A stretch of DNA of 64,000 bases from an uncultured Alphaproteobacteria bacterium (GTDB taxonomy: Bacteria; Pseudomonadota; Alphaproteobacteria; HIMB59; GCA-002718135): NCBI GenBank assembly GCA_902525035.1, contig CABZFN010000001.1, forward strand, positions 1 to 64,000. Direction: 5' to 3'. Shown here one piece after another: positions 1 to 64,000 of this stretch. Under the pieces are notes generated by a model. That model did no database searches, was not told the origin of the DNA, and worked only from the letters and a program-made list of their open reading frames with translations. The position numbers and the translations under genes are program-made. The stretch's first letter is position 1, and each line of letters begins with the position of its first letter.

Positions 1-245
1 GATATGGAAGTGCAATACTAATGGCTGGTGGCTTACTAAAAAAATCCCAAGTTTATACAGATTGGCCTGGATTGAAAAAGAAAGAATTATTTGAAGGAAG
101 AGATCTAAACTCTACAATTGACTCAAGAGCTGTCTATAATTCAGCAATGTCTGTTTGTTTTAACCAAGATCCAGAATTTATGCGTAAAGAAGTTTTTTGG
201 GGAGATGAACTTCCTGATTTGTCTCAAGAATTGTTTAAGATTTAG
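1..245 (+). CDS. DUF1501 family protein, C-terminal part (cut by window edge)
   Basis: The reading frame is open from base 3, upstream of the first ATG at 21, so this is the tail of a longer gene that begins before the window. The first residues (YGSAILMAGG) and the following VYTDWPGL resemble the C-terminal signature of DUF1501 proteins, which usually reads HGHGSA..GG..GG.VYGDWPGL. DUF1501 proteins are exported, often Tat-dependent proteins related to the alkaline phosphatase/sulfatase fold; their function is unknown. The tail also has the family's usual R-S-V-like stretch (STIDSRAVY) before the end. The ATG at 21 is internal and should not be used as a start. Confident on family, nothing can be said about role. 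Confidence 0.75.
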   Translation, partial: YGSAILMAGGLLKKSQVYTDWPGLKKKELFEGRDLNSTIDSRAVYNSAMSVCFNQDPEFMRKEVFWGDELPDLSQELFKI

Positions 246-271
246 AAATAAATAATTTTTTTAGTAATTTC

Positions 272-688
272 ATGTTAAAAAAGAATATGGTTTCAGAAAA
301 TTTTGATGGTCTATTTAAGGCTGCAAAAAAAGTTAGAGAACAAGCTCATGTTCCTTATTCAAATTTTAAGGTAGGTGCAGCTTTTCTTACTGAAGATAAC
401 CAAATTATTTCAGGGTGTAATGTAGAAAATGCTGCATACCCTCAATCACAGTGTGCCGAAGCAACTGCAATTGGCAATATGATTTCACATGGAAGTAAAA
501 AAATTTTAGAAGTCGTGGTTATCGGTTCTGGAGATTTATTATGCTCACCTTGTGGAGGATGTAGACAGCGATTAAGAGAATTTGCAGCATTAGATACTAA
601 AATCCATATGTGTAGTGAAAAAGGGCATATGAAAACCTCAACTCTTGAAGAATTACTTCCAGATTCTTTTGGTCCAGAAAATCTTTAA
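272..688 (+). CDS. cdd: Cytidine deaminase
   Basis: Hydrolytic deamination of cytidine and deoxycytidine to uridine forms, in the cytoplasm, as part of pyrimidine nucleoside salvage. The 138-residue length is typical of the homotetrameric class. The zinc site is visible as CAE (Cys61, catalytic Glu63) and PCGGC (Cys94, Cys97). The first ATG (272) lacks a clear ribosome-binding site; an in-frame ATG at 287 is an alternative start. It is the first gene of a nucleoside operon: its TAA overlaps the ATG of punA (TAATG), and deoA follows, so products feed directly into phosphorolysis. Confidence 0.95.
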   Translation: MLKKNMVSENFDGLFKAAKKVREQAHVPYSNFKVGAAFLTEDNQIISGCNVENAAYPQSQCAEATAIGNMISHGSKKILEVVVIGSGDLLCSPCGGCRQRLREFAALDTKIHMCSEKGHMKTSTLEELLPDSFGPENL

Positions 689-1518
689 TGTTTCCATCAT
701 CTAAAAAATTTTTAGATATAACAAATAATAATTCGCCCGACGTAGCTGTAATTTTAGGAAGTGGATTAACAAATTTTTTTGATGATCAAGATATTATAGA
801 ATCAGTATCATATGAGGAATTAGAAGATTTTCCTCAACCAACTGTAAAAGGACACGCTGGAAAGTTAGTTTTAGGAAAAATTAATAATTTAAATGTCGTT
901 TGCATGTATGGTAGATCACATATTTATGAAGGACATAATCCACAAAGTTTAGCAGCCCCAATACGTGTTTTAAAAGATATTGGATCTAAACTTTTAATTG
1001 TAACTAATGCTGCTGGAAGTCTTGATGAGAATATGCCAGCAGGTAGTTTAATGGCAATTAAGGATCATATCAATTGGAGTGGCTTTAATCCACTTATTGG
1101 CACCAATGCAGAAAGTTACGGCCCACGCTTTCATGATATGAGTGATGGATACCATAAATTTTATAGAGAACAATTAATTGATATAGCTAGAAAAACGAAT
1201 CAAAAATTATATGAAGGAATTTATTGCATGTATTCAGGCCCTAACTTTGAAACACCAGCTGAAATCAATGCCTTAAAAGTAATTGGTGGAAATGCCGTTG
1301 GAATGTCTACAGTGCCAGAAGTATTAGTTGCAAATCATTGTAGCTTACCTGTGATTGGAATAAGTGTAATTACAAACTTAGCTGCAGGAATGAATAAAAC
1401 AAAACTCAGTCATCAAGAAACTTTAGAAAACGCAAGCTTAGCAGAGAACAATGTGTTAAATTTAATTAAACAGTTTATATGCGAAGTTCAATTCGATGAT
1501 TCCTCAAGAAATAATTAG
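688..1518 (+). CDS. punA: Purine-nucleoside phosphorylase, trimeric type
   Basis: Phosphorolysis of purine nucleosides to base plus (deoxy)ribose-1-phosphate. The 276-residue protein carries the signatures of the trimeric PNP-II family: LGSGL near residue 25 (phosphate loop), GRSHIYEGH, NAAGSL, GPNFETPAEI and GNAVGMSTVPE, which line the phosphate, ribose and base sites. It overlaps cdd by one base at TAATG and overlaps deoA by 23 bases, so the three genes are almost certainly co-transcribed and translationally coupled. MTAP-type specificity is possible within the superfamily but the motifs fit PNP better. Confidence 0.93.
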   Translation: MFPSSKKFLDITNNNSPDVAVILGSGLTNFFDDQDIIESVSYEELEDFPQPTVKGHAGKLVLGKINNLNVVCMYGRSHIYEGHNPQSLAAPIRVLKDIGSKLLIVTNAAGSLDENMPAGSLMAIKDHINWSGFNPLIGTNAESYGPRFHDMSDGYHKFYREQLIDIARKTNQKLYEGIYCMYSGPNFETPAEINALKVIGGNAVGMSTVPEVLVANHCSLPVIGISVITNLAAGMNKTKLSHQETLENASLAENNVLNLIKQFICEVQFDDSSRNN

Positions 1519-2809
1519 AAAAAAAAGAGATAAAAAATCTCTATCAAAAGAAGAAATTAATGAATTTGTAAAGGGTCTAACAGACGGATCTTTTTCTGAC
1601 CCTCAAATTGCTGCAATGAGTATGGCTGTATTTTCTAACGGCATGCTTCCAGAAGAGACAGTTTATTTAACCGAAGCAATGACAAACTCAGGTGATACAA
1701 TAAATTGGTCAGACACGGTTGATAGTGAACTTGTTTGTGATAAACATTCAACTGGTGGAGTTGGTGACAAAACTAGTATTGTATTAGCACCAATATTAGC
1801 TGCATGTGGTTTATATGTTCCTATGATTTCTGGAAGAGGACTAGGTCATACAGGCGGAACATTAGATAAATTCGATTCAATCCCAGGTTATAATACACAA
1901 CCTAATTTAGATATGTTTAAGAAAGTAGTTAAAGAAGTTGGTTGTGCAATAATTGGTCAAACATCAAACTTAGCACCTGCTGATAAAAAACTTTACTCCA
2001 TAAGAGATATTGTTGGAACAGTGGAATCATTACCATTAATTACTTCCTCCATTTTATCTAAGAAAATTGCCTCTGGGCTGAAGTCACTTATTCTCGATGT
2101 AAAAGTTGGGAACGGATCTTTTAATAGTACTATAGAGATATCAAGAGAATTATCACAATCTTTAGTTAGTGTTGCAAAGGGAGCCGGGCTTAAATGCGAA
2201 GCTATAATTACAGATATGAATCAAGTATTAGGAAAAAGCGCAGGTCATACTTTAGAAATGTTAGAGTGTATAAAGTATTTAAAAAATGAAATTAAAGATT
2301 ATCGCTTGGAAAAAATCACGAATGAATTAATTTCTTCACTTTTAATGATTGTCCATAAAATTTCTAAAGAAAATGCTCTTAAAAAAATTGAAGAGGTTCT
2401 TTCAAATGGAGCAGCAGCAGAAAAATTTGAAAAGATGACTTCAGCTTTGGGAGGACCAAAAAATATTTTATCAACTTACGAAACAGATTTGAATAATGAG
2501 TCAACAGCTAGAGATATTTTTTCTGATAAAGAAGGTTGGATCGAAAAAATTCATACAAGAGAATTAGGTTTAATTTTAATAGAGCTTGGCGGGGGACGTA
2601 AACAAGTTTCTGATAAAATAAATTATGGTATAGGATATGATAGTGTTATTTCTGTTGGTGAAAAAATTGATAGTACGAAACCATTATTGCAATTACACTC
2701 AAACCCAGAAGATGATTCAAAAGAATTGGAAGAAAGAATAAAAGATTGTTTTATAATTTCAGATCAAGAAATAAAAAAATTACCACAAGTTTATGAGTAC
2801 ATTAATTAA
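1496..2809 (+). CDS. deoA: Thymidine / pyrimidine-nucleoside phosphorylase
   Basis: Reversible phosphorolysis of thymidine (and perhaps uridine) to the base and a sugar-1-phosphate. At 437 residues it has the normal length. The family signature is clear: KHSTGGVGDKTS (phosphate site) and SGRGLGHTGGTLDK followed by FDSIPGY. The N-terminal helical part and the C-terminal alpha/beta part are both present. It starts 23 bases inside punA and its stop overlaps the start of the next gene (TAATG). Choice between DeoA and the Pdp type rests on small differences I cannot resolve by eye. Confidence 0.93.
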   Translation: MIPQEIIRKKRDKKSLSKEEINEFVKGLTDGSFSDPQIAAMSMAVFSNGMLPEETVYLTEAMTNSGDTINWSDTVDSELVCDKHSTGGVGDKTSIVLAPILAACGLYVPMISGRGLGHTGGTLDKFDSIPGYNTQPNLDMFKKVVKEVGCAIIGQTSNLAPADKKLYSIRDIVGTVESLPLITSSILSKKIASGLKSLILDVKVGNGSFNSTIEISRELSQSLVSVAKGAGLKCEAIITDMNQVLGKSAGHTLEMLECIKYLKNEIKDYRLEKITNELISSLLMIVHKISKENALKKIEEVLSNGAAAEKFEKMTSALGGPKNILSTYETDLNNESTARDIFSDKEGWIEKIHTRELGLILIELGGGRKQVSDKINYGIGYDSVISVGEKIDSTKPLLQLHSNPEDDSKELEERIKDCFIISDQEIKKLPQVYEYIN

Positions 2810-3465
2810 TGAGTACACAAACCAAAATAGATGAAAGCTTAGTAAAATATCTACAAAACGTAGGTTATAGAAAAGATAAAATAATTGACGATCTGGCAGA
2901 TGAAACATCTAAGCTTGGCAATGTATCTCAAATGCAAATTGCAAAAGAACAAGGTCAGTTTTTAGAAATAATCACAAAATTATCGAAAGCAAAATCTTGT
3001 CTAGAAGTTGGAAGATTTACAGGCATGAGCACTTTATTTATTGCAAGAGGTTTGTCAGCAGAAGGAAAAATTACAACAATTGATAATTCAGACGAATTTC
3101 TATCATTAGCTAAAAAATATTGGGATCTAGATAATATGAGTTCAAAAATCGAATCTATTATTGGTGATGGGGTTGAAATAATGCAAAGTATGATAGACCG
3201 TCAACATTTTTATGATTTTATCTTCATAGATGCTGACAAAAATAATTATCCTAATTATTATGAATTATCTTTAAGTCTTGTTCCATCAAATGGCATTATA
3301 ATTATTGATAACATGCTTTGGCATGGTGATGTTGCTGATGAGAAAAAAAATGACTCTCAAACAATTACAATAAGAGATTTAAATACAAAAATCCAAAATG
3401 ATTCTCGTGTAGACTTTTCTCTTTTACCGTTGTCAGATGGCTTATCCTTTATAAGAAAAAAATAA
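2809..3465 (+). CDS. SAM-dependent O-methyltransferase (CCoAMT/COMT-like)
   Basis: Class I methyltransferase of the caffeoyl-CoA/catechol O-methyltransferase family, 218 residues, the usual length. Motif I is LEVGRFTGMSTLFIARGL, with the typical E-x-G-x-x-x-G; the metal/catalytic region IFIDADKNNYPNYYE and the later IIIDNMLWHGDV are classic for this family, which uses a divalent metal to bind a catechol-like or vicinal-diol substrate. It is coupled to deoA by TAATG and ends the nucleoside operon. Bacterial members are promiscuous and the natural substrate is unknown here; a link to nucleosides is only positional. Confidence 0.85.
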   Translation: MSTQTKIDESLVKYLQNVGYRKDKIIDDLADETSKLGNVSQMQIAKEQGQFLEIITKLSKAKSCLEVGRFTGMSTLFIARGLSAEGKITTIDNSDEFLSLAKKYWDLDNMSSKIESIIGDGVEIMQSMIDRQHFYDFIFIDADKNNYPNYYELSLSLVPSNGIIIIDNMLWHGDVADEKKNDSQTITIRDLNTKIQNDSRVDFSLLPLSDGLSFIRKK

Positions 3466-3500
3466 TTACATACTTGAATTAATTATAATCATCCCCACAT

Positions 3501-3561
3501 CATAAATGTCAGTATGCCATTGTGGGTGCCGACATTAATACTTGCTTATAAAGGAGTTATT
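3501..3561 (+). promoter_or_regulatory. Possible ROSE-type RNA thermometer in hsp20 leader
   Basis: The leader just before the hsp20 start contains a small imperfect stem (TGTC 3507-3510 with GACA 3531-3534, inner CCA/TGG) and then TTGCT at 3542-3546 a few bases ahead of the ribosome-binding site AAGGAG (3551-3556). In alphaproteobacterial ROSE elements a conserved UUGCU or UCGCU pairs with the Shine-Dalgarno sequence and melts on heating, and such elements typically precede hsp20 genes. The match is by motif and context only; I could not fold it. Confidence 0.4.
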
Positions 3562-3999
3562 ATGACTAGAAACCTATCCGTTTGGAATTCTCTAAGACCA
3601 TTTTCTGTTGGATTTGATTCGATTTTCGATGAATTTGATAGAATGTTAGAATCCACTGAACGTTACAATACAAACTATCCACCTTACAATATTCATAGAG
3701 TTGATGATCACAATTATAAAATTGAAGTTGCTCTTGCTGGATATAGTAAAGAAGACATTGAGATTGAATTAAAAGAAAATAATCTTACTGTTAGAAATAA
3801 ACCAAAAGAAAAAGTGGTTAATGATAATGGTAATGGAGTAATTCATAAAGGGATCTCAACTAGACAGTTTGAAAGATCGTTCACAATTTCAGAAGACATC
3901 AAAGTTAAGGATGCCGAATTAATTAATGGACTTTTAACAATTGATCTGGAGAGAATTATACCAGAAGAAAAGAAAGCTAGACTTATTTCTATAAAATAG
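3562..3999 (+). CDS. Small heat-shock protein Hsp20 (IbpA-like)
   Basis: ATP-independent holdase chaperone that binds unfolding proteins. The alpha-crystallin domain is clear: YNIHRVDDHNYKIEVALAG, then ELKENNLTVRNK, and the C-terminal GLLTIDLER strand, ending in a short tail. An open frame extends to ATG 3514, but 3562 is preferred because AAGGAG sits seven bases ahead of it and the protein then begins MTRNLSVW, like other alphaproteobacterial class A Hsp20 proteins. It is 145 residues with this start. It is a single gene followed by a GC-rich hairpin. Regulation by heat through its leader is possible. Confidence 0.93.
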   Translation: MTRNLSVWNSLRPFSVGFDSIFDEFDRMLESTERYNTNYPPYNIHRVDDHNYKIEVALAGYSKEDIEIELKENNLTVRNKPKEKVVNDNGNGVIHKGISTRQFERSFTISEDIKVKDAELINGLLTIDLERIIPEEKKARLISIK

Positions 4000-4008
4000 T
4001 CTTGGATA

Positions 4009-4026
4009 GGGGCCCTTCGAGGCCCC
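4009..4026 (+). terminator. GC-rich hairpin after hsp20
   Basis: GGGGCC (4009-4014) pairs with GGCCCC (4021-4026) across a six-base loop, ten bases after the hsp20 stop. It stands out strongly in this AT-rich sequence. No T-run follows, so it may be an RNA 3' end stabiliser or a weak terminator rather than a classic intrinsic terminator. Confidence 0.55.
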
Positions 4027-4053
4027 ACCTAGAATTAACGTCTATTACTTTTA

Positions 4054-4070
4054 ATTAGAATAGTTCTAAA
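4054..4070 (+). promoter_or_regulatory. ICE-like palindrome, possible Irr operator (site 1)
   Basis: TTAGAA-TAG-TTCTAA at 4055-4069 is a perfect 6+3+6 palindrome, extended by A at 4054 and 4070. It closely matches the iron control element (TTTAGAA-N3-TTCTAAA) bound by the alphaproteobacterial iron response regulator Irr. It lies about 390 bases before a gene set that looks iron-related. The match was made by eye; Irr itself is not in the window. Confidence 0.5.
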
Positions 4071-4160
4071 ATTCTCAAATATCTATTTTATAATATCAAA
4101 ATAATTTTTTTTTACATAAATATTAATTTTTACATACAAATAAATCTACTTCCGTTCCAT

Positions 4161-4217
4161 GGTGGTTAGTTTTTATAACATTATAACTCACATTTAATAT
4201 TACGATTTCTAACCACC
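4161..4217. repeat. Inverted repeat, 9-bp arms
   Basis: GGTGGTTAG (4161-4169) is repeated as its exact reverse complement CTAACCACC (4209-4217), with a 39-base AT-rich spacer. As RNA this would form a stem with a large loop; as DNA it could be a wide operator. It falls between the two ICE-like palindromes. Function unknown. Confidence 0.5.
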
Positions 4218-4236
4218 TATTTCAAAAAACCTTTAA

Positions 4237-4253
4237 ATTAGAATAAATCTAAA
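4237..4253 (+). promoter_or_regulatory. ICE-like palindrome, possible Irr operator (site 2)
   Basis: TTAGA-ATAAA-TCTAA at 4238-4252 is a 5+5+5 palindrome that differs from the ICE consensus at one symmetric position near the centre. It is the second such site in front of the DUF4856 gene, 183 bases after the first. Two spaced sites would suit cooperative Irr binding, but this is inference from sequence alone. Confidence 0.4.
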
Positions 4254-4333
4254 TACATCTGATATAGCCTATAAACACTGGGTAAATAAAATAAAAAAAT
4301 CTGTTTTTTAAATTATTATAAAAGCATTTTAGA

Positions 4334-4417
4334 TCCTTAGTAATAGGACGTGGAGATGATTAATCTTTTTAAAGGTAAAGGCGCATCTTAACCAAACGAG
4401 TTTCAACTCATCTCCAC
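4334..4417 (+). ncRNA. Putative structured leader RNA upstream of DUF4856 gene
   Basis: A short hairpin TCCT-N7-AGGA (4334-4348) is followed directly by a 10-bp perfect pairing of GTGGAGATGA (4350-4359) with TCATCTCCAC (4408-4417). Inside the latter, GAGT-TTCA-ACTC (4398-4409) can form a competing hairpin that would steal two bases of the closing stem, the sort of alternative pairing seen in switches. It ends 43 bases before the DUF4856 start. I do not recognise a known riboswitch class. Confidence 0.35.
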
Positions 4418-4460
4418 ACCCTTAAACTAAGAAAAAATTTACAAATAAGGAAAAATATAC

Positions 4461-5840
4461 ATGAAAAAAATATTACTCATTGCTACTGCTTTAGTTTTTT
4501 CTTTCAGCTTTTCTAAATCTTTTGCAGATGGTCATGGTCCAGAAGTTTACGGACCTTACCCTATTACTTTACAAGGTTATGACGGCGATAAAACAAACTC
4601 AGTGAAATATACAGGTCAGATGGCCAGACAAGTTTTACATGACAGTTTAAAAGCTTTAGTGAAAACAGGTGATCTAGATAAAATGATGTCCTATTATAAT
4701 GGAGAAGATGGTTTAGAAATAATAGCTCCTAAATCTGCTGATGGTTTTCCAGTTAAACAAACCATGGTTTCAGAAATAGGTAGCGGAAACCTTTCAGGTA
4801 AAATGTACAAAGGATATATTCCTGGTTGGGGTAATCTAACAGGTCCAGAAGCTATTGAACATATGATGCTTAAGGCAAGTGAAGTTGAAGGTGGTTTTGA
4901 TCCGTCTACTGGTTTTGATTACACTCAATTAATATCAAAGTTTGCTATGGGTGCTGTTTTTTATAACCAAGCTGTAAACAGTTATCTTGGAAGTAAAATG
5001 GAAATTGGTCAAAAACCAAATAATGCACCATATAAAGAAGGGGCTTACTACACTGGTAAGGAGCATAGTTGGGATGAGGCATTTGGTTATTGGGGATCAG
5101 CTGCTCACGCACTAACTCTCTCAGCCGAGGAAAACTATAATGTTGCTAAGAAAAAAGATTTAGCATCTGCTGACTTTAATGGGGATGGTGTTGTTGATCT
5201 ATACTCTGAGATGACTTTTGCACATGCTTATTACGCTTCAAGCTATGACAAAGGCGGTAAGACTGATTATCTTGCAACTATCAACCAAGCATTTATTGAT
5301 GGGCGAAAAGTTATCAGAGATGCTGGAGGTAGAAACCTAAATTTCTCTGAAAGAACTGACATGTTAGCTGCAAGAGATGTGATTAGAGATAACTGGCAAA
5401 AAGTTATTGCTGAATCCGTCTTTAAATATGCTGGATCTACCTATAAAGATATTGTTGCACTTGAAACAATCATGGATGCCAATGGTGACACTGAAGAAGC
5501 TTTTAGAAAATATGCCAAACACTGGGGCGAACTTAAAGGTTTTGCTTTAGCTTTACAATGTGGTCCTGAAGATCTAGGAGAAACTGCTGTTAAGATGAAT
5601 AGAATGATGGGTTTTGGCCCGGTTCTCTTAAATGCATCACAGGTTGTAGGTGTTGACTCTAGTGGTAATTTCATAAAAGACCAAGCACAGGAGTGGAGTG
5701 AGTTTAAACTTCATATGCTTAAAATTCAAAAATTAATGGTTGATGAATTTGGGGTCGCTGCGAGAAATAATGACCAACTAGCTGCAATGGAGGAACTTGC
5801 TGGTTCTATGGGAAGTTCTGACTCAGCTGAAAACGATTAA
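4461..5840 (+). CDS. DUF4856 domain-containing exported protein (imelysin-associated type)
   Basis: A 459-residue protein with a clear signal peptide (hydrophobic residues 4-22, cleavage likely after FA-DG), so periplasmic. The domain is recognised from VKYTGQMARQ near residue 48 and GKEHSWDEAFGYWG at 199-212, both matching the DUF4856 family, which is best known from Bacteroidetes loci beside imelysin-like and iron or haem uptake genes. A DxNxDGxxD loop at 238-246 looks like a calcium-binding EF-hand. It precedes a di-iron hydroxylase gene and FbpAB and lies behind two ICE-like palindromes, so an iron role is likely. Biochemical function is unknown. Confidence 0.75.
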   Translation: MKKILLIATALVFSFSFSKSFADGHGPEVYGPYPITLQGYDGDKTNSVKYTGQMARQVLHDSLKALVKTGDLDKMMSYYNGEDGLEIIAPKSADGFPVKQTMVSEIGSGNLSGKMYKGYIPGWGNLTGPEAIEHMMLKASEVEGGFDPSTGFDYTQLISKFAMGAVFYNQAVNSYLGSKMEIGQKPNNAPYKEGAYYTGKEHSWDEAFGYWGSAAHALTLSAEENYNVAKKKDLASADFNGDGVVDLYSEMTFAHAYYASSYDKGGKTDYLATINQAFIDGRKVIRDAGGRNLNFSERTDMLAARDVIRDNWQKVIAESVFKYAGSTYKDIVALETIMDANGDTEEAFRKYAKHWGELKGFALALQCGPEDLGETAVKMNRMMGFGPVLLNASQVVGVDSSGNFIKDQAQEWSEFKLHMLKIQKLMVDEFGVAARNNDQLAAMEELAGSMGSSDSAEND

Positions 5841-5852
5841 TTGAATATTATG

Positions 5853-5876
5853 GTGTGGCTTTGTATAAAGCCACAC
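5853..5876 (+). terminator. Strong hairpin between DUF4856 and hydroxylase genes
   Basis: GTGTGGCTTT (5853-5862) pairs perfectly with AAAGCCACAC (5867-5876) across a four-base GTAT loop. There is no T-run afterwards and the next start codon is only 12 bases on. It could partly terminate transcription or protect the 3' end of the DUF4856 message so that it is more abundant than the genes downstream. Confidence 0.6.
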
Positions 5877-5888
5877 TGCTAAACTGGA

Positions 5889-6899
5889 ATGGAAATTTTA
5901 ACAGAATATTTATCTAATATTGGTAATCAATTTATTGATCCAAAAAAAAGAGTCTTTGTAGCATACATTGGAATCTCAATATTAATTGCATTTCTATGGT
6001 TTATCTTATTAAGAAAATATTCTCTTTTTGCAGCATTTAAGAAAATTTTTGATAAAAAAATATTTTTTTCTAAGTCTGCAAAATCCGACTACAAAGTTTT
6101 TCTTATTAATCAATTAATCATGATGACTATTTCACCATTTTTAATTACTCAATTAACAATTGCTACAGCACTTTACTTTTATTTTCACACCATTGATTGG
6201 TTAAGCGTTGGAATGTTTAAAGAAATCCTTCCAATTCTTGTGATAATTGCTTTTACTACTTTTCAATTTACTATTGATGATTTTAGCAAATATATAGTTC
6301 ATAGGTTTATGCACAAATGGCCAATTTTATGGTCACTTCATAAAGTGCACCATTCTGCTACCGTTTTAACACCAATGACTGTTTTTAGAACTCATCCTTT
6401 AGAGGGAATAATTTTCTCTCTTAGAAGTTCAATCACACAAGCAATAAGTATTTCTTCTTTTATTTTTTTATTTGGTGATTCAGTAAGCTTATATACAGTT
6501 CTTGGAGTAAACATTTTTGTATTTATTTTTAATATTCTAGGATCAAATTTACGACACTCGCATGTAGGAATTAGATATTGGAGATGGGTAGAGTATATAT
6601 TCATTTCTCCAGCTCAACATCAATTACATCACTCTATAGCAAGAGAACACCATGATAAGAACTTTGGAGCAGCTTTAGCTATTTGGGATTATCTATTTAG
6701 ATCACTTCATCATTCAGTTGAATTTGAAACTTTAGAACTTGGAATTGAAAAGAACCAAAAAGATGAAAGTCATAATCTAAAAGATTTATACATAAAGCCA
6801 TTTATTGAAATTAAAAATTATTTTTTAAGAAAGTTTTTAAAAATAAAACTTAAATTTAGCTCAATTAATCTGAAAAGGAGATCGTTAAATGAAAACTAA
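5889..6899 (+). CDS. Fatty acid hydroxylase / sterol desaturase superfamily membrane protein
   Basis: A 336-residue integral membrane protein of the di-iron fatty acid hydroxylase superfamily. The histidine clusters that hold the iron pair are visible: HRFMH (138-142), HKVHH (151-155), and HQLHH (244-248), with extra His223 and His225. Hydrophobic segments near 24-41, 73-98, 112-130 and 185-220 fit four or more membrane spans. Members hydroxylate or desaturate lipids such as sterols, carotenoids, ornithine lipids or ether lipids; the substrate here is unknown. It overlaps fbpA by 11 bases, tying it to an iron operon, perhaps because it needs iron. Confidence 0.85.
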   Translation: MEILTEYLSNIGNQFIDPKKRVFVAYIGISILIAFLWFILLRKYSLFAAFKKIFDKKIFFSKSAKSDYKVFLINQLIMMTISPFLITQLTIATALYFYFHTIDWLSVGMFKEILPILVIIAFTTFQFTIDDFSKYIVHRFMHKWPILWSLHKVHHSATVLTPMTVFRTHPLEGIIFSLRSSITQAISISSFIFLFGDSVSLYTVLGVNIFVFIFNILGSNLRHSHVGIRYWRWVEYIFISPAQHQLHHSIAREHHDKNFGAALAIWDYLFRSLHHSVEFETLELGIEKNQKDESHNLKDLYIKPFIEIKNYFLRKFLKIKLKFSSINLKRRSLNEN

Positions 6900-7908
6900 T
6901 TTATTACATTTTGTATATTTATTTTTTATATTTATTTTTACTCCGTATTTAAATGCAAAAGAGATAAATATTTATTCACATAGACAGCCATTCTTAATTA
7001 ACCCTTTTCTAGAATCATTTACTGAGGAAACTGGCATTAAAACAAATGTTGTTTATTCTAAAAAAGGCTTAGCCCAGAGACTGAAGGCTGAGGGAGAAAA
7101 TAGTCCAGCAGATGTTATTCTTACGGTAGATATAGGAAGACTGTATATTTATGATGATCTTGATTTACTTTCTCCATTAGATTCAAAACAGTTACAAAAT
7201 AATATTCCTAATTACCTTAGGAGTCCTGAAAATACATGGTTTGGTCTTTCCAAAAGAGCTAGAGTTATTGTAGTTCACAAAGAGAAGATTGCAGAAGGTG
7301 AAATAACTAGAATTGAAGATTTGGCAGACCCCAAATGGAAAGGAAAGATTTGCTCAAGACCTGGAAGTCACGTTTATAACCGTGGAATAATGGCATCAGT
7401 TTTAGCAGCGCTTGGAGAAGATGAAGCTGAAAAATGGGCTAAAGCTATGGTGGCTAATTTTGCCAAAAGACCACAAGGCAATGATAGAGCACAGGTTAAA
7501 GCTATTCATGAAGGGGAGTGTGAACTTGCTCTTATAAATAATTATTATTATGGAAAACTGAAATTCTCAGAAGACCCTGAACAAAGAGAATGGGCTGAAA
7601 GTGTGAGATTAGTTTTTCCTAATCAAGCAAAGGGTGACAGAGGAGCTCATGTAAATATTTCAGGTGGAGGTGTAGCTAAGTATTCTAATAACAAAGAAGA
7701 AGCTCAGAAGTTACTGGAGTTTTTAACAAGTGAAAAAGCACAAAAACTTTACGGAGAAATAAATTTTGAGTATCCAGCAAATCAAAAAATTGAGCCTGGA
7801 GAAGAATTACAAAGCTGGGGTAGTTTTAGAGAGGATACACTTCCAATAATAAAAATAGCAGAACTTGCTCCTAATGCCCAAATGATAATTGATCGGGTTG
7901 GCTGGTAG
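6889..7908 (+). CDS. fbpA: Ferric-iron ABC transporter, periplasmic binding protein (FbpA/FutA type)
   Basis: Binds Fe3+ in the periplasm for delivery to FbpBC. The 339-residue protein has a signal peptide (to about residue 23), then NIYSHRQPFLINPFLESF and ADVILTVDIGRL, characteristic of the FutA/FbpA family. The tyrosine cluster NNYYYG (Tyr219-221) supplies iron-binding phenolates. AAGGAG lies about ten bases before the ATG. It overlaps the hydroxylase gene and is followed by fbpB after 11 bases. 2-Aminoethylphosphonate binders of the same fold exist, but the Tyr triad and iron-like context favour iron. Confidence 0.9.
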   Translation: MKTNLLHFVYLFFIFIFTPYLNAKEINIYSHRQPFLINPFLESFTEETGIKTNVVYSKKGLAQRLKAEGENSPADVILTVDIGRLYIYDDLDLLSPLDSKQLQNNIPNYLRSPENTWFGLSKRARVIVVHKEKIAEGEITRIEDLADPKWKGKICSRPGSHVYNRGIMASVLAALGEDEAEKWAKAMVANFAKRPQGNDRAQVKAIHEGECELALINNYYYGKLKFSEDPEQREWAESVRLVFPNQAKGDRGAHVNISGGGVAKYSNNKEEAQKLLEFLTSEKAQKLYGEINFEYPANQKIEPGEELQSWGSFREDTLPIIKIAELAPNAQMIIDRVGW

Positions 7909-7919
7909 TTTATAACCAA

Positions 7920-9533
7920 GTGAATTTGTATAATTGGAATAGCTCATCTACGTTAGCAACCCTTCTTGCTCTTTTTATAATTTGTCCAATTGTTGCTATC
8001 TTTTACTCCGCATTTTTAGGAGATACCAGTCTATGGCCACATTTATTCTCAACCGTTCTGCCAAAATATGTTTACAACACAATTGTGCTCATGATCGGGG
8101 TAGGTATTCTAAGTATTATCTTTGGTGTTTCTTCAGCATGGGTAGTTACAAGATATAACTTTATAGGTAAAAATTTTTTTGAGTGGGCACTATTATTACC
8201 TGCTGCAGTACCTGCATATATCATTGCTTATACATATACTGATTTTTTGGAATACGCTGGTCCATTACAAAAACTACTAAGAGAAATTTTTAACTGGAAT
8301 AGTGTTGACGATTATTGGTTCCCAGAAATACGATCAATGGGTGGAGCTATTCTAGTTATGTCGTGTGTTCTTTATCCATATATTTACATGATGACTAGAG
8401 CATCTTTTTTAACCGTGCCCTTATCTTTTTATCAAACAAGTTTAATTTATGGACGAAGCAGTTTTTTCTCTGTGGCTCTGCCACTCGCAAGACCAGGAAT
8501 ATTTGCTGGCTTAGCACTTGTATTAATGGAAACAATTTCTGATTTTGGAACAGTTGAATACTTTGCTCTAGAAACTCTAACCCTTGGTGTATTTAATGTT
8601 TGGTTGGGAATGAACAGTCTATCAGGTGCAGCACAAATATCTTCAGTTTTATTTATTTTTGTTGTTGTCCTTTTAACTATTGAATATTTAGCAAGACGTA
8701 GACAAAGGTATTTTGAAAAAAGTAGTGGTCAAAATATGCTTGAGTCAGAAACAATTTCATTTTCTGGAAAGTTACTTTGTTTTTTAATTTGTTTGACCCC
8801 AATTACTCTTGGATTTGTAATTCCTGTGCTCATTCTTTTAAATTTCGTTTTAAGTGGTTTTTCTATAATTAATTTTAGTGAAGTTATATTTGCTGCAACA
8901 ACAAGTATATCACTTGCACTTGCAGGAGCTGCTACTGTCATGCTAGTTTCTATAATTCTAATTATTGTATCAAATTATAAATCAAATACTTTTCAAAAAG
9001 GATTAATTTTTGTAGCTTCATGTGGTTATGCTCTACCAGGTACTATACTTGCAGTTGGCATCGTTATTTTTTTTGGATGGTTAAACTCAATAACTAATAT
9101 TGAAATGGGTTATACCGCAGGTGGTTTCTTAGTATTAATTTTTGCTTATACAACTAGATTTTTAGCAGTTGGTAATGCTGCCCTGCGATCAGGAATACTT
9201 AAAGTTCATCCAAATGCGGTTGATGCTTCCCAAACAATGGGAAAAGGTTTTCTAAATACAATTCGAGTAATTGTATTACCCTTAATTTATACCAATATCC
9301 TAATTGGAGGTATCCTAGTTTTTGTTGATATTTTAAAAGAACTTCCAATCACTCTACTGCTAAGACCTTTTAATTTTGAAACTTTAGCTACCTATGTCTA
9401 CCAATATGCATCAGATGAACTTTTACAAGAATCATCATTTGCTGCTCTAATAATTATTGTGGTTGGTCTTGGTCCAGTAATATTTTTAAACACAACTCTT
9501 CAAAGAGTTTCACAAAAAAAAGAAAGTAACTAA
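7920..9533 (+). CDS. fbpB: Ferric-iron ABC transporter permease (FbpB type)
   Basis: A 537-residue permease with two homologous halves, each of about six membrane spans, as in FbpB/SfuB. The GTG at 7920 is the first usable start after fbpA and gives MNLYNW. Two EAA-type loops that contact the ATPase are visible, near SLIYGRSSFFSVALPLARPG and DASQTMGKGFLNTIRVIVLP. It ends with its TAA overlapping the stop codon of the convergent fbpC gene by four bases. The transporter genes are thus split across strands, an unusual layout for this system. Confidence 0.92.
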   Translation: MNLYNWNSSSTLATLLALFIICPIVAIFYSAFLGDTSLWPHLFSTVLPKYVYNTIVLMIGVGILSIIFGVSSAWVVTRYNFIGKNFFEWALLLPAAVPAYIIAYTYTDFLEYAGPLQKLLREIFNWNSVDDYWFPEIRSMGGAILVMSCVLYPYIYMMTRASFLTVPLSFYQTSLIYGRSSFFSVALPLARPGIFAGLALVLMETISDFGTVEYFALETLTLGVFNVWLGMNSLSGAAQISSVLFIFVVVLLTIEYLARRRQRYFEKSSGQNMLESETISFSGKLLCFLICLTPITLGFVIPVLILLNFVLSGFSIINFSEVIFAATTSISLALAGAATVMLVSIILIIVSNYKSNTFQKGLIFVASCGYALPGTILAVGIVIFFGWLNSITNIEMGYTAGGFLVLIFAYTTRFLAVGNAALRSGILKVHPNAVDASQTMGKGFLNTIRVIVLPLIYTNILIGGILVFVDILKELPITLLLRPFNFETLATYVYQYASDELLQESSFAALIIIVVGLGPVIFLNTTLQRVSQKKESN

Positions 9534-10576
9534 TTTTTAAAAATAAAAGCTTGAGATTGATCTATCTCAATTTCGACAGCAGATGATTGTTGAGGATTAA
9601 ATTCTGGAGGCATGTGACTATGAACATGAATAACCTCATTATTGTCATCAAGCACTGAAAGATGAACAAAACTGAAAGAACCCATTAATTTTGAGGCCAT
9701 AACAGTGCCTTTTATTCCATTAACAGGTGTTGGTTGTTGTCTTAATTTTACTCCTTGTGGTCTTACATGTATTTCTACATTTGTATTTTCAAGTTCATTT
9801 GGAGCTTTAATTTTTCCGACTGGCGTATTTACAAAAGAGTTATTAACTACTCCATGAAACCTATTTGTTTCACCAAAAAATTCAGTCACATATGAATTTT
9901 TAGGATTTTTATATAATTCTGCCGGGCTACCAGATTGAATAATATATCCTGAGGTATCCATAATATTTATTTGATTAGAAATGAACATAGCTTCAAATGG
10001 ATCATGAGTAACAATAATCACTGATATGTTAGATTTTTGTAATAAATGCAAAGTATCATCCCTGACCTCTTCTCTTAAATTCAAATCAAGACTCGAAAAT
10101 GGCTCATCTAATAAAAGTAAATCAGGTTGCGAAATAATTGATCTTGCTAATGCTACTCTTTGTTGTTCACCACCACTTAACTCATGGGGAAATTTATTTA
10201 GAGAGTTTGGAAGTTTTATTAAATCAATAATATCCTCAATTCTATAAATTGAATTTTTATAATTTATGGGATACTCTAAGTTTTGCTTGACTGTTAAATG
10301 TGGAAATAAAGCATAGTCTTGAAATAAAAATCCAATTTTTCTCTTTTCAGTTGGTAAATGTTTTTTTGTACTACTCACCTCTTCGCCATTTATTAAGATT
10401 TCACCAGATTGTACTTTTTCTAAACCTGCAATAAGTTTTAATAATGTTGTTTTTCCACTTCCTGAAGGACCAAGAATACAAGAAATGCTATCCTTGGTTA
10501 GATTGAACTCAATATTATTTAAGATCTTTTTATTATTAATCTCATGAGTCAGATTTTTAACTTCAACAGCTAACAT
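9530..10576 (-). CDS. fbpC: Ferric-iron ABC transporter ATP-binding protein (FbpC type)
   Basis: ATPase that powers FbpB. The 348 residues include Walker A GPSGSGKTT, the Q-loop FQDYALFPH, signature LSGGEQQR, Walker B LLLDEPFSSLD and the switch VTHD, followed by a C-terminal TOBE-like regulatory part (HVRPQGVKL) as in iron and sugar transporter ATPases. It is convergent with fbpB, sharing four bases at the stop codons, and lies downstream of the M48 protease gene on the minus strand. Pairing with FbpAB is by family and neighbourhood. Confidence 0.9.
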   Translation of the reverse strand: MLAVEVKNLTHEINNKKILNNIEFNLTKDSISCILGPSGSGKTTLLKLIAGLEKVQSGEILINGEEVSSTKKHLPTEKRKIGFLFQDYALFPHLTVKQNLEYPINYKNSIYRIEDIIDLIKLPNSLNKFPHELSGGEQQRVALARSIISQPDLLLLDEPFSSLDLNLREEVRDDTLHLLQKSNISVIIVTHDPFEAMFISNQINIMDTSGYIIQSGSPAELYKNPKNSYVTEFFGETNRFHGVVNNSFVNTPVGKIKAPNELENTNVEIHVRPQGVKLRQQPTPVNGIKGTVMASKLMGSFSFVHLSVLDDNNEVIHVHSHMPPEFNPQQSSAVEIEIDQSQAFIFKN

Positions 10577-10598
10577 AACTTTCCTAATACACTAAAAA

Positions 10599-11510
10599 TT
10601 AAACACGAGGAAATTTATCTAAAACTTCACTTTCCCATTCTAGAAATTTTTTTGATCTATTATCTGGACTTGGGTGAGATCCCATAAATTCTGGCATTCT
10701 TCCTTCTTGATCTGCCATCATTCTTTGCCATAGTTTAGCAGGTTCTTTAATATTAAAGCCTGCAAGATTCATAAATCCCATGCCTAAATAATCTGCTTCA
10801 CTTTCCATTTTTCTACTAAAGGGAAGAAAGATTCCATATTTAACAACTGAGTTGTAAACATTACCACCTACATTACCTACTCTAAAAGACTTATTAAGAA
10901 GTTCTGCATACCTACTTCGTGATATCCCAATGGTTGCCATTTGTATCATTGAAGCTTGAGTTAATTTTTCTACAGTATGTCTTGCAAATGCATGAGCAAT
11001 TTCATGTCCCATGACTGCTGCAATACCATCATCATTTTTACATATAGGAAGTATACCTGTATAAAAAGCGATTTTGCCCCCTGGCATACACCAAGCATTT
11101 TTATTCTCTGAATCTATAAGAGCGAACTGCCAATTAAAATTTCCAGCAGGATTTTTTTCACGCTTATTAAGATAATATGTATCAAGAGAGGTATAAATTT
11201 CTTTTCCTATTTCTTCAATTTTTTTAGATTCATCTGTGTTATCTAAAAGAATTTTATCTTCTTTAGCTTTAGATAAAAATCTTGAATATGTTTTTTCAAC
11301 CTCTTGATTGAGAGATCTTTCATTGGGATAAATCTTTGGTGTACCAAGGATACCTCCGCCCATTAAAATTATCGGAAGGTTGCTATCATATAAATTTAAC
11401 TGACTTCTATTTGTTAGAGGAACTTGTGTGCAAGATGGTAAAAATACAGATCCACATAATGAGCAGCTTGCTCCAAAAATAAAATTTCTTCTATTTGTTT
11501 TTGTTTCCAC
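10599..11510 (-). CDS. M48 family metalloprotease, exported
   Basis: A 303-residue zinc endopeptidase of the M48 (BepA/LoiP-like) type. HEIAH at 169-173 gives two zinc ligands and the catalytic Glu, and ESEADYLG further on supplies the third ligand. The N-terminus has a twin-arginine-like NRRNF followed by a hydrophobic stretch and a Cys at 27 (FLPSC), so it may be a Tat-exported lipoprotein, although Pro at the -2 lipobox position is not usual. Periplasmic members help outer-membrane protein quality control. It lies 22 bases upstream of fbpC and shares 16 bases with the extended frame upstream of the divergent adenosine deaminase gene. Confidence 0.85.
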   Translation of the reverse strand: METKTNRRNFIFGASCSLCGSVFLPSCTQVPLTNRSQLNLYDSNLPIILMGGGILGTPKIYPNERSLNQEVEKTYSRFLSKAKEDKILLDNTDESKKIEEIGKEIYTSLDTYYLNKREKNPAGNFNWQFALIDSENKNAWCMPGGKIAFYTGILPICKNDDGIAAVMGHEIAHAFARHTVEKLTQASMIQMATIGISRSRYAELLNKSFRVGNVGGNVYNSVVKYGIFLPFSRKMESEADYLGMGFMNLAGFNIKEPAKLWQRMMADQEGRMPEFMGSHPSPDNRSKKFLEWESEVLDKFPRV

Positions 11511-11539
11511 TAATTTATTATATACATAATTTCAATTAT

Positions 11540-12520
11540 ATGAAAATTTTTAATACAGTTAAAAAAGCAGAAATTCACGTTCATCTTGAAGCTACCATTA
11601 CACCAGACCTTTGTAAAAAATTTGCTATGCGCAACAATCATGAAATACCAGAAGAAATGTTTGGATCAAAATATGCATACCAATGGGATGATTTTTATGA
11701 TTTTATAAAAAAGTACGACATTGTCACTTCTGTTATTCATACACCTGAAGACTATTTTGAATTAACGTATGAGTATTTAAAAGAATGTGCTGCCAACAAT
11801 GTCCTCTATGTTGAGGCGATGATTTCATCAACTCATGCCAAAGCAAAGGGCATGACATATCACTCATTTATTGAAGGAATATACGAAGCTTCTAAAAAAG
11901 CTGAAGAGGATTTTGGTATTGTGTCTCGATATATAATGAATGGCATTAGACATCTTGGACCAGAGTCTGTTCAGAATACAGCTAAAGAAGTTCTTAATAA
12001 CCCTCATCCATGTTTAGTTGGTTTTGGTTTAGCTGGTGATGAGTTACATTTTCCTCCAAATCTATTTGTAAAAACATTTGATATGCTTAAAGAGATGAAT
12101 TTTCCCATTTCTGTTCATGCTGGTGAATGGGATGGTCCAGAAAATATTCGTAATGCCATAAATTTATTACACCCAACTAGATTAGGTCACGGCGTAAGAT
12201 CAATTGAAGATCCTGATCTTGTAAAAGAGATTATTGAAAAAGATATTATTCTTGAAACTTGTCCAACGAGTAATATCGCTACAAAGATTTATGAAGGTTA
12301 TGAAAGTCATCCAGTTAAAACATTGTTTGATCAAGGTGTAAAAGTTACTGTCAACTCAGATGACCCTCCATTTTTTAATGCCACTATTCAAGGTGAATAC
12401 AAAGTTATGGAAGAATTAGGCTTGAATGTAAAAGAACTTACATCACTCACTCATAATGCCATTAAGTATTCTTTTTGTGATGATGAAAATAAAAATAAAT
12501 TATTATCTAAATTAAGCTAG
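11540..12520 (+). CDS. add: Adenosine deaminase family protein
   Basis: Hydrolytic deamination of adenosine (or adenine) to inosine (or hypoxanthine). The start at 11540 is chosen over ATG 11495 because the latter would add a 15-residue extension that overlaps the divergent gene and is not part of the family. With it the protein is 326 residues and begins MKIFNTVKKAEIHVHLEA, carrying the HxH zinc pair (13 and 15). HAGEWDGPE (catalytic Glu), RLGHG and NSDDPP complete the active site. It is convergent with an adenosine-kinase-like gene, with which it overlaps by 14 bases, making a small purine-nucleoside pair. Confidence 0.9.
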   Translation: MKIFNTVKKAEIHVHLEATITPDLCKKFAMRNNHEIPEEMFGSKYAYQWDDFYDFIKKYDIVTSVIHTPEDYFELTYEYLKECAANNVLYVEAMISSTHAKAKGMTYHSFIEGIYEASKKAEEDFGIVSRYIMNGIRHLGPESVQNTAKEVLNNPHPCLVGFGLAGDELHFPPNLFVKTFDMLKEMNFPISVHAGEWDGPENIRNAINLLHPTRLGHGVRSIEDPDLVKEIIEKDIILETCPTSNIATKIYEGYESHPVKTLFDQGVKVTVNSDDPPFFNATIQGEYKVMEELGLNVKELTSLTHNAIKYSFCDDENKNKLLSKLS

Positions 12521-13481
12521 ATAGTTTTACTAAAGGTCTTGCGCCGTAGTGCGAAATAATTTCAGCCGCAGCAATCGATGCATAGTTTCCGCATTCCTCC
12601 ATGCTCTTATCTTTTGAATAACCAAACAAAAAGCCAGCTGCAAATAAATCTCCTGCACCAGTAGTATCAATAACCTTTTCTACTTTTTTTGCTGAGACCT
12701 CAGTCACTTCACTTCCAGATACAATCACTGATCCACTACTTCCTTTAGTAATAGCTGCAACAATATTTAATGATTTTGCATATTCTAGACCTTCATCAAA
12801 ACTATCCGTTTCTGCCATAGCTTTGATTTCATCTTCATTGGCAAATAAAATATCAACATTCTCTGTTATTAATTCTTTAAAAGAGTCACGGTGTCTATCA
12901 ACACAAAAAAGATCTGAAAGAGTAAAAGCAATTTTTTGATTATCAGCTTTGCAAAGATCCACCATTTTTCTCATAGCTTTTTTTGCATTTTCATTATCCC
13001 ACAAATATCCTTCTAAATAAGCAATCTTATGATTTTTAATATCATCTTCTTTGATATCTTCAGGGCCAATTAGTGTCCCTGCGCCCAGAAAAGTACACAT
13101 AGTTCTTGTTCCATCTTCTTCTACAAATATTGTACAACAACCTGTTGAAATATCAGGTGATGTAAAACCTAAAGGAAATTTTAATCCTTCACGAACCATA
13201 TCCTTTTGAAGATAAATACCAATTTCATCATTTTTTATTTTTCCAATAAAGCTTCCATTGCCACCAAATGATGTAATGCCAAACATAGAATTACCAAGTG
13301 ATCCGCCACCTGCCATTTCTCTGATTGAATAACTATCATGTAAATTATTTTTTAAACCTTCATCAATAAGATTCATTGAATCTCTATTAATTTCATGTTT
13401 TTCAATTTCGCTTTGATTGGATGGAATAATTGCATCAACCATTGCGTTTCCAATTCCTACTACGTCTAATTTTTCACTCAT
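12507..13481 (-). CDS. PfkB family carbohydrate kinase, adenosine-kinase-like
   Basis: A ribokinase-superfamily kinase of 324 residues. The glycine-rich GGGSLGNSMFGITSFGG region near 57-73 binds the substrate and the C-terminal DTTGAGDLFAAGFLFGY carries the anion hole and catalytic Asp. The long insertion-bearing form with REMAGGGSLGN is typical of the alphaproteobacterial proteins annotated as adenosine kinase. It faces adenosine deaminase, supporting a purine nucleoside, but sugar or other nucleoside substrates remain possible. It overlaps the next minus-strand transporter gene by four bases. Confidence 0.85.
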   Translation of the reverse strand: MSEKLDVVGIGNAMVDAIIPSNQSEIEKHEINRDSMNLIDEGLKNNLHDSYSIREMAGGGSLGNSMFGITSFGGNGSFIGKIKNDEIGIYLQKDMVREGLKFPLGFTSPDISTGCCTIFVEEDGTRTMCTFLGAGTLIGPEDIKEDDIKNHKIAYLEGYLWDNENAKKAMRKMVDLCKADNQKIAFTLSDLFCVDRHRDSFKELITENVDILFANEDEIKAMAETDSFDEGLEYAKSLNIVAAITKGSSGSVIVSGSEVTEVSAKKVEKVIDTTGAGDLFAAGFLFGYSKDKSMEECGNYASIAAAEIISHYGARPLVKLSSLI

Positions 13482-14362
13482 TTTTGTTTAATTATTATTG
13501 GTACAAGCTGTACTATAATGACTCCAATAAATATTGCAAGGCATCCCAGTATTTTTTGTGTGTCTAAGATTTGATTTAAAAGTATCCATCCTGCAATTGC
13601 TGCAAAAACAGATTCCATTGATAATATAATTGCAGCTGGCGCAGGATTAGCTTTTTGTTGAGCTATTATTTGTAATGTATAACCAATTCCTGCAGAGAAA
13701 ATTCCTGTATATAAAATTTCAAACCATTCAATTTGAATATTTGATAATTTCGGTTCTTCCCACCAGAAAGCTAAAATCAAAGATAATATAAAAACTATAA
13801 AGTATTGAATGCTACCAAACAAAAAAGGACTATTGAGTTCCTTCATAAAAATATCAATACAAATAATATGCAAAGCAAAAAACAAGGCTGCTATAAATAA
13901 GAGACTATCAGATTGTTGTATGTCAACTGATTGGTTGGAAGATAAGAGGTAAGACCCATACAAACAGAGTAATATCGCAACCCATATAATCCAGTGAACT
14001 TGTTTTTTAATTATAAATCTTGAAATGATTCCAACAAATGGAACATACAGAGTACTTAAAAAAGCTGCATTTGATATTAACGATTTTTGAAGAGCATATT
14101 GTTGTAGGCCCATACCACCAAAAAGAAAAATTCCTGTTGCAATACACAGATAAATTTTTTTTCTATCTTGTAATATTTTTGAAACATTTTGTTGTTCTAG
14201 GTAAATAGCAAATGGGACCACAGTTAAAAAAGCAAAGAAAAATCTTCCAAAACTAAAAGTAAAAGGTCCAATGGCACCCATTCCAGTAGTTTGACTAACA
14301 AATGCTGTTCCCCATATAAGTGATGCAATAAGCATCATTATATTTGCTCTTGTGTGACTCAT
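13478..14362 (-). CDS. DMT superfamily (EamA) transporter
   Basis: A 294-residue membrane protein with two EamA repeats, about ten predicted membrane helices in all. It begins with the usual family opening (MLIASLIWGTAFVSQ) and has the second-repeat motif ILSMESVFAAIAGWILLNQ. Members export or import small metabolites such as amino acids or nucleosides. Its stop overlaps the start of the adenosine-kinase-like gene by four bases, so a nucleoside or purine substrate is a reasonable guess, nothing more. Confidence 0.85.
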   Translation of the reverse strand: MSHTRANIMMLIASLIWGTAFVSQTTGMGAIGPFTFSFGRFFFAFLTVVPFAIYLEQQNVSKILQDRKKIYLCIATGIFLFGGMGLQQYALQKSLISNAAFLSTLYVPFVGIISRFIIKKQVHWIIWVAILLCLYGSYLLSSNQSVDIQQSDSLLFIAALFFALHIICIDIFMKELNSPFLFGSIQYFIVFILSLILAFWWEEPKLSNIQIEWFEILYTGIFSAGIGYTLQIIAQQKANPAPAAIILSMESVFAAIAGWILLNQILDTQKILGCLAIFIGVIIVQLVPIIIKQK

Positions 14363-14379
14363 AGAAAATGTGTGTAAAT

Positions 14380-16170
14380 TTATTGTTTATCTTTATTAAT
14401 CCACCAAGATTCAATTACTATCCCATAAAGTGGAATTTCATCTGGGTATTCAAAAAAATCCCAATAAGCAATTCTATCTTTGTTACTATGATAGAGTGGA
14501 ACGACATAGTGACCCCATAATAAAACCCTATCAAGCGCGTGAATTGCGGTAGTTAGCTCTTGTCTATTTGAGGCATTTATTAGTTTTTCAATTAATGCAT
14601 CAACTGCTGGATTATTAATACCAGGATAATTTCTGCTCCCATCTTTTTGACCAACTTCTGACCCCCAATAAAATTGTTGCTCATTTCCTGGACTTAAACT
14701 GACTCCCCAGTATCTTTTAATCATATCAAAATCATAACTTAAAAGACGTTCTTGATATTGAGAGGAATCAACTGTTCTAACATCCATAGTAATTCCAAGT
14801 TTTTTTAAATTACTTTGATAGGCTAAAGCTATTTTTTCATCTGAAGGACTGACAATTAAAAATTCAAATTTAAATTCTTGCCCATCTTTGAACAGCTTTC
14901 CATTTTCAACATTCCACCCCTCTTTTTCGAGTATCTCTTTTGCTTTCAATAAATTTTTACGATCATTTCCACTTCCATCCGTAAGAGGTGGGGTAAATGT
15001 TTCCGTAAATACTTCTGCTGGAATTTCATCTTTCCATACATTCAATAATTCTAGCTCATTTTTTGATGGTAAACCTGAAGAAGCTAATGGTGAGTTATCA
15101 AAATAACTATCTGTTCTGACATATGCATTTTGATATATTGTTTTATTAATCCATTCATGATCATAGGCATAACTTAAAGCAAGTCTTACATTTCTATTAT
15201 TAAATATGTCACGTCTTGTATTCATCACAAGACCATTCATTCCAACAGGTCTATCGTTATTCATTTCTGTAAGTATTACTTTGCCATTCTGGACAGCTTT
15301 GAAATCATATTCTGATAACCAGCGTTTAACATTGTACTCTCTTCTAAAGTCGTATTCACCAACCTTAAAAGCCTCGACTAAGACATTTGAGTCTTTGTAA
15401 TAATCATAAATAATTGTATCAAAATTATAGAGACCTTTATTCACTGGTAAATCTTTTGCCCAGTAATTTTTAACGCGTTTGTATTTTATTTGACGCCCTG
15501 GATCCAGACTATCAACCTGGTATGGCCCACTACCTAGCGGGATATCTAAAAATGTTTTTGTAACATCAAGATTTTCATAAAACTTTTTTGGAATGATAGG
15601 AAGAAAGCCTGCAATAATAAGGGGCAATTCTTTATCTTCATTATTTTCAAAAATCATTTTTATTCCGTCATTTCCAATCAATTCAGTTTTAACAACTTTG
15701 CCATAAGTTTTTTTTTGATTTGGAGTACCTTTTGTTTGAAACGTTTCTAAACTAAATAATACGTCATCACGTGTTATTGGCGAGCCATCATGAAAGGTTG
15801 CATTTGAATTTAAATAAAAAGTTATAGAAGATCTGTCTTCAGGTAGTTCAACCTTCTCAGCTATCAATCCGTAGAGAGAGAAAGCTTCATCCCAAACTCT
15901 TCTCATTAATGTATCATTGACGTAACCAAGGCCAGCAGCTTTAGAGCCTTTAAAAGCTACTCTATTAAGATTATCAAAAGATCCATATGATCCAAATTTC
16001 ACAATACCACCCTTAGGTGCGTTTGGGTTTACATAATCTAGATTTTCAAAATCACTGGCATACTTTGGTATTCCATGCATGGCAATACCGTGAACCTTTT
16101 CACTGTATGCATGATTATTAAAAGAAATTATTGAAGCTAAAAGGACAAAAATAATGAGAATTTTTTTCAT
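14380..16170 (-). CDS. Extracellular solute-binding protein, family 5 (YejA-like)
   Basis: A 596-residue periplasmic binding protein of the oligopeptide/nickel class with a signal peptide ending about HAYSEK. FGSYGSFDNLNRVAFKG and the later LSYAYDHEWINKTIYQN match YejA, the binding component of an ABC importer for peptides such as microcin C. The permease and ATPase genes are not adjacent, so it must work with components elsewhere. It is divergent from the cytochrome c pseudogene. Ligand could be peptides or another oligomer. Confidence 0.85.
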   Translation of the reverse strand: MKKILIIFVLLASIISFNNHAYSEKVHGIAMHGIPKYASDFENLDYVNPNAPKGGIVKFGSYGSFDNLNRVAFKGSKAAGLGYVNDTLMRRVWDEAFSLYGLIAEKVELPEDRSSITFYLNSNATFHDGSPITRDDVLFSLETFQTKGTPNQKKTYGKVVKTELIGNDGIKMIFENNEDKELPLIIAGFLPIIPKKFYENLDVTKTFLDIPLGSGPYQVDSLDPGRQIKYKRVKNYWAKDLPVNKGLYNFDTIIYDYYKDSNVLVEAFKVGEYDFRREYNVKRWLSEYDFKAVQNGKVILTEMNNDRPVGMNGLVMNTRRDIFNNRNVRLALSYAYDHEWINKTIYQNAYVRTDSYFDNSPLASSGLPSKNELELLNVWKDEIPAEVFTETFTPPLTDGSGNDRKNLLKAKEILEKEGWNVENGKLFKDGQEFKFEFLIVSPSDEKIALAYQSNLKKLGITMDVRTVDSSQYQERLLSYDFDMIKRYWGVSLSPGNEQQFYWGSEVGQKDGSRNYPGINNPAVDALIEKLINASNRQELTTAIHALDRVLLWGHYVVPLYHSNKDRIAYWDFFEYPDEIPLYGIVIESWWINKDKQ

Positions 16171-16237
16171 TAATTCATCCTATCAAATAAAAGATAGATT
16201 TGTAATGTATATAAATCTAAATAATTATATAAATAGA

Positions 16238-16645
16238 ATGCAATTTTTTAAATTAATTTCACTAATTACAATATTATGCATTGGACCAAGTATTCATGCG
16301 GCAGAAATTGATATTTTTAAAGGTATGAAATTATATGCTGAAAATTGTGCTGGCTGTCATATGGGTAATTTAGCAGGTCATGAAGAGTGGAATAAATCTT
16401 AAGATGAAGACGGTCATCGAAGAGCGCCTCCGCTTAATGGCACAGGTCATACCTGGCATCACTCTCCTAAATATTTATTTCAGGTCACTAAATATGGTTT
16501 TAAAAAAATAATTCCTGATTATGAAGGAAAAATGCTTGGTAATGGAACGTTATCAGATGATGATGTTTGGTCTATTATCGAATTTATTAAAAGTACATGG
16601 CCTGAAAAATTACTAAAAAAATATAATTTCCATTTTAAGAGTTAG
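16238..16645 (+). pseudogene. c-type cytochrome interrupted by an in-frame TAA
   Basis: From ATG 16238 the frame gives a signal peptide, then LYAENCAGCHMGNLAGHEEW with the haem motif CAGCH (37-41), and stops at TAA 16400-16402 after 54 codons. The same frame continues without a gap for 80 more codons to TAG 16643-16645: APPLNGTGHTWHH, GKMLGNGTLSDDDVW (likely axial Met) and EFIKSTWP are exactly the remainder of this small cytochrome c family. So a single nonsense codon separates the two halves. This may be a recent pseudogene, a sequencing error or a read-through site. It precedes msrPQ on the same strand. Confidence 0.85.
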
Positions 16646-16649
16646 AATT

Positions 16650-16668
16650 ATTGAAGCAAAACTTCAAT
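16650..16668 (+). terminator. Weak hairpin after cytochrome pseudogene
   Basis: ATTGAAG (16650-16656) pairs with CTTCAAT (16662-16668) across a five-base CAAAA loop, followed by TTTAATATTT. It resembles a weak intrinsic terminator between the cytochrome remnant and msrP. Confidence 0.35.
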
Positions 16669-16696
16669 TTTAATATTTAAGATATATATTACTAGT

Positions 16697-17614
16697 ATGA
16701 AAATTTTAGGATCTGAAATCACACCCTATAATACATATTTAAATAGACGAAAGTTTATAAAGGGATCTCTGGCTAGTGCCATGCTAGCTACTGTTACATC
16801 ATCAGCATTTGCAAATCATGAAAGCGATCCTTCAGTTTATAGTAAAAATTTAAATGAAAACGATAAACTTAATTCTTACGAAGAAATCACTACCTACAAT
16901 AACTTCTATGAATTTGGTACTCACAAAAAACATCCGCATTTAAACTCTGGAAATTTTAAGACTAGGCCATGGACAATAAAAATAGATGGTCTTGTGAAAA
17001 AACCTCAGACATTTGACTTAGAAAAAATATTATCAAATGTAACAATAGAAGATAGAGTGTATCGATTAAGATGTGTTGAAGCTTGGTCCATGGTAATTCC
17101 TTGGCAAGGCTTTCAACTATCTGAACTTATAAAAATGGCTGAACCTTTTAGCTCAGCAAAGTATGTTCAATTTGTAACTGTCTTCAGACCGGAAGAAATG
17201 CCAGGACAACAAAAGAGAACAATTATTTGGCCATATAGAGAAGGGCTTCGAATGGATGAAGCAATGAATCCTCTAACAATTCTAGCTACCGGGTTGTATG
17301 GTCATGAAATGCCTAATCAAAATGGTGCACCCATAAGATTAGTTGTGCCATGGAAGTATGGTTTTAAATCAATTAAATCAATTGTGGAAATTAGATTCTT
17401 AGATACTCAACCGGAAACATCTTGGGAAACTTTGGCTCCTTGGGAATATGGTTTTTATGCTAATGTCAATCCTAATGTTAATCATCCAAGGTGGAGTCAA
17501 GGAACAGAGAGACGAATTGGAGAGTTTAAAAGAAGAGAAACACTTATGTTTAATGGCTATGAAAAAGAAGTAGCGCATCTCTATAAAGATTTAGATTTGA
17601 CTAAATTTTATTAA
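16697..17614 (+). CDS. msrP: Protein-methionine-sulfoxide reductase, molybdopterin subunit
   Basis: Periplasmic molybdoenzyme of the sulfite-oxidase fold (YedY/MsrP) that reduces methionine sulfoxide in exported proteins. The 305-residue precursor has a Tat signal (NRRKFIKGSLASAM, 17-30). The molybdenum-ligating Cys is Cys126 in RLRCVEAWSM, and WPYREGLRMDEAMNPLT and GAPIRLVVPWKYGFKS are family signatures. msrQ follows after three bases, its membrane haem partner. Length and motifs are intact. Confidence 0.95.
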   Translation: MKILGSEITPYNTYLNRRKFIKGSLASAMLATVTSSAFANHESDPSVYSKNLNENDKLNSYEEITTYNNFYEFGTHKKHPHLNSGNFKTRPWTIKIDGLVKKPQTFDLEKILSNVTIEDRVYRLRCVEAWSMVIPWQGFQLSELIKMAEPFSSAKYVQFVTVFRPEEMPGQQKRTIIWPYREGLRMDEAMNPLTILATGLYGHEMPNQNGAPIRLVVPWKYGFKSIKSIVEIRFLDTQPETSWETLAPWEYGFYANVNPNVNHPRWSQGTERRIGEFKRRETLMFNGYEKEVAHLYKDLDLTKFY

Positions 17615-17617
17615 TGA

Positions 17618-18223
17618 ATGTTTTCTACAAGAAACTTTAATCGTAGTAAGCCCATCTTATTTATTTTAATTCTATTTCCTAGTCTGCTTTGGGCGTACCA
17701 ATTTGTTACTGGAAATCTTGGAGTAAATCCAATTGAAAAACTAATGGATGAGTTAGGTTTGATGGCACTCAGATTAATAATAATAACTCTTATGATTACT
17801 AGTCTATCAAATATTAAAACATTAAAATCGATAGTTGTATTACGAAGAATGATTGGACTTTTTGCTTTCTATTATGTCTGTTTACATTTCTCTACTTACA
17901 TCGTTTTAGATCATTTTTTAGATATGAAATTTATCATACAAGATATTATAAAAAGACCATTTATAACTTTTGGTTTTATTAGTTTTCTTTTTTTAATCCC
18001 GCTTGCTAGCACTTCAACGAACAATATGATTAAGCGATTAGGTTTTAAATTATGGAAAAAAATTCATTACTTAATCTATCCCGTAGCCATCCTGGCTAGT
18101 ATGCATTTTTATGTTTTAGTTCGTGCAGATAAAACTGAACCAGTTATTTATATGGGAATAATTATTCTTTTGTTACTTCACAGAATATTTAAGAGACTTA
18201 CTCGTCCTCAGTTGGCTCAGTAA
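17618..18223 (+). CDS. msrQ: MsrPQ system haem-binding membrane subunit
   Basis: Integral membrane b-type cytochrome of the ferric-reductase-like family that passes quinone-derived electrons to MsrP. The 201-residue protein has about six membrane spans, with haem-ligand candidates in YYVCLHFSTYIVLDH and KIHYLIYPVAILASMHFY. An alternative ATG at 17614 is out of frame; the chosen one lies three bases after the msrP stop. The final 26 bases overlap the convergent MFS gene. Confidence 0.93.
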   Translation: MFSTRNFNRSKPILFILILFPSLLWAYQFVTGNLGVNPIEKLMDELGLMALRLIIITLMITSLSNIKTLKSIVVLRRMIGLFAFYYVCLHFSTYIVLDHFLDMKFIIQDIIKRPFITFGFISFLFLIPLASTSTNNMIKRLGFKLWKKIHYLIYPVAILASMHFYVLVRADKTEPVIYMGIIILLLLHRIFKRLTRPQLAQ

Positions 18224-19436
18224 CTGGGTTCATTTCCATACCTGCGGGACTAATATTTCGAGGTAAAGGATTGTATAAAGATTCTAAATCTCGAGGTTTC
18301 GTTCTTTGTGTCATCCTATACAAACCAAAAAGACCTAGCAGCCCGTGTATCAAAAATAAATAAATATAAAATCCAGCTGCTCCTATAATTTCCATAAAAC
18401 CTGAAACAAGTAATGGACCTATAATTGATCCAATTCCTATAAGTATTCCAAAAGTAGCACTCGCTGACACTATCTCATTAGGCTGAAGAAAATCATTTGT
18501 ATGCGCTACTGCTAAAGAATACATTGGTAAACAAGCTATGGAGAAAAAGAAGGTAATAATGAAGAATAAAGTGAGTGGCATAAAGTTTGCAAAAACAAAG
18601 AATAAACTTAAACCAGATGCCATAAAGGAAACACCAATTAAGATAATACGCCTATCTAATCTATCTGATAAATAACCAATTGGCCATTGAGACAACGCTC
18701 CAGCAGAAGTTATGATTGTCATGTATAAGGATATTTCAAACAAACTAAGATTAATAGAAGAAGCGTAGATAGCACCATAACCAAACACTGCACTATGAGA
18801 TAAACCAGTTGCTAACGCACCAACAAAACCTAAAGGAGAAACATTATAAAATTCTCTTAAAGAAAAATATTTTGGTCTCTCTGTATTTGGTTGGTCTGTT
18901 TTAGATAATAAAATAGGTAGCAATGCAAATGATAATAAAATTGAAACCAAAATAAATAAATCAACTTTAGCTGGATCACTTAAGTTTAATAAAAACTGAC
19001 CAGCTCCAACAAATACAAATGTAAAAATCATATAAATAGAAAGTAATTGTCCACGAGTTTCGTTAGTTGATTTTTCATTTAACCAACTTTCCATTATTAC
19101 GTATATACCGGCAAGACTCATACCCGTTAAAATGCGAATGAACATCCATGAATAGGGATGAACAAATACCGAGTGTAATAATATAGCAATGGAAGCAAGA
19201 GATGCTAAAGCAGCAAAGACTCTTATATGTCCAACTCTTCTTAATAATGTTGGAATAGTTACAGCACCTGTTAAATAACCAACATAATATCCTGCTATGA
19301 TTAGTCCAGAAGATACAAAACTAAAACCCTCAAGAACTGAACGAACACCGATAAGTGTTCCTTGCAAACCGTGACCAAGACTAATTAACGCAAAGCCAAA
19401 AAAAAGAGCCCAAGTATTTTGAAGTACCTTAAACAT
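18198..19436 (-). CDS. MFS transporter (YcaD-like)
   Basis: Major facilitator protein of 412 residues with twelve predicted membrane spans. SHGLQGT-like GHGLQGTLIGVRSVLEGF in the first helix, the GYYVGYLTG loop and GYLSDRLDRR between helices place it with the YcaD group of putative permeases. The hydrophilic C-terminal tail runs over the end of msrQ. No substrate is known for the group. Confidence 0.85.
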   Translation of the reverse strand: MFKVLQNTWALFFGFALISLGHGLQGTLIGVRSVLEGFSFVSSGLIIAGYYVGYLTGAVTIPTLLRRVGHIRVFAALASLASIAILLHSVFVHPYSWMFIRILTGMSLAGIYVIMESWLNEKSTNETRGQLLSIYMIFTFVFVGAGQFLLNLSDPAKVDLFILVSILLSFALLPILLSKTDQPNTERPKYFSLREFYNVSPLGFVGALATGLSHSAVFGYGAIYASSINLSLFEISLYMTIITSAGALSQWPIGYLSDRLDRRIILIGVSFMASGLSLFFVFANFMPLTLFFIITFFFSIACLPMYSLAVAHTNDFLQPNEIVSASATFGILIGIGSIIGPLLVSGFMEIIGAAGFYIYLFLIHGLLGLFGLYRMTQRTKPRDLESLYNPLPRNISPAGMEMNPVTEPTEDE

Positions 19437-19458
19437 CTTTTAAATTATTTTTGAAATT

Positions 19459-19812
19459 TTAGTATTCTTCTTCGCCGTCGTCTTTAGGCTTAATACCTTC
19501 AGCTATTGGATCGATTTCTGTTTCGTCTTCTAATAAAACAGTATCATCCTCAAGATTGTCTTCATTGTCATCTACATTCAAATTATCGATATCAAGATCA
19601 TCATCTTTTTCTTTTGGTTTTGGTGGAATTGGGTTTGTAAGTGGTGCAGCATTTGTACTACCTGGTTTTCTTCCACGTCTTGGCCTAGTCATGGTAGTAA
19701 CTTCAATTAATTTTCCACATTCAGGACATTCAAGTTCAGTTCTTCCTAAATCATAGTATTGCTTACTACACATTGGACAGATTCTTTTACTACCCCAGGA
19801 TTCTTTATACAT
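19459..19812 (-). CDS. TIGR02300 family (FYDLN acid domain) protein
   Basis: A 117-residue soluble protein found almost only in Alphaproteobacteria. The N-terminal part is a zinc ribbon with two CxxC pairs (Cys12, Cys15, Cys29, Cys32) around QYYDLGR, the variant here of the FYDLN motif; the C-terminal half is low-complexity and highly acidic (runs of D and E) as usual for the family. Function is unknown; a nucleic-acid or protein-binding role is guessed. It starts two bases after the stop of the small CHCC zinc-finger gene, so the two are co-transcribed. Confidence 0.9.
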   Translation of the reverse strand: MYKESWGSKRICPMCSKQYYDLGRTELECPECGKLIEVTTMTRPRRGRKPGSTNAAPLTNPIPPKPKEKDDDLDIDNLNVDDNEDNLEDDTVLLEDETEIDPIAEGIKPKDDGEEEY

Positions 19813-19814
19813 TT

Positions 19815-19985
19815 CTACTCTTCTTTTCTTATAAATATTTTACCACAATAACCACAGACGATTTTATTCTCATTATTAAAGGTATAATAAACTGCGGGAT
19901 GTCCTAAACCATCTTCACCACCATCGCAAGAGATAGTTTCAGTTTTAGCATCAACTTCAACAATATCATCTGCCATAAAACTCAT
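19815..19985 (-). CDS. CHCC-type zinc-finger protein, 56 residues (NDUFS6-like)
   Basis: A short gene, easily missed. On the minus strand the frame from ATG 19985 reads 56 residues with VDAKTETISCDGGEDGLGHP and KIVCGYCGKIF. Cys20, His29, Cys44 and Cys47 form the C-x8-H-x14-C-x2-C pattern of the zf-CHCC domain shared with the mitochondrial complex I accessory subunit NDUFS6 and its alphaproteobacterial relatives. An internal ATG at 19976 is an alternative start. The stop lies two bases before the TIGR02300 start. Complex I association is inferred from family only. Confidence 0.9.
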   Translation of the reverse strand: MSFMADDIVEVDAKTETISCDGGEDGLGHPAVYYTFNNENKIVCGYCGKIFIRKEE

Positions 19986-20020
19986 ATAAAATTTTAACCC
20001 AAAATGTCTATGTTTTTTAA

Positions 20021-20863
20021 CTAAAGAATTTGAAAATAAACAACTGAAATACCACTCACTATTAAAATAGAAGGTATTATTCGAGACTTCGCATTCTTCT
20101 CAAGCAAGAAAACCATTCCAATTATTGCAGCAAACACAATGCTTATTTCTCTAATACTAGAGACATAAGCTATTTCTATAAATTGCATGCTCCAAACAAC
20201 TATGGCATAACTGCTTGTTGCAAATATTCCCGCTGCTATACCAGAGCTAAAATTATACGTTTCTGTTTTTCGCAATCCATTCTTAGAAATTAAACCTATA
20301 ACTAATAAAGGAATACCATTTAGAGTGAAGAGCCAATAAATATAAGAAAAACCGTTTTCTGAAAGCCTAACCCCGACTCCGTCAACTAAAGTATATGCAG
20401 TAATTAAAATAGCAGTTGAAATCGCAAGAGCAAAACCTCTGAAGTTAAAAGATAAATTTTTAGAATAAGAAATTAAAAATAAACCAATACAAACAATTAA
20501 TATTCCAACAAAGCCAGCAACACTAATATCAGAACTTAAAAACAAAATACTAATGATAGCAACAAATAAACATGAACTACCTCTAGAAATTGGATAGATG
20601 TAGGATAAGTCACCGTACCTATAAGAATAAATTACATTCAATCTATAAAAAACATGAATGATTACGGTTGCTATGAGAAAATACCAAACTTCCATTGAGG
20701 GAAAAGGAACAGTAAAAGTTAAAGGTAAAAAAATAGTAACCTCTAAGACAGACGTTATACCCATTAACGATAAAGGGTTCTTACTTGATTTAATTATGGC
20801 GCTCCAAATAGCGTGACACAGTGCAGATAAAATAATTAAAAGAAAAATAAAATTGATAGACAA
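20021..20863 (-). CDS. DMT superfamily (EamA-like) transporter
   Basis: A 280-residue membrane protein with about ten predicted helices. LSYIYPISRGSSCLFVA in the middle of the first repeat is characteristic of one EamA subgroup. It begins nine bases after the end of the second permease gene of the adjacent ABC importer and is on the same strand, so it is probably the last gene of that operon. It may move a product or substrate linked to the phosphonate genes; no direct evidence for a substrate. Confidence 0.82.
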   Translation of the reverse strand: MSINFIFLLIILSALCHAIWSAIIKSSKNPLSLMGITSVLEVTIFLPLTFTVPFPSMEVWYFLIATVIIHVFYRLNVIYSYRYGDLSYIYPISRGSSCLFVAIISILFLSSDISVAGFVGILIVCIGLFLISYSKNLSFNFRGFALAISTAILITAYTLVDGVGVRLSENGFSYIYWLFTLNGIPLLVIGLISKNGLRKTETYNFSSGIAAGIFATSSYAIVVWSMQFIEIAYVSSIREISIVFAAIIGMVFLLEKNAKSRIIPSILIVSGISVVYFQIL

Positions 20864-20872
20864 AAGACTATC

Positions 20873-21766
20873 TTACTTCATTCCTGTTAAAGTAATTCCT
20901 TCAATAAATCTTTTTTGTGCGATTATAAAAGCAACAATGAGAGGTACTGTAACTGTAACAATTGAAGCCATCATTGGACCAAACTCATCACTATCAATTC
21001 CACCTCTAAATTCTCTGATACCAAGAGGTGGTGTAAAGAGATCTCTATTTCCAGTAATTACCATTCGAGGCCAGAAATAATCATTCCAGTGTGCAACTAC
21101 TGAGAAAATAGCAAAGGCAAGTAATGCTGGTATCGCAGTTGGAAGCATTACTTTCCAGACTATAGCATACTCTCCCATTCCATCCATCCTGGCGGCGTCA
21201 ATTAATTCATCTGGGACTGTCATAAAGAATTGCCGCATTAGAAAAATTCCAAACACCGATATTGTCCAGGGCAGTATTAAGGCGGAATAGGTATCGACCA
21301 AACCTGCCTGAGCAAGCATGACGTAAAGTGGAAGTGCAATTCCATGCACTGGGATGAGTAAACAAAATAACACCATGGAGAAAACAAACTCTCGTCCATA
21401 AAATCTAAGTTTGGCCAGAGCGTAGGCACACGGTAAGGCTACAAGAACCTGAATGATAAAAATTGATAAAGTTACAATAACACCATTCATCAAGTATCTT
21501 GGAATGGGAGCCTTTTCAAAAGCAAACCAATAGTTGTATTTATATGGTTTCATTGTGCATTCTTCTTCTGAGTATCCAGTTTTTACACATACGGGAAATG
21601 TTTGAGTTTCTTGTGCACCAATGAGACCTCCAGAAATAGATTGAATTTCTTGTTGAGATTTTAATGACATTGAAACCATCATATAAAAAGGCAACAACAC
21701 AACAATTGCACCAATAATCAATATTGCATGTTTCCAACCTTCCCCAATATACTGTTTAGCTTCCAT
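20873..21766 (-). CDS. ABC transporter permease, UgpE/MalG type
   Basis: A 297-residue carbohydrate-uptake (CUT1) class inner-membrane permease with six predicted spans. The EAA loop DAARMDGMGEYAIVWKVMLP near the C-terminal third contacts the ATPase. The first periplasmic loop carries an unusual insertion with two cysteines (FPVCVKTGYSEEECTMKPY) that UgpE and MalG lack as far as I know. Its start overlaps the stop of the other permease gene by one base. Family naming suggests glycerol-3-phosphate or sugars, but the neighbouring phosphonate genes make a phosphonate ligand plausible. Confidence 0.85.
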   Translation of the reverse strand: MEAKQYIGEGWKHAILIIGAIVVLLPFYMMVSMSLKSQQEIQSISGGLIGAQETQTFPVCVKTGYSEEECTMKPYKYNYWFAFEKAPIPRYLMNGVIVTLSIFIIQVLVALPCAYALAKLRFYGREFVFSMVLFCLLIPVHGIALPLYVMLAQAGLVDTYSALILPWTISVFGIFLMRQFFMTVPDELIDAARMDGMGEYAIVWKVMLPTAIPALLAFAIFSVVAHWNDYFWPRMVITGNRDLFTPPLGIREFRGGIDSDEFGPMMASIVTVTVPLIVAFIIAQKRFIEGITLTGMK

Positions 21767-22722
21767 TAATAATGAACCCTTTTCTCAATGATATATCTTT
21801 GGAAGAAAGTTAATATCAATATAAATCCAATGAAGACAACTGTGATAGCTGCACCAATACTTGTTAAATTTTGTTGAATAGCTTTTTCAAAAATTGCATA
21901 CATCATAACGTAGGTTGTTTTAGATGGACCACCTTTTGTGAGTATTTCAATTGTATCAAAAACTTGAAAGGTTCTAATAGTCGTTATGGTTACAACAAAT
22001 AAAGTTGTTGGACCAAGCATTGGCCATGTTACAAGTTTAAATTGTTCCCATGTTGATTTAGCTCCATCCATTTCTGCAGCTTGATATAGTTCTCTTGGTA
22101 TACCTGTTAATCCAGCTAAATATAAAACCATATTGAAACCAAAGGCTTGCCATATTCCAATAAAACAAACAGTCCAAATTGCAGTATTTTTTTGTTTTAA
22201 CCAATAAGGAAAGTCCATGTTATTTGCACACGCCACTGCATACCAACTTTGTTCTGAGTCTACCCATGGCAACCAATGAAAACCAAAAATAAATTCTCTT
22301 GCACCACCACAACCATTAGCTAAGAAATTATTTACTATCCCAAGAGTTGGGTGAAGAGTGAATTCCCAAGCAATAGCCATTGCCAGAAGCGTCGCCATAA
22401 CTGGAAGAAAGAAAATAGTTTTATATATGTCAGCACCAAATCGTAGAGAATTTAAGAGCATCGCTGCACATAAACCAAGTATGACTGAAATAGGCACCAC
22501 AACAATTACATACGTGGCTGTCGCCCAAATCATTTTCACATAAGTTTTTCGGTTAAACATTTTGTCATAGTTCTCTAACCCAATCCATTCGAATGTTTTG
22601 TTGCCTAGATTATAATCAGTAAAGGAAATTCCACCTGCAAGAAAAAGAGGAAAGATTAAAATAATTATCATGAGTATTATTGCAGGGGCAATAAACCATA
22701 GATGCGCTTTTGAATTATGCAT
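21766..22722 (-). CDS. ABC transporter permease, UgpA/MalF type
   Basis: A 318-residue CUT1-class permease with six predicted membrane spans and an EAA loop QAAEMDGAKSTWEQFKLVTWP. The periplasmic loop in the middle is long and cysteine-bearing (NGCGGAREF, then AVACANNMDFPYW), matching the similar oddity in its partner and hinting at extracytoplasmic disulfides. It follows the ATPase gene after 15 bases. It most likely pairs with the binding protein encoded at 26875-28128 on the other strand. Confidence 0.85.
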   Translation of the reverse strand: MHNSKAHLWFIAPAIILMIIILIFPLFLAGGISFTDYNLGNKTFEWIGLENYDKMFNRKTYVKMIWATATYVIVVVPISVILGLCAAMLLNSLRFGADIYKTIFFLPVMATLLAMAIAWEFTLHPTLGIVNNFLANGCGGAREFIFGFHWLPWVDSEQSWYAVACANNMDFPYWLKQKNTAIWTVCFIGIWQAFGFNMVLYLAGLTGIPRELYQAAEMDGAKSTWEQFKLVTWPMLGPTTLFVVTITTIRTFQVFDTIEILTKGGPSKTTYVMMYAIFEKAIQQNLTSIGAAITVVFIGFILILTFFQRYIIEKRVHY

Positions 22723-22737
22723 TAGTAAATGTCATCC

Positions 22738-23877
22738 TTATCCCATTGCATTATTAAAATGAATCCTCATCCCTGTTTGATTAAATAACAATGCTTTGTT
22801 TGAATCTCTCTTGATATTTACACTTGAACCATTTGTAATTTGATGAGTAAATTGAGGTAAGCCTCTTACAATTATTTTTTTTGAGTTGTCTTCTATATTA
22901 ACATGGAAGTATATATCTGATCCTAAATTTTCTCTGTAAGCAACAGTGCCACTAAATGTGTTTTCATCTTTATTATTAGTAATTTCTAAATGTTCTGGTC
23001 GAATTCCTATGTGTAAATCTGAATTACTTTCAGAACTTTTTCTTTTCAGGTTAACATTTAAAAAATTAACAGTTCCACTAGAGTCTGAAGATCCATTAAA
23101 AATATTTATTTTAGGACTACCAACAAATTGAGCAACACTTAATGATGAAGGATTATCATAAACTTCTTGAGGTGTATCTAGTTGTAATAAATTTCCATCA
23201 ATCATTACCGCCATACGAGAAGACATTGTCAATGCTTCTGCTTGATCATGCGTTACATAAACAAATGTTGTTTTAAGTGAATTGTGAAGTTCTGATAATT
23301 CAGATCGCATATGCACTCTTAGAGCGGCATCTAAATTTGATAGCGGTTCATCCATTAAGAATGCAACAGGTTCTCTTACCATTGCGCGACCAAGAGCTAC
23401 TCTTTGTCTTTGGCCTCCTGATAATTGTCCTGGTTTTCTATCCAGTAGTTCAGAAATCTGAAGTGTTTCAGATGTTTTATTAACTAATTGATTGATAGAC
23501 TCAGTTTTACTTTTTTTGTTTGGAGAAAAATTCCCTATTAAAGGAAGGCGTTCAAAAGCATTATAATCTCTCAGTCTTAGAGGTGTTTCTAAATTTCTTC
23601 GTACCGTTAAATGTGGATATAAAGCGTATGATTGAAATACCATTGCAAGATCTCGCTCGCTGGCTCTAATTTTATTTACATTCTTATTATCAATTAATAC
23701 ATCGCCTGAAGTTTGTTGTTCTAATCCTGCAATGATTCGAAGTAACGTAGATTTACCACAACCAGATGGACCAACTAATGTTAAAAATTCACCGTCTTGT
23801 ATATCAACATTTAAATTGTTTAATACTTGCGTAGATCCAAATGACTTTGAAATATTTTTAAGTGATATTGTGCCCAC
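22738..23877 (-). CDS. ABC transporter ATP-binding protein, UgpC/MsmK type
   Basis: A 379-residue ATPase: Walker A GPSGCGKST, Q-loop FQSYALYPH, signature LSGGQRQR, Walker B AFLMDEPLSNLD, H-loop YVTHDQAEAL, then the C-terminal regulatory OB/TOBE region (HIGIRPEHLEI). It carries an extra stretch near 95-130 (LIGNFSPNKKSKTES) within the helical domain. The start is GTG 23877 with a strong GGGGGGAG eight bases ahead. It opens the importer operon and is divergent from phnA, so a shared 179-base promoter region probably controls uptake and breakdown together. Confidence 0.88.
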   Translation of the reverse strand: MGTISLKNISKSFGSTQVLNNLNVDIQDGEFLTLVGPSGCGKSTLLRIIAGLEQQTSGDVLIDNKNVNKIRASERDLAMVFQSYALYPHLTVRRNLETPLRLRDYNAFERLPLIGNFSPNKKSKTESINQLVNKTSETLQISELLDRKPGQLSGGQRQRVALGRAMVREPVAFLMDEPLSNLDAALRVHMRSELSELHNSLKTTFVYVTHDQAEALTMSSRMAVMIDGNLLQLDTPQEVYDNPSSLSVAQFVGSPKINIFNGSSDSSGTVNFLNVNLKRKSSESNSDLHIGIRPEHLEITNNKDENTFSGTVAYRENLGSDIYFHVNIEDNSKKIIVRGLPQFTHQITNGSSVNIKRDSNKALLFNQTGMRIHFNNAMG

Positions 23878-24056
23878 TTAATCTCCCCCCTTATAATAAT
23901 ATTTAATCTACAAAATTTTATTAAATTTGAGAATATTATAAATCCAATTATTTCAGTTTTATTTCAATTTTATTAACAAATATTCAAATTATGATTGAGT
24001 TTAACTAGCAGATAACTATAAATTCTTATTTTTAATGATATATATTAGTTGAAGTC

Positions 24057-25298
24057 GTGTCCGATAATTTAGAAATTAATAAAAGAGAATATCCAAGCTC
24101 TTTCTCAAAAACTGCTATTGTTATATGTCTTGATGGTAGTCAAAAAGAGTATCTCGACGAAGCATCAAAATCAAATCTTACGCCAAATCTTGATAAACTA
24201 ATTGCTAGTGGTGAAAACCTACTTGTTCACAGCGCTATTCCAAGTTTTACAAATCCTAATAATATTTCCATTGTAACTGGGCAGCCAAGTTCTGTTCACG
24301 GTATATGCGGAAACTTTTTTTATACACCCGAGACTGGTGAAGAAGTAATGATGAATGACCCAAAATATATGCGAGCACCAACTATTTTTGAAAAATTTTA
24401 CAATTCTGGTTCTAAAATTGCTCTTGTTACTGCAAAAGATAAGCTGAGAACACTTTTAGGAAACGGATTAAGTTTTGATGATGAGAGAGCTATTTGTTTT
24501 TCTGCTGAAAAATCTGATCAAGCAACAAAAGATCTCAATGGTATAGATAATGTAAACGATTGGTTGGGAATGCCAGTGCCAGAAGTATACTCTGAAGGAC
24601 TTTCTGAATTTGTAATGGCCGCAGGTGTAAAGCTTCTTGAAGAGTTCAAACCAAATATCATGTATTTATCGACTACGGATTATATTCAACACAAATATGC
24701 ACCAGGAAATGAAACAGCAAATAAATTTTATGCAATGTTTGATAAATATATTGGTCTTTTAAATAAGGAGAATGTTTCTATAATCATTACAGCAGATCAC
24801 GGTATGAAACCAAAATCAAAAGAAGACGGTTCACCTAATGCAATATTTTTACAAGATTATTTAGATAATAAATTTGAACCAAACATGGCTAAAGTTATTC
24901 TACCAATTACAGATCCATATGTCGTGCATCATGGTTCACTTGGTTCTTTTGCAACAATTTATTTAGAAGACAAAAGTAAGGTAGATTCAGTTGTAAATGC
25001 TATCAAAGAAATAAAAGATATAGAAGTTGTTTTAACAAAAGACGAAGGATGCTCTACTTATAACTTACCCCCTGATAGAATGGGGGATATCATATGTATG
25101 TCTTCAGAATTTATGACCATTGGTTCCTCGGAAGATAAACACAATCTTTCTGGATTAAATGAACCTTTACGTTCACACGGTGGACTTCATGAAAGAGAAG
25201 TGCCATTCATATCTAATTTAAAATTACAAAACATAGATACTAGCAAACAATTATATAACTATGATGCATTTTATTATGCAATAAATGGAGCCCTATGA
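24057..25298 (+). CDS. phnA: Phosphonoacetate hydrolase
   Basis: Cleaves the C-P bond of phosphonoacetate to acetate and phosphate; a di-zinc enzyme of the alkaline phosphatase/NPP superfamily. In 413 residues I see all expected metal and nucleophile positions: Asp26 (CLDGS), nucleophile Thr65 (PSFTNPNN), Asp208 and His212 (TTDYIQH), Asp247-His248 (TADHGMK) and His374 (RSHGGLHE). [18 protein letters not shown] is a PhnA signature. The start is GTG. It overlaps phnY by four bases (ATGA), and with phnW makes a full 2-aminoethylphosphonate to acetate route. A general NPP-type phosphodiesterase is much less likely. Confidence 0.9.
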
Positions 25299-26737
25299 TG
25301 CACAAAAAAATGATTAATGAAGCAATGCGTATTGCTGGAGAAAAAGTTACTTCAGATAAAACAATAAATGTTGAGTACCCTTTTACAGGTGAAGTAATCG
25401 GCACGGTCCCTGCCGGTACTGCTGAGCATGCAAGAAAGGCTCTAGATATTGCTGCAAATTACCAACCTAAACTTACAAGATATGAGAGACAAAAAATTCT
25501 TCAAACTGCTGCAGAAGTACTTGTTAAAAGAAAAGAAGAAATTTCTGATATTATTACTTTAGAACTTGGTATCTCAAAACAAGATTCTTTATACGAAGTA
25601 GGAAGAGCTTTCGATGTATTTTCATTAACGGCTCAACTTTGTATTCTAGATGATGGAGAAATATTTTCTTGTGATTTAACTCCACATGGAAAAGCCAGAA
25701 AAATATTTACTATAAGAGAACCATTAACAGCTATTTCAGCAATCACTCCATTTAATCATCCTTTGAATATGGTAGCGCATAAAATTGCGCCTTCAATTGC
25801 AACAAACAATTGTACTGTTTGTAAGCAGACAGAGTTAACTCCCTTAACCGCAATGGTTCTTGCTGATGTTTTATATGAAGCTGGTTTACCACCAGAAATG
25901 TTTTCAGTTGTTACAGGCTGGCCTCAAGATATCGGATCAGAAATGATCAAGAATCCAAATATTGATCTAATTACTTTTACAGGCAGTGTAGGTGTAGGAA
26001 AATTAATTGCTGAACAAGCTGGATATAAAAGAACAGTTCTTGAGCTTGGTGGTAATGATCCATTAATTGTTTTAAATGACTTAGATGGTGATGATCTTAA
26101 AAAAGCTGTTGAGCTAGCTGTTACTGGAGCAACGAAAAACTCTGGTCAACGTTGTACAGCTGTTAAAAGAATATTAGTACAAGAATCTATCGCAGATCAA
26201 TTTGTTGAAATGGCTCTAGAGCGTGCTAAGAAAATTAAATTTGGCGATCCTATGAATATGGAAACAGACTTAGGTACTGTTGTTAATGCTCAAGCTGCAG
26301 AACTTTTTGATAAAAGAGTTTCTATGGCTGAAGAAGACGGTGCAAAAATTTTATATCATCCTGGAAGAAAGGGTGCTTTGTTACCTCCAATAGTTGTAGA
26401 TAATGTTGATCCTAAAAGTGAATTGGTTTTAGAAGAAACATTTGGTCCAGTTATCCCAATCATTCGTGTGCCTAATGACGATGAAGCTGTAATGAAAATA
26501 TCTAATTCAACTGCATTCGGATTATCATCTGGTGTATGTACAAATAACTTCATGCGAGCAAAAAAATATATTCAAGGTTTAAATGTTGGTACGGTAAATA
26601 TTTGGGAGGTTCCAGGCTATAGAATTGAAATGTCTCCTTTTGGAGGAATAAAAGATTCAGGTCTTGGTTACAAAGAGGGTGTTATTGAAGCAATGAAAAG
26701 TTTTACTAATGTAAAAACCTTTTCGCTACCTTGGTAA
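25295..26737 (+). CDS. phnY: Phosphonoacetaldehyde dehydrogenase
   Basis: Aldehyde dehydrogenase superfamily enzyme of 480 residues, oxidising phosphonoacetaldehyde to phosphonoacetate with NAD(P)+. Active-site residues are in place: Asn154 (TPFNHPLN), the FTGSVGVGK nucleotide loop, general base Glu250 (LELGGNDP) and nucleophile Cys287 ([10 protein letters not shown]). Sequence alone could also be a succinate-semialdehyde-like dehydrogenase, but the four-base overlap with phnA and the nearby phnW make PhnY the natural call. ATG 25295 is used because it couples to the phnA stop; ATG 25298 is next to it. Confidence 0.87.
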
Positions 26738-26804
26738 ATAAATCAGTTTTTCTCTAATTTTCATTAATGCTGTGGAAAAATAAGCATATTTTTTAGTTAT
26801 ATTT

Positions 26805-26822
26805 TCGTAAAAAAATTGTAAC
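26805..26822 (+). promoter_or_regulatory. Candidate Pho box upstream of the binding-protein gene
   Basis: TCGTAAA-AAAA-TTGTAAC is an 11-base-spaced direct repeat resembling PhoB half-sites (consensus like CTGTCAT-N4-CTGTCAT). It lies 53 bases before the start of the binding-protein gene. In such AT-rich sequence chance matches are common, so this is tentative; its TTGTAAC half-site recurs upstream of the DUF47/PiT genes. Confidence 0.3.
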
Positions 26823-26874
26823 CCTCTAAGGCTACATGATAGGTTAAACTATTATATTCAATCGGGAGGATTAA

Positions 26875-28128
26875 ATGAAAAAATTAATTACAGGATTAGC
26901 CGCTGTATTAGCTTTTGGTTTTTATGGTTCAGTTAATTCAGCTAAATCTATTGAAATAGAAGTAGCTTATCCTTATTCAGGATTATTCGATGTTACGTTT
27001 CAAGCTATTATGCCAGAGTTTGAAAAAGCACATCCAGATATTCAAGTTAAATTTAGAGCAACTTATGAAAACTATGAGGATGCAACCGCAACAATCTTCA
27101 GGGAGTCTACTTCAGGTAATTTACCAGATGTAACAATGCAAGGTCTTAACAGACAAGCACCACTTGTTGATAAAGGGATTGCAAAATCATTAGAGCCTTT
27201 TATTGCAGGAGAAGCTGACTTTGAAAAAGATGGTTATCACTCCGCTATGTTAAGTCTATCTACCTTTGGTGGTGACGTATATGGGTTGCCTTTTTCTGTA
27301 TCAACACCAGTTGGATACTATAACATGGATCTATTAGCTGAAGCAGGTATAGATAACATCCCAACTAACTGGGATGAAGTTATCGCAGCTTGTAATAAAT
27401 TAGAAGCAGCTGGAAAAGGAACTTTATATTTTGGTTGGAATATTACAGGTAACTGGTTTCACCAAGCATTAATGCATACCCAAAATGTTCCAATGGTAAA
27501 AGATGGTGCTGTTAATATGGGTGGAGACGCTGGTTTAGCAACTTTACAACAAATGCATGACATAATGAGTGGTTGTAATATGCCAAACTATTCAATTGCT
27601 GACGGTCAAGCTGCATTTAATGCAGGCACTATTGGTATGTTTTTCTGGTCAACATCAAGCTTAGGTTCAGTGAACGCAGCCAAAGCAGATTTTGAACTTA
27701 AAACAGCACCATTTCCAGGAATGCCAGGTGTAAATGGAGGAACTCCAGAAAGACTTCCAGCGGGTGGAAATGCTGCGATGTTGGTTTCTACATCTGATGA
27801 CCCAGCAAGAGTAGATGCTGCATGGACTTTCTTAAAGTTTATCACTTCTGGTATAGGTGCAGCTTTAGTTGCTGAAACTACTGGATATGTTCCACCAAAT
27901 AAAGCAGCCAATGATTTGTTAGGTGATTTTTATACAAAAAATCCAAACAAGCTAACTGCTGTAAATCAATTACCTTTATTGGCTGATTGGTTTGCATATC
28001 CTGGTGAAAACGGTCTAGCAATAACTCAGGTAATATATGATTACACTGAAGAAATTGCTACAGGCAGTGCAGATAATATGGCTGATCTTCAAGAAGAGAT
28101 GATGGAAGAAATAGAGGATCTTTTATAG
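26875..28128 (+). CDS. ABC transporter substrate-binding protein (UgpB-like)
   Basis: A 417-residue family-1 extracellular solute-binding protein with a signal peptide ending near VNSAKS. LPDVTMQGLNRQAPLVDKG, VYGLPFSVSTPVGYYN and AAWTFLKFITSG follow the UgpB/MalE layout. A strong GGGAGG precedes the ATG and a perfect intrinsic terminator follows, so it can be expressed as a separate, abundant message. It has no permease beside it on this strand; the two orphan permeases and ATPase 3 kb away on the minus strand are the obvious partners. Placement directly after phnA-phnY suggests a phosphonate such as 2-aminoethylphosphonate, though glycerol-3-phosphate remains possible. Confidence 0.85.
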   Translation: MKKLITGLAAVLAFGFYGSVNSAKSIEIEVAYPYSGLFDVTFQAIMPEFEKAHPDIQVKFRATYENYEDATATIFRESTSGNLPDVTMQGLNRQAPLVDKGIAKSLEPFIAGEADFEKDGYHSAMLSLSTFGGDVYGLPFSVSTPVGYYNMDLLAEAGIDNIPTNWDEVIAACNKLEAAGKGTLYFGWNITGNWFHQALMHTQNVPMVKDGAVNMGGDAGLATLQQMHDIMSGCNMPNYSIADGQAAFNAGTIGMFFWSTSSLGSVNAAKADFELKTAPFPGMPGVNGGTPERLPAGGNAAMLVSTSDDPARVDAAWTFLKFITSGIGAALVAETTGYVPPNKAANDLLGDFYTKNPNKLTAVNQLPLLADWFAYPGENGLAITQVIYDYTEEIATGSADNMADLQEEMMEEIEDLL

Positions 28129-28157
28129 AGATTACTTTATTGTTAACTTTTTACTAC

Positions 28158-28188
28158 AGCGGCTTTATAAAAGCCGCTGTTTTATTTT
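28158..28188 (+). terminator. Intrinsic terminator after binding-protein gene
   Basis: AGCGGCTTT (28158-28166) pairs perfectly with AAAGCCGCT (28170-28178) across a three-base ATA loop, followed by GTTTTATTTT. This is the clearest intrinsic terminator on the plus strand of the island and separates the binding-protein gene from the MetE-like operon. Confidence 0.9.
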
Positions 28189-28210
28189 AAGATATTTGGG
28201 AGAATAAGTC

Positions 28211-29290
28211 ATGCCTCTTACAACTACTACCATAGGTGCATATCCAAAACCAAAACAGACGCCGATTCAAGATTGGTTTTTAGGGACAAAATCAGAAGAA
28301 GAGAGAAAAGCGTCAAAAGGATTATTATCGAATTGGTCACCTGGTGCATATGAAAAAGCGTTAGAGTCTGCGGGTGCGGATGCTGAAAAATTATTTTTAG
28401 CAGCAATTAAAGAAGTTATAACTGATCAAGTAAATGCCGGTATTGATGTTCCAACAGATGGAGAAGTGAGACGCGAGAGTTATGTATTATATCAATGTCG
28501 ATTTTTAAATGGAGTAAGTTTTAAAGAAGTTACACATAAGTCAGTAAGACAAGGTGCGTTCGAAGCTGATCTTCCAACTATTGTTGCACCGATTTCAAGT
28601 AAAGAAATACGTATGCATCTAGACTGGAAGAGCGCACAACAATTTACAAAAAATCCAGTTAAAATTACCCTACCTGGACCAATGACAATAACAGATTCAA
28701 TTGCGAACAACTACTATGATGACATGAAAAAACTTGGTTTTGATTTAGCATTAGCACTTAATAAAGAAGTCAAAGCACTTGTAGATGCAGGCTGTCAGTA
28801 TATTCAAATTGATGAACCAGTATTTGCTAGAAAGCCCGATGAAGCTCATTCATATGGTATGGAAAATTTAGAAAGAATGATGCATGGTATTCCTAAAGAA
28901 GTGCAACGCGTTTGCCATATTTGTTGCGGTTATCCTAACTCACTAGATTCAGAAGGGTATAAAAAAGCTGATCTAGATGCTTATGATAGAATAGCATCAC
29001 TTGTAGATGATTCAACTATTGATGAAGTATCTTTAGAAGATTCACATAGGCATAATGATTTAAATCTTTTAGAAAAATTTACTAAAACAAAAGTAATTTT
29101 TGGATTTATTGATATTGCAAAAAGTAGAATGGAGTCTGTTGAAGAGGTAAGAGTTCGTATCAAAGATTCACTTGAACATATTGATGAACACCGCTTAATA
29201 GCTGCACCAGATTGTGGTTTAGGTTTCTTTACGCGAGAACAAGCGATTGAGAAAATGACAATTTTAACTAAAGCAGCAAAATCAATTTAA
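28211..29290 (+). CDS. Short MetE-like cobalamin-independent methyltransferase
   Basis: A 359-residue protein equal to the catalytic C-terminal barrel of methionine synthase MetE, without the N-terminal half. The zinc site is preserved: His236 and Cys238 (CHICCGYP), Glu276 (VSLED) and Cys335 (APDCGLG); QIDEPVF near 199 is the usual MetE motif. Full MetE moves methyl from methyl-tetrahydrofolate to homocysteine; short stand-alone forms often use other methyl donors and acceptors. It leads a three-gene operon (four bases to the alcohol dehydrogenase, then a methyltransferase-like protein) next to phosphonate genes. I infer methyl transfer to a thiol, with the true donor unknown. Confidence 0.8.
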   Translation: MPLTTTTIGAYPKPKQTPIQDWFLGTKSEEERKASKGLLSNWSPGAYEKALESAGADAEKLFLAAIKEVITDQVNAGIDVPTDGEVRRESYVLYQCRFLNGVSFKEVTHKSVRQGAFEADLPTIVAPISSKEIRMHLDWKSAQQFTKNPVKITLPGPMTITDSIANNYYDDMKKLGFDLALALNKEVKALVDAGCQYIQIDEPVFARKPDEAHSYGMENLERMMHGIPKEVQRVCHICCGYPNSLDSEGYKKADLDAYDRIASLVDDSTIDEVSLEDSHRHNDLNLLEKFTKTKVIFGFIDIAKSRMESVEEVRVRIKDSLEHIDEHRLIAAPDCGLGFFTREQAIEKMTILTKAAKSI

Positions 29291-29294
29291 TGTA

Positions 29295-30407
29295 ATGTGG
29301 AATTATTTTAATCCTGTTGAAATTATTTTTGGAGAAAATAGATTTAAAGAAGTACATGATGCTCTTAAAAATAAGAACTACATCATAATCACTCATCCAG
29401 AAGAAATTTTTAAAAAATATAGCGATGAATTAAAATCTTCTTCAAATCCACCTTTATCCATTATGACGGATGTTCAGCCTAATCCAGATTATAAGGATAT
29501 TTTAGAGCTACAAAATAAATTTTCTTCAATCAATGAATCGGTAGATTATATTTTAGCTATAGGTGGTGGCTCTGTTACAGACACAGCTAAAGCAATTGCT
29601 GCATTTAAAGATAAACAAGAATATCTAACAGATTTCGTTCGTAATAAGAAAAGTCCAAGAGTCGAAAATCCAATCAAGATTATTGCAATACCTACAACTT
29701 CAGGAACATCAAGTGAGCTTACGTGTTGGGCCACAATATGGGATAAAGAAAAAAATAATAAATTATCTTTGGCGCATAAATCTCTTTATGCAGAAATAGC
29801 AATTATCGATCCATCTATTATGGTTGATAAGCCTTTAGGCTTGACCATTTCAACTGGTTTAGATGCTCTCTCCCATTCAATGGAAAGTATTTGGAATATT
29901 AATGCGAACCCAATTTCTGCATCTCATGCAATACAAGCATCAAAATTAGTATTAGAAAATTTACCACTTCTCACTAAAGATTTAAGAAATGTTGTATTAC
30001 GCTCAAACATTGCATTGGCATGTGTTCATGCTGGCTTAGCGTTTTCCAACACGAAAACTGCTATTGCGCACAATCTATCATACCCTGTGACACTCAATTA
30101 CGGTATTCAGCATGGTATTGCTTGTTCATTTACTTTACCCATGATTACTAAAAGTATGGTTGGAATTGATAGTGTAGCTGAGGAGAGACTAAAATTAATT
30201 TTTAACGATAATCTTGAGAATGCTGCTAATCATCTGAGTGAATTTATGCGTTCTTTAGAGGTTCCTCTGAACTTAAATGAAATAAAAGTTCCTGTTCAAG
30301 AATGGAATAATATAGTAGATGATGCGTTTTTAGGGGAACGAGGTAAAAACTTTATTGGCAATAAAGAAGCCTTCATCTCTTCTGCTAAATCAATGGGACT
30401 CTATTAG
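29295..30407 (+). CDS. Iron-containing alcohol dehydrogenase, possible phosphonoacetaldehyde reductase
   Basis: Group III alcohol dehydrogenase of 370 residues. The metal ligands Asp190, His194 (GLDALSH), His259 (AHNLSYP) and His273 (QHGIACS) keep the exact 4-65-14 spacing of the family, and GGGSVTD at 90-96 binds NAD(P). The opening MWNYFNPVEIIFGE resembles proteins annotated as phosphonoacetaldehyde reductase (PhpC/FomC type), which interconvert phosphonoacetaldehyde and 2-hydroxyethylphosphonate. Beside phnA, phnY and phnW it would let 2-hydroxyethylphosphonate enter the pathway, or act as an overflow. The substrate assignment rests on context and resemblance. Confidence 0.8.
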   Translation: MWNYFNPVEIIFGENRFKEVHDALKNKNYIIITHPEEIFKKYSDELKSSSNPPLSIMTDVQPNPDYKDILELQNKFSSINESVDYILAIGGGSVTDTAKAIAAFKDKQEYLTDFVRNKKSPRVENPIKIIAIPTTSGTSSELTCWATIWDKEKNNKLSLAHKSLYAEIAIIDPSIMVDKPLGLTISTGLDALSHSMESIWNINANPISASHAIQASKLVLENLPLLTKDLRNVVLRSNIALACVHAGLAFSNTKTAIAHNLSYPVTLNYGIQHGIACSFTLPMITKSMVGIDSVAEERLKLIFNDNLENAANHLSEFMRSLEVPLNLNEIKVPVQEWNNIVDDAFLGERGKNFIGNKEAFISSAKSMGLY

Positions 30408-30409
30408 TA

Positions 30410-31516
30410 ATGAAAAAAAATTTCAGGTTTTATGATAACAGACAAAAATATTTATTATTTGTCACAACTACAAATGAAAAAAATCAAATTGCTGATGCGA
30501 TACGTCCTCACGTAAATAAAATTAAACCTCAAAAACCTGGCATAAAAATATTTGATGCTGGTATGGGTGATGGTTCCTTACTTATGAATGTTATGCGTCA
30601 GTGCCACGAAGCTAGGCCTAATGTACCTCTATTAGTTTGCACAAAAGAAATAAGTATTGAAGATGTAAGATTAGGTTTAGAAAAATTACCCGATAGGTTT
30701 GTTGAACATAAGAATACTGTTTTTGTTATTTCAAATCTACACTATGCGGAAGCCGCAAACCTAAAATCAAAAAATGAAGTTAAACAAAAAAAAATTAATT
30801 GGAATATTATTAAATTAAAAGGTGACACTTCTCTTGAATTTGCTCAACAATTAAGAAAACAAAATGAATTTTTAGAAAAAAAATGGAATATAGAAATTAA
30901 CAAAAAGTCAGGTAACCATACTTATAAAGAGCCTTCAGTCATGGTTATCTACCGCGAAGATCAAGAATTTAATGTTAATGAATTAATACCTACCAAAAAA
31001 AAATCAGATAATAAATTTGATCTTATTATTGCTTCACAGCCTTATCGTTCAAGAATTTCAGCAGAAAAGAAATCAAAATACGTCATCGAACCAATGATTC
31101 GAGCATTAAAATCAAAAGGGAAATTATTAACTATTCATGCTTCAGGAAAAGATCCTGCTAATGAAATAATTCGTAAAATTTGGCCAAAAGAGGACCCATT
31201 TCCTTCTCTTGGAAATAGTATCATTTCATATCTTAAGAAAAATTTAGATAAAGATTTATTAAGCAGTTTATCTTTTGGAGAAAAAAGAATTATTAAATGT
31301 AAACTGAGAGCTCTACCAACAGAAATCAGCGGAGGTATAGCGACATCATTAGTTTTTTCTGCTTGGAATGCCTCCATATATGTCAATCAAATGGATGACG
31401 AAAAAGTAATGAAAGTAGAAAAAACTAAAAACTATGAAAAAATTGTTCAAAACATTGTTGCTAAAAATAAAGGTCTTTATTTTAACAATGAAATATTTGT
31501 AATCGAAAAAAAATAA
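30410..31516 (+). CDS. SAM-dependent methyltransferase-like protein, unassigned
   Basis: I do not recognise a named family. The 368-residue protein has a likely class I methyltransferase motif I, KIFDAGMGDGSLL, near residues 46-58 and a motif IV-like FDLIIASQPYRSR near 204, followed by MIRALKSKGKLLTIHASG, which looks like the motif VI strand region. A lysine-rich insertion near 118-180 separates the two halves. It starts two bases after the alcohol dehydrogenase stop and is third in the operon with a MetE-like enzyme, which suggests paired addition and removal of methyl groups. Substrate unknown. Confidence 0.6.
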   Translation: MKKNFRFYDNRQKYLLFVTTTNEKNQIADAIRPHVNKIKPQKPGIKIFDAGMGDGSLLMNVMRQCHEARPNVPLLVCTKEISIEDVRLGLEKLPDRFVEHKNTVFVISNLHYAEAANLKSKNEVKQKKINWNIIKLKGDTSLEFAQQLRKQNEFLEKKWNIEINKKSGNHTYKEPSVMVIYREDQEFNVNELIPTKKKSDNKFDLIIASQPYRSRISAEKKSKYVIEPMIRALKSKGKLLTIHASGKDPANEIIRKIWPKEDPFPSLGNSIISYLKKNLDKDLLSSLSFGEKRIIKCKLRALPTEISGGIATSLVFSAWNASIYVNQMDDEKVMKVEKTKNYEKIVQNIVAKNKGLYFNNEIFVIEKK

Positions 31517-31520
31517 TTTT

Positions 31521-32309
31521 TTATTTAAACCAATTAACTTCTGTTTTTAAAAAATCCTCTGTATGAATAATTAAGGCGTCAGATCGAATTATTGCAACAT
31601 TATAATTTGTATCTGTATTAGCCGTTCCTAAACGATATTCATTTGAAAAGTTAGGTATTAGAGGAGACCAAGTACTTCTTGGGGAGGAAAAAGTAATGCC
31701 ACAATAAGAGCCAGAACTTGTAATGTGTTGATGACCAAAAAAAATATGTTTTATTATCTTATTATTTTTAGTTAAAATTTGTTGAAACTCTTTTTTTTGT
31801 TGTAATCCTATTCCATCACTTTCCTCTTTTACTAATGCAAGTGGATTATGATGCATAAAGATATAAGTATCTGTATTAGTCTTACTTAAAATATTATTTA
31901 ACCATTCTTGCCTCTCTTCACAGTAATGTCCTTGGTGAGTGTTAATCAGATTAGTATCTATAAAAATTAAACGTTTATTATCTATATCCTTAAAGTATTG
32001 AATAAATCCATTTGGATCGGTTTCAATATTAGGAAAGTTTATTTTAAACTCATCTCTGTTATCATGATTACCTATAATTAATTGAGGATTTAAATTCTTC
32101 GGCAGATCTGCTTCATCAATTATTTTTATAAATAACTGATAAGAATCTTTATCACCTAAGTCTGTAATATCACCAGTGATGGCAAATAAATCCGCATCAC
32201 CATGATTATTTTTTATATGACTTAATGCTTTTTTAAATTTATTGACAGGATCTATGCCATGAATCTTATCTATATAAATATGAGGGTCTGAAAGGTGAAT
32301 AATTTTCAT
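31521..32309 (-). CDS. Metallophosphoesterase (CpdA/GpdQ-like phosphodiesterase)
   Basis: A 262-residue calcineurin-like phosphoesterase. The di-metal site is complete: SDPHIY near 7-12, ITGDITD near 44-50, IGNHDNRDEF near 79-88, MHHNPLA and the C-terminal GHQHITS. This pattern is that of class III cyclic-nucleotide and glycerophosphodiester phosphodiesterases (CpdA, GpdQ). No signal peptide is evident, so it acts in the cytoplasm. It is last in a minus-strand operon after phnW and the AllA-like gene, and is convergent with the methyltransferase-like gene. Release of phosphate from diesters taken up by the cell fits the context. Confidence 0.8.
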   Translation of the reverse strand: MKIIHLSDPHIYIDKIHGIDPVNKFKKALSHIKNNHGDADLFAITGDITDLGDKDSYQLFIKIIDEADLPKNLNPQLIIGNHDNRDEFKINFPNIETDPNGFIQYFKDIDNKRLIFIDTNLINTHQGHYCEERQEWLNNILSKTNTDTYIFMHHNPLALVKEESDGIGLQQKKEFQQILTKNNKIIKHIFFGHQHITSSGSYCGITFSSPRSTWSPLIPNFSNEYRLGTANTDTNYNVAIIRSDALIIHTEDFLKTEVNWFK

Positions 32310-32329
32310 TATTAAATATAAATTTATAA

Positions 32330-32962
32330 TTAGATCGCAGTTTTAAAATAAATATATTTATTAAATTCCTCTTTTAAATCAATGCTAACTCTTGCATGTA
32401 CTTTACCTTGTTTCCCTTGAAACGATTGTTTTTCTGTAACTGGAAATACACCTTCATGCCAAATATTTGGATGAATATACAAACCATTTGATCCGTCACA
32501 GTAAAATGCTTTAAAATGTTCTGGCTCAATGTCGTCTGTCGGTAAGGCTAAAGGACAAATAAACGGTTTATTTTCTTCAGGAAAGAAAAGCTGACCTCCA
32601 TCAGGATGATAATTTGCATGCCATAGAAATATTTTTGATGGATCTAAATATTTATCTTTTTGTAATTCTTGATCAGGATTATTGGCATAACCCAGTATAT
32701 ATTTTCCATCTACTTCATAATCACTCTTATGTTGGACAGCATTATTTTGTCCATAAAGCACGTCACCTTGCCACCAGGTATCAAAAGAACCTTCGGTAGT
32801 TCCACCTTCATTTCCTGTTCCCTCTTCTATGTCGCGCCATCCTTGTTTTGGCCAAGTAACAATTTCAATATCACTATTTTCAAAACTATCGATTAAATAC
32901 CCATATCCTTTAAGATTTTCATTTGTTGCTTTAACTAAAGGTATTTCAATTTCTTTTGTCAT
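32330..32962 (-). CDS. Ureidoglycolate lyase (AllA)-like cupin, phosphonate-operon member
   Basis: A 210-residue protein whose C-terminal half matches the AllA cupin: HPDGGQLFFP (His119, Gln124), then a stretch like the AllA core, FYCDGSNGLYIHPNIWHE with His164 and His169. The N-terminal part has a distinctive SFDTWWQGDVLYGQN that ordinary AllA lacks. No allantoin pathway genes are near; it lies seven bases after phnW and 20 bases before the phosphodiesterase. I infer a lyase or isomerase step on a small hydroxy-acid or phosphonate, not ureidoglycolate. Function is open. Confidence 0.7.
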   Translation of the reverse strand: MTKEIEIPLVKATNENLKGYGYLIDSFENSDIEIVTWPKQGWRDIEEGTGNEGGTTEGSFDTWWQGDVLYGQNNAVQHKSDYEVDGKYILGYANNPDQELQKDKYLDPSKIFLWHANYHPDGGQLFFPEENKPFICPLALPTDDIEPEHFKAFYCDGSNGLYIHPNIWHEGVFPVTEKQSFQGKQGKVHARVSIDLKEEFNKYIYFKTAI

Positions 32963-32969
32963 AGTTTTG

Positions 32970-34067
32970 TTAGTTTAATGTTAGTCCCAATTCAGTAACA
33001 ACTTCTTTTACTGCCTTTATAGTATCCATCATGTCTTGTTCATCTAAATTACCAATACACCCAATTCTAAAAGTTTCTGCCACGGTTAGTTTTCCAGGAT
33101 AAATTAAAAAATCTTTTTCACTAAGAGCATTATAAAACTTCTCAAAATTAAATTTAGGATCATTAGGTTGTTTAAAAGTAATAATAATTGGTGCTTGCAA
33201 ATTATCAGGAAGTAGTTGCTCAAATCCCAACTCTTTCATTCCATTACAAATAATTTCACAATTTTTTTTATATCTTTTACCTCGTCCCTCTACACCACCT
33301 TGTTCTTTATGTTCTTCAATCGCTTGATTGAATGCAGCCAATACGTGTGTTGGAGGTGTAAATCGCCATTGTTTATTTTTTTCCATTGCTTGCCATTGAT
33401 CATATAAGTCTAGACTTAGTGAGTGACTATTGCCTTTTGCATTTTGAATAACTTCATTTTTAACAAGAATGAAACCAACACCTGGTACACCTTCTAAGCA
33501 TTTGTTTGATGAAGCGGCTACAGCATCAAAAGTAATTGTTTTAGAACTTAAGGGTAATGCACCAAAGGCACTCATTGCATCGATGAATAACGATAAATTT
33601 TTCCCTTCAACTAATTTTGCAATGTCTTCAATAGGATTTAAAATACCCGATGTTGTTTCACAATATACAGTAAAGACGTGTGTTAAGTTGTTGCTATCAA
33701 TTAACTTTTCAATTTTATTGATGTCATGTACTTCATGTTCAGCAACTTCATATTCAATAAAATCTCTCCCTAAATATGTGCACATTTTTTTCATTCTTTG
33801 TCCGTAAGCACCATTGATCAGAATCAGAATTTTAGAATCTTTTTGTGTAAGAGAGCTTACCATCGACTCTACAGCAAAAGTTCCACTTCCCTGCATTGGA
33901 ACACATTGATATTTATCTTCACCATCTATTAATTTAACAAGGGAATCTCTAATTGATGCATTGAGATCAATAAATTTTGTATCTCTCGAACCCCAATCAT
34001 GGAGCATAGCCTCTTTTGTTGACATCGATGTCGTAAGAGGACCAGGGGTTAATAATTTTTTATCCAT
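32970..34067 (-). CDS. phnW: 2-Aminoethylphosphonate--pyruvate transaminase
   Basis: PLP-dependent class V aminotransferase of 365 residues that converts 2-aminoethylphosphonate and pyruvate into phosphonoacetaldehyde and alanine. The start LLTPGPLTTS, the early HDWGSRD, the PLP-ring Asp163 (FIDAMSAFG) and the Schiff-base lysine Lys189 (AASSNKCLEGVPG) all match PhnW. It heads a minus-strand operon and is divergent, across 88 bases, from the PhnZ-like gene. With phnY and phnA it completes the hydrolytic route. Confidence 0.93.
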   Translation of the reverse strand: MDKKLLTPGPLTTSMSTKEAMLHDWGSRDTKFIDLNASIRDSLVKLIDGEDKYQCVPMQGSGTFAVESMVSSLTQKDSKILILINGAYGQRMKKMCTYLGRDFIEYEVAEHEVHDINKIEKLIDSNNLTHVFTVYCETTSGILNPIEDIAKLVEGKNLSLFIDAMSAFGALPLSSKTITFDAVAASSNKCLEGVPGVGFILVKNEVIQNAKGNSHSLSLDLYDQWQAMEKNKQWRFTPPTHVLAAFNQAIEEHKEQGGVEGRGKRYKKNCEIICNGMKELGFEQLLPDNLQAPIIITFKQPNDPKFNFEKFYNALSEKDFLIYPGKLTVAETFRIGCIGNLDEQDMMDTIKAVKEVVTELGLTLN

Positions 34068-34155
34068 TAAATATTTACTTAATAAATATTATTATAAATT
34101 TGATCAATCTTATTAAAGTTGGAATTGAATTTATTTTCTAATAAGTTAATTATAA

Positions 34156-34731
34156 ATGAGAATGGAAGAAAATATCGTAGATTATCTCTTAGATCTTTTG
34201 AAAACAAAAGGTGCTGATATTCAATATGGTAATGAGGATGTGACCCAGCTTGAACACGCACTCCAATGCGCTGAACTTGCTGAAAAACATAAATTACCAG
34301 GACCAACAATTGCTGCAGCATTACTGCATGATGTTGGCCACCTTATCTATGAGGATGGCGATCCAATTCATGAAGGGAAAGATGGTCATCATGAAAATTT
34401 AGGTGCTGATTTTTTAAAAAAATATTTTGGTGAAGATGTTATTTTACCAATTAGAGCACATGTTGATTCAAAAAGATATTTATCAAGTGTTGAAGAGGGT
34501 TATTATGAAAACCTATCAGAAGCTTCGAAACTTTCGTTAAAAGTTCAAGGCGGTCCTTTCACAAAAGAAGAAGCAGATGCATTTATCAGCAAACCTTTTA
34601 TGGATGAGGCAGTAGAGCTTAGAAGATTTGATGATTTAGCAAAAATTCTAGATAAAAAAACTCCCGATGTTGAACATTTTCGTCCCTATTTAGAAGAAGC
34701 AAGACAGTCTTTTTTAGCTAAACAAGCGTAA
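34156..34731 (+). CDS. phnZ: PhnZ-like HD-domain mixed-valence di-iron oxygenase
   Basis: PhnZ cleaves (R)-2-amino-1-hydroxyethylphosphonate to glycine and phosphate with O2. The 191-residue length fits, and the key residues fall at the positions I recall for PhnZ: Tyr24 and Glu27 (substrate lid), His34 (QLEH), His58-Asp59 (LLHDVGH), His79 (GHHENLG), His102 (RAHVDSKRYL) and Asp159/160 (RRFDD). QGGPFTKEEADAF and the LHDVG core are also family-typical. TmpB, which acts on the trimethylamino analogue, is a close relative and cannot be excluded. No PhnY*-type 2-oxoglutarate hydroxylase is seen in the window. ATG 34162 is an alternative start. Confidence 0.85.
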   Translation: MRMEENIVDYLLDLLKTKGADIQYGNEDVTQLEHALQCAELAEKHKLPGPTIAAALLHDVGHLIYEDGDPIHEGKDGHHENLGADFLKKYFGEDVILPIRAHVDSKRYLSSVEEGYYENLSEASKLSLKVQGGPFTKEEADAFISKPFMDEAVELRRFDDLAKILDKKTPDVEHFRPYLEEARQSFLAKQA

Positions 34732-35256
34732 ATGCAATTTAGCAATTATGATTTTATTGACTCTAAGTCATTTGCAGGCAAAATTATATTAACTTCCTTT
34801 CCAGGTCTTAATCCTAGTGGTTTATTTGAAGAAAAAATTTTAGCAAATGAATTAGAAATATTTAAAAATAATAATTGCAGTTCTATTACTTCTTTTGTCG
34901 AAGATAGCGAATTTGAAAAGTTGTGTGATAAAACTTTGTTTGTCAAAAATATTTATGAACATAAATTACATTGGTACCATTTACCCATTTATGACATGGG
35001 AGCACCAGATAAAGATTTTAAATATAAATGGGAAACAACAAAAGTTTTATTAAAGAACGAATTGATAGATGGTAAAAATATAGTTTTACATTGCCGTGGA
35101 GGTAAAGGAAGAGCTGGCACTATAGCTGCGATTTTACTTGTTGAATTTAATTATGAAAAAAAAGAAGCTATTGATCTAGTACGAGCTAGAAGAAAAGGGG
35201 CTATTGAATCTAAAATCCAAAAAGATTTTATTTTTTCTTATCGAGCAGTTAATTAA
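34732..35256 (+). CDS. Dual-specificity phosphatase-like protein (CDKN3/KAP-like)
   Basis: A 174-residue cysteine phosphatase of the protein-tyrosine-phosphatase fold. The P-loop HCRGGKGRAG holds nucleophile Cys121 and Arg127, and Asp88 in LPIYDMGAPD is the likely general acid, as in KAP (CDKN3)-type enzymes. It starts one base after the PhnZ-like gene stop and overlaps the convergent PiT gene by four bases. Bacterial members could act on proteins or on small phosphorylated compounds; its setting among phosphorus genes is suggestive only. Confidence 0.8.
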   Translation: MQFSNYDFIDSKSFAGKIILTSFPGLNPSGLFEEKILANELEIFKNNNCSSITSFVEDSEFEKLCDKTLFVKNIYEHKLHWYHLPIYDMGAPDKDFKYKWETTKVLLKNELIDGKNIVLHCRGGKGRAGTIAAILLVEFNYEKKEAIDLVRARRKGAIESKIQKDFIFSYRAVN

Positions 35257-36305
35257 AAAGAGACCGTTAAATTAAAAATATTTTCTAGAATAAATAAAAC
35301 AATTAAAGAAATTAAAGCTGCAATTATAGGTAGCGTCATCCAACCCAAAGAAATTCTTCCTGCAATTGACCATTGAACCTCTTTTCCTCCTTTTAAAAGA
35401 CCAATTCCAATTACACCGCCAACAACAGCTTGGGAACTTGATACTGGTACCAAAGGTATAGAGGGAAGATTTATAGATTGTAAAAAAGCACTTATACCCT
35501 GGGATGCAAATAAAAATAAAACAATAGAATGCGATATAACAACAATAAATGCTGCCACTGGTGTCATTTTTAAGAGATCATTACCAACGGTAAACATAAC
35601 TCTTTTCGAGTAAGTAAAAACACCAACGGCTATGGCCAAACCACCCAGCAGAAATAGTTGTTCTTTTGAGGAAAAGACGAATAAATTTCCAATAGTAACA
35701 TCAGTAAACGGTGATATAGGTACGAAGACACCCATTACGTTAGCAATATTGTTTGCACCTAAACTATAAGCACCAAAAGCACCCGCTAAAAGTAAAGCTG
35801 TTCTTGTATAGGCATCAAGTCTGAGAATATGTAACTTTCTATTGAGTATAACTCTTTTTGTAAAAGTAAATAAACCCATTGCAATAACTCCTGCAATGAT
35901 AGGGCAGAGTATCCATGTTCCTAAAATAGTAATTAAAACTTGAAGATTAGTTGAAGATCCCGTGTATAAATTCCAACCAACAATTGCTCCAACAATCGCT
36001 TGCGTTGTTGAAACAGGCAAGCCAACTTTGGTCATTAAATAAACAGATATTCCCGCAGCAACACATGCTGCAAAAGCACCAGGCAATGCATTTATAGCAC
36101 CCAACTTACCTAAAGTTTCTGTTGTGCCTGCTCCGCTAATAATTGCACCTAGAATAACAAAGACACTACAAATTATTGCTGCACTTGTGAAACTAACCAT
36201 TCGTGTTCCAACTGCAGTTCCAAAAACATTTGCTGCATCATTGGCGCCAAGTGACCAACCTAAAAAAAGACCACCAAATAAAAAAATTAGAATTGTAATT
36301 TCCAT
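35253..36305 (-). CDS. pit: Inorganic phosphate transporter, PiT family
   Basis: Cation-coupled low-affinity phosphate permease, 350 residues, about ten membrane spans. Both PiT signatures are present: GANDAANVFGTAVG near 20-33 and GANNIANVMGVF in the second half, together with the paired GLPVSTTQAIVG and VPVSSSQAVVG. The gene is preceded by a DUF47 gene six bases upstream, the standard PiT-PhoU-like pair in bacteria. It may import phosphate or export phosphate released from phosphonates. Confidence 0.93.
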   Translation of the reverse strand: MEITILIFLFGGLFLGWSLGANDAANVFGTAVGTRMVSFTSAAIICSVFVILGAIISGAGTTETLGKLGAINALPGAFAACVAAGISVYLMTKVGLPVSTTQAIVGAIVGWNLYTGSSTNLQVLITILGTWILCPIIAGVIAMGLFTFTKRVILNRKLHILRLDAYTRTALLLAGAFGAYSLGANNIANVMGVFVPISPFTDVTIGNLFVFSSKEQLFLLGGLAIAVGVFTYSKRVMFTVGNDLLKMTPVAAFIVVISHSIVLFLFASQGISAFLQSINLPSIPLVPVSSSQAVVGGVIGIGLLKGGKEVQWSIAGRISLGWMTLPIIAALISLIVLFILENIFNLTVSF

Positions 36306-36311
36306 TGAAAA

Positions 36312-36974
36312 TTAAACGGAACGTTTAATAGCGTAAATTTGAACCTCGTCAGCGATATCTTCTGCTTGATCACAAATACGATCAATCTTCTCTACAAAAT
36401 ATCGAAGATGCATTTTTTGATCTAGAGGTAATTCAGAGTCAAAAATTCTTCTTGCAAGAGAACTAAATTTTATATCAGATTCTTTTTCGTAAAATGTAAC
36501 TTTATGTGCATTATCTCTAACAGATTTAATATCTCTAAAAAATGATCTTACGGTTAAACATAATGATTCAACACAATTTACAACAGTCTCTGTTAACTCA
36601 ATTAAATCTTGGTGAAACTCTTTTGGAAAATTAGGTTTTTGAATAGAGAAGTGATAACAATTCCCTTGGTACATTCCAATTAATTCGTCGATGTGTTCTA
36701 GAAGTCGTAACACATCACTTCTTGCATCTGGGATTAGTGTTTCTTCATAAAGAGTATGCTCAACATCTTTTGTAATTTTGTCAGCCTTACTTTCCATGTC
36801 TTTTACTTTTTCAACCATTTCCTCAAATTTACCGTTGGCAGAATGATTGAGATAAGTTGGAACAATAGATTTAAATACCAAGCCAACTTCAGAAACAATA
36901 TCGACAAACTCATCAATTTCTCTTTCAAGTTTCTTGGTATCACCAAATAAAGATGCACTTTTTAGTCCAAACAT
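36312..36974 (-). CDS. DUF47 (PhoU-like) phosphate transport regulator
   Basis: A 220-residue all-helical protein of the DUF47 family, structurally PhoU-like, which normally sits beside PiT and modulates it. Long amphipathic helices with conserved acidic positions (DMESKADKITKDVEHTLYEE, then DRICDQAEDIADEV) match the E/DxxxD metal-binding pattern of PhoU proteins. It leads a two-gene operon with pit. A candidate PhoB-like repeat lies 40 bases upstream of its start. Confidence 0.9.
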   Translation of the reverse strand: MFGLKSASLFGDTKKLEREIDEFVDIVSEVGLVFKSIVPTYLNHSANGKFEEMVEKVKDMESKADKITKDVEHTLYEETLIPDARSDVLRLLEHIDELIGMYQGNCYHFSIQKPNFPKEFHQDLIELTETVVNCVESLCLTVRSFFRDIKSVRDNAHKVTFYEKESDIKFSSLARRIFDSELPLDQKMHLRYFVEKIDRICDQAEDIADEVQIYAIKRSV

Positions 36975-37013
36975 GGCGTGCTTATAGAACTTTTCAAAAA
37001 AAAATAAAGAAAT

Positions 37014-37031
37014 GTTAAAAATTCGTTACAA
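37014..37031 (-). promoter_or_regulatory. Candidate Pho box upstream of DUF47-pit
   Basis: Read on the minus strand, TTGTAAC-GAAT-TTTTAAC forms an 11-base-spaced direct repeat similar to PhoB half-sites, 40-57 bases before the DUF47 start. The second half-site is poor. The first is identical to one in the candidate before the binding-protein gene. Confidence 0.28.
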
Positions 37032-37096
37032 TTTGATTAATATCTTTATTTTTAGGATACATATATTAATGAAAATTTTCAGAATTTAGGAGTTTT

Positions 37097-37324
37097 ATGA
37101 CAGATATATCAATTAATAGAATTAAGTGGTTTAGCACCGCGTTAATTTTATCGGGAATATTATTAACTAACTTAAATGCATATCCATATAATATTATTAT
37201 ACATGGAACAGGTGCAGTTGGTTGGTCAGTGGTTGGTTATATGACAAGAGATAAAGCCTTATTAACAAACTTTGGATTACAACTACCTCTTTTTCTTTTT
37301 GGGTACGTCTATTTATTTGTTTAG
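37097..37324 (+). CDS. Small two-span membrane protein, unknown
   Basis: A 75-residue protein with an AGGAG ribosome-binding site before its ATG. Two or three hydrophobic segments (ALILSGILLTNL near 15-26, GTGAVGWSVVGYMTR near 37-51, LPLFLFGYVYLFV at the end) make it an inner-membrane protein; GAVGWSVVGY resembles small SemiSWEET-sized alphaproteobacterial membrane proteins of unknown role. It stands alone between DUF47-pit and the convergent glycosyltransferase gene. Good ribosome site and clean ends argue that it is real. No function can be assigned. Confidence 0.65.
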   Translation: MTDISINRIKWFSTALILSGILLTNLNAYPYNIIIHGTGAVGWSVVGYMTRDKALLTNFGLQLPLFLFGYVYLFV

Positions 37325-37332
37325 AAAAGTTA

Positions 37333-38340
37333 TTAATTTTTAGAATCAATTTGTGAATCTAAAAATTCATTAGCGCAATCTTCCCACGTAAATTTCATAG
37401 CAAATTCACGACAATCATTTCTATTCACTTTAAGAGCTTTTTCTACTGAATTACCTAGTCTGTCATCAAGTGTATTTATTTTAGAATCTTTTAGAATATC
37501 TTTTGGTCCAGTAACATGAAATGCAGCAATTGGTGTTCCGCAAGCAAGAGCCTCAAGTATTACATTCCCTAAAGTATCCGTTTTAGATGGGAAAACAAAT
37601 ACATCTGCATTCGCATAATATTCTGCAAGTTCATTACCTCGTTTCAATCCAACAAAATTTACGTCAGGATATTTTTTTATATATTTTTGTAATTCAGGAC
37701 CATCACCTACAACTGTTTTATTATAATTTCCTTTTAGTTTTAAAAATTCTTCAATATTTTTTTCAATAGCAACTCTTCCAACATATGTCAGTTGAATGTC
37801 ATTATCATTTCTATTTCTTTTATTTGGGTTGAATAATTCAGTATCAACTCCTCTATTCCATACTTTTAAATTTTTGAAATTATACCGCTCTAATTCTTCG
37901 ACCATGGAAAGCGATGGAACAAGTACATTTACAGAATTATAATGAAGTCTTCTTAATATTGAATATGTAAAACTTTTGGGAATATAAGCTCTCTGTTTAA
38001 TATAATCAGGAAAACGGGTGTGAAAAGAAGAAGTGTATCGTAGTTTACTTTTAAGACAGTATTTACGACCAGCAAAACCTACTGGACCTTCAGTCATTAT
38101 ATGAACAATATCTGGATTAAATTCTTTAAAAAATTTTTCTGTAATTTTTTTAGTATTGAAAGAAATTTTAATTTCTTTGTACCAAGGATAACTAAAATTA
38201 TTAAACATCTCAGGATGTAATATTTTAATTTCAAAACCTTTTTTTTCTAGAATAGGTATAACTCTTTGAAATGTCGTAACTACGCCATTTACCTGAGGAA
38301 CCCACGCATCACTAATTAACGCGATTTTTTTAGGCTGCAT
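37333..38340 (-). CDS. agt: Glycosyltransferase family 4, Agt-like diacylglycerol glycosyltransferase
   Basis: A 335-residue GT-B glycosyltransferase. DAWVPQVNGVVTTFQRVIP at the N-terminus and the C-terminal PSKTDTLGNVILEALACGTP, with the E-x7-E nucleotide-sugar motif, match the group that includes SQD2-like and phosphate-stress diacylglycerol glycosyltransferases (Agt). It overlaps the upstream plcP gene by 11 bases. In marine bacteria this pair replaces phospholipids by glycosyl-diacylglycerols when phosphate is scarce: PlcP makes diacylglycerol and Agt adds sugar. The neighbouring phosphate genes support the same role. Confidence 0.85.
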   Translation of the reverse strand: MQPKKIALISDAWVPQVNGVVTTFQRVIPILEKKGFEIKILHPEMFNNFSYPWYKEIKISFNTKKITEKFFKEFNPDIVHIMTEGPVGFAGRKYCLKSKLRYTSSFHTRFPDYIKQRAYIPKSFTYSILRRLHYNSVNVLVPSLSMVEELERYNFKNLKVWNRGVDTELFNPNKRNRNDNDIQLTYVGRVAIEKNIEEFLKLKGNYNKTVVGDGPELQKYIKKYPDVNFVGLKRGNELAEYYANADVFVFPSKTDTLGNVILEALACGTPIAAFHVTGPKDILKDSKINTLDDRLGNSVEKALKVNRNDCREFAMKFTWEDCANEFLDSQIDSKN

Positions 38341-39142
38341 CCTCTTTTATTTTTCGTCTTTCTTCAAAAGAAATTAATTTTAATTTTTCTCTTTCTTCGG
38401 GCCAATTAAGAATAGATAAATTTCCAATTTCATCTTCAACGAGTGCTGTGCAACTTTCAATCCAGTCACCATCATTACAATAGAGAACACCATTTAATTC
38501 CTTTATTTCAGGTCTATGTATATGCCCGCACACAACGACATCTGCATTTTCTCTTCTTGCCCTATCAGATACAGCAAACTCAAAATTACTAATAAAGTTT
38601 GTTGCATGCTTTGTTTTCTTTTTTAAATATTGAGACAGTGACCAGTAAGATAAGCCCATCTTTCTTCGAATAAAATTAAATACATTATTTAACTTTAGTA
38701 AATATTCATAAAGTGCTGATCCCACTTTGGCTAACCATCTTGCATTAATGATCACAGCATCAAACTCATCTCCGTGTGTAATCAGTACTTTCCTTCCATC
38801 AGCTAATTGATGCGTATCTTCATTTTTGATTGAAATTTCTCCAAAGGAAAAATTTGTAAAATCTTTTAATACTTCATCATGATTTCCTGGGATAAGCACT
38901 ACCTTAGTTCCATTTTTCGCTTTTTTTAAAACTTTTTGAACCACATCATTATGTTCTTGAGGCCAATACATTTTCTTACGCATGCGCCATCCATCTACAA
39001 TGTCGCCTACTAAAAATAGATATTCTGAATCTGTTTCCTCTAAGAATTCTAAAAGCATTTTGCTTTTACAGCCACTAGTTCCTAGATGGGTATCCGAAAT
39101 CCAAATTGTGCGGTAAAATTTTTTATTTGTTTCAAATTTCAT
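38330..39142 (-). CDS. plcP: PlcP-type phospholipase C (metallophosphoesterase)
   Basis: A 270-residue calcineurin-like metallophosphoesterase. Metal ligands are in ISDTHLG (Asp17, His19), VGDIVDGWRMR, PGNHDE, THGDEFDAV and CGHIHRPE. The block GDIVDGWRMRKKMYWPQEHN and the lack of LpxH-type features fit PlcP, the enzyme that removes head groups from phosphatidyl lipids during phosphate starvation. Automatic annotation often calls it UDP-2,3-diacylglucosamine diphosphatase. Eleven-base overlap with the Agt-like gene and position inside a phosphorus island strongly favour PlcP. Confidence 0.87.
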   Translation of the reverse strand: MKFETNKKFYRTIWISDTHLGTSGCKSKMLLEFLEETDSEYLFLVGDIVDGWRMRKKMYWPQEHNDVVQKVLKKAKNGTKVVLIPGNHDEVLKDFTNFSFGEISIKNEDTHQLADGRKVLITHGDEFDAVIINARWLAKVGSALYEYLLKLNNVFNFIRRKMGLSYWSLSQYLKKKTKHATNFISNFEFAVSDRARRENADVVVCGHIHRPEIKELNGVLYCNDGDWIESCTALVEDEIGNLSILNWPEEREKLKLISFEERRKIKEDAA

Positions 39143-39228
39143 TAATTAAAGAATTGTTCTTATACATAAAAGTATCATTTTATAATACAATTTATTATTA
39201 TATGTGTGTATTGTAAAAAAATAACAGT

Positions 39229-39726
39229 ATGACGGAGAAAATTTGGTTTAAAAAAAAATCACCCCTTCACGGCTCTGGATTATTTGCAAAAACTAATATT
39301 AAAAAAGGTCAGAAAGTAATCCAATATATTGGTGATAAAGTTACTAAAAGAGAGGGTGACAAAAGAGCAGATAAACAAATCCGTAAAGCAAAAAAAGATA
39401 AAAATAACGGCATGGTCTATGTTTTTGAACTAAACAAGCGATACGACATAGACGGTGATGTCGATTATAATTTTGCAAAATTTATTAACCACTCATGTAA
39501 TCCTAATTGTGAAGTAGACATCATAGATAATGAAATTTGGATTTCTTCCATTAAACGAATAAAAAAAGGTGCCGAACTTTTTTATAATTATGGTTATCCT
39601 TTTGATACAGATTTTGTGGATCACATTTGTAAGTGTGGTTCTAGAAATTGTGTTGGCTATATTTTAAGTGATAATGATTGGCCTAAATTAAAAAAAGAAC
39701 TCAAAAAGAATAGAGGTAAGCTTTAA
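39229..39726 (+). CDS. SET domain protein (lysine methyltransferase-like)
   Basis: A 165-residue stand-alone SET domain. SPLHGSGLFAKTNIKKG at the N-terminus, NHSCNPNC at 87-94 and GAELFYNYGYPF near 114-125 are the SAM- and lysine-binding motifs; a post-SET-like CKCGSRNC (Cys134, Cys136, Cys141) follows, matching zinc-binding post-SET motifs of eukaryotic histone methyltransferases. Such compact bacterial SET proteins probably methylate lysines of a protein. It overlaps the convergent PiT-like gene by four bases. Origin by ancient transfer is often suggested; the target is unknown. Confidence 0.88.
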   Translation: MTEKIWFKKKSPLHGSGLFAKTNIKKGQKVIQYIGDKVTKREGDKRADKQIRKAKKDKNNGMVYVFELNKRYDIDGDVDYNFAKFINHSCNPNCEVDIIDNEIWISSIKRIKKGAELFYNYGYPFDTDFVDHICKCGSRNCVGYILSDNDWPKLKKELKKNRGKL

Positions 39727-40682
39727 AAACCGTTTGGTATCAAAACATAATGAATTGATAAAACAATTCCAACAGATACTGTTAATCCAAAGATCATTTT
39801 AAGAAAATCTTTTCCAATTAATGGAAAGACATAGCGAAGTTTGTAATCTTTGTTCATTGTAGAAATCGCAAGTTCTCTTCCACATAATAAACCAACAAAG
39901 ACCCATGTAGTTGACATTGGAATATCATTGTATTGCTTAAAGTAGAGTAGAATGACTGCATAAACAAAATCAATTATAGTTGCTGAACGAGTATAACGTG
40001 TTCCAGTTTTTGAATAGACAACTCGTTGAATGCGTCCACCTCTATCCCAAAAGATATAAAATAAGAGAACACTTAATAAAACAATTATTGCTATTAATAA
40101 ATTTACTGGAAGTTCACGAGGAAGAAAAACAGCTATATTCGCAATATCATGACTTAACCAAGTGTACCAAAGAAAACCAGTTGTACACCATTGAGCTATT
40201 ACCCATGGTTTTCTGTGTTTATCTTGAACTTTATCAAATTTTTCATTTATAAAATAACTTACACCAATCCAAACCATATACGCTATCATTGCTGCCAATC
40301 CGTATCCAATTACAGATTTCATCAGAACTTTTTCTAATACGACTGTTGATGCAAAAGCAGACAAAACTAAGAAAGTAGTAGATACTGGAATTCCTCCTCT
40401 TGTAAGAAGTACTAAAATTAATGGAGCACAAGCATGATACCACTGAATAGTTTGATATGGAATTTTATTTAAACGTCCAAAAGTAATATCACCATCGTTA
40501 ATGGTCCATCCATATATAAGTGTAAATGCTAGTACAGCAGAGCCAGCAGTAGCTAACCAGTACCATTTAAAGCGTTGGTTTGAAGCTATAAATGTTCCAA
40601 GAGTTTGAACAGAGTCGTTTGCGATAACAGAATATGCTGCAAGTCCAAAACCTATAACTGTATAGATTAAAGTTAATTCCAT
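39723..40682 (-). CDS. Divergent PiT-like anion permease
   Basis: A 319-residue membrane protein with about nine predicted spans. It keeps a weakened PiT signature twice: IANDSVQTLGTFIAS at the N-terminus where PiT has GANDxxN, and the pair GGIPVSTTFLVL and NDIPMSTTWVFVG that matches the PVSTT loops of PiT. The second GAND motif is not obvious. It may move phosphate or another oxyanion (sulfate or a phosphonate). Unlike the other PiT gene it has no DUF47 partner. Confidence 0.75.
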   Translation of the reverse strand: MELTLIYTVIGFGLAAYSVIANDSVQTLGTFIASNQRFKWYWLATAGSAVLAFTLIYGWTINDGDITFGRLNKIPYQTIQWYHACAPLILVLLTRGGIPVSTTFLVLSAFASTVVLEKVLMKSVIGYGLAAMIAYMVWIGVSYFINEKFDKVQDKHRKPWVIAQWCTTGFLWYTWLSHDIANIAVFLPRELPVNLLIAIIVLLSVLLFYIFWDRGGRIQRVVYSKTGTRYTRSATIIDFVYAVILLYFKQYNDIPMSTTWVFVGLLCGRELAISTMNKDYKLRYVFPLIGKDFLKMIFGLTVSVGIVLSIHYVLIPNGF

Positions 40683-40866
40683 TTTAAGAACCTTATATTT
40701 TTTTCAATTAGATTCGAAAGATAATTATTTTATATGATAAAAAAATAATACTTCTGTAAGAAATATGTAAAATAAGAACCGTAAGTTCTGCAGGTTATAG
40801 CTTTGGGCATAATTAAGCCCTAAAATTCACTTATACAAATCACTTACCAAACTATAAAACCACCAT
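40683..40866. other. Divergent promoter region with small hairpins
   Basis: This 184-base gap between the PiT-like gene and murJ holds a PhoB-like repeat (40754-40771), a hairpin AGAAC-N5-GTTCT (40775-40789) and a hairpin GGGC-N8-GCCC (40805-40820). No gene is apparent. The hairpins are probably in the murJ leader. Confidence 0.4.
40754..40771 (+). promoter_or_regulatory. Candidate Pho box between PiT-like gene and murJ
   Basis: CTGTAAG-AAAT-ATGTAAA has two TGTAA half-sites 11 bases apart, as in PhoB sites. It points toward murJ but lies 72 bases from the PiT-like start, and the opposite strand (TTTACAT-ATTT-CTTACAG) also looks half-site-like. Weak evidence. Confidence 0.25.
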
Positions 40867-42414
40867 ATGAAGAGTCTTTTTAGATCATTCTTTACTGTCA
40901 GCTTTTACACATTTTTAAGTCGAGTATTAGGTTTTATCCGAGACATATTAATAGCAAGATATCTTGGATCGACAGTAATTGCTGATGCATTCTTCGTAGC
41001 ATTTCGTATTCCTAATTTCTTTCGCCGTGTCCTAGCAGAAGGAGCATACAGCGCTGCATTAATCCCTGTTTTCTCGGGTGTTGTTCTCAACCCAAAAGAT
41101 GAACGTGAAGCTTCTGATTTTGTTGAAAACACAACCTCAATGTTACTATTTTCTACGGTCGTTTTAACGATCCTTTTTTTCTTTGGGATGCCTTATATCA
41201 TTCAAGTTTTAGCGCCAGGTTTTACTGATAATAAAGAGGCGTATGAACTTGCCGTGCATTTTGGAAAAATAATTTTTCCCTATATTATTTTTATTTCTTT
41301 AGCTGCGCATTTTGCTTCAATTAATAATGTTCATGAACGTTTCGCCGCTGGTGCATTTGCTCCTGCTATTTTGAATATAAGTTTTATTCTGTCATTATTC
41401 TTTTTAACACCCTTTGTGACAACTGCAGGTCACGCACTATCGTACGGTGTATTAATAGGAGGAGTTTTACAATTTTTATATTTATACAGAGCAGTTTTAA
41501 ATTTTTACCGACCACGTATTCGCATTCCAGTTTTAAATGAAAAATTAAAAAAGTTTTTTACATTATTTTTACCTGGTGTTGTTGGTTCAGGAGTCATTCA
41601 ATTAAATATTGTCATTGGAACTATCATCGCCTCTTTTTTACCAGTGGGTGCTATCAGTCATATTTATTACGCAGATCGTCTTAATCAATTACCACTTGCC
41701 ATCTTTGGAATAGCACTTGGTATTGTTCTTTTACCAAGTTTATCAAAAGCAATTAAACAATCAGATCAAGAAACAACAAATAATATTCAAAATAGATCTA
41801 TTGAATTTTCTTTATTAATTTCTTTTCCATCTGCCATAGGATTATTTATTTTAGCTGAACCCATTATCCAAATTTTATTTGAGCGCGGTGCATTTGTAGA
41901 AGAAGATACTTTTTATACAGCTAAAGTCCTTAGTTATTTTGCCTTAGGGCTACCTGCTTATATTATTATTAAAGTTTTAGTTTCCTGTTTTTTTGCAAGA
42001 GAAGATACCAAGACCCCTCTGTACATTTCTATTGTTAGTGTGATTAGTAATGTTGTGTTATCGCTTCTTTTAATTGGATCGATTAGAGAAATGGGGATTG
42101 CACTAGCAACAGCTATTAGCGCATGGATAAATGCTTTGTTGCTCTATGTCTTTTTATATACGAGAAACCTTATCCAATTTGATGATATTTTAGTTAAAAA
42201 TTCATTCAAAATATTTGTTAGCTCCACCATATTGTTTGTAGGAATATATGTATTAAACGGAGCCCTTTTTAATAATATTATCGAGAATTCAGTATTGTTA
42301 AACTCAGGCCTTTTACTTCTAATTGTTTTTTTAGCTATAATTATTTATTTTGCTTTAGTAATTGTGCTAAAAGTCTTAACCATTAATCAATTAAGAGAAT
42401 ATTTAAAAAAATAA
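40867..42414 (+). CDS. murJ: Lipid II flippase MurJ
   Basis: Integral membrane flippase of the MOP superfamily that moves lipid II across the inner membrane for peptidoglycan synthesis. At 515 residues, with fourteen predicted spans, it has the usual size. The opening [19 protein letters not shown], then [24 protein letters not shown], which includes the conserved RRVLAEGA stretch, identifies MurJ (MviN). trpS begins one base after its stop. All normal motifs present. Confidence 0.95.
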
Positions 42415-42415
42415 A

Positions 42416-43423
42416 ATGGATAAGCCAACTAAAAGAATTTTATCAGGAGTACAACCTTCCGGTGATCTCCATTTAGGAAATTATCTTGGTGCGATAAAAA
42501 ATTTTGTTACCCTTCAAAAAGAATACGAATGTTTTTTTTGTGTTGTTGATTTGCATGCCATTACAGTTTGGCAAGATCCTAAAGTATTAGCAGATAAAAC
42601 TAGAGAAGTAACAGCTGCATTTATTGCCTCTGGTATTGATCCAAATCAAAATAATATTTTTGTTCAATCACAAGTTCCCCAACATGCACAGCTTGCATGG
42701 TTATTTAATTGTGTTGCTCGAATGGGCTGGTTAAACCGTATGACACAATTTAAAGATAAGGCGGGAAAGAATAGTGAGAATGTATCAGTTGGTCTTTTTT
42801 CCTATCCAACTTTAATGGCAGCAGATATTTTAATTTATTTAGCCACTCACGTACCAGTTGGTGATGATCAAAAACAACATTTAGAATTAACAAGAGATAT
42901 AGCACAAAAATTTAATAATGATTTTAAAACAGATTTATTTCCCATTCCTGAACCGTTAATTTTTGGTGAAGCAACAAGAGTAATGAGCCTTCGTGATGGG
43001 TCAAAAAAAATGAGTAAGTCTGATCCATCTGATTTTTCGAGAATAATGTTAACTGATACAGCAGAAAATATTGTTCAAAAAATAAGAAAAGCAAAAACAG
43101 ATCCAGAACCACTACCCGAAAATATAACTGATTTAGAAAAAAGACCTGAAGCTGAGAACTTGATTTCCATATTTGCTTCACTAAAAGATACTTCAGTTGA
43201 TAATGTCATTAATGAATATTCTGGAAAAGAATTCTCTATTTTTAAGAAGGATTTAGCTGATTTATCTGTCTCAAAATTGGAGCCAATTACGAGTGAAATG
43301 AATAAACTTATGAATGATATTTCGTATATCGATTCTGTTCTTAATACCGGAAAAGATAATGCAACTTCAGTTGCAGAACCTGTTTTACAAAAAACGAAAG
43401 AAATTATCGGTTTTTTGACATAA
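42416..43423 (+). CDS. trpS: Tryptophanyl-tRNA synthetase
   Basis: Class I aminoacyl-tRNA synthetase charging tRNA-Trp. The 335 residues include [16 protein letters not shown] (HIGH-equivalent), [22 protein letters not shown] (substrate pocket) and the KMSKSD loop. The start overlaps nothing but follows murJ by one base, a common order in Alphaproteobacteria. Confidence 0.97.
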
Positions 43424-43496
43424 AAACTCCCCAAATTTAATATTTTTTTTTATAAAATTCATACTAAAGACATATTAATAACTATATATACAGCAT

Positions 43497-44060
43497 ATGT
43501 TTATACAAACTGAACAAACACCAAATCCGCAAACGTTAAAGTTCCTTCCTGGTAAAGTCGTGATGGAAGAAGGAACAGCTTTTTTTCAGAATGTTGAAGA
43601 AGGATCAAATTCTCCGTTTGCTAAACGTTTATTTGAATTAGAGGGTGTGGAAGGTGTATTTTTTGGCAGTGATTTTATTACTATAACAAAAAATCAATCT
43701 TTAGATTGGCAAGTTATGAAGCCATTAATTCTAGGATCTATTATGGATCACTATAACTCTGGCGATGTAACAATCAATAGTCCAAAAAAGAATGATGATA
43801 CTTCTTTAAAGATTGATGAAAATGATACAGATATTGTTAAACAGATTAAAGAACTACTTGATACAAGGGTCAGACCAGCTGTAGCAATGGACGGTGGCGA
43901 TATTGTTTATGACAGTTTTAAGGACGGAGTCGTTTATCTGCATATGCAAGGAGCATGCTCAGGATGCCCTAGTTCTACAGCTACACTTAAGATGGGAATA
44001 GAAAATATGCTCAAGCATTATGTTCCTGAGGTCCAAGAAGTTAGACCAATTGATGCATAA
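43497..44060 (+). CDS. nfuA: Iron-sulfur cluster scaffold/carrier Nfu
   Basis: An Nfu protein of 187 residues that carries and delivers [4Fe-4S] clusters. It has the N-terminal Nfu_N domain starting MFIQTEQTPNPQTLKFLPG and the C-terminal NifU domain with RPAVAMDGGDIVYDSF and the cluster motif CSGC (Cys154, Cys157). The last eight bases overlap the next gene. The N-terminal type is that shared with mitochondrial NFU1. Confidence 0.95.
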   Translation: MFIQTEQTPNPQTLKFLPGKVVMEEGTAFFQNVEEGSNSPFAKRLFELEGVEGVFFGSDFITITKNQSLDWQVMKPLILGSIMDHYNSGDVTINSPKKNDDTSLKIDENDTDIVKQIKELLDTRVRPAVAMDGGDIVYDSFKDGVVYLHMQGACSGCPSSTATLKMGIENMLKHYVPEVQEVRPIDA

Positions 44061-45042
44061 ACTTTTTTTATATCCATTCTTCATCATTGGGCTTGTAGCT
44101 GCAATTCCAACTATTGCTTTTGAAGAAAAACCTACAACATTCGATGTTAAATATAAATTAAATGCAGAATTAGATGAACTTGTTTTAAATTATTGTAAGA
44201 CTTATGACTCATATACAATCAACAAACTTTATTCAGAAAAAGATATCTTAAAAAATGATATTCTAAATAAACTAAAGAAAAAAAAACTTTTAGTTAATAT
44301 TAAAATTAAACCACTAAATCCAAAATCATATTCCAGTATTGAAAATAATGAAAAAATTAATTTAGTTACAAATTTATCTGAAACAGACTTTCAGCATTTA
44401 AATGAACAAAAACAACAATTTGTTAAAACAGTTTTACCCTTAATTATAAATGAAAACCAAAAAATCTTATCAAATAGGAAAGATTTAATGGTTTTACGTT
44501 CTAAGCTTACTGAAAACAATTCACTTAATAATTATGAACTAAATAAATTAAGAAAAATTTCTAAAAAATATAAAATAGAATTCGATAATGAGCACAAAAT
44601 GGAAATTATTGATAGACTTCTTTTAAGAGTCGAAATGATTCCAAATTCTATTGTTTTAGCTCAAGCTGCAATTGAAAGTGGTTGGGGATCATCTAGATTT
44701 GCGCAGGAATATAATGCATTATTTGGTGAATACACATATGACAATTCTAAAGGAGTTGTCCCATTGGAAAGAGAAAGCGGTGATACGCATTTAATTAAAG
44801 CGTTTAATTCGTATAATAATAGTGTTACCTCATACTTTAATAACATTAATTCTCATTACGCATATGAAAATTTTCGTGAAATCCGAAATATAATGAGAGA
44901 AAGAAATAATTTCTCAAATGTTAACTTACTTGTTGAAAGATTATCTACTTACGCAGAAGATAAAAATTATATTAGAACAATTAAAGAAGTAATTAAGACT
45001 AATAATTTTAGTGTTTTTGATCAAAAAATCATTTCTTATTAA
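44053..45042 (+). CDS. Bax-like glucosaminidase domain protein, exported
   Basis: A predicted exported peptidoglycan hydrolase. ATG 44053 is chosen because it gives a proper signal peptide (MHKLFLYPFFIIGLVAAIP) and only an eight-base overlap with nfuA; the frame extends to ATG 44020 but that part lies inside nfuA. The C-terminal half has VLAQAAIESGWGSSRFAQEY, with the catalytic Glu, then NALFGEYTY and the repeat-like YAEDKNYIRTIKEVI, matching E. coli Bax and other GH73-type N-acetylglucosaminidases. The lysine- and asparagine-rich N-terminal 180 residues are not recognised. Confidence 0.85.
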   Translation: MHKLFLYPFFIIGLVAAIPTIAFEEKPTTFDVKYKLNAELDELVLNYCKTYDSYTINKLYSEKDILKNDILNKLKKKKLLVNIKIKPLNPKSYSSIENNEKINLVTNLSETDFQHLNEQKQQFVKTVLPLIINENQKILSNRKDLMVLRSKLTENNSLNNYELNKLRKISKKYKIEFDNEHKMEIIDRLLLRVEMIPNSIVLAQAAIESGWGSSRFAQEYNALFGEYTYDNSKGVVPLERESGDTHLIKAFNSYNNSVTSYFNNINSHYAYENFREIRNIMRERNNFSNVNLLVERLSTYAEDKNYIRTIKEVIKTNNFSVFDQKIISY

Positions 45043-46071
45043 TTAAAAATAGAATTGGTGCCCAAACCATCTCCAATTTCCATCACTATCTTTAATAGTA
45101 CAATTCATTCTTGTTCTTCCAGGAGATAATTCTCTTGAAAGTCTTATCTCAATCCTTTCATTAAATTTATATACTTCTTTATCAACTTGACCTTTGCTAT
45201 CAAATACAAAACAATCTAGAGATTGGGACTTCTTATCGTCAAGAAGAGAAAAACCTATAAATGGTGGGTTTTGCTCAATTGTTGGATTTTGAGGTATAAA
45301 GTCATAAACTCCTAAACCCTTGGATGATGCAGCAAACTTAACTCTATCTATTTCACCATATCTTTCATTTAAGGAAAACCTTGGCAGGTAATACATATTT
45401 GAAGTTTCATTAATTATTCCAGAATGTTGACCAAATGCAACTTTAAACTTATATTCTTTTACTAATTCAATAATTTCATCTGTTGTCTCCCCATAAGGAA
45501 ATGCAAATAAAGTTGGTATTTCTCCAAGCTCATTTAAAAAAATTTTATTAGATGTTTCTATTTCATTTCTTACTTCTTCAATACTAATATCTGGCATATG
45601 AGCATGTGTATGTGAGTGTGCCCCAATTACCACACCTTCTTCTTTAAGTTTTCTTATTTGATCCCAGTTAATATATTTTTGATTATTTGAAATTGTTCCT
45701 GTTGTTACAAATAAGGTTACAGGAATATTATTTTTTTTAAATAGAGGCCATCCAACTTCTAGAAAAGACTTATCAGCATCATCCACGCTTATACCAATAG
45801 TGTTTTCTGCAAGATCTCCATCATTAAGTATTGTATCAATAATAAAATCTAATGATTTAATCGTATATTTTTCTTTAGTCAGTTCTTCAATATGACTGTT
45901 AAGTTGATCAATTGTAACACTTGTTGAGGGATATTTTGAAACTCCAAATTTATGATACATAAATACAGTAGCTGAATTTTTTACCTCATTTGCAAAAGTT
46001 CCGGTTACTATTAAAAAAGTTAAAGAAATACTTTTTAAAAATAGCAATAGAATGTAGTTATGTGATTTCAT
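45043..46071 (-). CDS. Polysaccharide deacetylase (NodB homology), exported
   Basis: A 342-residue protein with a signal peptide ending around FLIVTGTFA, then a NodB carbohydrate esterase family 4 domain. The metal triad is in SVDDADKSF (Asp-Asp) and GAHSHTHAHMPD (two His), with FAFPYGE further on (motif 3). It removes acetyl groups from glycans; peptidoglycan or an extracellular polymer is likely. The C-terminal 100 residues form a separate beta-rich region. Its start codon abuts that of divergent tsaB with no spacer. Confidence 0.87.
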   Translation of the reverse strand: MKSHNYILLLFLKSISLTFLIVTGTFANEVKNSATVFMYHKFGVSKYPSTSVTIDQLNSHIEELTKEKYTIKSLDFIIDTILNDGDLAENTIGISVDDADKSFLEVGWPLFKKNNIPVTLFVTTGTISNNQKYINWDQIRKLKEEGVVIGAHSHTHAHMPDISIEEVRNEIETSNKIFLNELGEIPTLFAFPYGETTDEIIELVKEYKFKVAFGQHSGIINETSNMYYLPRFSLNERYGEIDRVKFAASSKGLGVYDFIPQNPTIEQNPPFIGFSLLDDKKSQSLDCFVFDSKGQVDKEVYKFNERIEIRLSRELSPGRTRMNCTIKDSDGNWRWFGHQFYF

Positions 46072-46683
46072 ATGTTATTGTTTCTAGATGTTATATCACC
46101 AATACCAGAGTTTTGTGTAATTGATGACAACAAAGTAATATTAAAGGAGAAAATTATTCAAAATGAAACGGATAGGTTAAGTGATAATATAATACAGTCC
46201 TATATAGAAATAGATAAACGTTTAAATTTAACACAAAATCTTAAAAAAATTTCTACCACAATTGGTCCTGGATCGTATACAAGTTTAAGAGTTGGTACAG
46301 CATTTATATCAGGCCTCATGATATCTCGTAAAATACCTTATTATCCACTATCAATTGAAGATATTTTAAATTTTAATTCAAAAAAATCATCTAAAAACAA
46401 TTTAGGAGTTTTTATAACATCATCTAATAATCAAGAATTTTTATGTTATAAGAATGAAGATAACATAATGAAATATAAAAAAATAGAAAATAATAAATGC
46501 TCAATTCCAAAACACATTGAATTAATTCTTTTTAATAAGACTGAATTTAATGAAAAAAATAAATTAGAACAAATTCAGTTTTCTTTTTTTGAAGAATTTT
46601 ACAAAAATTATAATAATTTAACCTTTAAAAAAAATATTATCATTAAACCAATTTATATATCAAATAATCAATTGCTAAATTGA
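46072..46683 (+). CDS. tsaB: tRNA threonylcarbamoyladenosine protein TsaB
   Basis: TsaB partners TsaD and TsaE in making the t6A37 modification of ANN-decoding tRNAs. The 203-residue protein has the characteristic GPGSYTSLRVGTAF motif near 65-78 and the following ISGLMISRKIPYYPLS. The N-terminal MLLFLDV replaces the usual iDTS, with the catalytic-loop Asp kept, and the C-terminal half is poorly conserved and shorter than E. coli's. Its stop overlaps the TTG start of rimI (TTGA). Confidence 0.85.
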   Translation: MLLFLDVISPIPEFCVIDDNKVILKEKIIQNETDRLSDNIIQSYIEIDKRLNLTQNLKKISTTIGPGSYTSLRVGTAFISGLMISRKIPYYPLSIEDILNFNSKKSSKNNLGVFITSSNNQEFLCYKNEDNIMKYKKIENNKCSIPKHIELILFNKTEFNEKNKLEQIQFSFFEEFYKNYNNLTFKKNIIIKPIYISNNQLLN

Positions 46684-47159
46684 ACAGCATTAGTCTAATA
46701 AATAAAGAGAAGCTATCTTCAATCATTAAATTTATGGATGATAATATTGATGAATACAGTTATTTTAAAAAGATAGGATGGAATCTAAAAAATATTGAAA
46801 GTCAATTTAATAAAGTTAATAATTACTCTCTTGGATATTTTAAAGATAATAACCTAGTAGGACTTTTAATTGGTGATGCAATTAAAAACGATAAAGATTA
46901 TGACTTAGAATTATATATTCTAATTGTATCAAAAGACCAAAGAAGAAAACAAATTGCTACAAAATTATTAAATTACGTTGAAACAAATATAATTAAATTT
47001 TCTCAGATTTTCATTGAAGTTGCTGAAGATAATTTAATTGCAATAAGTTTTTATCAAAAAAACAACTTTGTTTTTTTAAATTTTAGACATAATTATTACA
47101 GATATAACAATGGGAATATTCATGCTAAACGCTTTATAAAAAAAATTAATAATGAGTAA
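46680..47159 (+). CDS. rimI: GNAT acetyltransferase, RimI-like
   Basis: A 159-residue GNAT-fold acetyltransferase, probably acetylating the N-terminus of ribosomal protein S18 as RimI does. YILIVSKDQRRKQIATKLLNY (acetyl-CoA loop, Q/RxxGxA-like) and VAEDNLIAISFYQKNNFV are the family core. The start is TTG, coupled to the tsaB stop; tsaB-rimI adjacency is widespread. It overlaps miaB by eight bases. The RimI name rests on this neighbourhood. Confidence 0.8.
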   Translation: MNSISLINKEKLSSIIKFMDDNIDEYSYFKKIGWNLKNIESQFNKVNNYSLGYFKDNNLVGLLIGDAIKNDKDYDLELYILIVSKDQRRKQIATKLLNYVETNIIKFSQIFIEVAEDNLIAISFYQKNNFVFLNFRHNYYRYNNGNIHAKRFIKKINNE

Positions 47160-48453
47160 TAAGTATATTTATATAAAATCATATGGTTGTCAGATGAATG
47201 TATACGATAGTAATCGTATTAAAGATTTGTTTTCAAATAAAGGATATAAAATTACTGATGATATTTCAAAGGCAGATTTAACTGTTTTAAACACTTGTCA
47301 CATTAGAGAGAAGGCAGTTGAGAAAGTTTATTCTGATATCGGAAGAGTTAAAAAAATTAAAGATAAAAAACAAAACATGAAATTAGTAGTTGCTGGTTGT
47401 GTAGCTCAAGCAGAGGGTCTCGAAATAAAAAAAAGATCACCATCAGTTGATTATGTTGTAGGACCTCAATCTTATCACAAACTTCCTGACATGATCGATA
47501 GAGTAGACGAAGTAGAAAATAGTGAATTTTTACAAAATGAAAAATTTAAAAACTTAATTTTTAACTCTTCAAATATATCATCTGAATTTTTATCAATTCA
47601 AGAAGGATGTGACAAATTTTGTTCTTTCTGTGTAGTGCCATACACTAGGGGGCCAGAATTTTCTAGACCAGTTAAAGATATTTTAGAAGAGACAAAAAAA
47701 TATATTTTAAACGGAATTAAAGAAATAATTTTACTAGGCCAAAATGTTAATGCCTATCACGGTATAGGCTCTGATGGAAAATCAAAAGATCTAGCTTATT
47801 TGATAAATAAGTTAGGTGAAATTGAAGAAATTAAGAGGATTAGATATATGACATCTCATCCAATAGATATGAAAGATTCTCTAATTAATGCTCATGCTGA
47901 CAATTCAAAACTAATGCCATTCCTTCATTTACCTATTCAATCTGGTTCAGACAAAATTTTAAAAAAAATGAACAGAAAACATACAGTTGATGATTATTTA
48001 AAAATTGTTGAAAAAATAAGAAATGTTAGGTCCGATATTGCTCTTTCATCAGATTTTATTGTTGGCTTTCCAGAAGAAACAGATAAAGATTTTGAAGATA
48101 CAATGAAATTTATTGAAAAGGTTAATTTTGTTATTGCTTATTCATTTATTTATAGTCCGAGACCAGGAACGCCTGCTCAAAACAAAGATAATATTAGTAT
48201 ATTAGATAAAAAAGCACGTTTAAGTGCATTGCAATCTTTGCTTACCCAACAACAAATAAATTTTAATAAGTCATTCGTTAATAAGGGTATGGAAGTATTA
48301 TTTGAAAAAACCGGAAGATATAAAGATCAATTTATAGGTCGTACAATTTATAATCAAAGTACATTTGTTAACTCCAAAAAAGATTTATTAAATCAAATTA
48401 TGAATGTTAAAATTATAAACTCAACTAATTTTGCTCTCGAATGTCAGATATAA
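47152..48453 (+). CDS. miaB: tRNA-2-methylthio-N6-dimethylallyladenosine synthase
   Basis: Radical SAM methylthiotransferase that adds a methylthio group to i6A37 of tRNA. In 433 residues: an N-terminal domain with Cys in YGCQMN, NTCHIR and AGCVAQAEG (auxiliary cluster), the radical SAM GCDKFCSFC (CxxxCxxC), and a C-terminal TRAM domain after about 370. ygc-QMN and VVPYTRGPE are specific to MiaB rather than MtaB or RimO. It overlaps phoH by 13 bases. Confidence 0.96.
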   Translation: MSNKYIYIKSYGCQMNVYDSNRIKDLFSNKGYKITDDISKADLTVLNTCHIREKAVEKVYSDIGRVKKIKDKKQNMKLVVAGCVAQAEGLEIKKRSPSVDYVVGPQSYHKLPDMIDRVDEVENSEFLQNEKFKNLIFNSSNISSEFLSIQEGCDKFCSFCVVPYTRGPEFSRPVKDILEETKKYILNGIKEIILLGQNVNAYHGIGSDGKSKDLAYLINKLGEIEEIKRIRYMTSHPIDMKDSLINAHADNSKLMPFLHLPIQSGSDKILKKMNRKHTVDDYLKIVEKIRNVRSDIALSSDFIVGFPEETDKDFEDTMKFIEKVNFVIAYSFIYSPRPGTPAQNKDNISILDKKARLSALQSLLTQQQINFNKSFVNKGMEVLFEKTGRYKDQFIGRTIYNQSTFVNSKKDLLNQIMNVKIINSTNFALECQI

Positions 48454-49400
48454 TAAATAAGAACGAAAATCTGGAATTGGAATTAGATGATAATACAATT
48501 TTAAGTAATTTATTTGGAATTAATGATAGAAATTTATCTCTTATAGAGCAGATTAATCAAGTTAAAATTCAATATCGTGGAAATAAAATTAAAATTTCAG
48601 GTAATAAAAAATCAATTTTTGAAACCAAGAAAACTATTCTTAATTTATTTAAAGAAGCACAAAATGGTGCTGAAATAGACGAGGATAGAATAAGAGATAA
48701 TAAAAGCTTAATATCGATGAATATTAAAACAGACAAACAGATGGATCTATTTATTCAAACTAAAAAAAGAAAAATTATACCAAGAACTGAAATACAAAAT
48801 AAATACCTTCAATTACTAAATACTAAAAATATTACATTTGCTATTGGTCCAGCTGGAACTGGAAAAACTTATTTGGCTGTTGCGAAAGCAGTTTCAGCCC
48901 TTCAAGATGGAAAAGTAAATAAAATTATTCTATCAAGACCAGCAGTTGAAGCAGGAGAAAAATTAGGATTTCTTCCAGGGGATTTAAAAGAAAAAGTAGA
49001 TCCTTTTTTGAGACCAATTTATGATGCTTTATATTCAATGCTTCCATATGAGCAGGTAGAAAAAAAATTACTTAATAACACAATTGAAATAGCACCAATC
49101 GCATTTATGAGAGGAAGAACTCTTGAAGATTGTTTTATAATTTTAGATGAAGCTCAAAATACAACTAAAACACAAATGAAAATGTTTTTAACAAGACTAG
49201 GTAAAAATAGTCAAATGGTAGTTGTTGGAGATATTACGCAGATTGATCTAGTAAGTGAAAAAGACTCAGGGCTAAAAGATGCATTAAAAAAATTAAACAA
49301 AGTTAACGATATTGGCTTTATTGAATTATCAGAAAAGGATGTAGTTAGACATGATTTAGTAAAAAAAATTATTAATGCATATGAAAAACATAAAAATTGA
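48441..49400 (+). CDS. phoH: PhoH-like ATPase
   Basis: A 319-residue PhoH family NTPase (Walker A GPAGTGKTY, Walker B FIILDEAQNTT, VVGDITQIDL sensor). PhoH proteins are linked to RNA processing with YbeY. They were first named for phosphate regulation in E. coli, but in this conserved miaB-phoH-ybeY-corC-lnt arrangement a translation/RNA-quality role is better supported. It overlaps miaB by 13 bases and ybeY by 26 bases. Confidence 0.94.
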   Translation: MSDIINKNENLELELDDNTILSNLFGINDRNLSLIEQINQVKIQYRGNKIKISGNKKSIFETKKTILNLFKEAQNGAEIDEDRIRDNKSLISMNIKTDKQMDLFIQTKKRKIIPRTEIQNKYLQLLNTKNITFAIGPAGTGKTYLAVAKAVSALQDGKVNKIILSRPAVEAGEKLGFLPGDLKEKVDPFLRPIYDALYSMLPYEQVEKKLLNNTIEIAPIAFMRGRTLEDCFIILDEAQNTTKTQMKMFLTRLGKNSQMVVVGDITQIDLVSEKDSGLKDALKKLNKVNDIGFIELSEKDVVRHDLVKKIINAYEKHKN

Positions 49401-49854
49401 TTTTTTTTCAGAGTCAAAAAAATGGCCAAGGCGAATACCTAAAATTAAAACTATTACAAAACAAACAATAAATAAGATGAAATCTTATTTTAAAAATGAT
49501 TATAAATTTGAGTTAAACATAATTTTAACAGATAAATCAAAAATGATAAAACTTAATAAAATCTATAAAAATAAGCAATATGACACAGATGTACTTACTT
49601 TTATTACAAAGAACTCAAATAAAAGTGTTGGAAAAATTTTATATTGTGATATTTTTTTCTCCATAGATACCATCGAAAAATTTATACGAAGGAATAAAGT
49701 TAGTATATATGATCACTTTAATCATTTACTGATCCATAGTTTATTGCATATTAATGGATATGATCATGAAAATAATTTAGATTTTAACAAAATGAAAAAA
49801 GAGGAGATAAAAATTTTAGGTTCATTTGGAATTAATGATCCCTATAAAATTTAA
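49375..49854 (+). CDS. ybeY: Endoribonuclease YbeY
   Basis: Zinc-dependent RNase involved in 16S rRNA 3'-end maturation and ribosome quality control. The 159 residues end in the signature HSLLHINGYDHE, the H-x3-H-x5-H zinc motif, and contain TDVLTFITKN earlier. The start lies inside phoH; ATG 49381 is an alternative two codons later. The stop overlaps corC by one base (TAATG). Confidence 0.94.
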   Translation: MHMKNIKIDFFSESKKWPRRIPKIKTITKQTINKMKSYFKNDYKFELNIILTDKSKMIKLNKIYKNKQYDTDVLTFITKNSNKSVGKILYCDIFFSIDTIEKFIRRNKVSIYDHFNHLLIHSLLHINGYDHENNLDFNKMKKEEIKILGSFGINDPYKI

Positions 49855-50702
49855 TGAATACAAAAAACGCTGATAAATCATCGAGCTGGAAAAATTGGAT
49901 AATTAAAAAATTACTATCTAATGATTCAACAAAAGAAGATATCTTAAATTTTATAGCTAACGATGAAGACAATAAAGATCTTGAAGATCTTAACGACAAT
50001 AATGAAAAAAACCTAATTAAGAACATTGTAAATTTGAATGAAAAAAGTGTTGAAGATTTAATGATACCAAGAAGTGAAATAATAGCTCTTGATAATGACA
50101 AATCTTATAATGAAATTTTAGAAGTGATTAAAGAGGAAGGACATTCCAGATTTCCAGTATACAAAAAAAATATTGATAACGTAATCGGTTTCTTTCATAT
50201 AAAAGATTTTATTAAATCATCACAAGATACATTTCACATGAATGAAATTATAAGAGATGTTTTATATGTTGCGCCAAAATCACCAATTCTTGATTTGCTT
50301 AAAACCATGAGATCATCAAGAATCCATATTGGTCTTGTTGTGGATGGAGTCGGGGGTGTAGATGGATTGGTTACAATAGAAGATTTAGTTGAAGAAATTG
50401 TGGGCGAGATAGAAGATGAACATGATGCTGAAGATGGGGAAGAATTAGTTTATAAAAAATCAGATAATTCAATAACTGTAGATGCCAGTTACAGAGTTGA
50501 AGATTTAGAGGAATTTTTTGCTATTAATATTCCTAGAAATGCAGAAGATGAAACCTCTTCTGTTGGTGGTCTAGTATATGAAAAAATAAATAGGATACCA
50601 AAAAATAATGAAATAATAGATTTTAATGATAAACTTACGATTAAGATTATTAAATCAAATAATAGAAAAATTGAAATAGTTGAAGTAAATAAAAATAATT
50701 GA
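49854..50702 (+). CDS. corC: CBS-domain protein, CorC/YbeX type
   Basis: A 282-residue cytoplasmic protein: two CBS domains (about 60-190, with MIPRSEI and RSSRIHIGLVVDGVGG) and a C-terminal CorC/HlyC domain. In E. coli YbeX/CorC is tied to magnesium homeostasis and, together with YbeY and Lnt, to ribosome function. Gene order ybeY-corC-lnt is conserved. It has no membrane spans. lnt overlaps its last bases. Confidence 0.9.
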   Translation: MNTKNADKSSSWKNWIIKKLLSNDSTKEDILNFIANDEDNKDLEDLNDNNEKNLIKNIVNLNEKSVEDLMIPRSEIIALDNDKSYNEILEVIKEEGHSRFPVYKKNIDNVIGFFHIKDFIKSSQDTFHMNEIIRDVLYVAPKSPILDLLKTMRSSRIHIGLVVDGVGGVDGLVTIEDLVEEIVGEIEDEHDAEDGEELVYKKSDNSITVDASYRVEDLEEFFAINIPRNAEDETSSVGGLVYEKINRIPKNNEIIDFNDKLTIKIIKSNNRKIEIVEVNKNN

Positions 50703-52150
50703 GCATTATACTTTATTTTACCTTAGGACTTCTAACATCACTTTTATTTCCTCCATATTTTTTCTTACCATTAGGTTTTATAATTTTTCCCACTCTTTGT
50801 CTGCTATTAGATTCAAATAGAAAAAATAGAAATAATGTAAACATTTTTCAAAATTTTTTACTTTTTGGCTTTGGGTTTTTCATAAGTTATTTATTTTGGA
50901 TTAAAAATCCCTTTTTTGTTTTTGAAGAAACAAAAAATTTTTTCTTAGTTTTTTTATTATTAATTATCTTATTATCTTTCATTTTAAGTTTAATTTTTAC
51001 AATAATTTCAAAGTTAGGAAAAAATATTCCAACAATTATTTTAATTCCGCTTATGTTCACTATTAGTGAATATATAATATCGGTATTTTTTTATGGATTT
51101 CCTTGGTTTACATTTTCTTTGATTGTTTCTGGTAATGAATATTTAATTGTTTTATTGAAGTATTTTGGAACATTAATTTCAAGTTATTTAATAATTCAGA
51201 TATTCTGTTTACCTATTATTTTTATTACCACAGCAAATTTGAAAAAGGAAATTAGATATTTTTCTTTTATTGTTACTTTACCAATAATTTTTTTAGTTAT
51301 CTCAAATATTCATTCTAAAAATAATAATTTAAAGAATAGCACAATAGATTTAGAAATTTTCCAATTAAATTTTAAAAATAATGATGAATCCTTAACACCA
51401 GAAATAAAACTAAATATAATAATTGATAATATTAAAGAAAGTAGAGCAGATTTGCTAATATTTGGTGAAAATAATTTCCCTTATATTTTAGATGACCTTG
51501 ATCTAAAAATTTTAAAAGAGTCTCTTAGGGAAAATCAAGTATTAATTTTTGGTGCTACAAGATTCGAGAACAATAAATATTATAATAGTTTAATTAATAT
51601 TGCCGAATCAAAGGTAACTTACTTTGATAAAAAAATACTTGTTCCTTTTGGAGAATTCTTACCACTCAGAGATTCGCTTACTTTTTTAGAGAATATTGTT
51701 GGTCCTAATAATTATTCAAATGGCAACGTGGATAGAATAATTAATTTACCAAACAATATAAATTTTATCCCTGTAATTTGTTACGAGATTGTTTTTTATT
51801 GGAAACTACTAAATAAATTAAATTACAAAAGTAATTTTATAGTAAATATAACTAATGATTTTTGGTTTGGTAAATATATAGGACCATATCAGCATTTCTA
51901 TTTAACTAAAATCAGAGCTGCAGAGTATAATAAACCGATAATACGTGTATCTAATAATGGAATATCCGCTGTGATAGACAATAATGGAAATATAATAAAA
52001 AATACTAAATTAAATTATACTGAAAAAATTAAACATAAATTATTTCTTAAAGAAAATATTAATTTTATTAATCAGCATTTTATTTTTAAAATTTATTTTT
52101 TGATTATATTTCTTTTAATTACTTTCTATTATTTAAGAAAAAATGTTTAG
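50699..52150 (+). CDS. lnt: Apolipoprotein N-acyltransferase
   Basis: Inner-membrane enzyme that adds a third acyl chain to lipoproteins. Membrane spans fill the first 180 residues, followed by a nitrilase-like domain with Glu in FGENNFPY, Lys in KKILVPFGEF and Cys in PVICYEIVF, the catalytic triad. A final membrane span follows (IYFLIIFLLITFYYL). The start is TTG 50699, overlapping the corC stop (TTGA). Length 483 is slightly short but complete. Confidence 0.93.
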   Translation: MSIILYFTLGLLTSLLFPPYFFLPLGFIIFPTLCLLLDSNRKNRNNVNIFQNFLLFGFGFFISYLFWIKNPFFVFEETKNFFLVFLLLIILLSFILSLIFTIISKLGKNIPTIILIPLMFTISEYIISVFFYGFPWFTFSLIVSGNEYLIVLLKYFGTLISSYLIIQIFCLPIIFITTANLKKEIRYFSFIVTLPIIFLVISNIHSKNNNLKNSTIDLEIFQLNFKNNDESLTPEIKLNIIIDNIKESRADLLIFGENNFPYILDDLDLKILKESLRENQVLIFGATRFENNKYYNSLINIAESKVTYFDKKILVPFGEFLPLRDSLTFLENIVGPNNYSNGNVDRIINLPNNINFIPVICYEIVFYWKLLNKLNYKSNFIVNITNDFWFGKYIGPYQHFYLTKIRAAEYNKPIIRVSNNGISAVIDNNGNIIKNTKLNYTEKIKHKLFLKENINFINQHFIFKIYFLIIFLLITFYYLRKNV

Positions 52151-52799
52151 TAGTAAATATACAAATCGATTATTCGGAAGAACAAGAGGAAGAAGTAAGA
52201 AAAAAAATAATTTGGAAAATTATTATAAAGCACTCGATAGATATAAGTTTAAAAAATTCAATGAAAAGTTAGAATATATTTTAGATATAGGGACTGGTTA
52301 CGGTGAAACTAGTGTATTTCTTGCAAAGAAGTTTCCAGAAAAAGTTATTATATCTTGTGAAAAATATGTTGATGGAAATATAATTTTACTTAAAAATATT
52401 CAAAAGAATAGTATAAATAATATTCTATTACATAATGGAAATGTTTATAACATTTTAGAAATCACAAATAAAAAATTTTTTAGAATTGTATGGATATTTT
52501 TTCCTGATCCATGGCCAAAAAATAAACATGCTAAGAGAAGACTAATAACAAGTGAATTTTTAATAAAACTTCATAAATTTTTGAAAGAGAACTGTGAGAT
52601 ATATATAGCTACAGATTCAACTATTTATGTAAGATTTATTTTAAACTCAATTTACAAATGTAAGGACTATTTTCTTTGGGTTAACCAATCTGAAATTAAT
52701 TTGAGTATAAAAGATTATTTCGATATTGAGACAAAATATTATAAAAAAGCAATTAATTCTCAAAGAAAACCATCTTTATTCATTTTGAGAAAATTATAA
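52143..52799 (+). CDS. trmB: tRNA (guanine-N7-)-methyltransferase
   Basis: Methylates G46 of tRNA. The 218-residue protein has the SAM motif LDIGTGYGETSVFLAKK, the TrmB signature FFPDPWPKNKHAKRRL and the C-terminal YIATDSTIYVRF, ending in TKYYKKAINSQRKPSLF. It overlaps the lnt end by eight bases. In many Alphaproteobacteria rimP follows here; in this window nusA follows instead. Confidence 0.95.
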   Translation: MFSSKYTNRLFGRTRGRSKKKNNLENYYKALDRYKFKKFNEKLEYILDIGTGYGETSVFLAKKFPEKVIISCEKYVDGNIILLKNIQKNSINNILLHNGNVYNILEITNKKFFRIVWIFFPDPWPKNKHAKRRLITSEFLIKLHKFLKENCEIYIATDSTIYVRFILNSIYKCKDYFLWVNQSEINLSIKDYFDIETKYYKKAINSQRKPSLFILRKL

Positions 52800-52839
52800 G
52801 CTTGAAATTTTGTAAAATATTAATATACGCAGTATAAAT

Positions 52840-52866
52840 AAGGTGGGTTATCCCACCTTTTTTTTA
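52840..52866 (+). terminator. Intrinsic terminator directly before nusA
   Basis: AAGGTGGG (52840-52847) pairs perfectly with CCCACCTT (52852-52859) across a TTAT loop, and a run of T continues from 52858 to 52866. The nusA ATG is at 52871, so the terminator occupies the place of its ribosome-binding site. It ends the trmB transcript and may also attenuate nusA. Confidence 0.9.
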
Positions 52867-52870
52867 TAAT

Positions 52871-54409
52871 ATGGCAAAAAAAAAATACAATGTAATTAGA
52901 GAAGAAATGCTTCAGGTAGCATCTAATGTTGCACAAGAAAAAAATATTGATCAAGATTCAGTATTTTCAGCGATGGAACAAGCATTAGAAAAAGCTGCAA
53001 GAGTTAAATATGGTCAAGAAATAGACATAAGAATTTCTATAGATAGAGAAACTGGTGATATTAAATTAAATTCATACTTAGAAGTTGTTGAAACTGTTGA
53101 TGAAGAACTTCAATCTAGACAAATTATTTTTAAGGATGCTATAAAAATTAAACCAGATATTAATTTAGGAGAATTTATTATTAAAGAACTACCGCCTATT
53201 GAATTAGGTAGAGTTGCTGCACAAAATGCCAAAGGAGTAATAATTCAAAAAGTAAGAGAGGCTGACAAATCTAATCAATACGAAGAATACAAAGATAAAG
53301 TTGGTGAAATAGCAGTTGGTATAGTTAAAAGAACTGAATTTGGAAATTTAATTATAGACTTAGGTAAAAGTGAAGCGATAATTAAAAGAGAAGAACTTAT
53401 TCCAAGAGAAACATTTAAGAATGGAGATAGAGTAAGAGCATATATTTATGAGGTAAAAAATGATGTAAAAGGTTATCAAGTTTTCTTATCAAGAACTCAC
53501 CCCCAGTTTTTATCAAAACTATTTTTCCAAGAAGTACCTGAAATATACGAAGGTGTCATCGTTGTTAAAAGTGTTGCAAGAGATCCTGGGTCAAGAGCTA
53601 AGATTAGTGTTTTTACAGAAGATTCTACAATTGATCCTGTAGGTGCTTGTGTTGGTATGAGAGGTTCAAGAGTTCAGGCTGTAGTAAATGAATTACAAGG
53701 AGAAAAAATAGATATCGTTACTTGGTCTGATAATCAAGCCACTTTCTTAGCTAATGCACTTGCTCCTGCAGAAGTAAGTAAAATTTTTTTATTTGAAGAA
53801 AAAAGCAAAGTCGAGGTTGTAATACCTGATGACCAATTAAGTCTTGCAATTGGAAGAAAAGGACAAAACGTAAAGCTTGCGTCCAACTTAACTAGTTTAG
53901 AAATAGATATTTTAACTGAAGATGAAGAATCAGAAAGAAGACAACAAGAATTTAAAGAAAAAAGTGTTTTATTAGCTGAGATTCTTGATGTTGAAGATGT
54001 TATAGCTCAGTTGTTAGTTACTGATGGATACACAACAGTTGAGTCTATAGCTTCTGAAACTTTAGAAAATTTAGAAAAAATTGAGGGTTTTGATACTACT
54101 TTAGCACAAGAAATTCTCGATAGATCTAAAAACTTTGTAAAAGATAAAGAAGAATCTAACAAAAAACTTATAGAAGAAAAAATAAGTGATGAAAAATTAA
54201 AAAATTTGAAAGGTATGAATAATAATATTTTAGCAAAACTTGCAAAATCAAATATTCTTAATGTTAATGATTTTGCAGATTTAGCTACTTTTGAACTTAT
54301 TGATAAAGATGAAGGTATTTTAAAAGAATTAGATCTTGATGAAGAAATAGCTAACAACATGATAATGGAAGCAAGAAGTTTCTGGTCTAAAGAAGAAAAT
54401 AAGGATTAA
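52871..54409 (+). CDS. nusA: Transcription termination/antitermination factor NusA
   Basis: Binds RNA polymerase and modulates pausing, termination and rRNA antitermination. The 512 residues run N-terminal domain (1-130), S1 (VGEIAVGIVKRTEFGNLIID near 137-156), two KH domains (EVSKIFLFEEKSKVEVVIPD, then IGRKGQNVKLASNL) and two C-terminal helix-hairpin-helix (AR-like) repeats. No Shine-Dalgarno is visible because the terminator's T-run lies before the ATG. infB follows after two bases, with neither rimP before nor ylxR between. Confidence 0.96.
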   Translation: MAKKKYNVIREEMLQVASNVAQEKNIDQDSVFSAMEQALEKAARVKYGQEIDIRISIDRETGDIKLNSYLEVVETVDEELQSRQIIFKDAIKIKPDINLGEFIIKELPPIELGRVAAQNAKGVIIQKVREADKSNQYEEYKDKVGEIAVGIVKRTEFGNLIIDLGKSEAIIKREELIPRETFKNGDRVRAYIYEVKNDVKGYQVFLSRTHPQFLSKLFFQEVPEIYEGVIVVKSVARDPGSRAKISVFTEDSTIDPVGACVGMRGSRVQAVVNELQGEKIDIVTWSDNQATFLANALAPAEVSKIFLFEEKSKVEVVIPDDQLSLAIGRKGQNVKLASNLTSLEIDILTEDEESERRQQEFKEKSVLLAEILDVEDVIAQLLVTDGYTTVESIASETLENLEKIEGFDTTLAQEILDRSKNFVKDKEESNKKLIEEKISDEKLKNLKGMNNNILAKLAKSNILNVNDFADLATFELIDKDEGILKELDLDEEIANNMIMEARSFWSKEENKD

Positions 54410-54411
54410 AA

Positions 54412-56652
54412 TTGGATAAAGATAAAGGTAATAAGAAAAAGCCGTTAAAACTATCTTCATCAGGAAGATTGCAAATAAGAAAAAATCTTGGTCCAGCAGG
54501 TGATAAAACTAGAAGTAGTGGTAATAAGAAAACAATTCAAATTGTTTTTAAAAATAAAAATAACCAGCAGAAAAGTTCATCTACTACTCAATCAAATTTT
54601 AGAGGTTCATCCAGTCTAAGAACGCCTAGACCAGGTATTAATTCTTCACCACAACCAAATTTTTCCTCTCCTAATAAAACTAGAAATTTTGAAAATAAAA
54701 ATAAAAAAAATATTGATAAAAAAACTCAACAAAAAAAATCAACTCTTAAACCTATTGAAGATGATTTTAGTAAATCTGATGCAAAAAAAATACTAGAACA
54801 AGAAGAACAAGAATTTGATAAATTTCCAAGTTTAGCTAAAATAAAAAGAGCCAGAGAAAAAGAGAGACTAAAGTCAGCAAATGAAGCAGATGAGAACAAA
54901 TTTTCAAGAGAAATTTCTATTCCTGATTTTATTACAGTTCAAGATTTAGCAAATAGAATGGCAGAAAAAACTGCAGATGTAGTTAAAGTATTAATGAAAA
55001 TGGGTGTTATGGCAAATGCTACACAATCTTTAGAGTCTGATACAGCTCAATTGGTTGCAGAGGAATTAGGTCATAGAGTAACTGTTGTTAAAGATGATGA
55101 TGTATTAAATGATATTAAAGATTTTGAAGATCCCTTAGAAAATCTAGTAAAAAGAGCTCCTGTAGTTACAATTATGGGTCATGTTGATCATGGAAAAACC
55201 TCTTTGCTTGATGCTTTTAGAAAAAGTAATGTAGTATCTGAAGAGGCTGGTGGTATTACTCAGCATATTGGTGCTTATCAAATCAATAATAATAATAAAA
55301 AAATTACATTTATTGATACGCCAGGTCATGCTGCCTTTTCAAATATGAGAGCTAGAGGTTCTAAAACAACTGATATTGTAATACTTGTAGTAGCTGCTGA
55401 TGACGGAATAAAACCTCAGACAATAGAGTCAATTGCTCACGCGAAATCTGCTGAAGTCCCAATAATAGTTGCTATTAATAAAATTGATCTACCAGAAGCT
55501 GATCCTGATAAAGTTAGAAATGAATTACTCAGTCATGAAGTTATTGTTGAAAAATTAAGTGGTGAAGTTTTAGACATAGAAGTATCAGCAACTAAAGGAA
55601 CAAATTTAGATAAATTAGAAGAAGCAATTCACTTACAAGCAGATCTTCTTAATCTAAAAGCTAATCCTAAAAGAAAAGCCAGAGGATCTGTGATTGAATC
55701 TAAATTAGAAAAGGGCAGAGGCTCAGTTGCAACAGTCTTGGTACAAAAAGGGACATTAAAAGTAAGTGATATTTTTGTATCAGGATCTGAGTGGGGAAAA
55801 GTTAAAGCTTTAATTGATGACAAAGGTAAAAATATTAAACAAGCTGAACCATCAGTACCAGTTGAAGTCCTTGGATTTGACTCTAACCCATTAGCTGGTG
55901 ATGATTTTATTGTTGTTGAAAATGAAAGTATCGCTCGTAAAATTGCAGAATTTAGATCTAGTAAACTACAAATTAAAAAAAATACAGTTGCAAAATCAAA
56001 CGTTGAAGAAATGTTTGCTCAAATTAATAAAGGTGAAGCAACAAGTCTTCCTGTAGTAATTAAAACTGATGTACAAGGTTCGGCAGAAGCAATTGAAAAT
56101 TCCATAACTAAGCTTTCAACTGATGAAGTTAAGGTAAATGTTATTTATAAAGGCGTAGGTGCAATTACTGAAAGTGATGTTAGTCTAGCTGGCTCTGGAA
56201 AAGGTTTTATTGTTGGATTTAATGTCAGGGCTTTACCTCACGCAAGAGATATAGCAAAAAGAGATGGTGTAGATATAAAATATTATTCAATCATTTATGA
56301 ACTTATTGATGATGTAAAAAATCTACTAACCGGTTTATTAAAACCAGATATCTCTGAAAATATTACAGGTAATGTAGAAATTAGAGAGGTTTTTAATATC
56401 TCCAAAATTGGAAATATTGCAGGGTGTATGGTTAAAGACGGGCTTATTTCTAGAAAATCTCAGATTAGAATTTTAAGAGACAACATTGTAATTCATAAAG
56501 GGCAAATTAGTAGTCTAAAAAGATTTAAGGAAGAAGTATCTGAGGTCAAGTCTGGTTTTGAATGCGGTGTAATGCTAGACAATTATAGTGATATTAAAGT
56601 AGGTGATATTATTGAAACATTTGAAGAAGTTTCTACAAGTAGAAAATTATAA
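54412..56652 (+). CDS. infB: Translation initiation factor IF-2
   Basis: GTPase that places initiator tRNA on the 30S subunit. The 746-residue protein has a short lysine-rich N-terminal part, an IF2_N domain near 170-230, and the G domain with GHVDHGKTSLLDA (G1), IDTPGHAAFSNMRARG (G3) and INKIDLPEADPDK (G4), then domains II-IV. Start codon is TTG. It directly follows nusA. The N-terminal region is much shorter than that of E. coli, in keeping with genome streamlining. Confidence 0.97.
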   Translation: MDKDKGNKKKPLKLSSSGRLQIRKNLGPAGDKTRSSGNKKTIQIVFKNKNNQQKSSSTTQSNFRGSSSLRTPRPGINSSPQPNFSSPNKTRNFENKNKKNIDKKTQQKKSTLKPIEDDFSKSDAKKILEQEEQEFDKFPSLAKIKRAREKERLKSANEADENKFSREISIPDFITVQDLANRMAEKTADVVKVLMKMGVMANATQSLESDTAQLVAEELGHRVTVVKDDDVLNDIKDFEDPLENLVKRAPVVTIMGHVDHGKTSLLDAFRKSNVVSEEAGGITQHIGAYQINNNNKKITFIDTPGHAAFSNMRARGSKTTDIVILVVAADDGIKPQTIESIAHAKSAEVPIIVAINKIDLPEADPDKVRNELLSHEVIVEKLSGEVLDIEVSATKGTNLDKLEEAIHLQADLLNLKANPKRKARGSVIESKLEKGRGSVATVLVQKGTLKVSDIFVSGSEWGKVKALIDDKGKNIKQAEPSVPVEVLGFDSNPLAGDDFIVVENESIARKIAEFRSSKLQIKKNTVAKSNVEEMFAQINKGEATSLPVVIKTDVQGSAEAIENSITKLSTDEVKVNVIYKGVGAITESDVSLAGSGKGFIVGFNVRALPHARDIAKRDGVDIKYYSIIYELIDDVKNLLTGLLKPDISENITGNVEIREVFNISKIGNIAGCMVKDGLISRKSQIRILRDNIVIHKGQISSLKRFKEEVSEVKSGFECGVMLDNYSDIKVGDIIETFEEVSTSRKL

Positions 56653-56664
56653 TGTTGTTTTACA

Positions 56665-57030
56665 ATGGATACACAGAGGCAAACTAGATTTGGTGAACTA
56701 ATAAGGTCATTATTAAGTGATTGTTTACTAAAAGAAGATTTTTTTGACGATAATATTAACTCTTCATCAATTACTATATCTTTTGTTAGGATGTCTAAAG
56801 ATCTAAAGATTGCAAATGTATATTTTATGCCTCTTGGTGGTAAAGATAAAATCCAAATTCTAGAAGTTTTAAAAGATAGAAAATATATTTTTCAAAAATT
56901 TCTATCAAAAGCAAAAATCAATTCAAAATTTACGCCAAAACTCTCTTTTTATTTAGATGATACATTTGATGAAGCAGAAAAAATTGAAAACCTTTTATTA
57001 AATAAAAATGTCCTAAGAGATATTAAGTAA
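56665..57030 (+). CDS. rbfA: Ribosome-binding factor A
   Basis: Helps mature the 30S subunit by binding the 5' helix of 16S rRNA. The 121 residues have the KH-like fold pattern: QTRFGELIRSLLSD at the N-terminus, ITISFVRMSKDLKIANVYFM (beta strands with the AxG-like region), and TPKLSFYLDDTFDEAEKIENLL at the C-terminus. The gene lies between infB and truB in the classical order and overlaps truB at its last base. Confidence 0.93.
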   Translation: MDTQRQTRFGELIRSLLSDCLLKEDFFDDNINSSSITISFVRMSKDLKIANVYFMPLGGKDKIQILEVLKDRKYIFQKFLSKAKINSKFTPKLSFYLDDTFDEAEKIENLLLNKNVLRDIK

Positions 57031-57935
57031 TGATTTCAAAACAAGGTTGGATAAATTTATACAAACCCAAAAATATTACATCTTTTAAAGCCATTAATTC
57101 GATAAAAAAAAAATTTTCAATTAATAAAATTGGCCATGCTGGTACTTTAGACCCTATGGCAGAAGGTGTGTTACCAATTGCTATAGGAAAAGCAACAAAA
57201 CTAATTCCATATATTAGCAATACGAATAAAGAATATGAGTTTACAGTAACTTGGGGTACTCAAACAACAACAGATGATGCAGAGGGTGAAATTTTATTTG
57301 AAACAAGTTACGTCCCTAAAAAAAAAGAAATAGAAAAAAAAATTATTAATTATATTGGTTTTGTAAGTCAGATACCTCCAAAAGTTTCAGCAGTTAAAAT
57401 TAATGGTAAAAGAGCTTATAAATTATTTAGAGAAAATAAAAAATTTACGATTCAACCAAAAAAAGTTTTTATCGAATATTTGTGTATTACTGATCACAGC
57501 ATAAACAAAACGTCATTTAAAATATTATGTGGTCAGGGCTTTTATGTCAGAAGTCTAGCTCGTGATTTAGCTATAGATCTTAAAACATATGGACACATTT
57601 CTTCATTGAAAAGGTCTAAAGTAGGTAAATTCAGAGAAAAAACTTCGATTTTACTGGACGATCTACTAAAAATAGGACAAAGGCACGGAGAAATTAATTG
57701 TATCTCTACTACAATTTCTATGCTGGACGACATCTTGGCTTATGAAATTGAAGAAAAACTAGATATTGAAAATTTATCTTTTGGGAGATCTATTAAAATT
57801 GATGAAAAAAAAATTATAAACACTTCGTCAATAAACTTAGATGAAAAAAATATTTTTTTATTTAAGAAAGGAGACATTGTCTCAATAGGCAAATTAGAAG
57901 GTAATTTGTTTAAACCAAATAAAATACTAATATAG
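57030..57935 (+). CDS. truB: tRNA pseudouridine(55) synthase TruB
   Basis: Makes pseudouridine 55 in the T-loop of tRNAs. The catalytic Asp lies in [39 protein letters not shown] and [12 protein letters not shown] are further family motifs. The 301-residue length suits the bacterial form with a short PUA-like C-terminus. It follows rbfA at TAATG. rpsO starts nine bases after its stop, with AGGAG in between. Confidence 0.95.
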
Positions 57936-57943
57936 GAGAAACG

Positions 57944-58213
57944 ATGTCGATAACTAAAGAAAATAAAAAAAATCTTATTAATGAATTTTCTAAAAATGAA
58001 AAAGATACTGGATCAGCTGGTGTTCAGATAGCAGTTTTAACAGAAAGAATAAAAAATTTAACTGAACATTTTAAGACTCATAATAAAGATAATCATTCAA
58101 AAAGAGGATTAGTATCATTAGTAAATAAAAGAAAAAAATTATTAAACTACTTATCTAAAAAAAATAAGTCTGAATATTCAGATTTAATAAAAAAATTAAA
58201 TATTAGAGGTTAA
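57944..58213 (+). CDS. rpsO: 30S ribosomal protein S15
   Basis: An 89-residue small-subunit protein that binds 16S rRNA helix 22 and is known elsewhere to regulate its own translation. [20 protein letters not shown] and [19 protein letters not shown] are the usual S15 core. A clear AGGAG lies six bases before the ATG. The rpsO-pnp arrangement is nearly universal. Confidence 0.97.
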
Positions 58214-58234
58214 AAAAGAGGATAAATAAAAATT

Positions 58235-60328
58235 ATGTTTGATGTAAAAAATGTAGAAATTGAATGGGCTGGAAGAAAACTTAAATTAGAAACAGGAAAA
58301 ATAGCAAGACAAGCTGACTCAACAGTCATAGCTACTTATGCTGGTACGACAGTTATGTGTAATGTAGTAGCTGCAAAAGAAGCAAATCCAGATATGGATT
58401 TTTTTCCTCTAACAGTAAATTATCAAGAAAAATATTATTCCGTAGGAAAAATACCTGGTGGTTTTTTTAAAAGAGAGGCTAGACCAACTGAAAAAGAAAC
58501 ATTAGTTTCTCGATTAATTGATAGGCCAGTTAGACCTCTGTTTCATAAAGATTTTAAAAATGAGACTCAAGTTACTTGTACTGTATTATCACATGATCAA
58601 GAAAATGACTCAGATGTTGTAGCTTTGATAGCTGCAAGCGCAGCTTTAACTTTATCAGGTTTGCCATTTTTAGGTCCGCTTGGAGCAATTAAGATCGGTT
58701 TTATAGATGGTGAGTTTATTGTTAACCCGAATAAGAGTCAATTATCAAATTCTAAATTAGAATTAGTATTGGCAGGGACTAAGGAAGGTGTACTAATGAT
58801 TGAGTCTGAAGCTCACGAGCTTTCAGAAAAACAAATGCTAGATGCAGTAGTTCTTGGTCAAGAAAATTACAAAACAGTGATCGAAGCAATAATCTCCTTA
58901 GCTAAAAAAGCTGCAAAAGAGCCTTGGGATCTTAAAGAAAAAGATGAAGAAATTAAAAGTCTTCCATCTAAGATCAATGAAGACTTTGGCAAAGAGTTTA
59001 TAGATGCGTACAAAATAACTGAAAAACAAAAAAGATCAGAAAAATTATCATCACTAAGAAACGAAATTTCTGAAAAATTTCTAAATGAAACACTCTCACA
59101 AGTGTTAGTTTCTGATGCAATAAAAAATGTAGAAAAAGATATAGTTAGAGGGGAATTAATTAATACTGGTAATAGAATTGATGGAAGAGATACAAAAACA
59201 GTTCGTCCAATTGTATGTGAAACTGGAGTTTTAGAAAGAACACACGGATCTGCATTATTCACAAGAGGAGAAACTCAAGCTCTTGTAGTTTCAACTTTGG
59301 GAACTGGACAAGACGAGCAAAGAATAGATGCAATTGATGGTGAATATACAGAGAATTTTATGCTGCATTACAATTTTCCACCCTACTCTGTTGGAGAAGT
59401 AGGTAGAATTGGATCAACTAGTAGAAGAGAAATAGGACATGGAAAATTAGCCTGGAGAGCTATTCATCCAATGTTACCTTCTAAAGAAAAGTTCCCTTAT
59501 ACTTATAGAGTCGTGTCTGAAATTACAGAATCTAATGGCTCTAGCTCAATGGCAACTGTTTGTGGAACCTCTATGTCTTTAATGGACGCAGGAGTGCCTT
59601 TAGAGAGGCCAGTGGCAGGTATTGCAATGGGTTTAATAAAAGAGAATGATAAATATGTAATATTATCAGACATATTAGGTGATGAAGATCACTTAGGTGA
59701 TATGGATTTTAAAGTTGCAGGAACTTCTGAAGGAATAACTTCACTACAAATGGATATTAAAATAACTAGTATTACAGCTGAAATTATGGAAGAAGCATTA
59801 GCGCAAGCCAAAGATGGACGATTCCACATACTTGGTGAAATGGCTAAAGCAATTGACAAACCTAACCAATCAATTTCTCAATATGCACCAACAATAACTA
59901 ATCTTCAAATAAACAAAGACAAAATTAGAGAAGTTATTGGTAAAGGAGGAGCAGTTATTAGAGAAATATCTGAAACAACTGGCGCTAAAATTGAAATTAA
60001 CGACGAGGGTTTAGTGAGTATTGCAGCCGTAGATCAAAAATCTGGAAATGATGCATTAGAATGGATCAAAGGTATTGTCGAAGAGCCAGAGATTGGAAAA
60101 ATCTATGATGGTAAAGTTATAAAGATAATGGACTTCGGTGCTTTTGTTAATTTCATGGGATCGACAGATGGACTTGTTCATATTAGTCAATTAAAAAATG
60201 AAAGAGTAGAGAAAGTTGAAGATGTTATTAGTGAAGGAGATATGGTTAAAGTAAAAGTACTTGATATCGATTCTAGAGGAAAAATAAAACTTTCTATGAA
60301 AGCAGTTGACGCAGAAGAAAACACTTAA
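58235..60328 (+). CDS. pnp: Polyribonucleotide nucleotidyltransferase (PNPase)
   Basis: Phosphorolytic 3'-5' exoribonuclease and core of the RNA degradosome. The 697-residue length matches a full enzyme: two RNase PH domains (the second with [17 protein letters not shown]), a KH domain at about 565-625 ([20 protein letters not shown]) and an S1 domain ([20 protein letters not shown]). GAGG precedes the start by about ten bases. Its end overlaps a glycerophosphodiesterase gene by 23 bases. Confidence 0.97.
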
Positions 60329-61061
60329 ATTACCTAAATTAATTGGACACAGAGGTGTAAAATATCTGTGTCCAGAAAATACAATTGAATCTATTGCTAA
60401 GGCATTTGACCTTGGCTTAACTTATGTTGAAATAGATGTTAAGATTTCCAAAGATGAAGTTCCCATCTTACTACATGACGATACATTAAATCGAACAACG
60501 AATGGTAAAGGACTTGCGGTAAATTATGTTTATGATGATATAAAAAAACTTGATGCTGGTAAATTTTTTTACAATAAAAATACAAATATTTTTGTTCCAA
60601 AACTAGAAGATATTTTAAATTTATGTATTAAAAATAAAGGAAATCTCAATATTGAATTAAAACCAAATAAAAATTATGAAAATTTAAATGTTAAAAAAAT
60701 TATTGAACTTACAAATAAAATAAATGAAATTGAAATATTCTTTTCTTCTTTTGATTTACAATCTATAAAAGAACTTAATAAGCTTTTACCCAAATCAATA
60801 AAAAGTTTTCTGATTGATGACTTTAATTTGTATAATCTTGATGACTTAATAGGCATTGCTAATAAATATCAAATAAGTATTTGTGGATTAAACATAGACA
60901 TCATTTCTGAAGATATCGTAAAAAAAATAAAAAAAGAAAATATTTTGATAACAGCATATAGCAATTCCAGAATATTTTACCCACAAATAAATGATATATT
61001 TAAAATGGGTATCGATAGTTTTTTTGTTGATGACCCAACAGAAATAATTAATATTGTCTAA
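60306..61061 (+). CDS. Glycerophosphodiester phosphodiesterase family protein
   Basis: GDPD-type (PI-PLC-like) TIM-barrel enzyme of 251 residues that splits glycerophosphodiesters to glycerol-3-phosphate and an alcohol. [15 protein letters not shown] (catalytic HRG...PENT), [20 protein letters not shown] (metal site) and [11 protein letters not shown] are clear. The start is taken as TTG 60306, inside pnp, because ATG candidates come later and would cut the first strand. No signal peptide, so cytoplasmic. It could recycle phosphorus from lipid head groups or from diesters imported by a Ugp-type system. Confidence 0.88.
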
Positions 61062-61073
61062 TATTAGCAGAAT

Positions 61074-61469
61074 ATGATTTTAAAAAAATATATTTTAATA
61101 ATTTTATTTATACTATCTTCAACAGGATTATATGCTGAGGTCTATTACTGTTCAGAAACTTTTAGTAGAGGGTTAGATAGTGATAGAAAAGATATAGAAT
61201 TCAACTTAGAAAAATATACTATAAAAATAGACTGGTTTAATAAAAAAATTATTTCTGAAGACTTAGAGTATTCTATTGATTCCACAACATGTTATTCAAC
61301 AATATTATTTGATGATTCGAAATATATTACATGTTCTGATGAATATGGATATTCATTTGCTTTTAATGAGACAACCAGAGAATTCGTATTTTCAAGAGCT
61401 TTTTTACACGCTGACAAATCCTATGATCAAAGTATTGCATTAGGATATGGTAAATGCTCTAAATTTTAG
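61074..61469 (+). CDS. Small exported protein, unknown
   Basis: A 131-residue protein with a signal peptide (IILFILSSTGLYAEV, cleavage likely after LYA). The mature part has four cysteines (YYCSET, TTCYST, ITCSDE and GKCSKF) that could form two disulfides, and alternating strands, so it is probably a small periplasmic beta-rich protein. I recognise no family. It lies between the phosphodiesterase and convergent fabI, with a 12-base gap after the former. Confidence 0.7.
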   Translation: MILKKYILIILFILSSTGLYAEVYYCSETFSRGLDSDRKDIEFNLEKYTIKIDWFNKKIISEDLEYSIDSTTCYSTILFDDSKYITCSDEYGYSFAFNETTREFVFSRAFLHADKSYDQSIALGYGKCSKF

Positions 61470-61504
61470 ATTATTTATAAGTTTCTATTGATAAATAAAA
61501 AAAA

Positions 61505-62278
61505 TTATTTCTTATTAGGTATACCAATTATATTATAACCACAGTCAACATAATGTACTTCACCAGTAACTGCAGAAGATAAATCACTAACAAAGTATAA
61601 AGCAGATTTACCAATTTCATCTAGTTTTGCATTTCGTTTTAATGCTGAATGTTGTTCTGTAAACTTAAACACTTCCCTAGCATTATTTATTGCTGCACCA
61701 GCAATTGTTCTCATAGGTCCTGCTGATATTGCATTAACACGAATATTTTTTGTGCCTAAATCCACACCCAAGTATTTTACACTTGTTTCTAAAGCAGCTT
61801 TTGCAATTCCCATTAAATTATAATTTGGTATCACTTTATTTGAACCGTAAAAAGTAAGGGTAAGAATGCTTCCTCCATTATTCAATATAGGTTCAAAATT
61901 TCTTGCAAGACTAGTTAAAGAAAAACATGATATTTCCAAACAATTAATAAAATTATCCTTAGTAGTATCAACATATCTACCATTTAACTCTGACTTATCT
62001 GCAAATGCAACAGCATGAATTATAAAATCAATTGTGCCCCATTCTTTTTTTATAATTTCTACAGATTTGTTTATTGAGTCATCATTATTAAAATCACATT
62101 CTATTAATATTTTTGAATTAATTTCTTCAGAAAGCGGTTTCACTCTCTTCAATAATATTTCATTTTGATAACCAATGGCTATTTCAGCACCATTTTCAGC
62201 TAGTTGTTTTGCTATTCCCCATGCAATTGAATGATTATTTGCAATACCAAATACTAAACCCTTTTTATTTTTAAGCAT
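61505..62278 (-). CDS. fabI: Enoyl-ACP reductase (FabI type)
   Basis: NADH-dependent last step of the fatty-acid elongation cycle, a short-chain dehydrogenase-like protein of 257 residues. [20 protein letters not shown] is the nucleotide loop, and [20 protein letters not shown] holds the catalytic Tyr and the Lys six residues on. The other Tyr of the active site, usually in LTYYGAE or LSYLGAE, is a Phe here (LTFYGSNK). It shares eight bases with fabB, as in the alphaproteobacterial fabA-fabB-fabI operon. Confidence 0.95.
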
Positions 62279-63488
62279 GATATTTTGAAAATACTAATGT
62301 TGCATTTGTACCACCAAAACCAAAACTATTCGACATAACTTGCTCAATTTCAACATCATTTTCCGTATTTAAAAGAATATTACAATCTTTGGCACTATCA
62401 TCGAGATTATCAATATTAGCAGAACCACTAATAAAATTATTTTTCATCATCAATAAACTATAAATTGCTTCATGCACACCAGTTGCACCTAAAGAGTGAC
62501 CAGTTAAAGATTTTGTTGAGCTCATTTTAGGAATATTTGAACTAAAAACATTTTTGATTGCTTCTAATTCTTTTACATCTCCTATTGGGGTACTTGTCCC
62601 GTGTGTATTTATATAATCAATTTTACCATCAATATTTTTTAATGCTTGCTTCATACATCTTTCTGCTCCTTCTCCAGAAGGTTGTACCATATCGTATCCA
62701 TCTGAGGTTGCTCCATATCCAGTTATTTCACCATATATTTTAGCACCTCTAGCTTTTGCATGCTCTAATTCTTCAAGTACTAAAGTTCCACCTCCACCAG
62801 CAATTACAAAACCATCTCTATCTGCATCATATGCTCTTGAAGATTTTTTTGGAGTAGAATTATATTTTGATGACAATGCACCCATTGCATCAAATAAAAT
62901 TGATAAAGTCCAATGGAGTTCTTCACCTCCTCCAGCAAAAACAATGTTTTGTTTTCCCATCTGAATTAGTTCGTACGCATTACCAATACAATGTGAACTT
63001 GTAGAACATGCTGAAGTAATTGAATAGTTAACTCCTTTAATTTTAAAAGGAGTTGCAAGAGTTGCAGAATTTGTACTAGACATTGCTCTTGGCACCATAA
63101 ATGGTCCAATTTTTTTTGAACCTGAACTCTTCCCAATTTCAGAAGACCTAAATAAATTTTGTGTAGATGGGCCGCCTGAACCAACAATTATACCAGTCAT
63201 TTCATTTGAAATATCACTATCCTCCAGCCCTGAGTCGTCTATAGCATCTTTCATCGCAATATAGTTGTAGGCAGCTCCATCACCCATAAACCTTAGTAAT
63301 CTTCTATCAATTTCATTACTAATATCTATATTTGGTTTACCGTGTACAAGACTTCTAAAAGAAAACTCCTCATACTCTTCTGCACTTGTTATCCCAGATT
63401 TCAAATTTTTAAGACTGTCTATAACATCCGATTGATTATTACCAATACATGATACTATACCTAAACCTGTTACTACAACTCTATTCAT
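62271..63488 (-). CDS. fabB: 3-oxoacyl-ACP synthase I (FabB type)
   Basis: Condensing enzyme needed for elongation of unsaturated fatty acids. The 405-residue length is normal. The catalytic Cys is in [15 protein letters not shown], His residues in [11 protein letters not shown] and [10 protein letters not shown], and the C-terminal [15 protein letters not shown] is the family end signature. It lies between fabA (three bases before) and fabI. Confidence 0.95.
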
Positions 63489-63491
63489 TCC

Positions 63492-63998
63492 TTATTTCTC
63501 AGGTGAAAATAAACCGACTTTCATATCTTTAGCTTCATAAATTGTTTCACCATCAGCTTTTAAAACACCATCTCCAACTCCTAAAATCAATTTTCTTAGT
63601 ATAAGTCTTTTAAGAGATATATGATAAGTTACTTTTTTGACTTTTTGTAATACCTGACCGGTAAACTTAACTTCACCAACTCCTAAAGCTCTACCCTTTC
63701 CTGGTTGACCAAGCCATCCTAAATAAAAACCGAGTAATTGCCACATAGCATCCAAACCTAAACAACCTGGCATTACCGGATCATCTTTAAAATGACATTC
63801 AAAAAACCATAAGTCTTCTTTAATATCTAGTTCTGCTATAACCTCACCTTTAGAAAATTCTCCACCATTCTCATTTATAGAAGTAATTCTATCAAACATT
63901 AACATAGGAGGCAATGGAAGTTGAGCATTCCCTTTTCCAAAAAGAACACCTTTTGCACAATCAATTAATTGATCGTAGGTAAATGAATTTTGTTTCAT
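63492..63998 (-). CDS. fabA: 3-hydroxydecanoyl-ACP dehydratase/isomerase FabA
   Basis: Dehydrates 3-hydroxydecanoyl-ACP and isomerises the product to the cis-3 form, starting unsaturated fatty acid synthesis. The 168 residues include [35 protein letters not shown], with catalytic His and Asp, and [13 protein letters not shown]. The gene is complete, its ATG ending two bases from the window edge, so its promoter lies outside. It heads the fabA-fabB-fabI operon. Confidence 0.96.
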
Positions 63999-64000
63999 AA

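Follow-up and report, generated by a model that had tools for sequence, protein, structure and literature searches.

A gene for a small monohaem c-type cytochrome, situated just upstream of msrPQ in an uncultured alphaproteobacterium, is interrupted by a single in-frame TAA and is very probably a young pseudogene. The periplasmic cytochrome would be dispensable, is probably linked to copper and seems to have been lost repeatedly in the genus. The window referred to below is the whole stretch of 64,000 nucleotides that was analysed; it belongs to an assembly of 1.38 Mb in 46 contigs that is 78% complete. The features at the locus are as follows.

14380 to 16170, minus strand: gene of a family 5 extracellular solute-binding protein, divergent and open; left border of the presence/absence site
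16238 to 16399, plus strand: 5' part of the cytochrome gene, 54 codons with a signal peptide-like N-terminus (judged by eye) and CAGCH, from translation and Pfam
16400 to 16402, plus strand: in-frame TAA, codon 55, which is TTA in the main-clade loci
16403 to 16645, plus strand: 3' part of the cytochrome gene with GHTWHH, the conserved Met99, the C-terminal region and the normal stop, from translation and invariant columns
16697 to 17614, plus strand: msrP, protein-methionine-sulfoxide reductase catalytic subunit, intact; right border of the presence/absence site
17618 to 18223, plus strand: msrQ, haem-binding subunit, intact

Translation of positions 16238 to 16645 of the plus strand gives a 135-residue cytochrome frame comprised of 54 residues, the internal stop, 80 residues and a terminal TAG, and the string read across the stop is MQFF...CAGCH...NKS-stop-DEDGHRRAPPLNGTGHTWHH...GKM...FKS. 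The CXXCH haem-binding motif of class I cytochrome c is present as CAGCH (residues 37-41) ahead of the stop, and GHTWHH and Met99, which we infer to be the axial ligand, follow it. The distal Met and the C-terminal part are in one chain with the haem motif in the intact relatives but not in the window copy. With X placed at the stop, the Pfam families Cytochrome_CBB3 (PF13442, E 7.8e-11) and Cytochrom_C (PF00034, E 6.2e-10) both match across it above their cut-offs. Chance openness of the frame is excluded, because relatives encode the whole protein free of stops at 81-96% identity. An earlier note on this DNA had claimed a single frame at these coordinates with only the one TAA inside it, the two halves of a small cytochrome c on either side and a place just upstream of msrPQ; the translation, the Pfam matches spanning the stop and the intact msrP and msrQ downstream on the same strand bear out this description.

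Comparison of the same codon in close relatives, which the earlier note had proposed, reveals TTA (Leu) in all 74 loci of the genus main clade (80% protein identity and above) that cover codon 55; some genomes are represented by two ids, and the full-length sequences come to 42 distinct ones. In more distant homologues the position is occupied by another sense codon or a gap. The stop is therefore derived relative to the intact orthologues, as is expected of a nonsense pseudogene. A search of 102 genomes of the genus identified a cytochrome match in 54, three of which carry an internal stop. They are the window's genome (TAA), AG-337-I02 (G104 by its coordinates, a Pelagibacteraceae bacterium), in which the same gene carries TAG as codon 50 and TAA as codon 80 and retains TTA at codon 55, and a third genome (G106) with TGA. 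The copy in this third genome (L155, about 1564-1785) is a partial one of a divergent group at a contig end, and its TGA is about 10 residues short of the normal end. Seven genomes have copies that are 94% or more identical to that of the window, and two of them have stops, as against none of the 42 remaining full-length copies (Fisher p about 0.018); the other five matches are partial or divergent. The cytochrome protein of AG-914-F14 (L032) is 96% identical, yet the surrounding 10 kb shares 82% DNA identity.

Besides intact and point-broken copies, the genus has genomes from which the gene is cleanly absent. In all ten fetched loci of genomes with msrP and without a cytochrome match, the solute-binding protein gene adjoins msrP with only a short gap and no cytochrome between them. 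In an msrP tree of 58 rows, which has mixed support and many open branches, some of the cytochrome-less genomes (for example L136) are placed among cytochrome-bearing ones, a placement suggestive of more than one exchange of presence and absence. Local allele sharing with the relatives shifts along 10 kb and the overall identity varies between relatives, as is expected if the lineages recombine. Over the 10 kb the nearest relative of the window is L034, which has an intact cytochrome copy, whereas in the bins from 15200 to 16800 the window leans to AG-337-I02 or is even. One common broken ancestor of the window and AG-337-I02 copies was also considered; some local alleles are common to the two, but neither has the stop of the other. 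Since the closest relative over 10 kb is intact and the stops are unshared, such an ancestor is unsupported and exchange between lineages is likely.

Two further observations concern the rest of the window. Positions 18000 to 19200, in or near a transporter gene, are far nearer to L034 than to AG-337-I02 (up to 71 of 400 sites in one bin), and this L034-like stretch is a sign of lineage exchange. Two relatives, G020 (L123-L124) and G027 (L130-L131), have about 7.7 kb extra before the position equivalent to 39.0-39.7 kb of the window, together with a second match, 70% identical, to the window gene at 38330-39142 (region 38330-39720).

The intact form of the protein resembles the class I monohaem cytochromes c of PF00034 and PF13442, with the difference that the window copy is broken and that this cytochrome carries a (G/A)HTWHH motif. 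In seven aligned intact homologues, three of which are from other proteobacterial genomes, PPLNG, HTWHHS, CXXCH and the Met at position 99 are invariant. The gammaproteobacterial homologues L084 and L085 share 32-33% identity and the PPLNG-HTWHHS core with the window gene. The homologue in L084 adjoins a multicopper oxidase and a heavy-metal P-type ATPase, as assigned by Pfam, whereas the window gene adjoins msrPQ; L085 has ORFs resembling the neighbours seen in L084. A homologue from a genome of the same order (L158) adjoins a metal-sensitive repressor (PF02583) and a cupredoxin, and that of another genus member (L157) is near a Fur-family regulator and an ABC-3 transporter. These neighbours suggest a role of the intact gene in the handling of metal, probably copper. 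The window's genome has one other match to Cytochrom_C, which is intact and seemingly membrane-anchored, and because of this second cytochrome c an accessory role of the broken gene is probable. For the intact relative no NCBIfam model reaches its cut-off, no PDB sequence matches it at E 0.001, and our literature search found no paper on this cytochrome gene.

The rest of the window gene is well conserved and free of frameshifts. Against intact copies the window gene has a dN/dS of 0.106 and that of AG-337-I02 one of 0.15; intact copies among themselves give 0.072. Such conservation and low dN/dS would be given by a very recent break, and equally by a protein still in use; for a young break the remaining conservation is expected. 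The private changes of the two broken copies comprise missense and silent ones at 7:6, and those of five intact copies at 5:13 (Fisher p 0.26, with few changes); the same comparison with the three stops added gives p 0.08. Relaxed selection on the broken copies is thus suggested and is not significant. Nonsense changes make up three of the ten non-silent private changes, for which the chance is 0.017-0.06 depending on the assumed mutation bias, in a gene that was chosen for its stop.

The TAA could be a base error of single-cell amplification or assembly in a gene that is intact in the cell, a reading that we regard as unlikely. The closest named relatives, uncultured Alphaproteobacteria and AG-337-I02, have AG- isolate names, which we take to denote single-cell genomes; their assemblies are single-cell or MAG ones and the window's is probably one too. 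The lineage is presumably HIMB59 / AEGEAN-169. The codon is one base away from TTA. A published benchmark of marine single-cell genomes gives a rate of 5 mismatches per 100 kb (PMC11247762), which corresponds to about 0.17 expected error stops in the compared codons of the window, so that one somewhere in 64 kb is not rare. The same rate predicts about 0.001 error stops in this particular cytochrome gene, and an error there would need to have struck a gene that is double-stopped in a close relative and absent from others. As a control, the 63 genes of the window were searched in stretches of five relatives. AG-337-I02 matched 56 of them over 17,928 codons and has stops in the cytochrome alone, and no stops were seen in the matched genes of G103 (45/63), G020 (38/63), G038 (62/63) and G027 (47/63). 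When the ORFs of the relatives were compared with the window in reverse, a stop affected just one bona fide gene, the cytochrome, and the other compared bona fide genes of the window had neither stop nor frameshift; the remaining stop-bearing matches were, by their coordinates, short ORFs over longer genes of the opposite strand or 5' extensions upstream of a later start. Since two error stops in this gene of one genome have a probability of about 7e-7 at the benchmark rate, those of AG-337-I02 can hardly be errors, and by extension the stop in the window is probably real too.

Read-through or recoding of the stop, with a low level of full-length cytochrome, is very unlikely. It would account for the conservation on both sides of the stop and for the low dN/dS, and Belinky et al. 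2021 argue that in bacteria many genes with in-frame stops and low dN/dS are no pseudogenes, and that low dN/dS can indicate read-through (PMC7918605), an argument that counts in its favour. Conservation around the stop is expected anyway for so young a break, and the TAA at codon 55 occurs in no relative: the stops of the two close broken copies are at three different positions, of two kinds (TAA and TAG), in two genomes, and none is common. None of the 21 tRNAs found in the 78% complete genome has an anticodon that reads a stop, and the RNA 3' of the stop folds no better than its shuffles (z -0.01). Recoding is rejected on account of the presence of two class-I release factor genes and the freedom of the other bona fide window genes from internal stops. 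The chance appears very small that the stops represent a recurrent and tolerated down-tuning, by which a metal-linked cytochrome would be set to a trace level by leaky read-through, reversibly and not as a permanent loss. That the truncated product of 49-54 residues is itself useful as an exported haem-bearing peptide is extremely improbable; in the two broken copies the first stops stand 5 codons from each other and both come soon after CAGCH, but these are two cases only. In the seven aligned intact homologues, from three groups, GHTWHH, Met99 and several residues of the C-terminal part do not vary, and therefore selection keeps the full fold. Among the options that the earlier note had left side by side, recent inactivation is thus favoured by the sense codon in relatives, the independent stops in one relative and the clean absences; a base error could explain the single site but not the pattern across genomes, and read-through and recoding find no support in stops that differ in codon and kind, with no suppressor tRNA and no RNA structure.

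The young pseudogene would have arisen by a point change of TTA to TAA at codon 55, which would cut the small monohaem cytochrome c of the periplasm behind its haem motif and remove the conserved Met99 and the C-terminal half, so that presumably no full-length protein is made. The gene would be an accessory one, dispensable in this marine genus and probably copper-linked, which some members keep, some cleanly lack and at least one further close relative has broken through stops of its own; the loss may be neutral or mildly favoured. Like the recent nonsense pseudogenes of bacterial populations, it has a single derived stop in a gene that is otherwise conserved, has a sense codon in relatives and is absent from some genomes; unlike them, it occurs in a streamlined marine group and has a second close relative with independent stops. 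Few pseudogenes are described for SAR11 (PMC10308909), to which this group has been assigned.

The locus gives the impression of ordinary gene loss in progress and not of an unusual reading of the code. It provides a clear small example of gene loss under way in a streamlined marine group, in which relatives have the gene intact, point-broken or cleanly absent at one locus, and relatives allow an in-frame stop in such an assembly to be assessed before error or recoding is called.
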